Shown piece by piece: positions 1 through 64,000 of a stretch of 64,000 bases of DNA. The stretch lies in the NCBI RefSeq assembly GCF_000151315.2, contig NW_011887301.1, positions 511,545 through 575,544 of the forward strand, read 5' to 3'. Position 1 is the stretch's first letter. Every line of letters begins with the position of its first letter. The notes beneath the pieces were generated by a model, which was given only the letters and a program-made list of their open reading frames with translations, had not been told where the DNA came from and did not search any database. The DNA comes from Capsaspora owczarzaki ATCC 30864. Taxonomy: Eukaryota > Opisthokonta > Filasterea. The position numbers and the translations under genes were made by a program.

Positions 1-3000
1 GCCAAGTCGACAAACTGCATCAGTGCGGTCGCAATCGAGTCCATCCATTTGATCGAGATCGGCACGAAATACTCTTTCCAGTTCGTGTGCCCCTCGCCTC
101 TGACAATCAAATAAAAAAAAAAAAGGGCGGGGTCAGTCTTGTGCTCCTCCAACATCATGCCCAGGTGCACACTTACGAAACTTTCAGATGAGGCCCCCAG
201 ATAGAGTCCAAATAGTTGAGCGCGTAGGAAAGTTGAATCAATGACGCGTCAAGGTCTTCGCTGTCGCCGGACACAAAACCACCTCGAGCGGACTTGTCGC
301 AGAGCGAGCTCACATCGGCGCAAAGCATGCTGTAAAACTCGTCAATGGCGAGCTCGACAAGGTCGAAATGGTCGGTGAAGGCGTCCTGATAGTACGTTCG
401 GTAGTACTCGACTTCATCCACCAGCTCTTCCACCAGCAAGGTCAGTTGAGACGCTGTAAACGGGCAGGTTATTGTGGATAGCTTGTGTTGTGCGGTCTGG
501 TGCTTGGCCAGGGGTGCAGACGGTTGACGAATCTCGTCCACGACGTCAGCAGCAATCGTCAGGAATCTGCGGTGAGCCAGAGAGAGAGAAATCATCAAAA
601 GGTGTGGGTGTGAGAAAAAAGGACAAATATACAATCGGCGCGAAAAAAAATGCACGCCGTGAGGAAAGCGTACCGCTGATAGGTAGTGCCAAAGGATTCC
701 TTGAGATAACATGTCAGGACATAGTCCACATTGTACGCCGCATTGGACTTTCCACCTCCAACAAAGCGATCGGCTTGAATCAACGAGGACAAGAGCTGCA
801 CCAACCCTGCCACGCCGCCTTGGGGAGTGTTGAGCGGGAAAAGACGCTTGATTCGAGTCAAGCTGTTGCGGACCTGCGCGTGGAGGAGCGCAACCGTCTG
901 CCGAAGAACATCATTCTGGTGTGCATCCAGCAGAAACAAGTTAAGCACCAGGAGTCATCGACCAACACTATCAACACGCTTTGCACGTGGTGGCATACCT
1001 CAGAAATAGTAATGGTCATTCGGTTGTGGAGCTGGGGCAAGAGACGCAGAATGTCTTGAAGGACGGCGTTCGACTCTTGGATGCTGAGAATGGTGTTTTC
1101 GAAATGTTTGGCTAGATAGTTCAGATGCATGATTTTGCGGTAGAGCTCGCCAATGCCGTATCGCAAGCTAAACTCGAAAAGCAGCCGTGAAGCTGGTGGG
1201 CTCAGAGCGGCCGACTGCGCCTGCTGGGACTCGTCAAGGGATGTCGACGCCGCGTACCGCTCGTATTGCAAAAACTTTTCCAGCAAAGTGACATACAGCG
1301 CATGATAGAGACTGATACGATAGTTGCCAGGCGCATTGGAAGAGCTCGCAGAAGTATTGGCAGATCCCGCAGCAGTTGTAGAGGAACGGACGTGCGGCGA
1401 AGTTGGACTGGTGATTGAGTTTGCAAAGCCAGAACCTGGATGCGACGAGCCGCCAGAGCTGGATCCACCAGTACTCGACAAATTCACAACGGGAATGGCG
1501 GAATCCCAAAAGAGTTCAATCAACTGTCGGATTTTGGTCTGCTCTTGCTGTCGCCAAAGATCATACGTGTTTTTGTTCTGGATGATTGAAAAAGGGGACA
1601 AAGCGAGAGGGGAGGTGGCTCGAAGGCGATGAGTGTTGAAGCAAACGAAGCGCAACACGCATCACCAAAAACGCTCTCTCAAGCTTACAGCAAATGCCTG
1701 GGGATTGTAGAACGGGTTGGAGTTGCCCTCCAGGAAGCTGAGTTGCTTGGCAAGCTCGCGCACCAAAATCTTGCCAACCAAAAGATCAAGAGCAGTCCAA
1801 AAGTGTAAGTTTTTTTTTTGTCGGTTCGTGCAAGGATGAAGAACGCAACGAACTGTTGATCACCAGACGCAAGCAGCATACCTCGACGTCACGCTTCGAG
1901 CCGTGCGCTTCTTTGGTTTGCTTGAGATATTTGGCGTGGGTTTCAGGCGTCAGGTGGAAGACGTGCATGAGGTACTCGTTGAAAGCCGCAATCTCATTGG
2001 ATGACTCGGCCTTGCCAGTGCCGTTTGCAAGAATCGCACAGTTGGCGCACAGCAACGCGCACTGGTAGAGGAACAAATCCTCTCCAGCCAAGGTGACTGT
2101 TGCTGGATCCCGCGAATACAGCGGATGCTGCCGAGTCGAGGCTGCCGGTGCTGCGCGCGCAGGGCTGGCAACAGCATCACCCGCTCGCGTCACAGCAGCA
2201 GAGCCCTAGTTGCGTCGAGGTGGTGTAAACGCGAGTTTGCAAGGTCAGTTTCTACCCGGTATGCAGCAATCGCAAACGAAAAACGCACAAATCCTGAACC
2301 GACACTCTTCTTACAGGAACTTTGCGAGTGCGCCTTGGTCGTCGACGGCATGCGTAGCGATGGAAGAATGTGAAGATTTTCTCAATCAGCTTGCCATGTC
2401 TGTCAGAAGGTGAAACGTGAGGAAACTTTGACCAACAAGAACAAATTCGGTATGGGGGTTTTTTTCCCCCGTTTTCAACATGTTTGCGTCGTCGTGAATC
2501 TCAGAAACCATTGTCTCCACTTTCCCAATTCCAGCATATTTCGAATCCGATCGATCCACATCCGATAACTTGTCAAGTGTTCACATGTGACCGAAGCCGA
2601 CTTTTGCCTTCTTTTTTTTTTTCTTTTTTTTTTTCCGTTGCATATTGTTTCGCATTGCATTGCATTGTCTTTGTTTTGTGCTTCAGGGCTGCTTTTCGTC
2701 CATCCCCCCCCCCAATCCCCACACTCACTCCCGTGGTCTCGACTTCTGTGAGTGCTTCTCTTCTGATGCTTCCTGCTGAATGATGTTTGCTGATGAATGG
2801 TCCTCCTGTCCCTACGCTTTTATCGTCTGTTCGCCTTGTGGCTCCAAATTTTGCCGATGCTCGGTCGTCTCAGATTGGCCATCCTTCTCATCGTTCTCCG
2901 GCCTCCCATGAAAGCCCGCCTCCTTTGTTCTACTCAATTCAGCTCAACAAAAGACCTTCCCTTCCCATCCCAGAAGACCCTTCCCCCCCCCCCCAACACA

Positions 3001-3067
3001 GAGCGAGTCCACTCACTCACAACGTACAAAAACCAGCATCAAAACGCCAATCACTTGAAAATTCGAT

Positions 3068-3130
<63 letters not shown>

Positions 3131-3676
3131 GCTTGTGTGTTGTTTTTTTAATTTACCGCATCATGAAGCACTCTGGGTCTTGGCCTGCCGCGCGGACGCC
3201 GTGCTCGCACTGGAGCTGGGAGCAGAGTGTGGTGGATGCAGTCGATGCAGGCAGCGGGCTGGGAGTCCCGGAAGATCCACCAGCAGCAGCAGCTCCAGCA
3301 GCAGCAGAGGAAGGAGCGGCGGAGGATCCAGCGAAAGGACTCGGCGCGCTGCTGCGACTCGTGCTGTGAGCATCAGAGTACGACGATGCTGACAATGAGG
3401 ATGTCGAGTGGCTGCTGTGGCTGGGCTGGTCCGCGACGAGGTAGTCAGAGAGCCACTCCACCGAAGGCAGCGACAGGACAGCTTGAGAGGCGGCTTGGCC
3501 TGCGTCTGGCTTGGGGACTGCCGCGCCGTCGGGTCCGGTCGCCTGTGCCTGTGTCTGTGCTGGTGCTGGCGACTGCTGCATCTGTGGCCAGCACAGCGAC
3601 GCGTGGAACGGCCGCAGCGCGAGGAAGAGCTCGTCTGAGCGTTTGAGTGCGGTCGCATCAATCAGCATCGACGGCG

Positions 3677-3722
<46 letters not shown>

Positions 3723-3794
3723 ATGTTGTTGTTGCTGTAGTTGTTGTGATGATGGGTGGTGCTGGTGGTATGGACCAGGCGACGGCGACGACAT
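1..3794 (-). CDS. MUN-domain (UNC13/BAIAP3-like) protein, C-terminus beyond the window
   Basis: Eight exons join in frame: 3157-3794, 2315-2399, 1882-2205, 1689-1769, 999-1577, 674-915, 177-566 and 1-99 (partial), giving about 812 residues. The N-terminus has a long Gln run (about residues 18-39) and is Ser/Ala/Pro rich. The rest is helical, with stretches such as RYGIGELYRKIMHLNYLAKHF's core YGIGELYRKI and an edge exon reading NWKEYFVPISIKWMDS. These resemble the helical MUN region of Munc13-type vesicle-priming factors, which act on SNAREs during exocytosis. No C2 domain is visible; any C2 would lie past the left edge. I start at the ATG at 3794; an in-frame ATG at 3935 is possible. Intron 1 (about 760 bp) holds a 59-nt homopolymer. 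The family call rests on pattern, not alignment, and other helical tethering factors remain possible. Confidence 0.5.
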
Positions 3795-4153
3795 GGCGGC
3801 CACCCAGCGCAGCGAAAAGAGAAAGTAAGACTGAATGTGAATGCGAAATGGCATTACATACAAAGCTGGATCGTCCTGATGCTGCTGGGTTGATTGAGAG
3901 ATGTAACCGCAGTGCACTTGCTCTTCTTTACTCATTCTATTATGAAATGATCACTTCTCTTTTTCCTTTGGTTTCTGAGATTTTTTCCCAAATCTTCGTT
4001 CATCCCTGCGTTGTCCTGTTTGTTGCATTTCAGCCTTTTTCTCTTTTTTTTCGGGCAGCACTTCAACACCCAGAGCTGAGCCCCCCTTGCTGAGCCCTTC
4101 TTGGAGCAGAGAGGAAACTCGGGCTTTTGTCGTCGTACTTTGGAGAGCAGCAG
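3795..4153. promoter_or_regulatory. Divergent intergenic region between the MUN-like and sorting nexin genes
   Basis: The two start codons face away from each other across about 360 bp, so both promoters must lie here. Pyrimidine-rich stretches (around 3955-4060) precede the plus-strand start. No TATA-like box or other motif stands out. Confidence 0.35.
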
Positions 4154-7100
4154 ATGTCGCTCGCTGGTGAGACAACTCCTACAACGACGACCACGACGAC
4201 CACGACGACGACGCGTTCTGCTGCAACGCCTGATTCTGCTGCAACTGCAGGTGCTGCTGCTCCGGCGTGGAAGGAGCTCGTTCTGCAGACGTACGCGGCA
4301 CTCGCTGGGCAGCCTCAACCTCTTCAACCAGGTCAACCAGCAGCTCCAGCAACCGGACGCCTGACTCTCGCTGCAGCCATCGCCGCCGTTGCGTTTGCCA
4401 TTCTGTTCGCTGGCATGGGTCCGCTTCGTCTACTGCTCTTCGGCTCGTCGCTCGCCGTCGCTGCAGCAGGCGGCTATGCGTTGGCCTGCGTTTCACTGCG
4501 AGTAAGCACTGAAGCCTGTTTTTTTTTTCAAATTTTGATATGTCGGGTGGCGCGTTGCAACAAGAAGGGCCAACATATCAAAGTCTGAGCATCTGATTGC
4601 ATTTTGAGAGAGCATCTGTATTGGGGGCGGGAGGTGGAACCCAACCGGAGACGAACAGGTCGAATGCGTTTCCAGTGAGATATTCCTACTAGATACATGT
4701 ACTCACTTTTGGCAATAACTGAACTTCTAGGGGCGAAAACCAGCTCTCAAGCATCTCGAGCCAGAGCAAGCTGAACGCGAAAGGCTGGCCCTGAATGCGG
4801 CAGCGCAAGAGCTGCTGGACGGTTGCGATGCAGATGTGGTACGAAAGCTCTCTGATGTTCTGAAGGTGTGCGTCTGAGAAGCAACGAACGTGCTTGACTT
4901 GCTTTGCTCTCCATCCACTTGTAGAACGATGCACCGGGATCGGTGTTGGACATCTCCGAGTCTGTCATGTCTGAGCGATCGGCCGCCACAGCGCCCGCTG
5001 CGCTTTGCAGACGCTCGAGACAGCTGTCGCAGGTTGGGGATGGGCTTCAATCCACGCCCCAGCTCAATCTTTCCGTTCCGTTGCACGCTGCCATTTCCAC
5101 ACTGTGCGACTCGTTAGTGGCCAATTACGTGATGGGCTGGTATGGGTACTATATTGGCGACGACGATGCCTTCCTCAGCGACCTCAAGACGCTGATTGTG
5201 AGCGCGTTCTTCAAGTTCCGCGTGTACTCGCCACGATTCGACCTGCCCATGCTGACAGTGTACCGATTTGTGCACATGTTTATCGTGCACTTGCGTCAGT
5301 TCCGCGCAGCGGAGGAGTCCGGCATGGACGTGGCAGCCTACTTTGGGCCCGCAGGTCCGGGTCATCCCTACTTGCACTTTGCTGTGCGCAGCCGTGACAA
5401 CGAGCTCCGCTATTTGCGCCAGGTCGCAGACGTGCTCATTCTCAAGCTGACGCCTCAACGAGAAAACCAGTCGCAAGTGTTTCGACACATGTTCCGCGAA
5501 ATTATTGCTCAGCACTGCTTGCTCCCGACCGTGCGGTATCTGGCCGATCCGGACTATATTAATCAGATGGTGCTAACCATGCTATTGCGGCAGAGGTTGC
5601 GGCCGTACGATCGGGTGAAGCTGAAAGGTAACGAGCTGCGTTTGTTTGCCACTTTTGTTGGCGATGAGCTTTCGCTTATTTTGTCTCCCGTCGTGTCTGC
5701 GCGGTATGCTGATCTTGTTTATTTTCTCCGCAGTGGTACAAGCCAAAAGTATTCTTCACACCAATGTGAAAGGTATTACATGCGAGACAGCGCTCGTGAT
5801 TCGTTTAGGGTCTTTTTTATTTCACATTGCAGCAGCTTACGACTTGGTTCTGATCATTCCTTCCTTTGTCTTCCGCTCGCACAGGTCTGTTGACATGTCA
5901 GATTGTACTGAAGACGAAGGCCGGCGAGCATTCGACACCCAAAACCCCGCCATCCTCTGGCTCACCCACCTGGAACGATGAGGCAATTGTGCCACTTGCT
6001 TCAGTTCAAGGTGACTTCCACATGACTGTATCACTGTACCATTGTCCAAACTCGAATCCCAGCAGCAACGGTAAGGAAATGAGACAAATTAAACTTGGAG
6101 TGGGAGGGCTTGCTCCATCTGACAACTTTGCGCCTCAAAATTCCTCACATGCTTACTTTTCCCGCTTTAGTCTTGTTGGGGACCCAACGAATCGATTTGG
6201 CAAAACTGCCACCTGGCAAGGCCAGCAAGCATTGGCACGCTCTCAACGACCCTGAAACTGGGGTTCAGAGCGGCCTGTTGATGCTTGAACTGACACTGCT
6301 GCTTCGAGAAGACCTTGCCTCCACTGCCAGCTCCACGCCTGCCACCGTGACGGACGATGCCACTGGACACGCTCCAAACAACGAAGCTGCGATGAGTAGT
6401 GCAACCGCTGCAACACCCTCGCCTGTCGCTGCTGCTGCTGCTGCTGCTCCCGCTGCCGCAAAGCCAGTTCCCCCGCCTCGTCCTCCGCGTCCAGCTGCGC
6501 TTGTTGCTGCTGCTCGGGCTGCACCGACGTCGGCGTCTGACTCTCCCGCTACTCAAACGTCCACGTCAAGCACGGACACGCAAAGCACGGACACGACTCA
6601 ATCCACGGATGTTACACAAAGCACGGATACGCTCATCTCCGATGCAGCCAACGAAGCGTCGCTGCAGTGGATGGTGAAGCAACAGCCCCATGCATATGTC
6701 GACGCCAATGTGACGGCTGCTCAGCTCGCGCGATTGTCCGTTCCTGAGTCGACCATGATACTACAAGCCTCGCCTACCCTCACTCCCGTCCAGGCGGCTG
6801 TGCAGATGACCCGCTTGCTTCGAAGCAATGCCGCATTTGGCTGCTTGATGGACTACTTGACCTCTGTGAATGCCAAGGCACTGTTGCAGTTTTGGATTGA
6901 CGCAGACCAGTTCCGTCAAGTGACGGCTGCTGCTGCAGGAGTGCATACCATTTCCACACCCGTTGTCAAAGCGGAAATGTGTCGTCAAGAGGCTCGGCAC
7001 ATTGTGCAGCAGCACCTCAAGCCTGACAGTCCCAGCCACATCCATGTGTCCAGGTATGCGGGCAAGGCGCGTCGTTTGCGTGCTTTTTTTGTTGTTGTTG

Positions 7101-9666
7101 TTGCTGCTGCTTTGTTTTTTGCTGAGGGTTTTTGCTGGGGGCTCTTTGTGAGAGAGGAGGGTGCCAAGTTCTGACCCGCAACGCTCTTTGCTGCTTTGGT
7201 AGTCGTGCATTGGCCATTGTGCTTTCAGCACTGGAAGACTCGACCGTGACGCCTGGACTGGAGCTGTTCCGCCCTATCGAGTCAGAGGTGTTTGCACGCT
7301 TGTGCGAACACCTGCCTGGATTCTTGGCCAGCTCTTTTTATGCGAATTTTATTGGTGAAGCTTCCTTCCCTGCTGCAGCAACCGGCAATTCCACGTCTGG
7401 AACAATCCCGTCGTCAGCCAGCCAGACCTCCGTTGCCGACATTGCGTCTTCCGTGAGCAGTGCTGCGACCGAGGCCGTTGTAGAAACACCGGTGAGCACA
7501 TCAGCCGATGGTGCGCCGACTTCGCTGGCGCACACTCCCGGCGCACCTCCCTCGACGGCCAGTTCCGAAGCTCATATCGAAGCGCCCGCTGTCGCGGCTC
7601 CCGCCGATGGTGACAGCATCATTCCAACCACAGGATTGCCTCCGATCGCTCTCCCAGTGGTCGTGCAGCCAGTCACGCTCACTCCAAAGGAACACGATGA
7701 CACCCCGGATGTCGATCTGGACGACGACGAACGTCTCAACCGCGACATCACACGCACAAAACAACACGATGGAACCAAATCGCACAAGCAGGCTCCAGCT
7801 GTGCCCCCGCGCCCTGCCCCCTCTGTGCTGGCTCACCGTCAGTCACAAGCCGCATCTCACGGTGTATCATTGGTCATTCCTGCAGCGGTGCACTATGCTC
7901 AGGTCAAATCGACTGGAGCTGATGCGCATCACGAAGAAACGAGCACTACCCGCCGCCTGTTGTCAAAGCTTGGTGTCAGAGACGACGCTGCAAGCACTGG
8001 CACTGCTGGAGCTTCTGGTCCTGGCTCGACATCTACGACCGCCGGGATCACTGAGCCGCAAGAAGGCGGCGTGAAGGAGGCCATCGCGACATTTGGCAAC
8101 CTGATTGATCGCTTGCGCAGCAAGTCAAGGAGTGATGGCGCGCCAGAGCTAGACTTGCCCCGTGCATCTAGTGGCGGTGACAAGGCCTACAAGGCTCACA
8201 TTATTGAAACCCAGCTCGATTCCAAGCAGCGAATTCAGTATGTCGTGACTGTGCAGCCTCTTGCACCGGCCCCTGCTGCTGCTGCTGCTGCTGCTGCTGG
8301 GAATGACAATACTGCCACTGGTGGTCACGACGCTGTCACGTTGGCCCCGCTTGCATCCACCAACGACCCGTCCACACTAGGCGCGCCAGACACGGCTCAT
8401 TCCTCGTCCGAAAACGCGCAATATCCGTTGCCTGCTGTGCGAGAGACCGGATGGGTTATTGTTCGGTCCTTCCGCGACTTTTCGACCCTGCACACAGCAC
8501 TCCAAAAGCTCCAGAAGGTGCGCAACATTGATTTCCCGAGCAGCACCCTGGAACGAACCAATCATGCAGCTGCTCGCGTGCAGCTCGATACCTTTTTGCA
8601 ACAGCTTCTTGCCGACCCGCAAGCGAGCCAAACCGAAGCGGTGGCAAACTTTTTGAACATGGGTGAGGTGGTCTCGCACGCTGGAGCAAGCCACGGCGCG
8701 TCCCCAGCCCAGATCGACGCTGATAGCGACAGTGTGCTCGATCGAGTTTCTGCCAAATTCCGCTTGATCAAGGAGAAACTTGTCGATGACAAAGACCCCA
8801 AAGACGGGCCAAAGAAGGTTTCGGGCAAGCTGTTTTCGTCCTTTTTGCATGGCAGTGATGAAGACATCCAGGCTGCTGAGGCAACCGCTAGCGTGCATCC
8901 AACAGTGCCCGCTTCAGCAGAGGCTGCTCCGACAAGGTTGGCAAGCGTGGACTCGGATCTTGCTGCTTCGCCTCTCGATAGCCTTCATGGTGCCACTGCC
9001 AGTCGCAACAGTCCAGATGCCAGCGGAATTCCGAGTCGTGCTCGATCCACACCCGAGCCGCAAGCCGCACCATCAGACAGCAGCTCTGTTGCCGCGGCGT
9101 CTACCACGACCGACGACAACGAGGATGTGTTTTCGGAATCGGAGCTGTCCTTCATTAGCGGGGAGGACGGCGACCTGTTGATTGAAACTGGATTTGCGTT
9201 GATGGACGAGCTCTTCATGCTCAAAGACGAAGACAAGTGGCTGCGTCGCCAAGCCGTGTCTGTCCTCAAGCAAGTTTTGCTTCAGATGCACGGTGAAACA
9301 ATCAATCGCCGCATCATCGAGTCGATGCACGCCATGACCAACGAAAAGCAGTGGGCCGTATTCTTTGAGCGCCTCAACCGTGATATGGCACCGCTTTCCG
9401 CCGCTGCTGGCACGTCGTCGGTGACGGCACTGTCACGCTCCAGCTCTGTGCGTTCTGAGGACGACAAGGCTCGCACTCGCGCAGATGCGCAAGCCGAGCT
9501 GCTCGCCTGCATCCCAGAAGCACTGCAGCATGTTGTCGGCCGATCCAACGCCATCAGCGGCGTGACGCGTGCGTTCGACATGTTGCAGCACGACATTTTG
9601 ACCAAGCACCTGCTCTACACGATGCTCGATGCGACGCTCGTCGCGCTCTTCACCCCGGACTCTTAG
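4154..9666 (+). CDS. SNX13/14/25-type sorting nexin with an inserted C2 domain (PXA-C2-RGS-PX-nexinC)
   Basis: Exons 4154-4501, 4731-4865, 4925-5627, 5734-5772, 5885-6070, 6171-7053 and 7203-9666 join in frame to 1,585 residues. Order: a hydrophobic hairpin near residues 76-116 (likely ER anchor); a PXA domain (about 190-395); a C2-like beta domain (about 398-520, with SGSPTWNDEAIVPL, LLGTQRIDLAKL and SGLLMLELTLL); an Ala/Ser/Thr linker; an RGS domain (about 655-815, core LMDYLTSVNAKALLQFWIDA); a PX domain (about 1096-1245); and a C-terminal nexin domain (about 1425-1580). Family members tether the ER to endosomes, lysosomes or lipid droplets and bind phosphoinositides through PX. The C2 domain is absent from the animal and yeast members I know. 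Its loops lack most Ca2+-binding aspartates, so Ca2+-independent lipid or protein binding is more likely. The family call is firm; subfamily is not. Confidence 0.88.
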
Positions 9667-9884
9667 AGCCACGAAGAGTTGTTGGACCCCTTTTTTCTTT
9701 TTTTTCCTTTTTGTTCTTTTATTTGATGCGTAGCTGCTCCGAGACGGTCGGACCCGTACGCATTGTTGTTTCTGGTTGGTGTTGTTGCACGCTTTCTGTG
9801 TTGATCATGTGTGTGTGTGTGTGTGTGTCGCCTTTGTGTTTGTTCGCCTTTCCCAGTAAATATATCAAACCTTTGATTTTCCCA

Positions 9885-9888
<4 letters not shown>

Positions 9889-9925
<37 letters not shown>
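9889..9925 (+). repeat. 37-nt T homopolymer just upstream of a start codon
   Basis: An uninterrupted T run ends 9 nt before the zinc-finger ATG. Similar T runs precede several other starts in this window. Confidence 0.9.
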
Positions 9926-9926
<1 letters not shown>

Positions 9927-9934
9927 TGCTAACC

Positions 9935-12166
9935 ATGGCCAGTCACGATCCCGCTTCATCGTCCTCGGCTGCTCGCCAGTCGCCCGCTCCAACAGCAGCA
10001 TCAAGTGCATCCAGCTCCCTTCATGCACCAGCACCCTCAGTGCGAGGGGTTGGGCCTTCCAATCGCCGCCATTCAGCTTCGGATTCAGCTTCTTCTTCCA
10101 CTCCATCCTCAGCTTTGGATCACAACCCTCAGCAGTCGTCATCCTCGTCCTCATCGCCCGCATCGTTGAGCTTTGTGAGCCACAGCTACGCTCCGCCGGC
10201 CAACCGCACCCGGACAGCGTCAATCGACGCCTCGCCAGCTTACGCCCAAGCAACAGCAGCAGCAACAGCCCAGCCAACAACCGCGCCGACGACTCCTCAT
10301 CCACCACGGCCTGCTCCTGCTGCCCCATTTGCATCCGTCGTAGCACAACAGCAGGCAAGCACGCCATCCGCCGCGACGACAGCCAGTGGCACCAGCATTA
10401 GCACGAGTAAGCCGCAGATGCTGCTCGAGGAGAGCCCTCAGCATGGCCAGATTGCAGCCGCGCTGCTGCGTCGGCAGTACGATCGCGTGCGAGACCGAGC
10501 CAGAATGCGCACCGACCGACTCCGCAAGTTCGTCCAAGGCAGCGCAGGCGGCGCAGGATTAGGCACAGGCGCAGGGTCAGGCCCAAAGCAGCGAAACCGG
10601 CTGTCGTGGTCGTCCGCCAATCGAGCTGGGTCCGAGTCGATGGCTGTGGACTCGGATGCAGGACATTCTGCTTTGAACGCTCATTCTGGTACTAGCACTG
10701 CTGCGGCGGCGGCTGCGGCTGCGGCGGCTGCGTTGGCGCGCACACCGACGAACTCTGCGGCTTCGAAGTTGGACCATCGAGATCAACACGCCACCGCCGA
10801 CGCTGCCGCATTCGACGATCAAGACGTTGGTGCCAACGTGCAGTACGCTCAGGACGAGTTTGACGAAATGAACGAAGGCGAGGATATGCTCGAGGACGCA
10901 GAAGAGCCCATGAACGAGGATGATTTGGACGTCCACCCTGCAGACCTACGGCGACGCCAAGGCGTTCGCCATCGCCGAATGGCGTGTCCTTATTGCAAGC
11001 GGCTCTACCGGACCGCTTGGTCATTAGAGCGACATGTCATCGCCGAACACCCCGGAGGCGCTGCATCTCTTAAACCCGTTCGCAGACCAAATCCGTGCTT
11101 CCGCTGCGGCAAAAAGTTTGCAACAGACTACCAGTTAGTGGCCCACTTGCAACAATCCCACGCTGGTGTCACTGAATATGCTTGCCCGTTCTGCTTCAAG
11201 ATCTTTAATGCACAACGAGGTGTCTCAGTCCATATCGGCATCATGCACCAAGGACTGCCAATACCAGACATTGGCGAAGCTGCGATGCCAGGCGAAGGCG
11301 CACCGACAGGGGTAGAACTTGTTTGTGACGCGTGCCATCTGTCGTTTTCAGATCAGCTCGCCTTTGATGAGCATGACTGTCCGCCGGCGACCTCAATGCG
11401 AAGCACACTCCCCAGCGGTCCCAAAACTGAACTTGTCTACGAGGACGATTGGGCAGAGCCCCACTTGGCCGACGAGGGCGGCGCCGAGCAGGAAGGCCAT
11501 GATCAGCACTATGCCATGGATACCGAGAATGACGTTGTGGCTGAGGACAGCAACGGGGACGAGAACGATGGAGGCCATGCCGAAGATGAACACGGCGCTG
11601 ATGAAGAGCACGACGCTGGTGAAGAGCACGAAGCTGGCGAAGAGCAGGACGCTGGCGAAGAGCACGATCATGACGTAGCAGGCGACATTGAAGATACCAA
11701 GCCCAATGAAGAAGAAGCTGAAGACCTCGAAGATGATGAGGAGGACGAGGACGAGGACGATGATGGCGAGATTGGCGGCGATGATGATGATGCAAGCGAC
11801 TTTGACAATTACGCGGAACACGCTCGTCGATCCCCGCGAGCCCGTCGTCTTCGGCGGTCGTTTGACGGCGACGCTCGCCCCGTGGATCCAAACACTGTTT
11901 GCCCAAAATGCCACACGTCATTCTCAAGCAACAACAGCATGATTCAGCATCATCGCACCCGGCATGAAGGACTGAGATTCTTCTGCCCATTGTGCGACAA
12001 GCCCTCCACGCAATCGTCGAGTCTGCTAACACATTTGCGCACAGTGCATCCCAAGGACGAGAAACGGTGCCCAAAGTGTGACTTGCGATGGTCTGCCTCG
12101 AACGTTCTCGACTTCTGGCTTCACGTGCGGACAGCCCACCATGATGATTTTATTCGCCCGTTGTAG
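9935..12166 (+). CDS. C2H2 zinc-finger protein
   Basis: Single-exon gene of 743 residues. The first 340 residues are low complexity (Ser, Ala, Pro, Thr) with an Ala run. Three consecutive C2H2 fingers follow at about residues 350-440 (first one CPYCKRLYRTAWSLERH), then a finger-like CX2C module whose last ligands read HDC. A very acidic segment (about 505-635) contains short EEHDAGEEHEAGEE-type repeats, and three more fingers close the protein (about 650-740; last ligands CPKCDLRW...HVRTAH). Linkers are not the TGEKP type, so DNA binding is plausible but unproven; the fingers may bind RNA or protein. The acidic block could be an activation or histone-binding region. It is probably nuclear. 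I recognise no orthologue. Confidence 0.85.
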   Translation: MASHDPASSSSAARQSPAPTAASSASSSLHAPAPSVRGVGPSNRRHSASDSASSSTPSSALDHNPQQSSSSSSSPASLSFVSHSYAPPANRTRTASIDASPAYAQATAAATAQPTTAPTTPHPPRPAPAAPFASVVAQQQASTPSAATTASGTSISTSKPQMLLEESPQHGQIAAALLRRQYDRVRDRARMRTDRLRKFVQGSAGGAGLGTGAGSGPKQRNRLSWSSANRAGSESMAVDSDAGHSALNAHSGTSTAAAAAAAAAAALARTPTNSAASKLDHRDQHATADAAAFDDQDVGANVQYAQDEFDEMNEGEDMLEDAEEPMNEDDLDVHPADLRRRQGVRHRRMACPYCKRLYRTAWSLERHVIAEHPGGAASLKPVRRPNPCFRCGKKFATDYQLVAHLQQSHAGVTEYACPFCFKIFNAQRGVSVHIGIMHQGLPIPDIGEAAMPGEGAPTGVELVCDACHLSFSDQLAFDEHDCPPATSMRSTLPSGPKTELVYEDDWAEPHLADEGGAEQEGHDQHYAMDTENDVVAEDSNGDENDGGHAEDEHGADEEHDAGEEHEAGEEQDAGEEHDHDVAGDIEDTKPNEEEAEDLEDDEEDEDEDDDGEIGGDDDDASDFDNYAEHARRSPRARRLRRSFDGDARPVDPNTVCPKCHTSFSSNNSMIQHHRTRHEGLRFFCPLCDKPSTQSSSLLTHLRTVHPKDEKRCPKCDLRWSASNVLDFWLHVRTAHHDDFIRPL

Positions 12167-13014
12167 CGCAATACAGAGCTACCGTGCTGTGGCCGCGCAT
12201 TGAGTTTTTGCTTTTTGCTTTTGGTGTCTTGTTTCTTGCGTGGCTTTTGTTTGTTGGCTTGTTATTTTTTCAACCACAATTTATATTTTATTGCAAAGTC
12301 AGCGTTAAATGCCTGAACTTGTTGGGGAGTTGCGGGCATTGATTGATCCAAATGTGGATGGTCAACGACGGCCAACAGCGCCGAAACCCTAGAAAGCTCT
12401 ATTGCACTTTGTCTGGTTGTCAACCACCCAGCATCCCTGATTTGACTGTAGAAACGACACTACCGACCTTTCCAAATTCGATGGAGTCCGTTTACGTTGC
12501 CGATGGTTGGTGAATCAGGAAGACGTCGGAAGATCATACCTCTTTTTTTTTTTCACTGCCAATTTCCGCGCATACAAGTGCTCAAGAAACATCTCCACCC
12601 CTGTCAAAACAATCAGCACCATATTTAAGCCAAAGATAGTGTGTCTGTACGAGACTGCCAAGTCCCTACTGCGGCCACGAGGGGACACAAGTGGACACTT
12701 TGACAATTTCAGTTTTTCGCTTTCAATTTCTCACAATGATCTTTCACTCACCGCGCTGGCTCTTCCTCCCCGCCGTCGACACCCCTTCCACCATCTATCG
12801 GCATACTCTTCATGGCTGCCAATGGCACAAATACAACTGTCAATTTTTGCCACGGCCGTGCACGACTCGAATCCCAAAATGCCCAACTCAATCAGTAACC
12901 GAGAATGCGCGATTGGTGCAGTAGTAGCATATCGCTCTCCGGAAGCGAAGACCGGCGTGCAAATCGCCGATTGCGCGCATACCAGCCTTGGCTACTTTTT
13001 TGGTACTTTTTCCG

Positions 13015-13047
<33 letters not shown>

Positions 13048-13274
13048 GTGTTTGGTCTGGAGTCCGTTCTCATCATCTGAGATGGACAAACATTCCACAA
13101 CAACACACCTACACACTGTCGTTTCGTTTCATGGAAACGCATCCGCTGAGAACGGTGAAAAACAAAAACAGCCAAATGACACCCAATAACAGTCGTCCTT
13201 TTTTTTTTTTTTTTTTTTTTTTTTTTGGTTTTCCCCATTTTGCTGTTCTGCTCCAAACAGCTGTGAGTGGCTCG
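12167..13274. other. Intergenic region with two long T runs
   Basis: I see no coding exon here. Two T homopolymers (about 13017-13046 and 13199-13226) lie upstream of the LMBR1-like start. A long open frame across them is an artefact of phenylalanine codons from the T runs. Confidence 0.6.
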
Positions 13275-13467
13275 ATGCGTGCAGCCAAGCGAGGGCCGCT
13301 ACAATCACGACCGCTCGTTACAGCAGCCCTGCTGTCCTCGTTGGTGGTGGTGCTGTGCTGGTGTGCCGATGCTCAGCCTGACGCAGCCCTGATGACGGAC
13401 GCCCACCTGCGCTCGTCCTCGGGTGCTGCAGCCACACCGACCACCGCAGCGAGGTCGCAGCAAGATC

Positions 13468-13509
<42 letters not shown>

Positions 13510-16065
13510 GCAATACCCAGAGCTCGATCGCATCATCTGTCGTGCCGCCGCTCGTGTCCATCCTCGCTCCGTCCACCACATCGCCCTCTGAGGAAGAGTT
13601 CAACGAGGCCGTCCGTCACTACGTGGCAAGTGTGCCCATTGTTGGGATTGTTGGGAACCAAGCTGTGGCACTTTTGACGCGGCTGTTGAGACTCATACAC
13701 TGTTTGACTTGTGCAGATTGCCGGGCTCGTGTTTGCCTTCTTGTATGCAATGGCATTGCTAACAATTCGCGCCTTCTTGCGACCAGCGACGATCGGTGGC
13801 AGTGCACCGCCGACGCCGGCTGCAACGAGTGCAAGTGGTCTCGCACCGTTTCCAACATCGAGCACAAGCCATGGGAGCTCAAGTATGGCCGATCTGCCAT
13901 TGCCAGCGCAACCAGATCGTCCGGCACCAGTCCATGCTCGTCGCGGCTGGCTGCGCTCTTTCCCAGTTCGCGCACGGGGATCCATCACGCACAACGTGAA
14001 CATGCTCAAGCCACAATCATTGAGCTACTGTAATGCCACGAATCGCAATGTACCTGGTGAATTTGTTGCGTCTGTGCCCTAACTCTCTGTGTCGTTGGTC
14101 TGATTCTAGCGCCAGAAGATGATGCCGTTGCCGAGAAAGTATCGTAAGAGAGCACTTGTGATGAGGGCTCGGTAGACATTGTTTGCAAACTCAACACTTT
14201 GCCACTTTGCTTTTGCAGAATTTGGCTTTGCACCTTCACTTTGGCCGTTAGTCTGGCTGCTATCTTGCTATTGCCCATCAGTATTGTATCAAACGAAGTC
14301 CTACTACGTTATCCTGATGGTGCCTACATCCAATGGCTGAATGGTCGCTTAATTTATTGTACGAAAGCAGCTGGAATCGAGATGTGCGTTTGTTTGCTTT
14401 TTTTTTTGTTCCTGTTGTTTTGTTTCTCACCACGCTCCACGACACAGTCTTCTGGGACTTTATCTTCCTGTCTTCAAATGCTGCTCTGTTTGTTTTGCTA
14501 CCCTTCGCGTACTTTTTCATGGAGGCGGTCGGGCTCTTTGGACGGGTTTGTATTTTTTGGCACATTTGTCTTTCGTTGTGTGTGTGTGTGTGTGTGCCAT
14601 TCTCTGCATACCTCCCTATTTGCTAATGCGAGGCAATTTTGCTGGATGCTTTCTTTTTTTTTTTTTGACAGGGCCTGCTGGCACGTGTGTACGAAACGTC
14701 CTTTCTTGTCGGACTGTTATCGCTGCTTTTTATAGGTAATTTCTCTGTTCTAAACGCTGGATCTTGCTCTCCTTCGTCTGACAACTCACGTCCGAGACGG
14801 CTGGCAACTCGCAGTCTTCGCGTATGTGATTCAAGCTACCTTTACCACCCAACCGCTGGCCAATTTTCTACACTACTTTTTCTTTCTGTATTCTGGCGTC
14901 TCTCTTCTCGGCGCCGTCGTATCACTATGTAAATGCCCTTGAATTTCGATCAGTTTTGCGCAACAGATAGTCAGAGCGACTGACCTCGTTTCTGCTGAAT
15001 TTGCAGGGTACACACCGCTCGGAGTTGCGCAGTTTGTGGCTCGCGCGTCCCACATTTCTCTCCCTCAGCCGGAAGCTCCAAAGACCATTGATTCCAAGTT
15101 GATTTCTTCTGCGGATCGACTGCAGGAAATTGCTTGGGAAGAGACCCGACTTCGGCTGGAATTAACGCGACACCAGTCAGTCATGGCTCCTGCCGTCGAA
15201 CGTGATCAAGTCCTGTCATCTCTTGCTGCACTGGACCGGGAGAAGCATCTCATCCACCAGCACGCCAAGCTCGGCCAGAGCTCCCACTGGCTGCGTCGGG
15301 TTTTTCGTTCCATCTCGTCCGTCTGCACCTCCTTGGCTGTACTCGCCTTGTCTGGGTACTTTATGCTGCAGATGGCCTGGAATGTGCTCACTAGTATCCT
15401 TAAACCAGGAACCTGGCCTCTCGGTAGGCCAAATTTGAACATTTTGCGTGGATTTTTTTTTTTCGTTTTGGTTTGTGGTTCCTAGCTGATTTTCTTCGCT
15501 TGCTGGAATCGGACAGAGTATGCAACTGAATTTGCCTTTGGCGTGGCCAGCTCGTCGTCGATTTTAGGCACCGTTGGCGCTGTCTTGGACATTGTCTTGA
15601 TGGGGTGCGTTCTGCGCGAGACAACTGTTCGTTGGTGGTTGTTCATTTCCTCGCACTGACACGGATGTTTTTTTTTCAAATCCTCAGTTACTTTCTTGGC
15701 TGCTCCATTCTCGGGATATTATCGTCTCCATGGTTTCGACGCATCCGACCTCAGCGCCACAATACGTCCATCGAGCTGATCATCTTAAATTGCGCCGGTT
15801 TTCTGTTGCTCAGCTCGTCATTGCCATTACTCTCGCGAATTCTTGGTGAGTAGTGTGCTCTCGCTTTGCTCTCCTCTGGCTGTCGTTCGAGCTTGAAGTT
15901 CATCATTCCATTTTCGCTTGTCCAGGTGTCACGAATTTCGACTTGCTTGGCCGCTACGCTCAATTCGACTGGCTGAAAAGTCGCCTGCTCCTTGTATTTT
16001 ACAACATTATGTTTCTCAGCTGGACTGCTCATGGCATGTATGCAACGTTAACGCGAGCAATGTAA
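13275..16065 (+). CDS. LMBR1L: LMBR1/LIMR-family multi-pass membrane protein
   Basis: Eleven exons join in frame to about 652 residues: 13275-13622, 13717-14056, 14110-14143, 14219-14358, 14448-14545, 14672-14735, 14797-14928, 15007-15423, 15517-15604, 15688-15845 and 15926-16065. The family signature is clear: SIVSNEVLLRYPDGAYIQWL, then FAYFFMEAVGLFG, then GYTPLGVAQF after a membrane helix, a charged central coil, and near the C-terminus TNFDLLGRYAQFDWL. LMBR1-type proteins have about nine membrane helices and are linked to lipocalin uptake and to regulation of Wnt signalling. This protein starts with a cleavable-looking signal sequence and a Ser/Ala-rich lumenal stretch (serine run at 13470-13503) that animal members lack. 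The first donor is uncertain (13622, or 13631 adding three residues). The gene converges on the LRR receptor gene. Confidence 0.88.
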
Positions 16066-16647
16066 CGAGCGTGATGCAGTTGCATTGTTTGAAATTATTT
16101 GTGTATTTAATAATATTCTTTGACAGCTTAATCTTGCCTTTCTCAGCTTTGCAATCGACGGAGGACTAGCATTCCGAGCGAATTGGAGTCTGCCCTTGTA
16201 CGGTTATTGATGTTTCAAGTCACTGCTGTTGGAACATGACTCACGATTTTCTACGTTTGGGTGAACTCTAAAAACTCCATTGGAACACTTGGCTTGCAGC
16301 AGCAATACAACAGAGCAAGCACAAACACTTGGGCTCCCCGTGAACGATCAGTGCGATGGCAGACAGGCTGCAACATGAGCTACACTGGGCCCAACACCTG
16401 GGCCTGAACGCGGAAGAACCGCTGCAAACACTACCGTCGAGAACAATGTGACAGCAGGCTGGCACAACTCTGAAACACTCTTAGAAAACACTCTTGGAAA
16501 AACACTCTTGGAAAAACACTCTTGGAAAAACACTCTTGGAAAAAACTCTTGGAAAAACTCTTGGAAAACCTCCAGGAAAAACTCTTGGAAAAAACTCTCG
16601 GAGCGACAAACTCCAAATGGAAGACTTGCAGCAACACGAGTCATTGA
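16066..16647. other. Convergent 3' intergenic region
   Basis: The region separates the 3' ends of the LMBR1-like and LRR receptor genes. It contains a tandem repeat (16473-16601) and no supported exon. Confidence 0.6.
16473..16601. repeat. Degenerate short tandem repeat (about 15 bp unit)
   Basis: Eight or more copies of a unit close to ACTCTTGGAAAAAC are arranged head to tail, most degenerate at the distal end. It lies just past the stop codon of the LRR receptor gene and may be in its 3' UTR. Confidence 0.85.
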
Positions 16648-19387
16648 TCACTCGTTGGTCGCGGTGCTGAGCGCAACGGTGCCAGTAATGGAGGCATAGT
16701 CGACGGTGGAAGCGATCGGTTCGCTTGGCTGAATGCGTCCAGCAGCGTGCGCCTCAACGTAGAGAACATCAGCGCTGTCGGCATTGGCACCTGAAGAGGA
16801 AATGTCAGAAGTTGCAAACTGACGATCAACGGGCAGAGGCGGCGGGGGAATGTTGAGGGCCTCGTAGGTAGGATTGTTGTCCACAGTTTCGTAGGCGTTT
16901 TTGTTCGCTCCATCGTAGTGCATGCCGAACTTCTCTTCGTCAGAATTGGAATATGTAGTGTTGTTCATCATTCCAATTCGATGGCCGGATGTGGCCAGTT
17001 TCAACGACGCGCGGCGACGCCACAGAGCGACGAGAACAATCAGGGCCACCAGCACCACACCTCCGGCAGCACCAACGGCAATCGGGAGCGTGTTTGACGA
17101 CGCCTGGTTGGCAGCCGCAGCGGCCTTTACAGCTTCGATGGATGCGGCAATGACAGAGGCACTGGCGGCACTGACAGAGGCACTGGCGGCAGACATGCTG
17201 GCGGTCGACACGCAAGCACCTTCGATCATTTGGTAGCCATTGTAGCATGCAAGGCAGCGGTTGGTCTGGTTGCAACTCAAACAGTTGGAATCGCAGCAAC
17301 TAGCGTCGCCAGCTCCGTAACATGTGCCGCAGGCGGGATGGCAGGCTGTGAGATAGAGGTCAATGGTGAGAACCGAGGAAACCAGCCGAGTGCATGAATC
17401 GCTTTCATCTTACGCTGCAATTGATAGGTCATGTAAGTGCTTGGAGGCGGAGGAGCGGAAGCAAAGGTATTTCCAAACGTAAGTAGCAATAAAGGTGACA
17501 GGCCCGTGAACAGTCCGCCAGGCAAAGTGGTCAATGGAAGGCCGAACATGTTGCTGCATCAAATACATGTTAAAAGTTAGACGGATAAAGCTTTTTGCAA
17601 CGTGAAGGAAAGCTATCAGAGGTCGAGAAAAAGCAGTTGAAGGTAAGTCTTATAGGCCTTACATAGAACGCAAGGACGAAAGACCATTGAACAGGCCAGC
17701 AGGAATTGACGTCAGTGACCCGATCAAAAGTCTGTCGAAAAACCCAGGTTGAGACTCCAATGAGCATGGCGTATCGTTGAATGAAAATAGCATCGCGTTT
17801 CAAATCTTGCTCCCGTACATATTGGTAAGATCAGACAGCCCTTGAAAGATGCCAGCTGGAAGCGTAGTTGGCGTGTCGTAGAGATAACTATTCAGGAGCA
17901 GGGCCGTTGAGTCTCATTGCCAACAGCTCCCACAGCAATAAACGATGTCTCAGATGTCTCTACATTGACTGAATGGCGGGCAACTTTGAGAAAGCATCAA
18001 CCGGAAGATACTGGAATTCTGCCTGGTTGATGGACCTGCAGAAGAATGCATCGAGATGACATTCGAAAACAGCACTGAGCATTTCAAACATCCTCAAGTC
18101 GTTTTTAAGCGATCAATCGCTCACAGAGTTGTCAGGGACGAAAGATTTGTGAACGTGTTTGCGCTGAGAGTGGTGAGACCTGGAAATCCGATGCTCCTGA
18201 CCAAACAAAGTCCAAAATCAGTTCCTATCACGGGAACACCACAGACAAGCAGAAGGGGCAAGCAATCAGTTCATAAAAAAAACCTCACATCCAGATTAGT
18301 GAAGAGAGCGGCGCAAAGGCATTATCGGGAATGCTGAGGACCGAGTCGTCTGTCGAGGTTAAAGATCTGTGCCAGACGTCGTATGAGCACAAGATCAATG
18401 CCACAGTAGTCCAAGGAAATATAAACTTACAAAGAAGTCAACTTGGGGACCTGACTCAACGCACTCACAGGGAACGCGGTAAGGCCGGAGCTCATCATGT
18501 TCCTTCAATTCGGACACAATTCAGATTTGATTCCATTCAAGATTTCACGCGATGCAAGCTTTTTAACATGTAGCGGTACGTACAGAGTTAGCAACTCAGA
18601 AAGCCCACTGAAGGAGGCTGCCGACAACGACTGGATTGGGTTTGAGCTCAACACGCTGTTCAGCAGAAGGTGAGGGGGCTGGTTTGGCGCGAGTTCAAAG
18701 TACCAATGCTTACAGTTCTTTGAGACTAGAGAGGTGGCTCAGCGCATTGTCGGGAATTGAAGACAGGCGATTGTTGGCCAAGTACCTTTTTCATGATATG
18801 CAAGCAGAGAATCAGCCGAAGCCCTGTGACCCCCCACTTTTCACCCTCCACTGAAACTGAACGACGTACAAAGATTCGACCGTGTCAAGGCCAGTAAAGG
18901 CATCCGGGTGGATGGAACTGATTTGCATGTCCGCAAGCATGCTGAAGGGTCAATGGGAACGAATGGGTGAGCGTGGGGATTTTTTAACAGTACGGGAATG
19001 GCCGAAAGGAAACCTCACAGCATTTTCAGGTTGGTCAGGTTCATAGAGCCAAAGGCATTGGCTCCAATTGTCGTAATTCCAGTGTATGACAGGTCCCTGT
19101 ACCAAAGCACGGTGAGATTTCCCAATACAACAAGTCACACCAAAGCAAGATAAAACAAACAAACAAAAAAGCGTGCGTTACAGCTTGTTGCCCAAGATGT
19201 CCAAGTCGTTCGGTATGACCAACCTCGAATCGTCGAGGGAGACGATTGACAATTGACACTCGGGCGTGGTGCAGCTTCCACAAACGTTGCAGTAGTTGTC
19301 TGCCTGAGCCGCAGTTGTCATCCAGCAGAGCACCAGGCAACCCAGGAGGGCAGCCTGACGCCAGTCTCTTGATAGCAGGGCCTTCAT
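16648..19387 (-). CDS. Single-pass LRR receptor with NPxY/ITAM-like cytoplasmic tail
   Basis: Thirteen exons join in frame to 589 residues: 19182-19387, 19019-19096, 18870-18941, 18714-18785, 18584-18655, 18431-18502, 18289-18366, 18125-18196, 17964-18035, 17819-17887, 17663-17731, 17414-17553 and 16648-17345. The first exon encodes a signal peptide and a Cys-rich cap. The next ten encode one LRR each (66-78 nt, all phase 2; for example LYLANNRLSSIPDNALSHL), and an eleventh repeat begins the twelfth exon. A Cys-rich juxtamembrane module (about residues 355-405), an Ala/Ser stalk and one membrane helix (about 443-466) followed by RRR come next. The tail carries YETVDNNPTYEAL (tyrosines about 509 and 518), the proline run PPPPLP, YVEA and YASI. 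These fit PTB, SH2 and SH3 docking sites, so a cell-surface receptor or adhesion role in tyrosine signalling is likely. There is no kinase domain. Confidence 0.82.
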
Positions 19388-20934
19388 CGAAAACAAAAAA
19401 AAAAAAGAAACAAAAAAAGGGCCTGCGTGGGAATTTTGGTTGTAAACCACAAAAAGAGTCAATGTTTGTGTGCCATACAAGTCGATTCTCTCCCCTTCCC
19501 GCCGACTCCGATACAGGCAAAGCGCAAGTTGAACAAGACGTGTTTATGAGCGGCGTTCTTTGCCATCAATGTGAAGTGGACGAGCGTCCATGAGGAAGAA
19601 CCAGCGAGAGAGCGAAAGGCAATAAAACCCGGTACGGAAAAAAACAAACAGAAGAAAGATAAACAATAACAAACACAAAAACCCACTACAAACCGTGACA
19701 CGCCGGTCGCGCATCCATTCGCGAATCCCCAACCCCAAGGGAAAATAACGCAAACCGTAACAACCAACCAGCGAACTGCGAAGCGAGTATATACGCGGCG
19801 GCGGAGCACAACGCCGAGCGACGCAAAACAACAAACTTGTAGCGTCCGTGCGCAACTTTTTGTTTTGTCGCTTTTGATCTTCGATTGTTCTTCTTCTCGC
19901 AGTTCGGGTGGTGTGTGACCAGCTGGCAAGGCGAGCGCGCCAGAGCGTGGCAGGGTGTGATGGATGACATGGTGGTGTGCTACAGAGAGATGAAACAAGA
20001 AAAAAAAAACCAAAAGAAAGAAAACCAAAAGAAAAAAAACAAAAACAAAAACCACCACAAAAACAAACTCGTACCAAAACAGAAAAAAAAAAAAGAACGA
20101 ATGGTCACAAGGTTGGGAAGGCGAATTCAACTCAACTCAAGTTTGAATCGAAGCCTTACAATGCAAGCACTCCAAAAGAAGGCAAACATCGCCAGAACTT
20201 GTAGGAGCAGAGAGCTGGAAGGCGACGGACGATGAGGTCGTGTCAAGAGTGCTTTGTTTTTCTTCATTTTTTTTTCAAACCAAAGTATTGTTTGGTTTCC
20301 CCATGTTCACACACTTCACAACAACCGATGCTTGTGCGTGATGAAGCTCGTTATCACTTCTGGCGAGCACAGTCTCACTCATGCACATCAGCAGCCAGGA
20401 GTGGGCATTGGGCATGTGAGCAAACACAAAACGCAACCAAAAGCGGTCCAACACTCATTGCCTTAGGGATTGAGCGTGTCTTCCAGCGCGGTCTAGGGTG
20501 CGTACGATGCCACGCGCGCGTTCTCTCCCTTCATCGATCATCGAGAAACACTCAAGGCTTTCCAGAATGGCATGTCTGGTGAAAGGAGGCAAAACTCGCC
20601 ATTGGATTGGGCTTTCCTCGCCTCTGCCCGTCTCATTCATGGCTGTAATGATTCCAGGGAGCGCATTCATCCACTGCGCACTCATCCACTGCGCATTCCT
20701 TGTACCAGTGGTAAACATGCTCGACCATGTGCAGGTCGAAACGAAGCGAGCCCATTCGTTCCAATTTCGTTCTTTCCCTCCCCCCCCGTCACCCAAACCC
20801 GCCACTACCTCAACCGTTGCAATCATGCACGTTGGCCTCTCAAATGTCCAATAATATCCCAATTCCAATACCAAAGCGCGTCGCACTGCGCACTCTTATT
20901 TTTCATATTTCGGCCTTTTTGCTGGATTTGGAGG
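19388..20934. other. Divergent intergenic region, low complexity
   Basis: About 1.5 kb lies between the divergent starts of the LRR receptor and the bHLH gene. It is rich in A runs (19980-20095) and has no exon I can support. Apparent open frames here are Phe- or Lys-rich products of homopolymers. Confidence 0.5.
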
Positions 20935-22409
20935 ATGTCGCGCCAAAAGCCGGCCGCGCTCCAGCTGGACTCGTCGCTGGCAACCCCTGTCCGGGCCCAC
21001 CCGAACAACCACAGCTTGCCTTCTCACATTGCCGCGCCTGCCGCTGCCGGCTTCGTGCTGGACGCCGCCTCGATTGGCTTTGCTGACCAATCCCACTCTG
21101 CAGCCCACCGGCAGCGGCTGTACGGCTCAGGCCTCGACGCTGCCGTCCATGCACCCATCGCAATGGGCACACTGGGCGCTGCGGAGCTGAGCCACCACAA
21201 TGCGGCGGCGGCGGCGGCGGCACCCGTCGTCAACCTCGGCAGCACGCCTGCGAACCATTTGCAGCCAGCCATCTCGACGCCCAGAGACTTTGCCATCGCC
21301 CTGGCTCATGTGAGAGGCACACAAGCAAAAACAAAAATCTCTCCAAATCCATACATCCAAGCCATTCAAAACCCCTCCCCTCAGCAATCTCGCTCTGTGT
21401 CTCTGGTTTGTTTGAGCTGGAACGAGAGTCCTTTTTAAACTTTAAAATTGGGACCGGAAAGAAAGCCAAAAAAAAAAAAAAAAAAAAAAACTTGTGATTA
21501 AACGTTTCGCAAAATCACAAAAGAAGACGCGAAAGTTTGCTGGATTTGATGGTCGGTTGGAAATAGCAAGGAATGCGATACGAGGCAAAGTTGGAACAAA
21601 GTTGGAAAGCTGGGAAGCAGACTAAAGTACTGACGGATGACTAACGTTGCAACGTTCTTGTTTGTTGCACAGATTGACGCCGCCATGGCGGAAGGAATGT
21701 CAATGACACACAACCCAAGCTCAGAGTCGCATGGCACGCACAGATCAGGAATGGGTGCAGCCACTACCATGGATCAGCACGGTAGCGCTTCCCGTCAAAT
21801 TATGATGGAACAAGAGGTTCCACCATACATTGGCCATCAGCTGGTTCGTCGAGCGTCTCCTCAACCACCGTCGCAAGTATATCAGCAACCAGAACACGCG
21901 CAACCGATGCTCCGTCGAGCGTCTCCTCAGCCGCCGTCGCAAGTACATCAGCAACCAGAACACGCGCAGCCGATGCTTCGCCGAGCGTCGCCACAGCCGC
22001 CAACACAGGAGCTGCTGCCGCAACCGTTCGCGCCCTACCAACCGCCGCTTTTGTACAGTCCGCCGCAGCAAAACCTACACCACCCCACGCCGTTTCAATT
22101 CACCCAACCAAACGAGGAGCTCTCTACAGGCGCCGGATCAACCACCTCCACTCTGCATGCGAGCTCTAGTAGCGTCTTTGCTGGCTTGGATATCGCAGTG
22201 CTCGACGATGCTTCATCCGACCGGCCTCATTCTCCAAGGCCCGCGCGAGCCTCTTTGAATGAGGTGACCAACACGTTGGCCGAAATATCTGAAGAAGTTG
22301 AAAGAAAAGCGTCACCATTCTTGAATCCGCTCCATCCTCCGCAGCAGGACCAGCAACAACAGCAACTTGAACAACAGCTTGTACTGCAGCAACAACAGCA
22401 TCAATATCT

Positions 22410-22441
<32 letters not shown>

Positions 22442-23493
22442 CACTTCAGCAATCTCTTCACCATACACCGTACCAAGAGCAACCGCAGTACCAACAGCCG
22501 CAGTACCAAGAGCAATCGCAATATCAACAGCAACCTCCTTATCAGCAGGTGCAATCTCAGTACCCTCAGCAAATGCCTCACCAAGCTCTTCCTCTGCCAC
22601 TCGTATCTCAAGACCAGCAACACGCATCTGAATCATTGCATGCTTATTCACAGACCAACTATCTGCCGGCTCAAACAATGTCCTTCGACTCAACACCTTC
22701 TCCACTTCTCAATGACCTCGACAACGCCTCGCAATCGGGCATATCTAGTACCAGTGCGAGCTCGTCTGCAACCGCCCTCCCACCATCGTCGGTACTTGAC
22801 GAGGAGGAGTACGGTGACAGCGACTTGGACGGCACTCCCTTTAACACAGTCCATGATCGGCGACAGCTGCACCTGATATCCGAGCAGCGGCGGCGGAAAA
22901 ACATGAAGGATTCCTTTGACGAGTTGACGCGGATGGTTCCTGGCTGCAAAGACCGAGCAAGCAAGGTACGCGGCCTTTCGTTGCTGTAGTTCTGTTTATT
23001 TTTTTTTGACGTGCTTGCGAAAACCAGCTTTTTTCAAATCTCATTGTCTGCACTGTCTGCGCTTGTGTGCTTGCCGCAGCTTGATATTCTGCTCAAGACG
23101 ATCGATTTCTTGACCTTCCTCAGAAAGCAGAACGATCTCTTGCAGGCTGAGAATGCGGGTTTGAAGGACGCCCTGCTCCAATTCTCGCAATCACAGCAGC
23201 TGCAAGAGTACGGTCAAGGTGGCGAGGTCGAAAGGGTCATTCCTGAGCTGCCAGCTGTGTCAACAATCCCTACAACGCGCGTGCCTAGCTCTAGTCGCAG
23301 TAGTAGCATTAGTAGCAGCAGTAGCAGTAGTAGTGGTGCGCCAGTGCAACGACAACCAGCAGCAGCCAAAGCCAAATCTGTTTTGCGCGAACGGATTCGC
23401 AAGCAACAGGAGCAACGGCAGCAGCAGCAACAAGAGATTCAAAACACGCATCAAGACCATGTTCGCAACGTGCTCTACTCGCTTGGGTTGTAA
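20935..23493 (+). CDS. bHLH-leucine zipper transcription factor (Mondo/MLX-like)
   Basis: Exons 20935-21309, 21673-22965 and 23080-23493 join in frame to 693 residues. A long Gln/Pro-rich region precedes a bHLH at about residues 518-575. The basic part has the H-E-R contacts (HLISEQRRRKN) expected for CACGTG E-box binding. Helix 2 and a zipper (TIDFLTFLRKQNDLL, then QAENAGL) follow directly. The spacing and the SEQRRRKNMK stretch resemble the Mondo/MLX group and some fungal bHLHZ factors. Three 22-residue repeats, each with RRASPQPP, begin at 21847, 21913 and 21979; RRAS is a classic basophilic (PKA-type) kinase site. Ser and Gln runs follow the zipper. It is nuclear, and dimerisation with a MAX- or MLX-type partner is an inference. 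The bHLH call is firm, the subfamily is not. Confidence 0.82.
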
Positions 23494-23609
23494 CAACGCA
23501 AATCAATTGTTTCAAGTGTTTTCAATTGTTTTCAATTGCTTCATTCTTTTTTTTTTTTTTTCTATTTTTCGTTTTTCGTTTTTTTTTTTTTTTTGGTCTC
23601 GCACACACA

Positions 23610-25279
<1,670 letters not shown>

Positions 25280-25487
25280 AGCCAAGCTTGTGCCCGCCTT
25301 TCGGTCTTTGAGAAACGACTTGTATTTTTGTTTGCCCTGTTTCGTTATTTTGTAGGAGGTGTTTTTTTGGTGTTTGCATGATGTCGTCAATGAACTGTTC
25401 GTCCGCTTTGTATCGCCTCCTATTTGCGTCCCCCCCCCTCTCAGTCTTCTCAATCTTAGAGCCTTTGTTTTGACAGATTTTTGAAAC

Positions 25488-26947
25488 ATGAACGACGTGC
25501 CTCGCAAACGAGCTCACCTCGAATCGACCGCGAGCGACGCCTCAGTGGATGCATCATCATCCTCATCCTCATCGCTGTCATCAGGCATCCAGCGTGATGG
25601 CGGCGCAACGGTGGTCCACTCTGATCAGCGGCACATGCAGCTGAATCCGAGCGACGATCTGCGCATCCGAGCCATCCACCCGCTGATTCCGCCGCAGATC
25701 CTGATGGAGGACATTCCCATGACGACGACTGCGCTGAGCACGGTGCAGAGGGCGCGCGTCGAGTGCCAGAACGTCATCGCCCAGCGTGATGACCGACTCC
25801 TCGTCATTGTCGGACCGTGCTCCATCCACGACCCGGCAGCCGCGCGCGTGTATGCCCAGCGCCTGCGGGAGCAGATTGGAATCCACGCTGCCGATCTCGT
25901 CATTGTGATGCGCGTCTACTTTGAGAAGCCCAGGACGACCGTTGGCTGGAAAGGCCTCATCAACGATCCCTTCCTCGACGGCTCCTTCAAGATCAACAAG
26001 GGCCTCCACATTGCAAGGCAACTGCTGTGCGACGTCAACGAGATGGGCGTTCCGGCAGGCGTCGAGTTTCTAGACACAATCACGCCGCAGTTTCTCTGCG
26101 ATTTCATTTCGTGGGGTACGTTCGGTTTTGTGCAGATTTGATGTTTGGGGTGTGGAATCGTGATTCTGTGACCTTATGGCATGGAGGGGCGATGATGGTT
26201 GACGTTGTTGGATAATTGACGTTCTGAGCCTTTTGTGGTTGTGTACGACAGGTGCGATTGGCGCAAGAACCACGGAGTCGCAGGTAAGAGAGTTGCATTG
26301 ATTGCACCCGCACCGCAGAGCGCTGTATGACATGAAGGTGCTTACTGTGCTGCCCGTGTGAACCCATCCGTTGGTAGATCCATCGAGAACTCGCGTCTGG
26401 CTTGTCATGCCCGGTCGGCTACAAGAATGGCACATCGGGCTCGGTGGATATTGCCGTGGACGCAATCCGCGCATCCAAGGCGCCACACCACTTCCTGGGT
26501 GTGAACAAGTATGGGCTTGCTGCTATTGTGACGACGGATGGAAACCCCAGCTGCCACCTGATTTTGCGCGGCGGAAAGAGCGGTCCCAACTATGGCCCGT
26601 CGCACATTGCCGAGTGCAGCGAGCGTCTTGAGAAGGCCAGCGTCAACACTGGCATCATGGTCGACTGCAGCCACGGAAATTCCAACAAGGACTATCGGAA
26701 CCAACCCAAGGTTGCTGCGGCTGTGGCAGAGCAGCTTGCCGCGGGCGCGCGCAACATTATTGGCGTCATGATTGAAAGCAATCTGCACGAAGGCCGCCAA
26801 GACATCAACCCCGAAACGGGTCTACCTGGGCTTCAGTACGGTGTCAGTGTCACTGATGGTTGCATTCACTGGGACGACACTGTTGCCGTGCTCGAGACTT
26901 TGGCTGCGGCCGTTCGATCTCGCCGAAATGTCAGCATGGCTCAATGA
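25488..26947 (+). CDS. 3-deoxy-7-phosphoheptulonate (DAHP) synthase, class I
   Basis: Exons 25488-26115, 26252-26283 and 26378-26947 join in frame to 409 residues. It catalyses the first step of the shikimate pathway, condensing PEP and erythrose 4-phosphate. Type I (AroF/G/H, ARO3/ARO4) motifs are present: VGPCSIHDP, EKPRTTVGWKGLINDP, GAIGARTTESQ, RGGKSGPNYGP, VDCSHGN and SVTDGCIHW, covering PEP/E4P-binding arginines and lysine and metal ligands (Cys, His, Glu, Asp). An Asp/Ser-rich N-terminal extension of about 30 residues precedes the usual start, and there is no obvious mitochondrial presequence. The second exon is only 32 nt. Animals lack this pathway, so the gene supports a free-living unicellular host that makes its own aromatic amino acids. 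Feedback control by Phe, Tyr or Trp cannot be read from sequence alone. Confidence 0.93.
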
Positions 26948-27253
26948 TCGAGCGATGTCGCGTTTTCAAGCCCGTTTCAGCGTCCACGCAGTGTGCAATC
27001 TCAACACCAGGAACCGAGATCTCAATGGGGGATGCATTCAGTCCCCGACAAAGTCCAAATGTGCATTGTTCTGCACTCTGCTATAATAAATCAAATTCAT
27101 GTACAGTCCACAACGACCTCATTCCATCAGCATATCATCAATTCACTCTTTTATTTTATTTTCCCACTTGTAAGTCTCTTTTATCTCTGAATTGCTTGTC
27201 TGAGATTTTCGTTCGCTGACCAAACCTCAAAACGCTGCACTTTCCAGATTGAC
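26948..27253. other. Short intergenic region
   Basis: This should hold the 3' UTR of the DAHP synthase gene and the 5' UTR of the next gene. A small upstream coding exon for the ZNF830 homologue ending near 27246 cannot be excluded, because TTTCCAG precedes its ATG. Confidence 0.4.
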
Positions 27254-28742
27254 ATGCAAGAAGAGACGCGACGACTCTTCCGCCAGCAACAACAAGCTCA
27301 AGCTGCTGCTGCTGCTGCTGCTGCTGCTTCGAGTGCCGGGTCGACGGCGGCAAAGCCAGCAATCGCAGCTGGGCTCAATGGCGGCCTTGCTTCAGGAGGA
27401 GCAACGAGCTCACTGCCGCGTTACGCAGTGTAAGCAAGCCTGGACTCTGGTGAAGATCATCAACATGAGACGCACTGGCCGATTTCGAGAGAGTCGATCG
27501 GGCTGCTGGACCGGGATGCAATGGTGATGGGCGGTTTGTATGGGACTTTGCATTGAGGCTGACAATCCGTTCGATAACTTTGTGGCTACCTTGGATGCAG
27601 ACAAACAAGCTCTGGAACATTGTACTGCACGATCTGCGACATGTCTGTCAAGAGCGAGCTGCTATGGCCGGCACATGCGAACGGGAAAAAGCACAAAGAA
27701 GTGAGTTATTTGGACAAGGCAATCGATCTCACGAACGAACGAAAAGAAGGGGGCTTCACTGAGAACTGTATCACTCGCACATAGGCTATCGCATCGGCAA
27801 ATCAAGCAACAGCAAGTAGCAATGCTGCACGATCGAAGCGACCCGCGGAACAGGAAGCAGACGAGGGTGGGCACGACTCGAAGCGCTCTCGTTCAGGTAT
27901 TGTGGTGAATGTTGGAGAGTCCGGGCGTGAACGAGACCTCTACCAGCTGAATGAAGCTGGGAGAGTGTTGATGCTGGAAGAGTGTTGCTGCTGGGAGAGT
28001 GTTGCTGCTGGGAGAGTGTTGATGCTGGGAGAGTGTTGATGCTGGGAGAGTGATGCTGCGTTCGGCACCCGCGGGTCCCAAAATGCTAACTTGGAAATTT
28101 TGTGTGCACATTTCACAGCCCTTCCAGCAGACTTTTTCGGCTCTGGAAACGGAGCAAGCCATGGCACCGAGGTAAGCCATTGGCATTCCTTTTGACGACA
28201 ACGCTTTTCAGATGCGGGTGCGCCTTCCCTGCACTCGCTTTTTGTTGCTCTACTTTATTTTTTTCTCACCGCCTTCTCCGTGGATTTTCGCTTTACAGGA
28301 ACCTGCCGCTACCAAAACAGCCCTACCAACGGGCTTCTTTGACGATGCAGATCGCGATGCCAAGGCACACAACGAACCGACTGCTGCCGACAAGTTTGAG
28401 GCTGAATGGGCCAGCTTCTCGAAAGCGATCGCGGAGGAGACCAGCCAAACGCCTGCTACCGACGAGCACCTTCATGCCGATGATGACAACGAGTGGCTGG
28501 AGCGGGAACGCGAGCGACTAACGGAGCAAGAGTGGAATATGAGGAAAGTGGCGCGATTTCGGGATCAGTACCAATCCCATGTCCAACGCCTGCAACAGCA
28601 GGGCAAGCAATCCGCCGCAGCACCACCGCAGGCCATGAGTGTTGACAACGGTGCCACAAACGAGGGCGATGAAAGCGATGACGATGACGAGGCGAATGAC
28701 CCCGACGCGGTTCACAATTGGAGAATGAAGAGCAGTGTTTGA
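27254..28742 (+). CDS. ZNF830: ZNF830 (CCDC16)-like zinc-finger protein
   Basis: Exons 27254-27429, 27601-27700, 27785-27896, 28119-28171 and 28299-28742 join in frame to 294 residues. The N-terminus (EETRRLFRQQQQ and an Ala run) matches the helical start of ZNF830. A single matrin/C2H2-type finger follows: LYCTICDMSVKSELLWPAH, then HKE. A Lys/Arg-rich nuclear-localisation-like stretch, LPADFFGSG and LPTGFFDDADRDA with acidic spacing, a coiled-coil segment (about 210-250) and an acidic tail ending in WRMKSSV follow in the order of the human protein. ZNF830 associates with the XAB2 splicing/repair complex and is needed for pre-mRNA splicing. The start is the least certain part. Intron 3 contains a 17-bp tandem repeat. 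Confidence 0.85.
27955..28056. repeat. 17-bp tandem repeat in intron 3 of the ZNF830 homologue
   Basis: About six head-to-tail copies of a unit close to GCTGGGAGAGTGTTGAT, varying at one or two positions. There are no spacers, so it is a minisatellite. Confidence 0.9.
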
Positions 28743-28839
28743 AAATTGGCTTTATCAAGAAATACAACGTTCAGCGCCATAAAGCATGAATGTACGAGAT
28801 CGAACTGTACATGATAGCACACAGTCCAACAGGGGTCAA

Positions 28840-30746
28840 TCAAAACACGATCGCGAAGGCTGCACCGGCCGCAGCTTTGGTCAACGGCGCTTCGGCTCGC
28901 TGACATATTGCGTGCCACTCGTGATGTGGCAATGCCTCGGTCCCGAACGTGTCGTCGGTTGCAAACACCATCCCATTGCTGCTTACGGCAATCACCGAAC
29001 CTGCAGCGCATGCAACATCCACGACGGTCGACTTATCCGGGAGAGGTGATAGCGGCACCAGATCTTGCTTTTCACGATCGCCATGCCGAGTGATTGATGC
29101 CAAGCGTCCCGATTCTGCAAATGTCGTGAAATTTAGTCAGTTTGGCCATCACGAACGCACTGAAATCGGACTCCCACTCCCCAATGTTGAAATTGCTCAA
29201 AACGACTCAACGCAACCATACCAAACAGCACAACGGTAAATCCGTTGCCAGAAGCGAGCCGACGGACTGGGCCCCAAACGGATGCGTCAACGGGAATGAC
29301 GCGCGGCGTCAGACACTCTCGGTGCAAAACGCGGAGCTGGTCCAGGTAGGCAGAATCATACTTGGCCGTGGTGGCAGTGCTCTCAAGACGCAAGGAATCG
29401 TGCAGCGAATCCAGACCAGGTTCCTCAGCAAAAAGAGGTGCAATGGGAGCGCTCGAGAACACTTCCGGTGATTCGCGCCCAAAGATGGCCAAATGTTGAT
29501 TGGTCGCGTCGTTCGGGGCTGTGAGGACGAGCGCCGTGTGAGAGTGACCACATGCCGCATGAGAAACCTGCCACGAAGCGTCCAGAGCAGTTACTCGCAT
29601 CGGCGACACGGCTTTGAGCATTCGATGGGTGAGCTGGAAGCTTGCTGATGGTGAGGAAGTGCCGGGTTCGTTCGGGATGGGCAACGTTTTGGGAGAAGCA
29701 AGCCATCCCCAAAGGAAGATTCCAGCTGGACCCCAAGCAACAGTTTGGTAGCCACCAGCCGCCAGCAGACGCATGCCAGGTGGCAGCCCACGAACAATAC
29801 GCAGCGCGCCGTCGTTGAGGGCGTCGCCATGACCCAACAGGCCCGCTCCCCAGCATGCCACTCGCCCCGACGTCGACAAAAGAGCAGTGTGGAAAAATCC
29901 GGCTGAAACATCACGGAATAGCTTTGATGTAGCGGCTGCTGCTGTCGTCCGTGGGCTGTTTTCAAGCTCCGCTGTAGTAGTAGTAGTTGTCGTCGTAGTC
30001 GTGGTAGCAGCAGTTCTGGCATTGCTCGATTCGGTCGTTTCGGACAAGAGTTCAACGCGCAATGGCGTGGATGTCAGTCGACGCGGAACTGGAAAATCCT
30101 CCTCGTCCTCGTCAAAGATGCTCGAGTGCTGATCGTCCGTTCCAAGCTGCGAATAGAAATTCGATCCCCTATCCATGCAACGCAGTCGCAGTATGAATGA
30201 ATGAGCTTGAGTACAAGAGCAACGAGACAACTCCACATGGTTGAGATGGAACCCCAAGCAGCAAACAATAACAACAACCGCCATAATCTAAAACAAAGTA
30301 CTTGCCAGCTGAACAGCGATTGCCGGGTGCTGTGAGGATGCGACTTGTCTAGCGGATTGAGCTCATCGACGAGCGCAACGGCGTGACCGAGCCCAGCCGC
30401 AACGGCTGCCACGCGGAACGCCGGCGCAGTCAGCACTGCAAGCGGCAATGGCGGGATTGCGTCGTGAGCCTCGCCCGAGCCGCACTGGCCAAAGCTGCCG
30501 TCGCCCCTGCTCCAAGGAGAGAAAGGTGAAAGAGTGAACGAGCGAGCCAAGAGCAGCGATCGTCGGGCTCAGTCTGCATTACCATGAGACGGCGACGGAT
30601 GACGGATCGACAAGAGCAACAGCACGACGAGCAGCAGCAGGGGCGATGTGGCGAAGCAGTGGCGACGCGTGCTTGGATTGCGACTGGAGTATGGGCGTGG
30701 CGGCAGACTGCGCTCCGAACGACACGAGCCGCTGCCACAGTCCCAT
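28840..30746 (-). CDS. RCC1-repeat beta-propeller protein
   Basis: Exons 30583-30746, 30306-30506, 29222-30168 and 28840-29114 join in frame to 528 residues. RCC1 blades are recognisable: WGDGSFGQCGSG, LFSWGSNFYSQLGTDD, VSAGFFHTALLSTSGRVACW, ACGHSHTALVL and, near the C-terminus, VACAAGSVIAVSSNG. RCC1 propellers act as exchange factors or binding platforms. The N-terminus (MGLWQRLVSFGAQSAA..., rich in Arg, Ser and Ala and free of acid) could be a mitochondrial presequence, as in RCC1L, but this is weak. A Thr run (about 29985-30005) interrupts one blade. Joining the second and third exons requires a GC-AG intron (donor GCAAGT at 30305). An in-frame ATG at 30800 would extend the N-terminus. The gene converges on the ZNF830 homologue with under 100 bp between stops. 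Confidence 0.82.
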
Positions 30747-31410
30747 TGTTGACTGAGCAAAGATGGGGGACTGACCGTAGTAGCAATAAATAGTCGTCAA
30801 ACATTGTCAGAGTGTCGAGGTGAGTTTGACGAAAAGGTGTGAAAATTGACCGGATTCGCATCGAATCGCAAAAAAGCGAAAATCGGTTGCGAGACATAGA
30901 AACAAGAGCGCAAAGCGAAGGTGAGTTGACGAGGCGAGTGACAAGTTGGGTTGACAAGGCGAGTGACAAGTTGGGTTGGCAAAGATGCGAAGTTGACCGC
31001 ATCGCAGTGCAGGGCAAATGCGAATTTGGTTGCGCGCCTGGAAACAATCACGAAAGCGAGGTCTCGTTCGATTGGACGACCATCCGTGCAATTGTAGCTG
31101 TTGTTACCGACAACAACCGATGTGTAGTTTGGTATTTGGTGACATCACCGTCTAAAATGCGTCATGACGCGACAGTGATCAAACGCTCTTCTGCTTGGTG
31201 AGATGGTGAAACCACCACGACAAGCAGAGGCCTCCCCCCCCCCGCTGCAATACATCACAACAGCAAGCTAGCGCTGGTTTGCACGGAGAAGCGAACGGGA
31301 AGAGGGCGGGCGGAACGAGAACCGAGATTAGCATCCGCCCAGCAACAGGAACGCATCCCACGCAAGTCAAAGAAGCAGCAGTCTTTGATCTTGCTGTTTG
31401 GCTCACCACT

Positions 31411-31454
31411 CTGTGCGACATCTGAAGGTAGACTGTGCGACATCTGAAGGTAGA
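31411..31454. repeat. 22-bp exact tandem duplication
   Basis: Two adjacent identical copies of a unit starting CTGTGCGACATCTGAAGG. Confidence 0.85.
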
Positions 31455-31653
31455 GAAGGACAAAAACCTGTAGCGAGTGAGTCAGTTTGGTTTGGCGAAT
31501 TGAACCGAGAATAGCGTCCGCAACAACAAGAAGAAGATCAAAGCAGCGCTTTGTCTCGCCCCCCTTAACGAGTGATCCTTGTTTTCGGAGACCCGTCTGT
31601 GCGAATTGTGCAACCGTGGATTCGCATACAAAGGTATGCAATCCAAGCCCAAA

Positions 31654-31720
31654 CAACAACGACAACAACAATAACAACAACAACAACAACAGCAACAACA
31701 ACAACAACAACAACAACAAC
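31654..31720. repeat. CAA/ACA trinucleotide microsatellite
   Basis: An impure run of CAA triplets in intergenic DNA. Confidence 0.85.
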
Positions 31721-32558
31721 ACTTCTGCCAAAACAAACGGTTGTTGCTTGGGATGAACACTTGTACCATCAAGCCTCCGCGATGGGCAAAATGCTCAGAG
31801 ACACTCGCTCTTCAATGTTGGTAGTTCCATCCCGGTTGGTACTGGGCTGTGTTGCACGTTGCCGCCGGTTGTTGTTGTGGTAGTGTCAAGGTCGAAAGCG
31901 GAACTTCGGACTTGCCATTTTCGTTCCTCCGCTTCGTTTCACGCTCTTGTTCCCTTTTCCTCGCCCTTTCTCTCCCTCTCTCTCGCAATCTCATTCCGCT
32001 CCTCCTTCTCTACGACTCGAACAGACAATCAGCGTAGCGAGATGATTAGTGGAATGTTGGCGGTTGTTATTATTTTCGCAAAAAACTCCAATTTGTTCTT
32101 TTCATTATTTTTCCATTATTTAAACAATTAAAATCAGAGTATTGGGTTGTGGCTTGTGCTTCGCCCACTGGCTCAAAGACCCCCACTGCCGCCTTCCCAA
32201 TTCGGTTGTCTATCATGTGGACTCGCTGTCGTGCTTGGTTGCTCGCTTTCGGTGCCGACAAAAACGATGAATTCCCATACCAACCAGCCACAACACGCAA
32301 CAAATCGAAACGCCAGTCTTTTTTTTTTTTTTTTTTTCTTGTCTTTTCACGTCCGCTCTCTTGCTTTCTTCCACTCTACTTTTCGTGCCTCTCAGAGGAT
32401 CTCTTTCCCTTTGGATTTCGATTCCCTTGTCGCTCCTATTCTCGTCTCCTTTCGCTCCTCAGCCACTCTTCAGTTTTGTGCCACAGATCAACACTGTTCA
32501 TACTTTCTTCCCTTTTTTAATTTGTATTTTTGTTTTTGTTTATTTTTGAACTTTTTGT

Positions 32559-35500
32559 ATGTCGCGAACTTCTCGATTCGCGGCGACATTTTTTGTCGCT
32601 GTTTTGCTGGTCGTTGCTGCCGCTGATGCCGCCCCGCGCATTCACCAGGCGCAGCCCAATGCTGCCAACACGGACGGCACCAGCACCACTCTCTTGAATC
32701 TGAGTGGCGACTTTGGCGTGTCGGCTCCGGCTGCAGGCCAGTTCAAGTGCCTGTTTGGCTCCACCCAACAGCAGTCGGTGGCGGCGACCTGGATTTCTTC
32801 GACCACTGCCACCTGCGTCCTGCCGACGCGTGCGACCCTCGTCTCGAACGGCGTCGATGTGATCGTCCGCAACTACCTCAACGTGCTGCTCCCAGCGCCG
32901 TTCGTCAAAATGAGCTTGACTTTGGACAATGGCGCGACTTTGATCGCCAACTGGCTTCCCATCTTCTTCCCTGTCGCTCCGGCACTCTCGACGCTTTCGC
33001 CCGACCGGTAAGTAGTTGCTGAACAGCAGCATCCCGTTTTGCGCACTCTCGCTCTTTCTTTCTTCCTTTGGCTGCTCCTCGGAGCGAGGGGAGGGGCTCG
33101 GAGGTGGAGGTGTTGACTTCTAATTTGTCACAACATTTTTTTTAAAGTTTGAACCGCCTGTTTTATTTTTCCTTTTTTTTTTTTTTTTTTTAACAACTCT
33201 TGGGGTTCTGTCCCTCAAGCAGTGGGCTGCTGCGAACATTGAAAACATGTCGGAAGGTGTGCGACTTTTGATTGATTTGTTGCCGCCACTGAATGGCTCG
33301 CGAGTGGTGATGATGATGACGATGATTGCGCATCGAACCATGCAAAACAAACGGACCAGAAAAAACAAAACAAACCCGCGACGACGCAAAGGCAGGACAA
33401 AAGCAATCAACAACAATCATCAACAAAAGGGGGAAAGGAACAGCTGTTGGCAACAATAACGGCGAACAGGTATTTTTGGTGTGATTTTATTTTGTTTTTG
33501 CGCTATTCGCATTTTGCCTTGACGACCGGATTTCTGTTTTTGGATGCCTTCGAAGTTTATTGTCAACCCGATATGACACACCCGCTCCTTATCATCCACT
33601 CACTCGACGATGCATCCTGCACAACTTGACTCTCGCAGCGGTCCGACGACTGGCAACACTGTTGTTAGTGTTCAAGGCGCAAAGTAAGTTGCTAATGCCA
33701 CAATTCTCGCTTGTGGAGGAGTGTACGAAAATTCTAACGATGGAACACAACAGCATTCTTGACAGCCGCGACCTTCGCTGCAAGTTCAATGGGCAAGAAA
33801 CGGTCGGTGCTTACGTGGACAGCACTCACTTGCAATGCCCGACTGCTCCTCAAGGCTCGGCTGCAAACGTGAACATCGAAGTCAAGTCAACTCCCAAGCA
33901 CATTAGCATGGCCCACCTGTTTGACGGTGTCAACGACTTTAGCGTCGCGCCCATTCCAACTTCGCTCCTTCAGTTCAACTTGACTGTTGAGATTTGGTTC
34001 CGCCCTGCCACGCCCGTTGGCTTGATCCAGGCTCTGGTTGACAGCTGCGTGCCTGGCGAAACTCCAGAGACAAACTGCAACTTTTGGATTGAAACTGGCA
34101 AGGCTGTTGCAGACGGCATCCATGGCGAGATTGGCATTGGTCACGAGTTTGGGGCGGGCAGCAATCAGCAATATGTGTACTCGGGGATCTTGGACAACAC
34201 TTACAAGAACAAGTGGACGCACATTGCGCTCGTGCGCGAAGTGTGGGACAACACTACCATCGAGTGCTCTGGATCGTCGTGCCCCTTCGTTGGCGAGTAC
34301 CGCACGTACGTCAACGGCGAGCTTCTGCTCCCCACCTACAAGTTTACCGTCAACACTGATTTTGGCGAGACCAACACGTACGTTGGCTCGCTTTACACGA
34401 CGTCGTTCTACAACGGCGGCATGGATGATTTCCGCATCCTCAACTACCCCATGACTCAAGCGCAGGTTCAGCAGTCGATGGAGGAGGTTTACTCGGGCTT
34501 TGAGGATGGCGTGCTTGTTTCGTGGGATTTCGAGCCCAACAACCAACAGTTTACTGTCCTCACGTACAACGCCGATGGCGTGACACCCAACACGTACACC
34601 CTCTACGCCCTCACGCCCTCGAACGTGGACGTCAGCCGCCAGCTGAACATGGGTGGCGGGACGAATGTGTTCATTCCGAGCATCATCCAGACCGTTGCTT
34701 TTGCTGACTACCCGAGCTCTGCCCCGACTCTGAACTTTTTGTACTACACGCCCGAGACTATTACCACCTTTGCGCCCATGCACGGTGTTGTGTCTGGCGG
34801 CACGGTGGTGACTATTCAAGGCACTGGCTTTTTGAACTCGACCTACCTGTACTGCCGCTTTGGTAGTGCCACCGCAACTCCAGCAACCTTTATCGATGCA
34901 ACCACTCTGGAGTGCACCGCACCCGCCTTCACGGCTTGCTCGCAGAGCTCTGACAGCTTGAGCATTCCCGTTTACGTGTCAAACAACAACCAACAGTTTG
35001 TCGTCTCGTCAACCAATTTTACCTACTACCAGGCACCGACAATCCAAAGCGTGGCTCCTTCGCAGGCACCACTCGCTGGTAATGTGCCAGTTACCATCTA
35101 TGGCTCCGGCTTTGTGAATACCCCCGAGTTCCGCTGTCTGTTTGGCGTTATTGCTGTCGTGCCTGTTAGCGTCACTGCAACCTCTGCAGTTTGCGTGACC
35201 CCAGACAATCTGCCCGAGGGTGCTGTTGTGGCAAGTGTGACGATCGACGGCCAGACAGCGACGACTTCGCAAGTGATTTTCACGGCATTCGACCAATGGT
35301 CACAGATCGAGTCGACGGCTGTTGGTATTGCCATCATTCTCGGCATTGGCTTTGTGATGGTCGTTTGCGTTCACATCTGGCTATTTATCAATCGAAATCA
35401 GAAGATTGTCAAGGCATCTGCACCTCTGTTTGGTCAGTTTATTCTGTTCGGGGCGTACCTCGGCTTCGGCGCAGTTGCCGCCTTCTTCCCCACGCCGACA

Positions 35501-36526
35501 GACGCCTCTTGCACTGTCGGTATCTGGTTTGTCTTCCTCTCGTTCACCTTCATGTTTGCAAGCCTATTTATCAAGAACTGGCGCATCCAGCGCATCTTCA
35601 CTGTACGTGGTTGAGTTTTTGCTTGAGTGGTCTTTGCTCATGCTGTTTGTATGCATCGCTAACCTGTGATGCTGTACAACAATTGTAGAACAAGAAGCTT
35701 GGAAAGAACGTTTCACGCAATCTCGGGGATTCTCGCCTTGTTTTGGTGCTGTTTGTGTTTGTCGCAATCATGGCCATCATTCTTGCTGTTTGGACGGGCA
35801 CTTCGAACGACAAGGTGGAGGTTCAGGATGACGGCTTCTCCTCTTGCTACGTTAATCCTACTTTCCAAGGCATCCTGTTCGCCTACATGGGTTTGATGTT
35901 GCTGTTCGGTATCGTTCTGGCCTTCCGTACCCGCAACATTCAGGACGAAGCGTTCAATGAAAGCAAGATGGTTTCGGTGGCCATCTACAATGTTGCTTTC
36001 GTCACCGTCATCATGATTCCGCTGGTCTCGTTCACCACAGATGTCCGTGCTCTCCTCGTGATGAAGGTACGATTCGTTCTGCGGGTGATGTGAGAGTCAA
36101 GTACCACAGCTTGCCTCACAAATGTTCTTTGCAACCATCTTCCTTTTGCTTTCTCTTTGGTACGATAGAGCGTCGGTATCCTGTTTGCAGTCCTTGTTAC
36201 TGTAGGATTGGTGTTCTTCCCCAAGATTTGGGCCGTTGCCTTGCATAAACGTCGCGCGTGAGTGCCACCATTCCTCGTGGTTGTTGCAACTGACGAATTG
36301 ATTTTGTTGCTCACATGTCGCTGGTTCATTTCTTTTCTTGTCATTCAGTGCACGCAACCGCACCGACTCTACCAACCCCGACACCTCCAAGCGCACCGGA
36401 GCTGCAAGCGCGTCCAACCGACGACCATCCCCACACTCAACCGAGACACACTCCGAGAAGCATCAAATGAGCGAGATGCACGCGTCAGACAACCCAGTGC
36501 CGGCCGAACCGCAAGTAGTTGTTTGA
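32559..36526 (+). CDS. Class C GPCR with IPT/TIG and LamG-like ectodomain, copy A
   Basis: Exons 32559-33007, 33639-33683, 33754-35602, 35689-36066, 36169-36257 and 36349-36526 join in frame to 995 residues. Order: signal peptide; a beta-rich N-terminal domain; IPT/TIG 1 (about 141-210, GPTTGNTVVSVQG ... DLRCKFNG); a concanavalin/LamG-like domain (about 218-430, FDGVNDF, WTHIALVRE, YVNGELL, MDDFRILN); IPT 2 (about 500-590); IPT 3 (about 591-680); seven membrane helices (about 684-955); and a Ser/Thr/Arg-rich tail. The 7TM core has class C (GABA-B/mGlu) marks: KASAPLFGQFILFG, FASLFIKNWRIQRIF, LAFRTRNIQ..AFNESK, SVAIYNV and LVFFPKIW. There is no Venus-flytrap domain. A plasma-membrane receptor for a glycan or matrix ligand, coupling to G proteins, is inferred. 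The tail ends VVV, a possible PDZ ligand. Confidence 0.88.
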
Positions 36527-38028
36527 GTTTGTTTCGTGCCAGTCGTTTTTGTTTGTTTTGTTTTGCATTTTCGTTTTGTTTTTGCTTAGCTTTCGTTTTG
36601 CTACCGCTGTTATTTGTGATGAATTGGGCTGAGCCACCGTTTGAGCTATTATATTTTGAGTAAACAATATTCTAGCATGCTTCGGTAGTTGTGCAGGCGA
36701 GGTTGCGACCGTTAAACTTGCAGAGCTGGTCCAACTCCATCCTTCGGCTCAAGCTGCTTAGTCCGCCTGCGTCGCGGACCATGGTGTTTTGCTACTGTTA
36801 ATGCTACTGTTAATACTTGTGGTGATGCTTGTGGTGATGATGGCGCAGGTGAGTCGTTGCCAAAATCGCACAAGTGTTTCAAGTCGTGTTTCAATCAACT
36901 TTGCCACCCATTTCTCGCTGCTGTGAGGATTCTCTCGGCCTGTGCTCGAAACCTCTGCATTCACAGAGGTTTTTTTATTCGGAGACTGAGAAAAGCAGGT
37001 TTGGAAGATCAAGTGAGGGGGTGGTGTGAGTTTCAGGGTTGCTCGTTTTTGTCGTGACAATTCCAAGCTCACAATCAGCACGCTTCGAAAAAACGACAGG
37101 CCCGGAGATAGTCCCGCATTGGGAACCGACAATTACACGAGATCACTGGCGCAAGGGGAAGGCACACGGAGGTCGGGAAGGCGTGTAACGGTGAGCAGGA
37201 AAGTGGGTCCTGGGGACATGTTTGTTTCATTCGTTTCGCTTGAGTAATTTCGGCTAATCCTGACGTCGAATAATCGTTGTTTCATCCCGCAACTGCCCCG
37301 CAACTGCCCTGTGAGGCTATTGGCCGGTTTTTCGACAAATGGCGTGTCAGGTGTTTGTGTTTGATTCCGTTTTGTTGTTGGGGAGCAAACACAAACAACA
37401 AAACACATAACAAAATGACATGACAATCCAAACGCCACACCTGCTGGCTGATCTGCCGCCGCCGCTTGTTGATTCATAGAGCACAGCGGCAGGCGTCGCC
37501 CGCGCCACCCCCCTCTCCCTCCCTCGGCAGAGCGCGTCGACGATGGTCCCACTCGCTGCGTTCTCTGCGTCCGGTGAGCGGCAGTGCGGGTCAATAGACT
37601 CCGACAATGGGGGGAAACAAACCAAGCCCCTCGTGGCGCAGAGCTGCGGTTTTTGTTGACCGTTTTTGGCAAATCCCGCTCTTCGGACCAAAAGCCCACT
37701 CGCTGCCTCCGCTTCTCTCCGGCGGTGTTGGCCGTTCGTTGCTAGGATCCACTTGCTCTTGTTCCCTACGACCGATGCCCACCAAAGCGAGCCAAACTGC
37801 ACTGCTAACAACGATGACAAAATTGTTTTTGCATTCTGTTGTGGCGTCGTTTTTTTGTTTTTTTGTATTGTTTTGTATTTTTTGGATTTTTTGGAAAGAT
37901 CGTCGTCGTTTTCACTCTTCTTTGTTTTCATTGTTTTTTTTTTTTTATTTTATTTGTTCTTGCCTTTTCTGTTTCTCTTTTCGACACTTTCTCCATCGTT
38001 TCTTTCACCTTGTCAACAAGTGACAACG
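36527..38028. other. Intergenic region between the paired receptor genes
   Basis: I can support no exon here. T-rich leader sequence (37830-37950) precedes the second receptor. Open frames on the minus strand have no recognisable domain. Confidence 0.5.
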
Positions 38029-41000
38029 ATGATGAAGGCTAACGCTTTGCATGCAACGCGCCGTGTTGCGACCGCGTGGGCGAATCGCGCGATGGTGATG
38101 ATGGCAGCTGTCTTGGTCTGCAATCTTGTTTTGTGCGCCGCTGCGCTTCGCCTCGACGTCGTGCAGCCCAACTGCGCGTCCTCCACCACAACCACCTCAC
38201 TGACACTCACTGGCAACTTTGGCGCCGTGTCTCCGAGTGCCGGCGATGTCAAGTGCCTGCTCGGATCCACCCGTCAGTTTGCCGTTTCCGCCGCATGGTC
38301 GTCCACCTCTGTGACGTGCACCATTCCCTCCCTCACCGCTCTTCTCAATGCCGGCGTCGACCTCGTCACTCGCGACTTTTTGTACCAGCCTCTGCGCGCC
38401 AACTATGCACAGTTGCGTGTCACACTTGACAACAATGCCACGGCCGTCGACTCCTGGGTCGCGGTCTTCTTCCCCACCACGTCCACGCTCGCCTCCCTCA
38501 CTCCTGACCGGTAAGACTTTTCTCTCCTGTTGCTTCTGCTTCTGCATTTGCTTTGGAGCAACTCCCACCGTCATGATTCCTCTTTGTTTCCACCACGATT
38601 GTTCGGTCGGATTTCCCATCATTGTCGGGATTCCAAAAAGTCGGAAAAAAAAAAAAAAAAAGAAAGTCGAAAAACAAAAAATCGCCAAAAAAAAAAAAAA
38701 TCAAACTATGAAACGCCCATTTTTATTATCATTTTGCCTTTTCGCATTGCAAAGTGAAGGCGAGTGGGTCAATCTTTCGATCCCTTTGATGGATGCTTTC
38801 ATTGAGCAACGAAGCAAGATCAGATAATGATTGGGGATTTGTGAGAGAGTGGGAGTGTCTTTGACTGTCGCATCCAATCTTCAACAAAAACAGACGGCGG
38901 AAAACAAAAGAACACAAACAAAAACAAAATCCTTGTTGTCAACAACTAAAGCAAAACCGCAGAAGCGGAGAAGGACAATTTAACACCCAGAACAAACAAA
39001 AGTCGTGGATGAATCATCCACTCGGAAGCGAGCAGAGAAAGAACAAACAGACGGAGACGCTGAAGAAACGAGCAGATGAATCAGACAGTGGGAACAAAAA
39101 ACCGACCAAACAAAAACGCGTCAATCACCACAGTTCGCAGCCCACTTGAGATTGAGCTGCGAAATTCTAAAGGAGGAGCGGTGAAGAAGGAACATTATTG
39201 GAAGGAGGAACAAACGGAAACCAGTGTGCGAAAATGATGCGAAAAAACAAAATAAAATGCGAAACTGAAGAACTCACGTCGTGTTTAATTTTCGACGCTA
39301 TTTGATTTGACTGACTTACTTGTGGTTTGCTGCGACTCCTCGGATTCAAAGTGGCCCAACAACTGGCAACACTGTCGTCACGATTGCCGGCACAAAGTAA
39401 GTATCCGCCTGAAGAGCTTGATGTTTTTTGTAACAGAATGCCCTCACCTGTTGACTGTTGACTCGCCACTTTGTTACTTGCAGTGTCCTCGACAGCCGCG
39501 ACCTTCGCTGCAAGTTCAACGGGCAAGAAACGGTCGGTGCTTACGTGGACAGCACTCACTTGCAATGCCCGACTGCTCCTCAAGGCTCGGCTGCAAACGT
39601 GAACATCGAAGTCAAGTCAACTCCCAAGCACATTAGCATGGCCCACCTGTTTGACGGTGTCAACGACTTTAGCGTCGCGCCCATTCCAACTTCGCTCCTT
39701 CAGTTCAACTTGACTGTTGAGATTTGGTTCCGCCCTGCCACGCCCGTTGGCTTGATCCAGGCTCTGGTTGACAGCTGCGTGCCTGGCGAAACTCCAGAGA
39801 CAAACTGCAACTTTTGGATTGAAACTGGCAAGGCTGTTGCAGACGGCATCCATGGCGAGATTGGCATTGGTCACGAGTTTGGGGCGGGCAGCAATCAGCA
39901 ATATGTGTACTCGGGGACCTTGGACAACACTTACAAGAACAAGTGGACGCACATTGCGCTCGTGCGCGAAGTGTGGGACAACACTACCATCGAGTGCTCT
40001 GGATCGTCTTGTCCCTTCGTTGGCGAGTACCGCACGTACGTCAACGGCGAGCTTCTGCTTCCCACCTACAAGTTTACCGTCAACACTGATTTTGGCGAGA
40101 CCAACACGTACGTTGGCTCGCTTTACACGACGTCGTTCTACAACGGCGGCATGGATGATTTCCGCATCCTCAACTACCCCATGACGCAAGCGCAAGTTCA
40201 GCAGTCGATGGAGGAGGTTTACTCGGGCTTTGAGGACGGCGTGCTTGTTTCGTGGGATTTCGAGCCCAACAACCAAGATTTTGACGTCCTCACGTACAAC
40301 GCCGATGGCGTGACACCCAACACGTACACCCTCTACGCCCTCACGCCCTCGAACGTGGACGTCAGCCGCCAGCTGAACATGGGTGGCGGGACGAATGTGT
40401 TCATTCCGAGCATCATCCAGACCGTTGCTTTTGCCGACTACCCGAGCTCTGCCCCGACTCTGAACTTTTTGTACTACACGCCCGAGACTATTACCACCTT
40501 TGCACCCATGCACGGTGTTGTATCTGGCGGCACGGTGGTGACTATTCAAGGCACTGGCTTTTTGAACTCGACCTACCTGTACTGCCGCTTTGGTAGTGCC
40601 ACCGCAACTCCAGCAACCTTTATCGATGCAACCACTCTGGAGTGCACCGCACCCGCCTTCACGGCTTGCTCGCAGAGCTCTGACAGCTTGAGCATTCCCG
40701 TTTACGTGTCAAACAACAACCAACAGTTTGTCGTCTCGTCAACCAATTTTACCTACTACCAGGCACCGACAATCCAAAGCGTGGCTCCTTCGCAGGCACC
40801 ACTCGCTGGTAATGTGCCAGTTACCATCTATGGCTCCGGCTTTGTGAATACCCCCGAGTTCCGCTGTCTGTTTGGCGTTATTGCTGTTGTGCCTGTTAGC
40901 GTCACTGCAACCTCTGCAGTTTGCGTGACCCCAGACAATCTGCCTGAGGGTGCTGTTGTGGCAAGTGTGACGATCGACGGCCAGACAGCGACGACTTCGC

Positions 41001-42286
41001 AAGTGATTTTCACGGCATTCGACCAATGGTCGCAGATCGAGTCGACGGCTGTTGGTATTGCCATCATTCTCGGCATTGGCTTTGTGATGGTCGTTTGCGT
41101 TCACATCTGGCTATTTATCAACCGAAATCACAAGATTGTCAAGGCATCTGCGCCTCTGTTTGGCCAGTTTATTCTGTTCGGGGCGTACCTCGGCTTCGGC
41201 GCGGTTGCCGCCTTCTTCCCCACGCCGACAGACGCCTCTTGCACTGTCGGTATCTGGTTTGTCTTCCTCTCGTTCACCTTCATGTTTGCAAGTCTGTTTA
41301 TCAAGAACTGGCGCATCCAGCGCATCTTCACTGTACGTGGTTGAGTTTTGCTTGAGTGGTCTTTGCTCATGCTGCTGTTCGCATCGCTCACCCCCTTCCC
41401 CTTGCGCCTGCCCCTTTGGTGATGCTTTACGACTGTCGTAGAACAAAAAGATTGGCAAAACTGCATCGCGCAACCTTAGCGACGATCGCCTCGTCTTGTT
41501 CTTGTTCATGCTCGTGACTGGTATGGTTGCCATCCTCGCGGCTTGGACTGGCACGTCGAACGATAAGGTGGATATCCACGATGACGGCTTTGCCTCCTGC
41601 TACGTCAATCCTACTTTCCAAGGCATCCTGTTTGCCTACATGGGTGTGATGTTGCTGTTCGGTATCGTTCTGGCCTTCCGTACCCGCAACATTCAGGACG
41701 TAGCATTCAATGAGAGCAAGATGATTTCAGTGGCCATCTACAATGTCGCTTTTGTCACCATCATCATGATTCCGCTGGTCTCGTTCACCACGGATGTCCG
41801 TGCTCTCCTCGTGATGAAGGTACGGTTGTCTAGAACTGAACGGCACTGACGGGTTTGGCCCTTGACTCACCCTTTCCTCTCCTCGATGCTGTTTGTTGCT
41901 GCTGCTACAGAGCGTCGGTATTCTGTTTGCCGTCCTTGTGACTGTCGGTTTGGTGTTCTTCCCCAAGATTTGGGCCGTCGCCATGCATAAGCGTCGCGCG
42001 TGAGTGCCACACTCTTGACTTGAATTCAAGGTCTGATTCTTGAAAAAACATACTCACTTGTTTTGCACAACCACATGTCCTTTGGTTTTCAACTTTCAGG
42101 GCTCGTGCTGCTGGCTCGTCCGACGCACAACCGACGCCCTCTGGCTCAAACCCCAACGGCGTTTCTGGCCGCGCGAACTCTGTTCATCATTCATCGGGAG
42201 ATGGCTCTCATTCCAAAAACGAACGGTCCGAGCGACTCAGCATGAAGAAGCCCGAAGTCAAGACCGAAGTCGTCATTTACGGTTAA
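38029..42286 (+). CDS. Class C GPCR with IPT/TIG and LamG-like ectodomain, copy B
   Basis: Exons 38029-38510, 39352-39396, 39484-41332, 41442-41819, 41911-41999 and 42100-42286 join in frame to 1,009 residues. Exon count, phases and the lengths of exons 2 to 5 (45, 1849, 378 and 89 nt) equal those of copy A. Domain order is the same: signal peptide, divergent N-terminal domain, IPT 1, LamG-like, IPT 2, IPT 3, class C 7TM, short tail. The protein from exon 3 differs from copy A at only 5 of 616 positions, exon 4 at 21 of 126, and the N-terminal exon and tail differ throughout. This suggests shared core function with different ligand cap and different intracellular partners. Two consecutive ATGs (38029, 38032) could start it. 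A tandem duplication is certain; recent conversion of exon 3 is inferred. Confidence 0.88.
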
Positions 42287-42529
42287 CAACTTGGGTTGAT
42301 GTTCTTTCAGGACCCGGCGCTGATGCTGGAGTTGTTGGCTTTGTTGTGTTACATTCTGTCGTTTTGCACGTTGTTTCGCTTTTGTTGTTTTCGCTGGCCG
42401 ATTTTGCTGGGTGTTTTTTTTTTCTGTTTTTGGATCTGATGTATTATTTTCGCAACATGGTGATTTGCTTCGGTTTCTCAAGGGTTGTTGGCCATCGGTT
42501 TATTGCAAACGTTGTTCCACTAATGCGGG

Positions 42530-43520
42530 TCAGCGCTTGTTGATCTCTGCCTCGAGCTGTTGCACCTCTTTGGCAAGCGATTGGTTGGCTGTCTGCAAAT
42601 GTCGAACCTGTCGGAAGCGAAGAACGTGGTGAGCCAGTTGCCAACAATCGACACTTTATCAGCCCTGTCAAGCTCAATGATAGTCAGGAAACCAACCTGG
42701 TGCTCTTCTGAGAATGTGGCTTCGCGCATCTTGTTGATGTACACGGTGGCTTCATGCAAAATGGCTGATCGGGACGGATTCTGCTCTTCGTCCAGCGTTG
42801 GAACGACATCTTTCAGCGACGTAAACCGTTCCTTGATGTGATCGCGCTGTTGGTTGAAGACAAAAAGCGGTTCAAGACAGCCATTAGATTCAGTACGAGT
42901 GCTTTTGGCATGAGTCGTCGGAAATTTGTAGTTTGCCAAAATTCAAATGACGAGGCATTGAAGCTCCACAGGCAACAACCAACAAGGACCACCACAGACA
43001 GATGCGCGGTGGATCGAAGTTTCTCAGAATGATTCAGAATTGTGTCAACAATAAACAAAAACCTTACTCGTTTGCGCTCCAGCAGATTGTGACTGTGTCG
43101 CTTGTCCGCATCACGCCTGCATTCAACAGCACACAGTCAAACAATAAAAAACCCAATTGAGCAATTCAAGATCAGCCAGCAGCAGGTTGGACATGTTTCC
43201 GACCCCCCCCCCCTCTTCCTCGCTTTTTTCAGCTTTTCTCAGAAGAGTAGCGTTGAGATGGAAAAAATCGGCAACCATCCGAATTTTGAATTTGGATCTG
43301 TTTCTGTTGGTTTTTCCCGCTGGGTTTTGCCGGGGACAGAGTGATGAGCTTACGGCGGCTTCTTCTTCTTGGACGCCTTCTCGATCTTGCCCGAGCTGCG
43401 CTTGGCTGAGGCCGAGGCGAGCGCTGCGATGGCTGCTGCGGCTGCCGGGGTCATGTTCGAGGTGTCCTGCTGCGGGACGTCCTCGCCACTCGACGTATCA
43501 GCGTCCTCACTATCACTCAT
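42530..43520 (-). CDS. MAX: MAX homologue (bHLH-leucine zipper)
   Basis: Exons 43354-43520, 43068-43116, 42697-42846 and 42530-42607 join in frame to 147 residues, close to the size of animal MAX. After an acidic Ser/Asp start and a Lys-rich stretch, the basic region reads RDADKRHSHNLLERKRRDHI with the His-Glu-Arg triad for CACGTG recognition. The helix-loop-helix (ERFTSLKDVVPTL ... SRSAILHEATVYINKM) and a short zipper (VRHLQTANQSLAKEVQQL) follow. MAX is the obligate partner of MYC- and MXD/MNT-type factors. Intron placement inside the basic region (after ERKR) breaks the gene so that single frames hide the homology. The 3' end lies 243 bp from the second receptor's stop. Confidence 0.9.
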
Positions 43521-43934
43521 CGCTCAGATCTTGTTGTTTGTTCTTGCTTCGTTTGTATGTTGTTTGCTTGTGTTGGGTGTCGCTTGGTATCGGGGGCACA
43601 AAGGGGGGGAGGGTCGCTGAGCTTGAGCGTTTGCGGCGGTGGTTTCTATTGCAGACAAACAAACGAACGACTGAGCTCTGGATTGAAATGGCAGTGCAGC
43701 TCAACACGAGCCATCAAGATCATCAGCATTATCATTATCATCAGCAGCAGCAGGAGTAGTCATAGTAGAACAGAAGGCAGAGCAAAACGAGCGCGTTGCT
43801 GGGATTTTGGTTACCGTTCGTTTCCCTACTGTACAGTAATGCATTGTCCCCTTTGTGATCTTCACTCTTCACTCTTCATTTTTTTCTTTTGTTCAATCTC
43901 CTCTCATTCTTCTTCCTTCCTTCGAATCACAGTC
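43521..43934. promoter_or_regulatory. Divergent intergenic region between MAX and the FMC1-like gene
   Basis: Both start codons face outwards over about 410 bp, so this segment should carry both promoters. It is pyrimidine-rich before 43935. I see no other element. Confidence 0.35.
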
Positions 43935-44791
43935 ATGGCTGCTGCAGCGGGATTCACTGGCGTCCCGTCGCTCTTTGGCGTCTACCGTCAGATTCTTCGC
44001 TCCATCGACAACATGGTACAGTAACACCCCTCCCCCACTAACAAACGTTTTTCGTTATTCCCCCCTTCTTACAAAGCAAACTGACGCTGTGTTCCATTCT
44101 GCGGTCCGTTATGGGGCGGGGGGTCCTCTTCAGTGCACCAAGCCGCTGGGCAACGTGGAGTGGCGCAACAACATGCTCGAGCAGCTCCGCGCGCAGGCCG
44201 CTGCAGTCACGCCAGGCGACCGCGAAGCTGCGCGCATTGCACAGCTCAATGCTCAGGACCTCTTGATCATGCTGCAGGCGACCAGGGCGTACCGGGTGAG
44301 TGAGCAAGGAAAAATCCCAATGGAAACGCCTGCAATGATGCATGTCGATGATGAAGGCTCCTTCTATTGGGACCATTGCAGTTCCGAGAGAAGCCTCAGA
44401 TCGTCAAGAGAATGCAATATATGCACTCATATGGCATGGCCTGTCGTTTTTGATTTGCCTGGCGTAGGAATTGCTGTTCACGTACCAAAGCGATCCGCTG
44501 TCCCAGTCCGAGCGAATCGCACTCTCCGCGCGCAGAGTTGGTCTCAACCTGCCAAATCTTGAAGACAAGGCGGCATTCAGCACGGCGCTTGATGCGGCAA
44601 CGATGGCTCCGTCATCGTCGGCGAAATCCCAGGCGTCCGACTCTGGGAATATGAGCGATGTCGTGCAAGGCGCTGCAGCCAAATTCTTTGCGTCAAGCAA
44701 GGTGCAAGCTGCTTCGCAAATCCCGACAAGCACCAGCGCTGCTGATATTGCCACGGCAAGCGATCAGCTATCGACTCCTCGTCGCCGATGA
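43935..44791 (+). CDS. FMC1: FMC1-like LYR-type mitochondrial protein
   Basis: Exons 43935-44015, 44134-44295 and 44468-44791 join in frame to 188 residues. The first helix (SLFGVYRQILRSI) resembles LYR-fold proteins. A later segment, ELLFTYQSDPLSQSERIALS then RRVGLNLP, matches the ending of FMC1 (human C7orf55), whose conserved GLxLP motif follows the third helix. FMC1 assists assembly or stability of mitochondrial F1F0 ATP synthase. The C-terminal 75 residues are Ser/Ala rich and have no counterpart in the short animal protein. No cleavable presequence is visible, which is normal for LYR proteins. Another LYRM subfamily is possible. Confidence 0.65.
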
Positions 44792-45307
44792 CCTTGATCG
44801 GCATTGGTTTCTGTGGGGAAAATGTCTTGAAATTTGAATGTTTGCTTCTGTCCATACACTTTTGCACTCTGGATCATTGCAGACCTCCTTCAGCTTGACG
44901 TTGCGACAGCATGTGATGACGGGGTTTGGTGATTCCATCGATGCTGATCCGTTCTCACAGTTTCGCAGCTTTGGTTGTACGCGCATTTCTGGGATTCATC
45001 CAAACCAGCCAACCCAGTCCACACTCCCCAAAGAAAGGTTGATACTGCAACAACGAGTGAATCTTTCCATCTGTGCATACTGTACAATGCCGGTGGTTGA
45101 ATCCGTCGCGAGAATGGCTTTGAATGCATTGCTTTTGGTCAATCTTCCATCGCACTCGCTCAGATTTGTGCTGTGAGATCCTGCCTTCTGTTTCCATTTT
45201 ATGTATTATTTTTACTTTTCCTCTTCTTCAGCCCAAAAACTCTCAGAAACCTCTCTGTTTGATTGCCATTCCACCTTTGTTTCGGAGCATTGACTGGGAG
45301 GGTGGAC
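44792..45307. other. Intergenic region
   Basis: About 500 bp between two plus-strand genes. I see no coding exon or repeat. Confidence 0.5.
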
Positions 45308-47495
45308 ATGGCGTCTGCGGCCCAGCAGCTCGAGTTTGCAGAGCAATACCCTCTGCTTAACTCCACAGTAGCATGCCCAACATTTCACGAGGTTAAAAAA
45401 AAAAAAGTGCTCGGAGGAGCGCCTGTTGTTGTCGTTGAAGGGGACGGCGGCGGATTGAACTGGATGAACAAAACCGCTTCCACCTTATACTCTTGCTCAC
45501 TATTTGACCTCATCTACCGGTACCCTGCTTCCCGTACGAAATGTTCACCAGATGGTTTCCACCCAGCGCCAGTTGCCACAGCCAGTGTCGAGCCAGGCGC
45601 AAGCGAAGGCGCTGCTCGATCTCGATGCAATGCCAGTGGATGGTCTGCAGCTGCTGCTTGCTGAGATTGAGGCCATGCACGCGATCGCACAGCGCGAGAA
45701 CGCGCTCTGGACGCGAGACGCGCGCGTGCTGGCTCAGTTTGTCAAGTCATCGCAGCAGCCGAGTGAGTCTGAAGTTGGAGTTTTGAGGGGGGCGGGGCGC
45801 GGGGGGTTGAGGCGGGGAAGGGGGGGCTGGAGAACCAACAGTGAAGGTCGAGAGTATCGAAATTCACGCCATAAAAACGCGAGTTCATACGCCCGACTCA
45901 CCGACCTTGCCTACGATTTTCTTGCCCCCTCCGCTGTAGAAATTGATGTCAACAAGCTGCTGCTCAAGTCGAAAGCCCGATCGCCTTCAAAACAGCAGGG
46001 CAAAATGCAAAGTCACACGCTGCCATTCACGTTTGACGAAGGCGATGCTGGGTTGGATGAAACACTGTCTTCGGACGAAGAAACACCGGCTGCAACTTCT
46101 GAGACTTCTGAGCAGCACCCGTTCTGGCAATCGATCGAGCCGTACTTTGCTCCCATTGACACAGCACTTGTGGACACACTGTTGCTCGATCCGATTCAAC
46201 GCAAGGTCCGGCATCCTCTTCCCGTTTCTTGAGTTTTCGGGGTCAATGCCGAATTTTCTGAGTTTGTTTTGTTTGTGTTGTTGTCGTGCCATCAGGAAGG
46301 AAACTTTCTCTTTCGATTACCCCCGATTGGGCGCCATTTTGCCGAGATCTGGGCCGAGGACGATCTGCGGGAAGAACAGGCAAAGGTGCGCCAAACAATC
46401 GATGTTGGTGCTTCAATGTTGTTGTCAGGTCTTTGAGTGTCTTTGAGACTGACTATCGTCCACTCCGCTTGGCAGAGCTTGGCCACTCCAGCAGCTTCGA
46501 CACGATCCCACGATGTCGCCCCGTTAATGAACTTGATGCCAACAGCAGCCGACGGATTGGATAAAGGGAGAACAACCAAGCCTCGGTCCAAGACACACCG
46601 CGAACTCCGTCTATTACGCGACTCGGACGATGATGCAGTTGACAACAGCGATGCAAACGGCTTGGGCGACCTTTGCGGCTCGTTGCCCCGCCGGCTGATT
46701 GCCGCATTGTTGGAGGAAGGCGATATTTCCTTGGCAGACCTCGCCGATGAGCTTGCGGACCCTCCTGCGACTCCATCACTCACTCTTCCGTCACCGCTGG
46801 AGGCGAGCGAGACATCCTCAAAAGCCACTTCACCGGATCGGGCGACCGCAGCTGCCGCCGGCCGCAACACTCACCGTCGCTCGGCTCGTGACGCCGACGA
46901 GCCCGACGTGAGTGACTCTGACACTGAAGCGCAGCATCCTCGCAAAAAGCCACGAGTGGTCTCGGAAGACGAGACGGAGGAGGCCAACAGCGCGCAAGCA
47001 AGCAAGCGGTCTGCGCCGCTCCGCAATCCCCGCTCGCGAGCGGACTCGCGCAGCCTGGAGCAAAATATCGCCCAACAGCTGCAGGCGGTCGGGGTGATGG
47101 AGGAGAGCGATGATGTCGACGCAGACGAGGACGACGAGATTTGCGCGGAACTACGGCAGACCGCGCTGCAACTCAAGACACAAATCAACTATAACAATCG
47201 TTGGCGAGTCCAGCTCTATCTTAAACTGCTTCCTGCGCTGGTCGATCAAGAGTTTGCTGCCGAGAAAGCCAACGCCGACCAGATGGTGCAGCGAGCGTTT
47301 GCGCGGCTGATGGCCGCAAAAAAGAAAAAGCGGCCCTCGAGCAGTGTAGCCCTTGCTTTTGCTCAAAAAGCTCTGGATACTCGTGCAGCGATCCTGGCCA
47401 AAATACAAGAGGCAAAACTGCAAGTCACAAAGGAAGAGTTGCACAAGCGCGTCGAGAAACTTCGCGCTGCGGCTGCGCTTGCAAGGGCCACCAGT

Positions 47496-47537
<42 letters not shown>

Positions 47538-47696
47538 CCCTCAGCCAGTTCTCACAGTGCAGCACTTGGTAATGACTTTGACTCGACGGACGACGCGGTT
47601 GAAGCGAAGCCGGAGCTCTTGCCTACGCCGAAAGCCAAAGAATCGCCCACGAAACAATCCACGTTTCTGGCTCGGGCATCGACGTCCAAGGTCTAA
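45308..47696 (+). CDS. TADA3: TADA3/ADA3 homologue, SAGA histone acetyltransferase module subunit
   Basis: Exons 45308-45391, 45552-45762, 45940-46205, 46296-46385 and 46476-47696 join in frame to 623 residues. Family landmarks appear in order: an N-terminal helical region (DLDAMPVDGLQLLLAEIEAM); the block HPFWQSIEPYFAPID; then LPPIGRHFAEIWAEDDLREE; a low-complexity linker; LPRRLIAALLEEGDI; and the C-terminal helices SLEQNIAQQLQAVG ... DEICAELRQTALQLKTQ with RAFARLMAAKKKKRPS. TADA3 links ADA2 and GCN5 in SAGA/ADA complexes and acts in the nucleus. Human TADA3 is about 430 residues; the extra length here is Asp/Ser/Ala-rich linker and an Ala run near 47500. Confidence 0.85.
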
Positions 47697-47939
47697 TGCG
47701 CAGGCTTCCAAGCACAAATGGGTTCCTTCTATTCCGACTGCTTGTGCGGCACGCGTTTTGGAAGTACCCCACATATTCAGTTTGACCAGGGTTGCTGAAC
47801 TGTCGATCCGGCCCGCCACTTAACTCAATACACATTGTTAGCTCTATTTTTTTGATTTCCTTTTCTGCTTTTCTTGTTTTTCAATCAACGCTAGTCTTTG
47901 ATTCTTGTCACAAAGCTTCTCAGACAATCATCTACAAAA

Positions 47940-48237
47940 ATGCTAACTGCCAGCGAGTTGCGCGCAATCATGACGCATCCGGCGTCGAGCAATCCCGGTC
48001 TCGATCGCAGTCCCGATGCACTCCCCGTACCGAGTGCGCATGTCCCAGCAAGCGAAGGGGCGACTGAGACCGCGGCGAGCATGCGCGCAATGCGAGAATG
48101 GTTTGCGCAGATCGCCGACACGCTGATCAACGAGTGCGCACTCGTCGTCAACGGCACGCACCGCTTCCGTCTCTTGGAAATCGAGTTCTATGCGTACAAG
48201 GACGGCTCATTGGCACTGCCGTTGGATGGCCCGGGCG

Positions 48238-48268
<31 letters not shown>

Positions 48269-49500
48269 TTCGTCGATTCCTGTGCATCGTGACGTGTTTG
48301 CGCACCGGCAGCCGACCCAGCGAGAGTGCCTCACGTGGTACTTTCACAAGCGCGGCAAGTCCTTTGTTGGAGGAACGCACAAAGGTAAAGGGAAAAAAAA
48401 AAGTGCCATCCTGTATTTGTATTTGCATTGAACTGCTCAACAATTGCTTGCTTTGCTTGTTCGCGTGGTGGATTTCTCTAGGTTTGGACGTGACCTTTGG
48501 TGATTCGACCCTGCTTGGCGGCATTTTGCTGCGCTCAATGCAAAGCTTGGAAAATGATCAGGATGTGGTCTGCGGGCCGTGCTTGCTTGTGGATCGGCTT
48601 CTCAAAGACGCAGAAGTGGATTCCATTCAGTCGTTTGTGTCCAAGGCCGCTGGTATGGTGTTACGAAGCGGAGCTCTTTGCAAACGAGCTTGGACGATGC
48701 TCCTTGTCAAAGGAAAGCAGTCCATAAAGAGTGCTCGAGAGCGGATGACAGGGGTTCCAACCAACTCACATTTTATCGCTCATTTGCATTGGCTAGATTT
48801 ATCTGCTGTTCCTGCGCCTTCGGATACCGCGAGCAATCAGCCGTATCTGCGAATAGTGCCATGGAAGCTTGAGAAGCGCTCGCTGTTGAACACTCCGAGA
48901 ATCGGGTTGACCCTCAAGAAACATGCAGACCAAACCGAGTTGCGGTACCGCTTTCTCATGCAACCGTATCGTGTGCTTGCAGACAGCCCTCCGCTCTCGA
49001 AAGGCAAGACTCAGACATTGGTTGCAAGGCTGCACCAAACCTATCAATCTGGAGGGATTGCAAGCGTGGCCACGCAGTCAGAACCATTCGCAAAGGCGTG
49101 CCGATGGGTCGAGGCCGCTCGCGCAGCAGACGCGCCAAAGGTGCAGCTACAACGGCGTCTTGTGGGCCTGCACGGAAATGACATGTCTTCTGCCGCCGCA
49201 ATATGCGAGGCCTATCCGCTGCTCTGTGCATGGTCGGAGCTCGACTTGGCAGACGACGGTTTGCAACAATCCGAACAACCCGAACAATCCGAACAATCCG
49301 AACAACCCGAACAACCCGAACTTCCTCCGGCAGCCAGCCATGCCTCACCAGTGCAACTGACGCCCGCGGTTCCTAGCTCACTGTTCCAGTCCATTGTTGC
49401 GAAAACAACGCGCGAACGCCCTCGAAGAGGGATTGCGCAGCTCGACCATGAAGACCCGATCGCGGCGAACAAGCGACCGCGGCTCTCGCCCCCGCTTTGA
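47940..49500 (+). CDS. Conserved protein of unknown function
   Basis: Exons 47940-48384 and 48482-49500 join in frame to 487 residues. It is soluble, with no signal or membrane helix. The first half looks like a folded domain with well-spaced motifs: RFRLLEIEFYAY, REVFAHRQPTQRE-like text actually reading HRDVFAHRQPTQRECL, WYFHKRGKSFVGGTHKG, LDVTFGDSTLLGGILLRS and GPCLLVDRLL. The GGTHKGLDVTFG junction spans the intron and looks catalytic or nucleotide-handling, but I cannot name the family. A second region (about 290-400) has basic helices, followed by a QSEQPEQ tandem repeat (from 49262) and a nuclear-localisation-like KRPR near the C-terminus. The motif-rich part seems conserved in style, unlike its low-complexity tail. 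Confidence 0.7.
49262..49320 (+). repeat. 9-bp coding repeat (Ser/Pro-Glu-Gln units)
   Basis: About six in-frame copies of a unit alternating between AACAATCCG and AACAACCCG, encoding SEQ and PEQ triplets in the disordered tail of the preceding protein. Confidence 0.85.
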
Positions 49501-49615
49501 AACTTGTTATTTGACCATTGTGATTTGCTGTTCTTGTAGCCGCGTTCTGTGACAGCCTCGAGTGTGCATGGCGATTGCCATTGAGGACTCTTTTAATTTA
49601 TTTCTAATTTGGTGT

Positions 49616-51438
49616 TTATTTGGTGCCGCGCAGAATGAATGCTTCATGACGCACCTTCACCTCGGCCACAATCGCATCTTCAATTTCAACATTCGCCCCA
49701 ATCTCTGCTTCACTGAGACGGATTTCTTGTGCGGTGTCAGCAGTCACCAAGGTGACAGCGTACTTGCGCGTATTGAGCAGATTGGAGATGACCAGAGAAT
49801 GACCGTAGTTGCGTAGGGCAGCGCGTGCCTTGTCGGCGACGATATCTGGGTCCGTCTCGAGCTGAAGTACAGATGTGTGTGTGTGTGGGGGGGAGGGGGT
49901 GAGATTCAGAGCAAACAAAAAAAAAAAAAGAATGAGTGGCAGGAACACGAAGACTGTGAAAAGTTGGCACCAAAGGATTCGTACTTTGAAAGACACCACA
50001 AATGCCTGTGGAACCCATTCTTTCACGAGAGGCTTGAGGAGCTTGGGCACCTGTTGCAGGGTCAGGGTCAGGGCACCCGTTCCGGATTGAATCTTGTGTT
50101 GAGCCTAACAAACCAAAAACAAACAAACAAACAAACAAACAACAACAACAACAAAAAAAAAAAAAAAAACACCAGTGAGTCTTGCAATCAAACACAAGCT
50201 GTTTCAAGGCTACGCACCATCTGCGCGGCTGGGATGAAAAAGTCAGACACGGCAGCGGCGAGATAGAGCAGGGCCTCGGGTCCGAGGGGACCGAGAATTT
50301 TCGCCGCCTCGCGCAACAAAAACAGGTAGTCTGTGACAGTGGTGAAGGGCACTTGCAACAAAAGCTGCTCCTTGACCACACGGTGGTACTTGGTGACGCA
50401 TTCCCGGATGAGATGCTCTTGGTGTCCTCTCACTTTCAATACGAACAAACAGGTTGGCAAGTTTGAGGTGAGCAAAGCAGCCTTGGGCATGGAACTTTTT
50501 TGAATGTACATACCTGCTAAGCTGCCATCTGCGTTGGGTTGAACCACTTCGAGAAGCGTCCGAGGAGTAAAGTGTCGGGCATACGGCTCGAGCGTGTGCA
50601 CTCGATGAAGGAAGATGACAGCGTAACCCTTCTCGATAAACTGCGTGCACGGTGACAAAACAAACAAGACAGCAGAACCAAAGCAACGAAACACAAAGCA
50701 ACGAAAGATTCGCAAGCGCATGACACGATGCAAGATACTGGGTCAAGGAAACCAGCGCTGCAAAGCAGACAACAACAAACAAAGAATCCGGCAAACAACC
50801 AGTTCAGCAAAACAAAACATCGACAAATTGCAGTATGAAAAGCCGATATTCAGCAGAGGCAGACCCTCGTGTTCCCATGCTAAAGTTATCCAGAAACCGA
50901 ACAACATTGCGCTCGAGAGGGACGGTTGTTCCACCGCTCTGTGACAGAAACAATAGACAAACGAAATCAGACAAGCATTCACGGAACGAACGCAAGCAAG
51001 AGTGTGCAAAGTTGAGAATTGGAAATAAGCCAAGCAATCAAAGAAAAACTCAGACAAGACCCAAAATTGCAGAAAAGCGCGTCCACATTTTCTGAGACTG
51101 TCCGACTTTTGTTCGCGTTTCTTTTCCCACCAAACGTCTTCGTCTTCTTCTTCTTCTTCTTCTTTCTCGCTTTCAACTATTGCAAGCATCAAAATGAAGG
51201 AGGCGAGGCTTATCAATGTGAAATGAGACGCAACTGTGACGAGTACGATGCGGCGTGATGACGCGGCGTTGCTGGGGTTGCGGTGCTGGGCCACGAACGC
51301 AGCCATGCGAGCGGCCTGTGCATCGAGCGACTCTGGCGCAGGAGTGGTCGCAAAGTACTCTTCCCACGAGATTGGGTGCAAATCACTCGGCGGCAGCGAC
51401 GTCGTGGACGAAGGCGCCTGCAACGGCTGGCTGGACAT
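49616..51438 (-). CDS. PPCS: Phosphopantothenoylcysteine synthetase
   Basis: Six exons join in frame to 334 residues: 51235-51438, 50850-50938, 50514-50644, 50218-50432, 49985-50104 and 49616-49861. It ligates cysteine to phosphopantothenate in coenzyme A synthesis. Motifs match eukaryotic [79 protein letters not shown] and SFKLETDP. The conserved SAE-x-F junction between exons 2 and 3 has no GT donor. An AT-AC intron (50645-50849) yields SAEQF in frame; GT alternatives would add 7 or 10 residues. A Ser/Thr-rich N-terminal extension precedes the enzyme core. The gene is divergent from the Ap4A phosphorylase gene (about 470 bp apart). Confidence 0.9.
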
Positions 51439-51911
51439 TTGGCTGAGTGAGTGAGTGAGGCGAGCGAATTGGCGAAAAAAAAGACTGCCAATCCGTCAAA
51501 TCTCAGAGCAAATCGCGTCAAAGTCACAAAAACCAAAAAGACATCATGATTGCATTTACACCATCCTATACACTAGAGCTTTGCGTCGCAGCACTCGAGC
51601 TGAATGAACTCGGTCGTCGCGTCCAATCTCAGTCATCTTCGTCACTGACTTTCGAGTCTGCGTTCAACTGGCGATCGCTTGCTTGGTGTCGCTCTTCATC
51701 TTCAACTCTGTCTGTGTGTTTGTTTCCAGAGTCAGTCTCTCTCTCTCCAAACACGACGGCTGCGCTTTGGTTGCTGCTCCAGACAGCGCGAACTGGGACC
51801 ACTTTGACACTGCGCTGCGCTCAAGCTGCTGCTGCTGCATCAGGACACGTCGTCCACTCGACTCGACCTCACCCAAGCCGATACTCGCAACGGTTGCGCT
51901 CAATCACCACA
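51439..51911. promoter_or_regulatory. Divergent promoter region of PPCS and Ap4A phosphorylase
   Basis: The two starts point apart. An open frame continues upstream of the plus-strand ATG but is low complexity and lacks family homology, so I treat it as leader. Confidence 0.35.
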
Positions 51912-53336
51912 ATGGCAAGCCCTGCTTCTGCCGGGGGTAGCTCTTCGTCGAGCTCACCACAAGACCTGATCAACACCCAGCCCGAGCAACTGGCAGAGAC
52001 CATCCGCAGGTCGGTGGCTACCGCGCGTGCTGCAGGATCGTTGTTCTCCATTGATGCTCGATCCAGCATTCACGTTCAGGAGGGCGTTCAGGTAAACCAA
52101 AACCAAATCCCCAGATTCCTCATAACCTGACAGCTGCTCGGCTGGAACTAACGAATCGCCGCTTGCTGCTGTCAAACAGTTCATCATTCGAGTGTCGAAC
52201 GCGTTAGACAAGAAGAAAGCAGGTACTCGTCAGCGTTGGTTGGAGCGCCAGCCAGAAACAAATTTGCCAACTTTGATCTGCACTCTGCGCTCACTCTTTG
52301 CAATCGTGAACAGAAGACAAACGAACAGAGGAAAAGCAGTCCCCAAAAGACCCCTTTATGGCCCCATTCGAGCCAGGCATGTTTGTGGGACGCTTGTCAG
52401 ACACCCACAGCGCAGTGCTCAACAAGTTCAACATTGTCGAAAACCACACATTGGTCATTACACGCGATTTTGTGCCACAGGGCACGCCATTGACGCTTGC
52501 TGATATGACCTCGACACTACAGGTGAAGCATCCATTGCAGCATATGCATGAGGGAGGCTTGAATGTTTCTTTTTTTTTTTTTTTTTTTTTTTTGTCGTAT
52601 GGTTTATTTGGTCGTTTTGGACGCTGACACCGTCTGCGGTCTTGCCTTGTTTCACAGGTTGTTGATGCGCTGGACGGGTTTGGCTTTTACAACTGTGGTC
52701 CGCTCTCCGGGGCAAGGTAGGACGGCTTTGTTTGCTTTGTTTGCTTTGTTGTTTTGTTTTCCGACCCGTTTCGTGCCTCTTTCCCCTCTCCGTCACTGCC
52801 CTCGCCGCCTCTCATTCCCCAGCCAACCGCACAAGCACACGCAAGTCTTTCCGCGCAACACTCCGGGCATTGGCTCCAATGTTCCAATTGAGGCGGCTCT
52901 TCCGCCTCGACTGGCGAACGAAGCTTCGCAGACGGTGCATCACATCCCCGCATTCTCTCGCGCGTTTCGGCACGCCTTTGTGTGGCTGACTCCCAGCAAG
53001 GGAGTATCAGCTTCCGGAACGGCGGCGCACGCACACAACTCGGTCCAACGCGCCCAAGACCTGCACGCTGCATACTTGAAAGCGTTGGACTACCTCGAGA
53101 TCCCGGCCAACCACCCGCACGAGCCAGCCGATGCAGCGCCGTCGTACAACGTGCTCTTCACTGCTGAATGGCTCTTGGTTGTCCCTCGAGCTGCGGACAG
53201 CCACGACGGAATCGGCTGCAACGCCGTTGGATTTACCGGTTCACTGTTCGTTCGCACGCCAGAAGATGCTGCCAAGCTTGAGGTGTTGACGCCGCTTGGG
53301 TTGTTGGCAGCTGTCGGCTTCAAGACTCTCTCGTAG
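51912..53336 (+). CDS. Ap4A phosphorylase (ATP adenylyltransferase, APA1/APA2 type)
   Basis: Exons 51912-52091, 52180-52222, 52314-52522, 52658-52716 and 52823-53336 join in frame to 334 residues. It cleaves diadenosine tetraphosphate with phosphate to ADP and ATP (HIT superfamily). Key parts: KDPFMAPFEPGMFVG, HSAVLNKFNIVENHTLVITRDF (family core NKFNIV..H.L.ITR), GFYNCGPLSGA, and the active-site stretch SQPHKHTQVFP, whose HxH contains the nucleophilic histidine. The C-terminal part has LFTAEWLLVVPR and NAVGFTGSLFV. The active-site motif is split by an intron between Ala and Ser. This enzyme type occurs in fungi and some protists but not in vertebrates. It is cytosolic. Confidence 0.9.
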
Positions 53337-53666
53337 TTGTAGCTGTGCAAGAATTCACCTGTTGTTGTCTAGCATTTCAAACTTCTTCTTTTTTTTTCTG
53401 TGTGTCTCCCATTCAACTGCCTTGAAATGCGTGCACCCAATCTCCACTTCTTCGTGAGCAACAACAATGACAAGAGAGGAAAGTTTCCACCAGCATGTTC
53501 ACTATTTGAAGGACAAAAGAGACACGCTTGCACAACAAAGTCAAATGACAACAAACAAGATCGAACGAGGCCATGGCTTGGTCATGCGCACAACGGGACT
53601 GTGACAAATGGAATCAGGGGAACAGAAAGAACGGGACCCGAGGTAACACTACCGCCGATGCAGTTT
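53337..53666. other. Convergent 3' region
   Basis: The Ap4A phosphorylase and ribosomal P2 genes end toward each other here. Only UTR is expected; a run of T occurs near 53390. Confidence 0.5.
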
Positions 53667-54002
53667 TTAATCGAAAAGACCAAAGCCCATGTCGCCCTCC
53701 TCGGACTCCTCCTTCTTCTTCTCCTCCTTCTTGGGCTCCTCCTTCTTGGCCTCCTTGGCGGGGGCGGCAGAAGAAGCAGCGGGGGCAGCGGCAGCGCCGC
53801 CAGCGGGGACGGAGGCGAGCTTGGCAGAGCCGGCAGCGATGAGCTGCTCGAGGGACTTGCCAGAGAGCTCGGCGATGACCTTGTTGAGCTTGGTCTCGTC
53901 GGCCTCAATGCCAACCGAGCTGAGGATGGCCTTGACGTCGGCAGCGGAGGGGGTCTTGTTGCCACCGAGAGTGGCGAGCAGGTACGCGGCAATGTAACGC
54001 AT
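53667..54002 (-). CDS. RPLP2: 60S acidic ribosomal protein P2
   Basis: Single exon of 111 residues, full length for the family. It starts [15 protein letters not shown], has the dimerisation helices ([30 protein letters not shown]), an Ala-rich hinge, a Lys/Glu-rich segment and the universal tail [11 protein letters not shown] that contacts elongation factors. P2 pairs with P1 on the P0 stalk of the large subunit. Codon use is strongly biased to G/C-ending codons compared with neighbours, as expected for high expression. An A-rich stretch on the plus strand (54154-54186) gives a T-rich leader upstream of the start. A 5' UTR intron is possible but not shown. Confidence 0.97.
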
Positions 54003-55571
54003 CTTGAGTGTTTAGACTGGATTTTTTCCAACGCAAAAAGCAGAAGAAGAACAAGAGTGAGATGAAGACAAAGACGATGATGATGATGAAAAATGGGCAA
54101 AAAGCGTTCAGAGTGAAAGCAAAAGTGATTGAGAAATACAGCGATTGAGCAATGGAAAAAAAAAAAAAAAGAGAAAAGAAAAAAATTACGTTGATCAACC
54201 GCGTGGGTTTTTTTTTTTTTTTTAACTTTGGGTTTTTGGAGGAAATGCATTGGAAGGACGAAAAAGGCACAACCGCGGCCCGTCGTTGTGTGCGGCAATG
54301 GAGACCGGACTGCTCGGTGCAACAAAGCACCTGTCGAATGCACAGTGCGGCGGAAGCGTCACCAGACCAGCGGGAGGGAGCGCAAAGCACAAGAAGGCGA
54401 TCTTGGCTTTTTTTTTCGTTTTTTTTTTTTTGCTTTTTGACACGCAAGAAAAGAGACCCCACGCGGCAAGCCACACGAAACAGAGTCGCTTGTCGCTTCG
54501 ACCGCCAATGCTCGAGTGCTGGCTCAGGTCGTACAACGACAAGCAAAAGCAAAGAGAAAAAAAAAAGGTTCAAGGAAAAAAAAAAGTTCAAGGAAAAAAA
54601 AGCCCATATGGGATGGGTTTTGGGCTGGAATGGACACTGTTCGTGTCGATGGACCAGCCGACCCCCGCCCCATCGAGCAATAGAACAGTGAGTGTAGCGG
54701 CAATGCCAGGCCGCAGCGAGGTCAGACGAGGAGGAAGATGAGGGAAGGCAAAGACCAAAGGCAAAAGGAAGAAAACGAAAAAAAAAAAAAAAGCCATGCT
54801 TTCATTCAAAAAAACAAAGAAAAAAGTCAATCGCTCTCTTCAAGCTGCTTGGCGGTGCTCCATGCCATCCAGGCAGAAAAGAAGCGCGCAAGCTGAAAGA
54901 AGCACACACGGTTGGAGGCAGAGGCAGGCGAGGCGAGCAGAGAAGAAAAAGAAGAAGAAGAAGAAGAAGACGAAGAAAACGAAAAAAAAAATCGTTTGAT
55001 TTTTTTTTTTTTTTTTTTTTTTTGTCGGCTTGAGTTTCTTACGCGATGAACGGGAGAAAGAGCACGTCCACATTCGGAAACGAGTTCAAGAAGCAAAATC
55101 GATAAAAAATCAGAACCAATAAAATGAAATAGCAAGGTTCGAGATAGCACGACATTGCAGCAAAAGCAAGAAGAAAAAAAAATAACGTGGAATAGCATGG
55201 AGCTGGGAGAAGGGCAACGACCAAAATTGCGTTGAACAATGAGCGAGCATCGGGCGATCGTACTCGCCTAGGGATGGATTGCGATGCACACCACCAAAGG
55301 AAACAAGAGTATCGGATTGGAGAGGCCATTGGAGAGCCAAAAAGTGCGTCGTGAAGAAAGCGAGCGAGCGGATTGTGGTCGCGGCAATGCAACTGCGCGA
55401 AAATTGATGATGATTGCCACCGATGCTGCAAACCGCAATCCACTGTGAATGCTGAATTATGAATTTGCATGACAATGATGAAATGGCGTCATGATGTTGA
55501 ACCCTTCAAGCAACTGGAACCAAAAAAAAAAAAAAAAACTTTTGTATGGAGTTTCCATTGGATTTTGGCAG

Positions 55572-55611
<40 letters not shown>
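54003..55611. other. Divergent intergenic region, homopolymer- and GAA-rich
   Basis: About 1.6 kb separate the divergent P2 and caspase-like/Sel1 genes. It contains many A and T runs, a GAA-rich stretch (54940-54985) and T runs at 55000-55023 and 55574-55610. I find no exon. Confidence 0.55.
55574..55610 (+). repeat. 37-nt T homopolymer ending 1 nt before a start codon
   Basis: The T run is followed by a single G and then the ATG of the Sel1-repeat gene. Confidence 0.9.
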
Positions 55612-55821
55612 ATGTCCAACCCTTTCGACGACGACAGCGGCACTGCTGCTGCTGCTGCTGCGGCTGCCGAAGGGACGAATCCGTTCGACCAGGACGATGA
55701 CGACGTCAAGACCAACGCGAACGCGAACGGCAGCGCAAATCCATTCGAGAACGACGACGACGACGACCAAGCGAGCCAAGCTGGGCGCAGTGGCGGCGGC
55801 GGTGCGTTCACGTCTTCCTCG

Positions 55822-55858
<37 letters not shown>

Positions 55859-56024
55859 ATGCTGGGCCACGGCGTTTCACAGACGGCGATGCACAGCAGC
55901 ACCATGGGCCGCAGAAGCCGCGTCGGACCATCCGCGACTCGACCGATGCAGCGGGCGTCGTCCATCACAGCAGCAGCAGTGGCAGCAGCAATCACAGCGG
56001 TTCAGCGTCCTCGTCATTCACCAA

Positions 56025-56066
<42 letters not shown>

Positions 56067-59000
56067 GAGTGCTACAAGTGCTACTGCTACGAGTGCTGCT
56101 TTGAATGCGAAGGCGGCGAACGCAACAGGCAGCAACAGCAGCAACAACCCGTTCGACAGCAGCGACGATGCCGTGCAGCAACCAGCCAAGCCAAAATCTT
56201 CATCTCCATCGACAAGTGCACCAGCAACGCCAACAACAACCTCAGCGACGACGACGACGACGACGACGGCAACTGCATCAGGACTGACTGGATTGGACAA
56301 GACTAAGCCCGCTGCTGCTGCTACTGCTGCTGCTGCTGTATCGCGACTCAATTCAATCACACAGGCAACTGGCGCTACGCCACTGCCCAATAGAGTTGCA
56401 CTGGTTGTGGCTTGCGCTGCGTACGAAGAGCTGAATGCCCACCCAACGGCCATGGCAGATGCCCAGCTGGTGCATGGCGCGCTCACCAATTTGCAATTTC
56501 AAAGCCAACTCGTCGTCAATCTCAGCAAGCAAGAGTTGCTCGAAGCCATCTTTGCGTTTGTTGAGCGCGTCAAGCAGCTCGGGCCGCACACACTGGTGGT
56601 CTTTTCATTCCATGGCCATGGCTTGCAGATTTGTGACGAAAACTACCTCGTGCCAGCCAACACTCTGCTCAGCAACCCGATTCGAGCTGGACGCCAGTGC
56701 TTGCCGGTGGAGGCAGTTCTGTCTCTCCTCAGCGACGCGAACGCTGCATGGATGCTGGTCATGCTGGATTGCGCCCGCACCAACACGTTCAAGTCAAAGT
56801 GGCTGGCAACGCTGAGCTCCTCTGCTGGTGCCGATCTTGAAGACGACGAGCGGGCCCGTTTCCAGCGCAGTGCAACGACGGCCGGGCTCACTCACATCGA
56901 GCCTCGTGCGCGAACTGTGGTTTTGTGCGCTGCTGCGCCAGGATGTTTGCAGGACCCTGCGTCGTCGGGCGACGCACACTCACTGCTAGCCAAGGCCTTT
57001 GCCGACGCTGTTGAAATGAGCATCGATGCTGGCAAGGCTGCTTGCACTCGTGCAGCAGCAGCAGCAGCAGCAGCAGCAGGCGTCGATGGGGACGCAGACG
57101 GCGCGCTGACGCTGCTGGCCCAGCCGTGCACGATGCTGTCCATCGTTTCCATGGCTGCGGAAGGCACTCGGCGAAATTCAGATGGCCACCAGGCTCCTTG
57201 CTTTGTGTATCTCGTTCATCAAGATGCCTGGTTTGACTTTGCTTCGTCTGGAGTCGTCCGATCCTCGATTCGAGACTTTCCTGGCGACGAGCTTCTGCAC
57301 CACAACGACCACTCTGCAGCTCTGACCTACGCACGCCAGCTTTTTGATCAGACACATCATCCTCACGCGGCCTTCATTCTGGGCGTATGCAACGAAGACC
57401 TGGCGACAGCCTATTTTCATCGCATGAGCCTGGAATGGATGGCTGATTTGCGTCAAGCATCGCCCACCAGAGATGCCGACTCTCCATCATTGTCTGACAA
57501 GCACGTCCCTGCAGATCGCACAGCAACCGGCACCCTGCCCCTGAGCAAATCGCTTGGCGCATTGCTCGATCAGATGAAAAAGGCCTACGCCGACGCCATT
57601 CGCTTCTTCTCCATTGCTGCGGCGCAAAGCCATGGTCCCGCAATGTACTGTCTTGGAAGAATGCACCAGCGAGGCTTGGGCGTCAGCCAGGACGAGCGGG
57701 AAGCCGAGCGGCTGTACCAAACCGCCCGTGGCTTTGGCTTTTTGGAGTGGTTCCGGCGCGCTGCAAGCTGTGGCAGCGTTTACGCGCAGTTCAATCTGGC
57801 ACGATGCCTTCACCTGGGCATTGGCGTTACGGCCGACGTCAACGAGGCCATGACCTGGTATCGCCGTGCTGCCAATCAGCAACTTGCAACCGCGCAGTTC
57901 AACCTGGCTCTCATCCTCTCTGCAAAGCGACACACTGGCGTGACCGACCCCGGCAATGCAAGTGAGGCAGCGGCTCTCTTCCATGCTGCTGCCGATCAAG
58001 GCATCCCCGAGGCCATGTTTGAGTACGGCAACATGCTGCAAGAAGGGCGGCACGTCCCGAAAGATCTTGCCGAAGCTGTGCGCTACTTTCGTGTTGCAAC
58101 TGCTCAGGGCAATGCGCATGCACAAGCTGCACTTGGCCATTGCTTTGCAAACGGAACCGGCGTTGTGCAGGACGAGATGGAGGCCTTCCGCCTGATGCGT
58201 GCCGCTGCCGCCCAAAATGAAGCAAGCGCGCTCTTCAACCTCGGTGTCATGTACCTACGTGGCCGTGCTGGCCTTGCCGTCGATCGAGGTGAAGCCGCGC
58301 GCTTGTTCAAGCTGAGCAGCGATCGCGGCAACCCGCATGCACAGTACGCGCTTGGTCGCATGTACAAGGATGGCAAAGGTGTTGACCACAACATGAGCGA
58401 GGCACTGCGTCTATTCCAAGCTGCTGCACAGCAAGGAGACGCCTCTGCGCAAGTTTGCTTGGGCCTGATGCATTACCATGGCCAAGGCGTGCCCAAGGAC
58501 ATTGCCGCTGCAGTTCAGCTCTTTCAAGTCGCTGCTGCTTGTGATTCCGATGCGAGCTTGCCCCTCGATGCCAAGACGCTGGAAAATGATGCCGAGGCAG
58601 CTTCACAGAGTTCCGGCGAGCAGCATGCTGTTGTGACTGCCCGATTCAATCTCGGCTGGGCTTTCATGAACGGCGAGGGCGGTCTGCCTGTCGACAAGGC
58701 AAAGGCCGCGGTGCTCTACCGCTTTGCGGCTGATCGCGGGCTCGCCTCTGCTCAGCAGAATTTGGCTCTGATGCTGCTGCATGGTGATGGTGTCGATCGC
58801 GACGAGCAACAAGCAGCCCACTACTTGGCGCTTGCTGCGGAATCTGGCGATGGCGAGGCCCAGTTCAATCTCGCACTCATGTACCTTGATGGCGTGGGCG
58901 TGGAGGGCAACGAGAAGGAAGCCGTTCGTCTCTTCCGCCTCGCAGCGGACAAGAACTTGCCAGACGCATTGGTCGGGCTCGCGAGCTTGTACATTGAAGG

Positions 59001-59625
59001 GCGCGGCGTGGAAAAGGACGAAACCGAGGCTGCTGCCTTGTACAAGCGTGCCGCGCAGCTCGGACATGGCTTTGCGCGCGCCAGCCTCGGTGTTTTGCAT
59101 CTCCATGGCTGCGGGGTGGCCAAGAATGAGCCTGAAGCTCTGCGCCTCATCCGCGCTGCCGCCGAGTTTGACCATGACGACCACGGCCAATTCACGCTCG
59201 GCTGGATGTATGCCAAGGGCGTTGGAGTGGCTCGCGATGAACGCGAGGCAGTCAAGTGGCTCAAGGCGGCTGCCGAGCAAGGCAATGGCGACGCGCAAAC
59301 ACATCTCGGCTGGATGTACGAGAACGGGCTCGGTGTCGCCAAGAACGAGAAGGAAGCTGCGCGGCTCTACGGCCAAGCAGCTGAGCGTGGCAATGCTGAT
59401 GCACGGTACAACCTCGCCGTCATGTACGAGCGGGGCAGAGGCGTTGTCAAGAACGACAAGGAAGCCATCCGGCTCTACGAGCTTGCCTCCGCGCAAGGGC
59501 GCAACAATGCGGCAACAGCGCTTGAGCGGCTGCAAAAGAAGCTGGCGGACGCAAACGGGACGGCTGCAAACCTGGTCACTTCAGGGGTGGCGTCGTCCGG
59601 CCTCGACTCTGCCATTGAAACGTGA
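55612..59625 (+). CDS. NPF-motif / caspase-like (C14) / Sel1-repeat protein
   Basis: Single exon, 1,337 residues. The disordered N-terminus (1-265) has Ala, Asp and Ser runs and four NPF motifs next to acidic residues (at 3, 23, 43 and 179), typical ligands of EH domains in endocytosis. A caspase-fold domain follows (about 265-560): RVALVVACAAYEEL, VVFSFHGHGLQI (candidate catalytic His336), then MLVMLDCARTNTF with Cys387. In caspases and paracaspases the cysteine is usually one residue later (LDxCR), so activity is uncertain. From about residue 640 to the end there are about 16 Sel1-like repeats (for example EAQFNLALMYLDGVGVEGNE). Sel1 arrays are protein-binding scaffolds, as in ERAD and signalling. 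A role coupling a caspase-like switch to membrane traffic is inference. There is no signal peptide or membrane helix. Confidence 0.85.
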
Positions 59626-59838
59626 AAAGGTTGTGCACAGAAATAAAAGCGTGTTGGTTGTATTATTTTTTTTTTATTTATTTATTTTTTTTTTTTTTTT
59701 TTTTTTTTTTTACGAGAGGGGAGCGTAGATGTCGTTGGAAATTCTATTGTAGAATTCACAACAGGACCCTATCAAATGTTGAAAGAAGTGTAGAGAGGAG
59801 AAGGCGAAAAACAAAAAAAAAAGCAAAAAAAAAAAACG

Positions 59839-59909
59839 TGCGAACGCCGAGAATCGGACTCGGGTCAAGTCGTTGGCAACGACCTATTCTGCCACTGAAC
59901 CACGTTCGC
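59839..59909 (-). tRNA. tRNA-Gly (anticodon GCC)
   Basis: A 71-nt cloverleaf folds by eye: 7-bp acceptor stem (GCGAACG with CGTTCGC), D arm GTTC-AGTGGCA-GAAT, 5-bp anticodon stem with loop TTGCCAA, 4-nt variable loop, 5-bp T stem (CCGAG/CTCGG) and discriminator A. A T run downstream on the minus strand fits a pol III terminator. The T loop reads TCCGATT, with C where U55 is nearly universal, which also weakens the B box. It is intronless. Confidence 0.88.
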
Positions 59910-61794
59910 ATTTCAGTACGGGTGGTCATTGGGCAAATGCGTAGGTCAATCTTAAGGATGGTGTTTGAAAGTGCCGGTAGGTCGCGAAACGAACTGCAAC
60001 AGCTCAAAAAGTCTGCCATTGTTGTAACGATTGAGTTTGTGTGTTCACCATTGATCCGGAAGGTACGTTGATGCCACTGGTTACCTTTTTTTTCGACTTT
60101 TGTCATTTAGAGGGGTAATAGAAGAGGACTCTCAATATGAAGCCGGTTTTGTTAAAAGTAAAGACTTTGCCATGTCCCCTTGACCACTATGTGCGCCATA
60201 CAGCGCCGCCACAACGCGCTATGTGATCAGTACCATGTATACTGCATGCCTATGGCCACCAGAGTGGGCGGGGATCGCTCTAAAGGAGGGCTGTTTTCTG
60301 GCTTTTTCGCTATTTTTTACGTTTTTTTTTATGATTTTTGGCGTTCTTCAAGGCATTGGTTTCATATGCGCAAGCGGGCTACTGCCCGCTCAGCATTGCC
60401 GGATTTTCGTCATTGTGCTTTGCAAATCGTGTTCTGCAAAGTAGGTACAATAGAGTGCTTCAAAGAGAATGGAAAAATTCGGTCGCTCGGCGGACGATCC
60501 GTCGCGTCGCCGAGCGTTGTTCATTGGAATGCGGGTTTTGAGCCTGGCCGTCTGGGACCCGCCCTCCTTCGTGGTTACAAAACAAGAAGAAGCATATTTA
60601 ATGTACAAAAAACGCGCGGGCGGCGCGGGTGTGAGATTAGGCGCTCGGTGAACGAGCCCAAAAAGAGCGGGATGAATACGGGGAGAGTTGATCTTTGTGG
60701 TCCTTCTTCCTTTGATCGTTCTTGTCCGTCAGCCCTTGATGTTCTCCGTGCCGAGCTTCCATCCTCACATTCTAGACATTTTTCTGCATCAAACACAGGA
60801 CAAACGCACGCACGCGCGCTCCGCATCTTCGCAAAATGAGCGTTCAAGCGCCAGAACGTCCCGCCACAACCTGATCGCCAATACTAACTGTCACCTTCGT
60901 GGTTGATATCAAGTCCAACCCAGCCGATCAGTTGAGTTTCCCCCGCGAACAGGCCGGCTCATGGTCTGTTTTTTGTTTTTTTTGTTTTTTTTTTCAAACC
61001 GACGTTTATTTGTTTTGACCAGAACTCACGCCATCATAACAAAGTTCGCTGAGCTGCGCCGCTGTTACTGGCGTATGAAGCTCTAGTCAAACATTTGCAG
61101 CCCAGATATGATGTCTGGGATGCTAACACAACATTTTGGTCGTCACAGAGGACGAGAATCATCTTTTGGAGAGTCGAGTCGGGCTCGATTGCGAGTGCGT
61201 TGCCCCAGAGCTTATGGAAGCCTGGGCTTGTCTTGAGTTCTTGGTTTTTGCGGCACGTGAAGGTGTCTTGCTTCGCGCGATTGAGGACGAGGCTTCGGAA
61301 GTGCGCAATAGCGTGGGCCGAGTGGATGGTTGTGAGGTGGAAGCGGGCGCGGCACCGCAACGTCCAGAGTGACCATCTGGCCAGGTGGAACAAGATGGTG
61401 AGACACGAGCGAGAGTGGTCGTGCTTCTTGTCCACAATGAGTAGTTCGTATCGGTGTGTGCGCCAAGGTTCGAGCAGCTTCGTTTTGGGCTTTGTTTTGC
61501 TTCTTGTTTTTGTTTTCCCTCTCCTTCATGTTTCAAGTCGGCGTCCGTACTTGTCATCCTCGTCTATGCCATTGTTGTGTTGTTGTGTTTTTCAGTCTTC
61601 TTGATGTTAGTCTTTGTTCGTTGGGTTGTTGTGGCGCCGCTTTTGTTTTGTTTTGTTTTTTTTCTTTGTTTGCGTCGCTGCCGCACTTTTCGTGCATTTG
61701 GCTCTGCACTCTGTGTTTGAGAGATGATTTGTGAAAGCACAACCAATGAGACTGACTGAAACAACCGCGTTGTTCCGATAGATTGAAAGTCAAC
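59910..61794. other. Unassigned region
   Basis: No exon can be supported over about 1.9 kb. Around 61030-61435 the DNA stays open in three frames on both strands but gives no recognisable domain; it could be gene debris. T-rich stretches occur near 60300-60340 and 60966-61000. Confidence 0.4.
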
Positions 61795-63026
61795 ATGCTG
61801 TCGTATGAAAGTATGAGCGCGAGACAGCGCGAGTTGTACGACAAAGTCAAGAATGCGAATGAACGGTTCTTGTAAGAAAAAGCCGGAAGTATTGGAAAGA
61901 AAGTGTGACAACATGTGTACTGATGAAATGGTGGATAGACAGCAGTGCGAGAATATTGACGATGCCGGCGCACAAGCGATTGCTGAGGGACTCAAAGGCA
62001 ACCCGAACGTGGAGAAACTCTTGTGAGTCATCTCGCTTCGAGTGTGGAGCGTGAGTGGCTTCGGCAGTGGACATTAGAGTGGCTCACTATTGGAGGGGAC
62101 GGACAGTCTGGGTTGGAATCAAATTGGTGATGCTGGAGCGCGGGCGATTGCCGAGACGCTCAAACTCAATATGACGCTAACTAACCTTTAGTAAGGCATC
62201 TCACTCAAAAGAATGGTTTGGAGTGAGGGATCAAGTAGAAGGCATTACGAGTGCTAAGTGGTGAATGGGACGGACAAGTCTGACTGAGAATCAGATTGGT
62301 GATGCTGGAGCGCTGGCGATTGCTGAGACACTCAGAGTGAATACGACAGTGACCGACCTTGGGTAAGGCAATTCGCTTCGATTGATGCGTGTGAGTGGGT
62401 GATGTCAGCAGAGGACATTTAGAGTGCTCACTGATGGACGGACAGCCTATGGCAGAATCAGATTGGTGATGCTGGGGCACAAGCGATTGCTGAGACACTC
62501 AAAGTGAACAAGACGTTGATCAAGATCGAGCAAGGAGTGTCACTTTCACTCAACAGGAGGCATTCAGAGTGCTCATTGATGGAGGGGATGTGAATAGGCT
62601 ATGGAAGAATCAGATTGGCGATGCTGGAGCACAGGCGATTGCTGAGGCGCTCAAAGTCAACACGACGCTCGCTAACCTCGGGTAAGTCATCTCACTTTGA
62701 TGTGAGTCAGCAGAGGTGCTCAGAATGCTTACTGATGACTGAACAGTTTGCACAATAATAAGCTTGGCGATGCTGGAGCGACTGCGATTGCTGAGATGCT
62801 CAAAGTGAACAAGATGCTGACATCGCTCGGGTAAGGCAACTCACGTTCACTGATTGTAAGACCTTGGTAGGGTTAGCCAGGCAATGTTGTTGTAAAGTGT
62901 TTTATGTCACTTTGCAGACTGAACTGCAATTCCAAATGCATGCAAACAAACAATACAAAGACATCAACGCCGAGTCTTCTTAGCAAAGAACGACCCAGTC
63001 GGGACCGCAGAGCCTGCGGGTCCTGA
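61795..63026 (+). CDS. Short LRR protein (NLRC3/ribonuclease-inhibitor-type repeats), 3' end disrupted
   Basis: A first exon (61795-61871; a second in-frame ATG at 61813 gives MSARQRELYDKVKNANERF) is followed by six exons of exactly 84 nt, all phase 2, each one repeat: 61939-62022, 62107-62190, 62279-62362, 62446-62529, 62598-62681 and 62747-62830. Each reads close to LWxNQIGDAGAQAIAEALKVN. The donor after 62529 is GC (GCAAGG); all others are GT. An eighth exon opens at 62918 with LNCN, like the start of another repeat, then leaves the pattern and reads into retrotransposon leader to a stop at 63026. The gene is therefore either truncated by insertion or terminates in element sequence. No NACHT or other effector domain is visible upstream. 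The likely role is protein-protein interaction. Confidence 0.6.
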
Positions 63027-64000
63027 CACTCTACCCCCTCCCGGTCCTCCCCGCGGAGAAGAGAGTCCTCTTTTTTACATTTCCCTCTTTGCTTCTTTCT
63101 TCCTTGCTTTCCTTCCCACTTTCGAATCGTCGTAGTGCCATGTCCGACCAACAAGCCTCCTCGTCCACTCGAGACGAGCATCCCCCCACGCGCGCCCACC
63201 CCCAAGGCGGCCTCACGGCCGCTCCAGGCATGGGAGCATGGGGTGGCGGGAACCCGCTCGCCAAGACGGGCGCCGCGCTGCCGGCCAAGTCCGGTCTCGA
63301 GATGATCGACGTCAACGACCCCGACTACGCTAAGCTGAACGAAGAGCTCAGCCTGAACGCCTCTCAGATGGGTGACGGCTCGAAGCACACTGTCGTGGTC
63401 AGCTGGACCTCGCTTCGCGCCAACAAGATCGATGGCAGAGGCAACGAGATCACCAAGCTCCTGATGGAGCACATCCCTGAGGGCTGCTGCGGCATCAACT
63501 TTGGCCCGCATGAGCTGAGCATCGTCTTCAAGCACCCGAACCAAGCGACCGAGGCGTGCCAGAAGGGCATCCAGTTTGGAATGACCACCATCTATCCCAA
63601 TGCGTGCCTGAGGGAAGTCGTGCTGATGCTCTACAACGTCCCGATGCACCACTCCAACGAAGCCATTGCGGATATGCTCAACACCAAAACTGGACTCAAG
63701 TTCGAAAAGTGCCATCGCTCCATTGGCAAAGCGCCAAACGGCTGTCCCTTCGAAACGGGCACAAGGATCTACTACGCTACGTTGACCAGCGACACGAACG
63801 TCAAGCAGGTGATTGACAAGGTCCCTGACTCCATTCAAGTCACGTCTGCTAGTGGCTTCCCCCGTGACGTCCAAATCCAAGTGAAAGGACAACCCACCAA
63901 GTGCTTCCACTGCAAGCAGCACCACAAGTACGCGACGTGCCCGACCCGCCGCACCCAGTACAACCGACATGAAGCCAACGAAAATGAAACGACCCGCCTG
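62935..64000 (+). mobile_element. 5' part of a non-LTR (LINE-like) retrotransposon
   Basis: LRR homology stops at about 62932 and a GC-rich leader with a different composition begins, followed by an intact ORF1 that runs off the right edge. The exact left end is uncertain by about 15 bp. Target-site duplications and the reverse-transcriptase ORF would lie outside the window. Confidence 0.6.
63140..64000 (+). CDS. Retrotransposon ORF1 (gag-like, CCHC zinc knuckle), partial
   Basis: An uninterrupted frame of 287 codons opens at the ATG at 63140 and is still open at the window end. A Gly/Ala/Pro-rich N-terminus is followed by a mixed alpha/beta region (VVVSWTSLRANK, GINFGPHELSIVFK, VVLMLYNVP) and a zinc knuckle near residue 257 (CFHCKQHHKYATC, CX2CX3HX4C). 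This pattern fits nucleic-acid-binding ORF1 proteins of L1/Tx1-like elements; a Ty1/gag-type element is less likely given no LTR at the left end. Intact coding and lack of stops suggest a young copy. Confidence 0.68.
   Translation, partial: MSDQQASSSTRDEHPPTRAHPQGGLTAAPGMGAWGGGNPLAKTGAALPAKSGLEMIDVNDPDYAKLNEELSLNASQMGDGSKHTVVVSWTSLRANKIDGRGNEITKLLMEHIPEGCCGINFGPHELSIVFKHPNQATEACQKGIQFGMTTIYPNACLREVVLMLYNVPMHHSNEAIADMLNTKTGLKFEKCHRSIGKAPNGCPFETGTRIYYATLTSDTNVKQVIDKVPDSIQVTSASGFPRDVQIQVKGQPTKCFHCKQHHKYATCPTRRTQYNRHEANENETTRL

Follow-up and report, generated by a model that had tools for sequence, protein, structure and literature searches.

Activation of class C G-protein-coupled receptors (GPCRs) is mostly explained by closure of a Venus flytrap and, lately, also by a Cache domain. 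How, then, might such a receptor work when adhesion-type modules stand in front of its seven-transmembrane (7TM) core? A locus of Capsaspora owczarzaki ATCC 30864 raises this question. It lies in a window of 64,000 nucleotides (contig NW_011887301.1, positions 511,545 to 575,544; coordinates below are those of the window), for which a first-pass annotation, made from the sequence alone, described two tandem genes with IPT/TIG and LamG domains before a class C 7TM. Spliced models and profile searches bear this out: the genes, A and B, encode two intact receptors, and the three Pfam profiles that the annotation had proposed as a check (TIG, Laminin_G_3, and 7tm_3) all exceed their curated cut-offs in both proteins.

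Gene A (32559..36526, forward strand, as are all features here) encodes 995 residues in six exons (32559-33007, 33639-33683, 33754-35602, 35689-36066, 36169-36257, and 36349-36526), starting from the ATG at 32559. Gene B (38032..42286) lies 1.5 kb away and encodes 1008 residues, also in six exons (38032-38510, 39352-39396, 39484-41332, 41442-41819, 41911-41999, and 42100-42286), ending with the stop codon at 42286; a further in-frame ATG is present at 38029. Both spliced proteins are free of internal stop codons, and all introns are GT-AG. A third paralog, gene C, lies elsewhere in the genome, with identical domain order and the same intron phases (2,2,0,0,2); its model uses the best-fitting of three possible start ATGs and of nine candidate sites for the last acceptor. 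Exon 3 (1849 bp, uninterrupted) encodes most of TIG2, then LamG, TIG3, TIG4, and TM1-TM3. These modules therefore belong to a single polypeptide, and separate transcripts for ectodomain and 7TM are excluded for this part of the protein; exons 1 and 2 are probably joined to it, as judged from splice sites and conservation among the three genes. Those Pfam scores and that conservation also exclude chance as the source of the architecture.

The 7TM core is spliced from exons 3-5 (gene A, 35309..36225; gene B, 41039..41967). It scores 178.9 bits in A and 173.2 in B against the 7tm_3 cut-off of 33.5 and covers profile positions 5-251 of 251, which keeps it in class C; hydropathy gives no seven clean peaks, so that the assignment of transmembrane segments relies on this profile. 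The best PDB chains are GABA-B2 (2e-26), GABA-B1 (2.2e-19), and mGlu3 (1.3e-15). All three proteins contain the TM3-ECL2 cysteines along with class C loop and transmembrane motifs: the CTVGIWF and CYVNP cysteines, KNWRI..IF, FNES, and FPK, which, beside the GABA-B2 alignment, we take to be class C marks. The class C marks noted at first pass thus hold, and the nearest solved structure is GABA-B2. Phylogeny is less decisive: trees place the trio beside GABA-B2 with weak nodes (UFBoot 56-76, FastTree 0.05-0.25). In raw identity the LamG locus C8_442 (79/236) comes closer to the core of A than GABA-B2 does (66/225), and no other core beyond the trio itself is nearer. The GPR179 7TM fragment falls below GABA-B2 (41/179). 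Our analysis supports A and B as class C GPCRs by sequence of the 7TM, with a lean toward GABA-B among solved structures.

The ectodomain proved richer than the IPT-LamG-IPT-IPT order first proposed. LamG and the two TIG domains after it stand; two TIG domains precede LamG, making four in all, and the order in both proteins is TIG(weak)-TIG-LamG-TIG-TIG, then 7TM. The spliced proteins score 121.6 (A) and 131.8 bits (B) for TIG over four stretches (cut-off 20.9), and 38.9 and 40.6 bits for Laminin_G_3 (cut-off 27.6). In gene A, a hydrophobic segment (residues 7-25) precedes a degenerate TIG1 in exon 1 (32634..32873), which, when A was scanned in pieces, scored 17.8 bits, below the cut-off; its cysteine pair (64/86 in gene A numbering) is kept in A, B, and C. 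TIG2 (32997..33889, spliced from exons 1-3; Cys pair 174/193) scored 37.3 bits in the same scan. It is followed by the concanavalin-like Laminin_G_3 domain (33971..34471), by TIG3 (34757..35026), which also exceeds the TIG_plexin cut-off, and by TIG4 (35036..35275), immediately N-terminal to TM1. The gene B counterparts are LamG (39701..40201), TIG3 (40487..40756), and TIG4 (40766..41005). A hydropathy peak lies within TIG4 of A and B (residues 628-646 of A) and is lacking in C. Single-sequence AlphaFold models were unusable (pLDDT 31.8 for the exon-3 ectodomain, 38.6 for exon 1).

No Venus flytrap (ANF_receptor or Peripla_BP) was found in spliced A and B at E<=1, as the first-pass annotation had it, nor in gene C at E<=0.01. 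A prokaryotic origin of the ectodomain was considered and set aside: tblastn gave no relative among 33 pattern matches from a contig scan with two short peptide patterns, a weak negative.

How unusual is such an ectodomain in this genome? The 34 7tm_3 matches correspond to 29 loci, of which 26 were scanned with Pfam (all but C1:3126112, C1:3134374, and C11:459627); C17:60628 is borderline, at 34.0 in one scan and 32.6, under the cut-off, in another. For most loci the scan covered the 7TM-bearing frame, and other exons may hold further domains. At C8:442323 (L010), C6:826831 (L011), and C2:972454 (L015) the ectodomain lies in another frame of the same strand, and one gene was assumed; for L010 and L015 the scan covered the ectodomain frame alone. 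Seven kinds of recognised ectodomain occur among the 26 loci, and 11 of the 26 have none in the frames examined. TIG occurs beside 7tm_3 at three loci by profile search. The remaining three of nine TIG matches were rejected as further receptors: one is an SPT23/MGA2-type frame, and two are TIG frames without 7tm_3. The trio thus fits a genome in which the ectodomain of class C receptors is often exchanged.

A TIG domain on one such receptor was known already. Krishnan et al. (2012; PMC3251606) noted TIG (PF01833) on a C. owczarzaki Glutamate-family receptor, EFW40850.1, which reduces the novelty of the present architecture. Since TIG and 7tm_3 occur together at three loci of the genome, EFW40850.1 probably corresponds to one of the three genes described here. 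The accessible part of that report describes TIG alone on a single protein, and makes no mention of LamG, the four-TIG order, the three-gene family, or conversion. Together with this precedent, the third paralog and the homogenisation of exon 3 described below extend the first-pass annotation.

Other known systems each share part of the design. GABA-B, the nearest solved 7TM, likewise lacks a cysteine-rich domain between ectodomain and 7TM, but has the Venus flytrap missing from A and B in the Pfam scan. Plexins and MET carry extracellular TIG domains, and chains of plexin-A4 (5e-7) and MET (3.5e-4) align with the TIG3 region; these receptors, however, are single-pass GAP or kinase receptors with Sema, whereas A and B have a 7TM, and neither Sema nor single-pass GAP or kinase parts were found in the spliced proteins. 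Sema gave no match in the C. owczarzaki genome, though the control was silent too; available text of PMC6374515 likewise reports the species to be without Sema proteins. Adhesion GPCRs have LamG ectodomains, and TIG is reported for two members in Salpingoeca rosetta (in the sections available of PMC3251606), but they belong to another 7TM class with GAIN/GPS; no 7tm_2, GAIN, or GPS was found in spliced A and B at E<=1. A 2025 survey (PMC12716839), as far as its available text goes, describes filasterean N-termini as diverse, and mGlyR/GPR179 as class C with a non-flytrap ectodomain, there Cache plus EGF-like rather than TIG/LamG. Because the family includes these Cache-bearing members, a missing flytrap is no bar to class C membership.

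New in this analysis is the homogenisation of exon 3 in the tandem pair. Synonymous divergence (dS) between A and B is 0.052 in exon 3, as against 1.95 (saturated) in exon 1, 0.59 in exon 4, and 0.42 in exon 5 (exon 3 vs exon 4, Fisher p ~4.5e-17 on rounded site counts). Introns 1 and 2 of the two genes (67.3% and 64.5% identity) do not exceed what random segments of the window give (means 67.8 and 65.2%, n=60 each). A near-identical exon 3 between a saturated exon 1 and random-level introns 1-2 is the mark of gene conversion. The tract would span exon 3 from its 8th base and about 40 bases of intron 3 (33761..35644 in A, with partner 39491..41373 in B; the 3' limits are approximate). Intron 5 and exons 4-5 also lie above the random level, a history of more than one simple tract by this sequence comparison. 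The near-identity might instead reflect a recent tandem duplication with fast-diverging flanks, or an assembly error: the genes are close neighbours, and the exon-3 copies are read from the assembly. We regard this as very unlikely. Rapid protein evolution cannot account for random-level introns; exon 1 of A is equally near B (41.8% amino acid identity) and C (42.1%); and the exon-3 copies differ at 30 sites, with 22 of the 29 codon changes counted synonymous.

What do these receptors do? Our preferred reading, somewhat better than an even bet, is a three-gene class C family in which TIG-TIG-LamG-TIG-TIG replaces the flytrap on a GABA-B-like core, with ligand-driven signalling and with gene conversion in the tandem pair. 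Its established part comprises the domain order, the LamG-TIG-TIG-TM1-TM3 exon, the low dN/dS (A-C, 0.18 over exon 3, with dS of 1.8 near saturation), the kept class C motifs, and the homogenised exon 3. For A and B, the ligand and the adhesion role are putative. An unlikely alternative is an orphan-type receptor with no activating ligand, whose TIG/LamG modules set surface position, spacing, or trafficking while partner receptors signal. The mammalian GABA-B2 flytrap does not bind GABA, and signalling runs through partner receptors; the 7TM here is nearest GABA-B2 among solved structures, and the class C loci lacking a recognised ectodomain in the frames examined also favour this alternative. 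The ectodomain, however, is under purifying selection (A-C dN/dS, LamG 0.23, TIG3-4 0.12; dS saturated), and A, B, and C keep three of its sequons and 13 of its cysteines, including one pair per TIG domain. Less likely still is an adhesion protein whose 7TM chiefly anchors it in the membrane and signals little, if at all, through G proteins. The adhesion-type modules would suit it, as would the short, unconserved C-terminal tail (A-B 22/68, A-C 16/68), but no other segment in the A-C comparison is as well conserved as the 7TM (192/243), which also retains its class C motifs.

Under ligand-driven signalling, the N-terminus would be exported, and the TIG/LamG modules would form a rod; the ligand of LamG and TIG would be a protein or glycan from the matrix, from prey, or from another cell. 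Binding would shift the rod, which would contact TM1 through a short joint (FDQWS, identical in A, B, and C), and so set the core signalling through G proteins, probably within a dimer like other class C receptors. Through gene conversion, A and B would retain similar binding rods and similar TM1-TM3, even as their N-terminal TIG domains and cytoplasmic tails drift apart; they may therefore have a common ligand but different partners.

On a more tentative and rather unlikely reading, these genes would define a receptor class in which a plexin/MET-like TIG stalk senses contact and a class C 7TM passes the signal on, within a lineage reportedly without Sema. Conversion would keep the recognition rods of the tandem copies alike, and the class would mark an independent path, older than animals, by which adhesion modules came to drive G-protein signalling. 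In this trio, from a single-celled relative of animals, adhesion-type modules replace the usual ligand-catching outer part. With conserved TIG/LamG modules set on a GABA-B-like core by a joint that is short and invariant, the family would be a test of what a class C 7TM requires from its ectodomain.

Genes A (window 32559-36526; 995 aa) and B (38032-42286; 1008 aa), in a window that spans C10:511545-575544 of the 27.46-Mb, 29-contig genome searched, each comprise six exons joined by GT-AG splicing. In both spliced proteins, Pfam places 7tm_3, TIG (four stretches, TIG1-TIG4), Laminin_G_3 (LamG), and TIG_plexin over curated cut-offs, and finds no flytrap family at E≤1; the 7tm_3 core lacking a Venus flytrap, as claimed by the first-pass annotation, is thus upheld. 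A fifth family listed for gene A, MTABC_N, falls under its own cut-off. Examined in pieces, gene A has a weak TIG in the exon-1 region (17.8 bits against a cut-off of 20.9) and a clear second TIG (37.3 bits), and the order is therefore TIG-TIG-LamG-TIG-TIG-7TM. Accordingly, the IPT-LamG-IPT-IPT order first proposed holds from LamG onward, but two TIG stretches, not one, precede LamG.

A single 1849-base exon (exon 3) holds most of TIG2, then LamG, TIG3, TIG4, and TM1-TM3. Separate transcripts for ectodomain and 7TM, raised earlier as a possible refutation, are therefore impossible for these parts; the predicted joining of exons 1-2 to exon 3 is based only on splice sites, reading frame, and conservation across the three genes. 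Elsewhere in the window, Peptidase_C14 of the caspase type scores 57.8 bits in one 1359-aa ORF (55546-59622, plus strand), which also holds 14 Sel1 stretches. Adjoining ORFs at 6095-9663 (plus strand), with RGS (24.5 bits, just above cut-off) first and PX and Nexin_C after it, appear to be a single sorting-nexin gene.

With the 465-aa ectodomain of gene A as query, a genome search recovered A, B, and a third paralog, gene C (C1:719540-720928, 59% identity); the only further match was 77 residues in an SPT23/MGA2-type frame (E 0.0014). Gene C, whose start and last acceptor are picks among several candidates, has six exons with the intron phases of A and B (2,2,0,0,2), and encodes 7tm_3, TIG (three stretches at E≤0.01), TIG_plexin, and Laminin_G_3. 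Protein identities are 830/992 (A-B), 569/978 (A-C), and 586/986 (B-C). Four TIG-type cysteine pairs per protein occupy matching places in the trio, and 13 ectodomain cysteines are invariant, as is the joint FDQWS ahead of TM1. For exon 3, A-C dN/dS is 0.18 with dS near saturation, from which the architecture looks old and under constraint.

Similarity between A and B is uneven along their length. Exon 3 is identical at 1819 of 1849 bases (98.4%, vs 68.4% for random window segments, n=8), whereas in intron 1 (67.3%) and intron 2 (64.5%), counted over ungapped columns, and in exon 1 (67.1%), DNA similarity does not exceed that of random segments aligned identically (means 67.8, 65.2, and 67.4%; n=60 each). 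At the protein level, exon 1 of A is about as similar to C (42.1%) as to B (41.8%). A-B dS for exons 1, 3, 4, and 5 is 1.95, 0.052, 0.59, and 0.42, respectively (exon 3 vs exon 4, Fisher p ~4.5e-17 on rounded site counts). In exon 3, 22 of 29 codon changes counted are synonymous, and no amino acid differs between A and B in TIG3-4. The near-identical tract begins seven bases inside exon 3 and extends about 40 bases into intron 3; the homogenisation is therefore at the DNA level, not an exon-confined event. This pattern points to gene conversion, although the near-identity of exon 3 could, less probably, be an assembly error. Similarity above random is also seen in exon 4 (83.9%) and in intron 5 (80.6%, against at most 80.0% for random segments), so an older exchange across the 3' part of the genes is possible.

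Among solved structures, the gene A core best matches GABA-B2 (2e-26), GABA-B1 (2.2e-19), and mGlu3 (1.3e-15) in the best 60 of 78 matches. An IQ-TREE analysis took 27 of the genome's 29 7tm_3 loci (two half-length loci left out) together with GABA-B2 and GPR179 fragments; it groups A, B, and C with support 100 on the GABA-B2 side, but its deeper nodes carry supports of 56-76. With all 31 rows included, FastTree also recovers the trio (1.000) and pairs B with C at 0.416, while its deeper nodes are supported at 0.05-0.25. When cores are ranked by plain identity, none outside the trio comes closer than that of another LamG locus, C8_442 (79/236), which IQ-TREE does not place with A, B, and C; next come loci C3_484 (75/239) and C2_972 (70/238), then GABA-B2 (66/225). 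Four loci entered this comparison with split exons joined only roughly. Given the weak deep nodes and the closer C8_442 core, kinship with GABA-B is a lean, not a proof. Separately, four tandem class C genes at G000:C1:3121974-3135111 (L028, L029) have nearly identical cores, with short tree branches.

The 34 7tm_3 matches in the genome represent 29 loci, 26 of which were tallied for Pfam ectodomains. TIG plus LamG occurs at three (A, B, and C), LamG without TIG at two, ANF_receptor at three (of five matches genome-wide), Peripla_BP_5 at one, OpuAC at two, beta-helix types at three, and 5_nucleotid_C at one (C3:1323912); in the frames scanned, 11 have no recognised ectodomain. TIG has at least nine matches genome-wide, six of those found being in A, B, and C, and 7tm_3 was not found in the frame scanned at the other three TIG loci; all TIG_plexin matches found (at least three) are in the trio. 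The LamG loci without TIG are L010 (C8:442323, where Pentaxin scores) and L011 (C6:826831), one with Pentaxin and Big_9, the other with a borderline Ephrin_rec_like. Beta_helix, DUF1565, and NosD domains lie within two class C frames (L021, L017) and beside a third (L015). Another receptor (L024:288-6815; G000:C8, minus strand), is a single 2176-aa frame in which three consecutive parts of the ectodomain each match Peripla_BP_5, so it may carry several tandem flytraps.

Krishnan et al. (2012, PMC3251606) noted TIG as new to the Glutamate family in one C. owczarzaki protein (EFW40850.1), alongside three ANF_receptor, one Pentaxin, and one 5_nucleotid_C. Our ectodomain set fits theirs, but the numbers differ: 20 Glutamate receptors and TIG in one there, 29 loci and TIG in three genes here. 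A 2025 survey (PMC12716839) describes filasterean Glutamate receptor N-termini as more diverse than animal ones; the terms TIG, IPT, and concanavalin do not occur in its running main text. Sema-domain proteins are reported to be absent from C. owczarzaki (PMC6374515). In aggregates, a LamininG protein and integrin-adhesome genes go up (PMC3870316), and the text there on aggregate expression leaves class C TIG/LamG receptors unmentioned. In the literature searched, neither the LamG-TIG order nor the gene trio nor the conversion is described, which is not proof of absence.

These genes combine this domain order, LamG through TM3 in one exon, constraint, class C motifs, and a homogenised exon. 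The ectodomain would bind a protein or glycan ligand, and its movement would reach the 7TM via the short invariant joint. We somewhat favour this reading of the TIG/LamG class C family as receptors that bind ligand and pass a signal.
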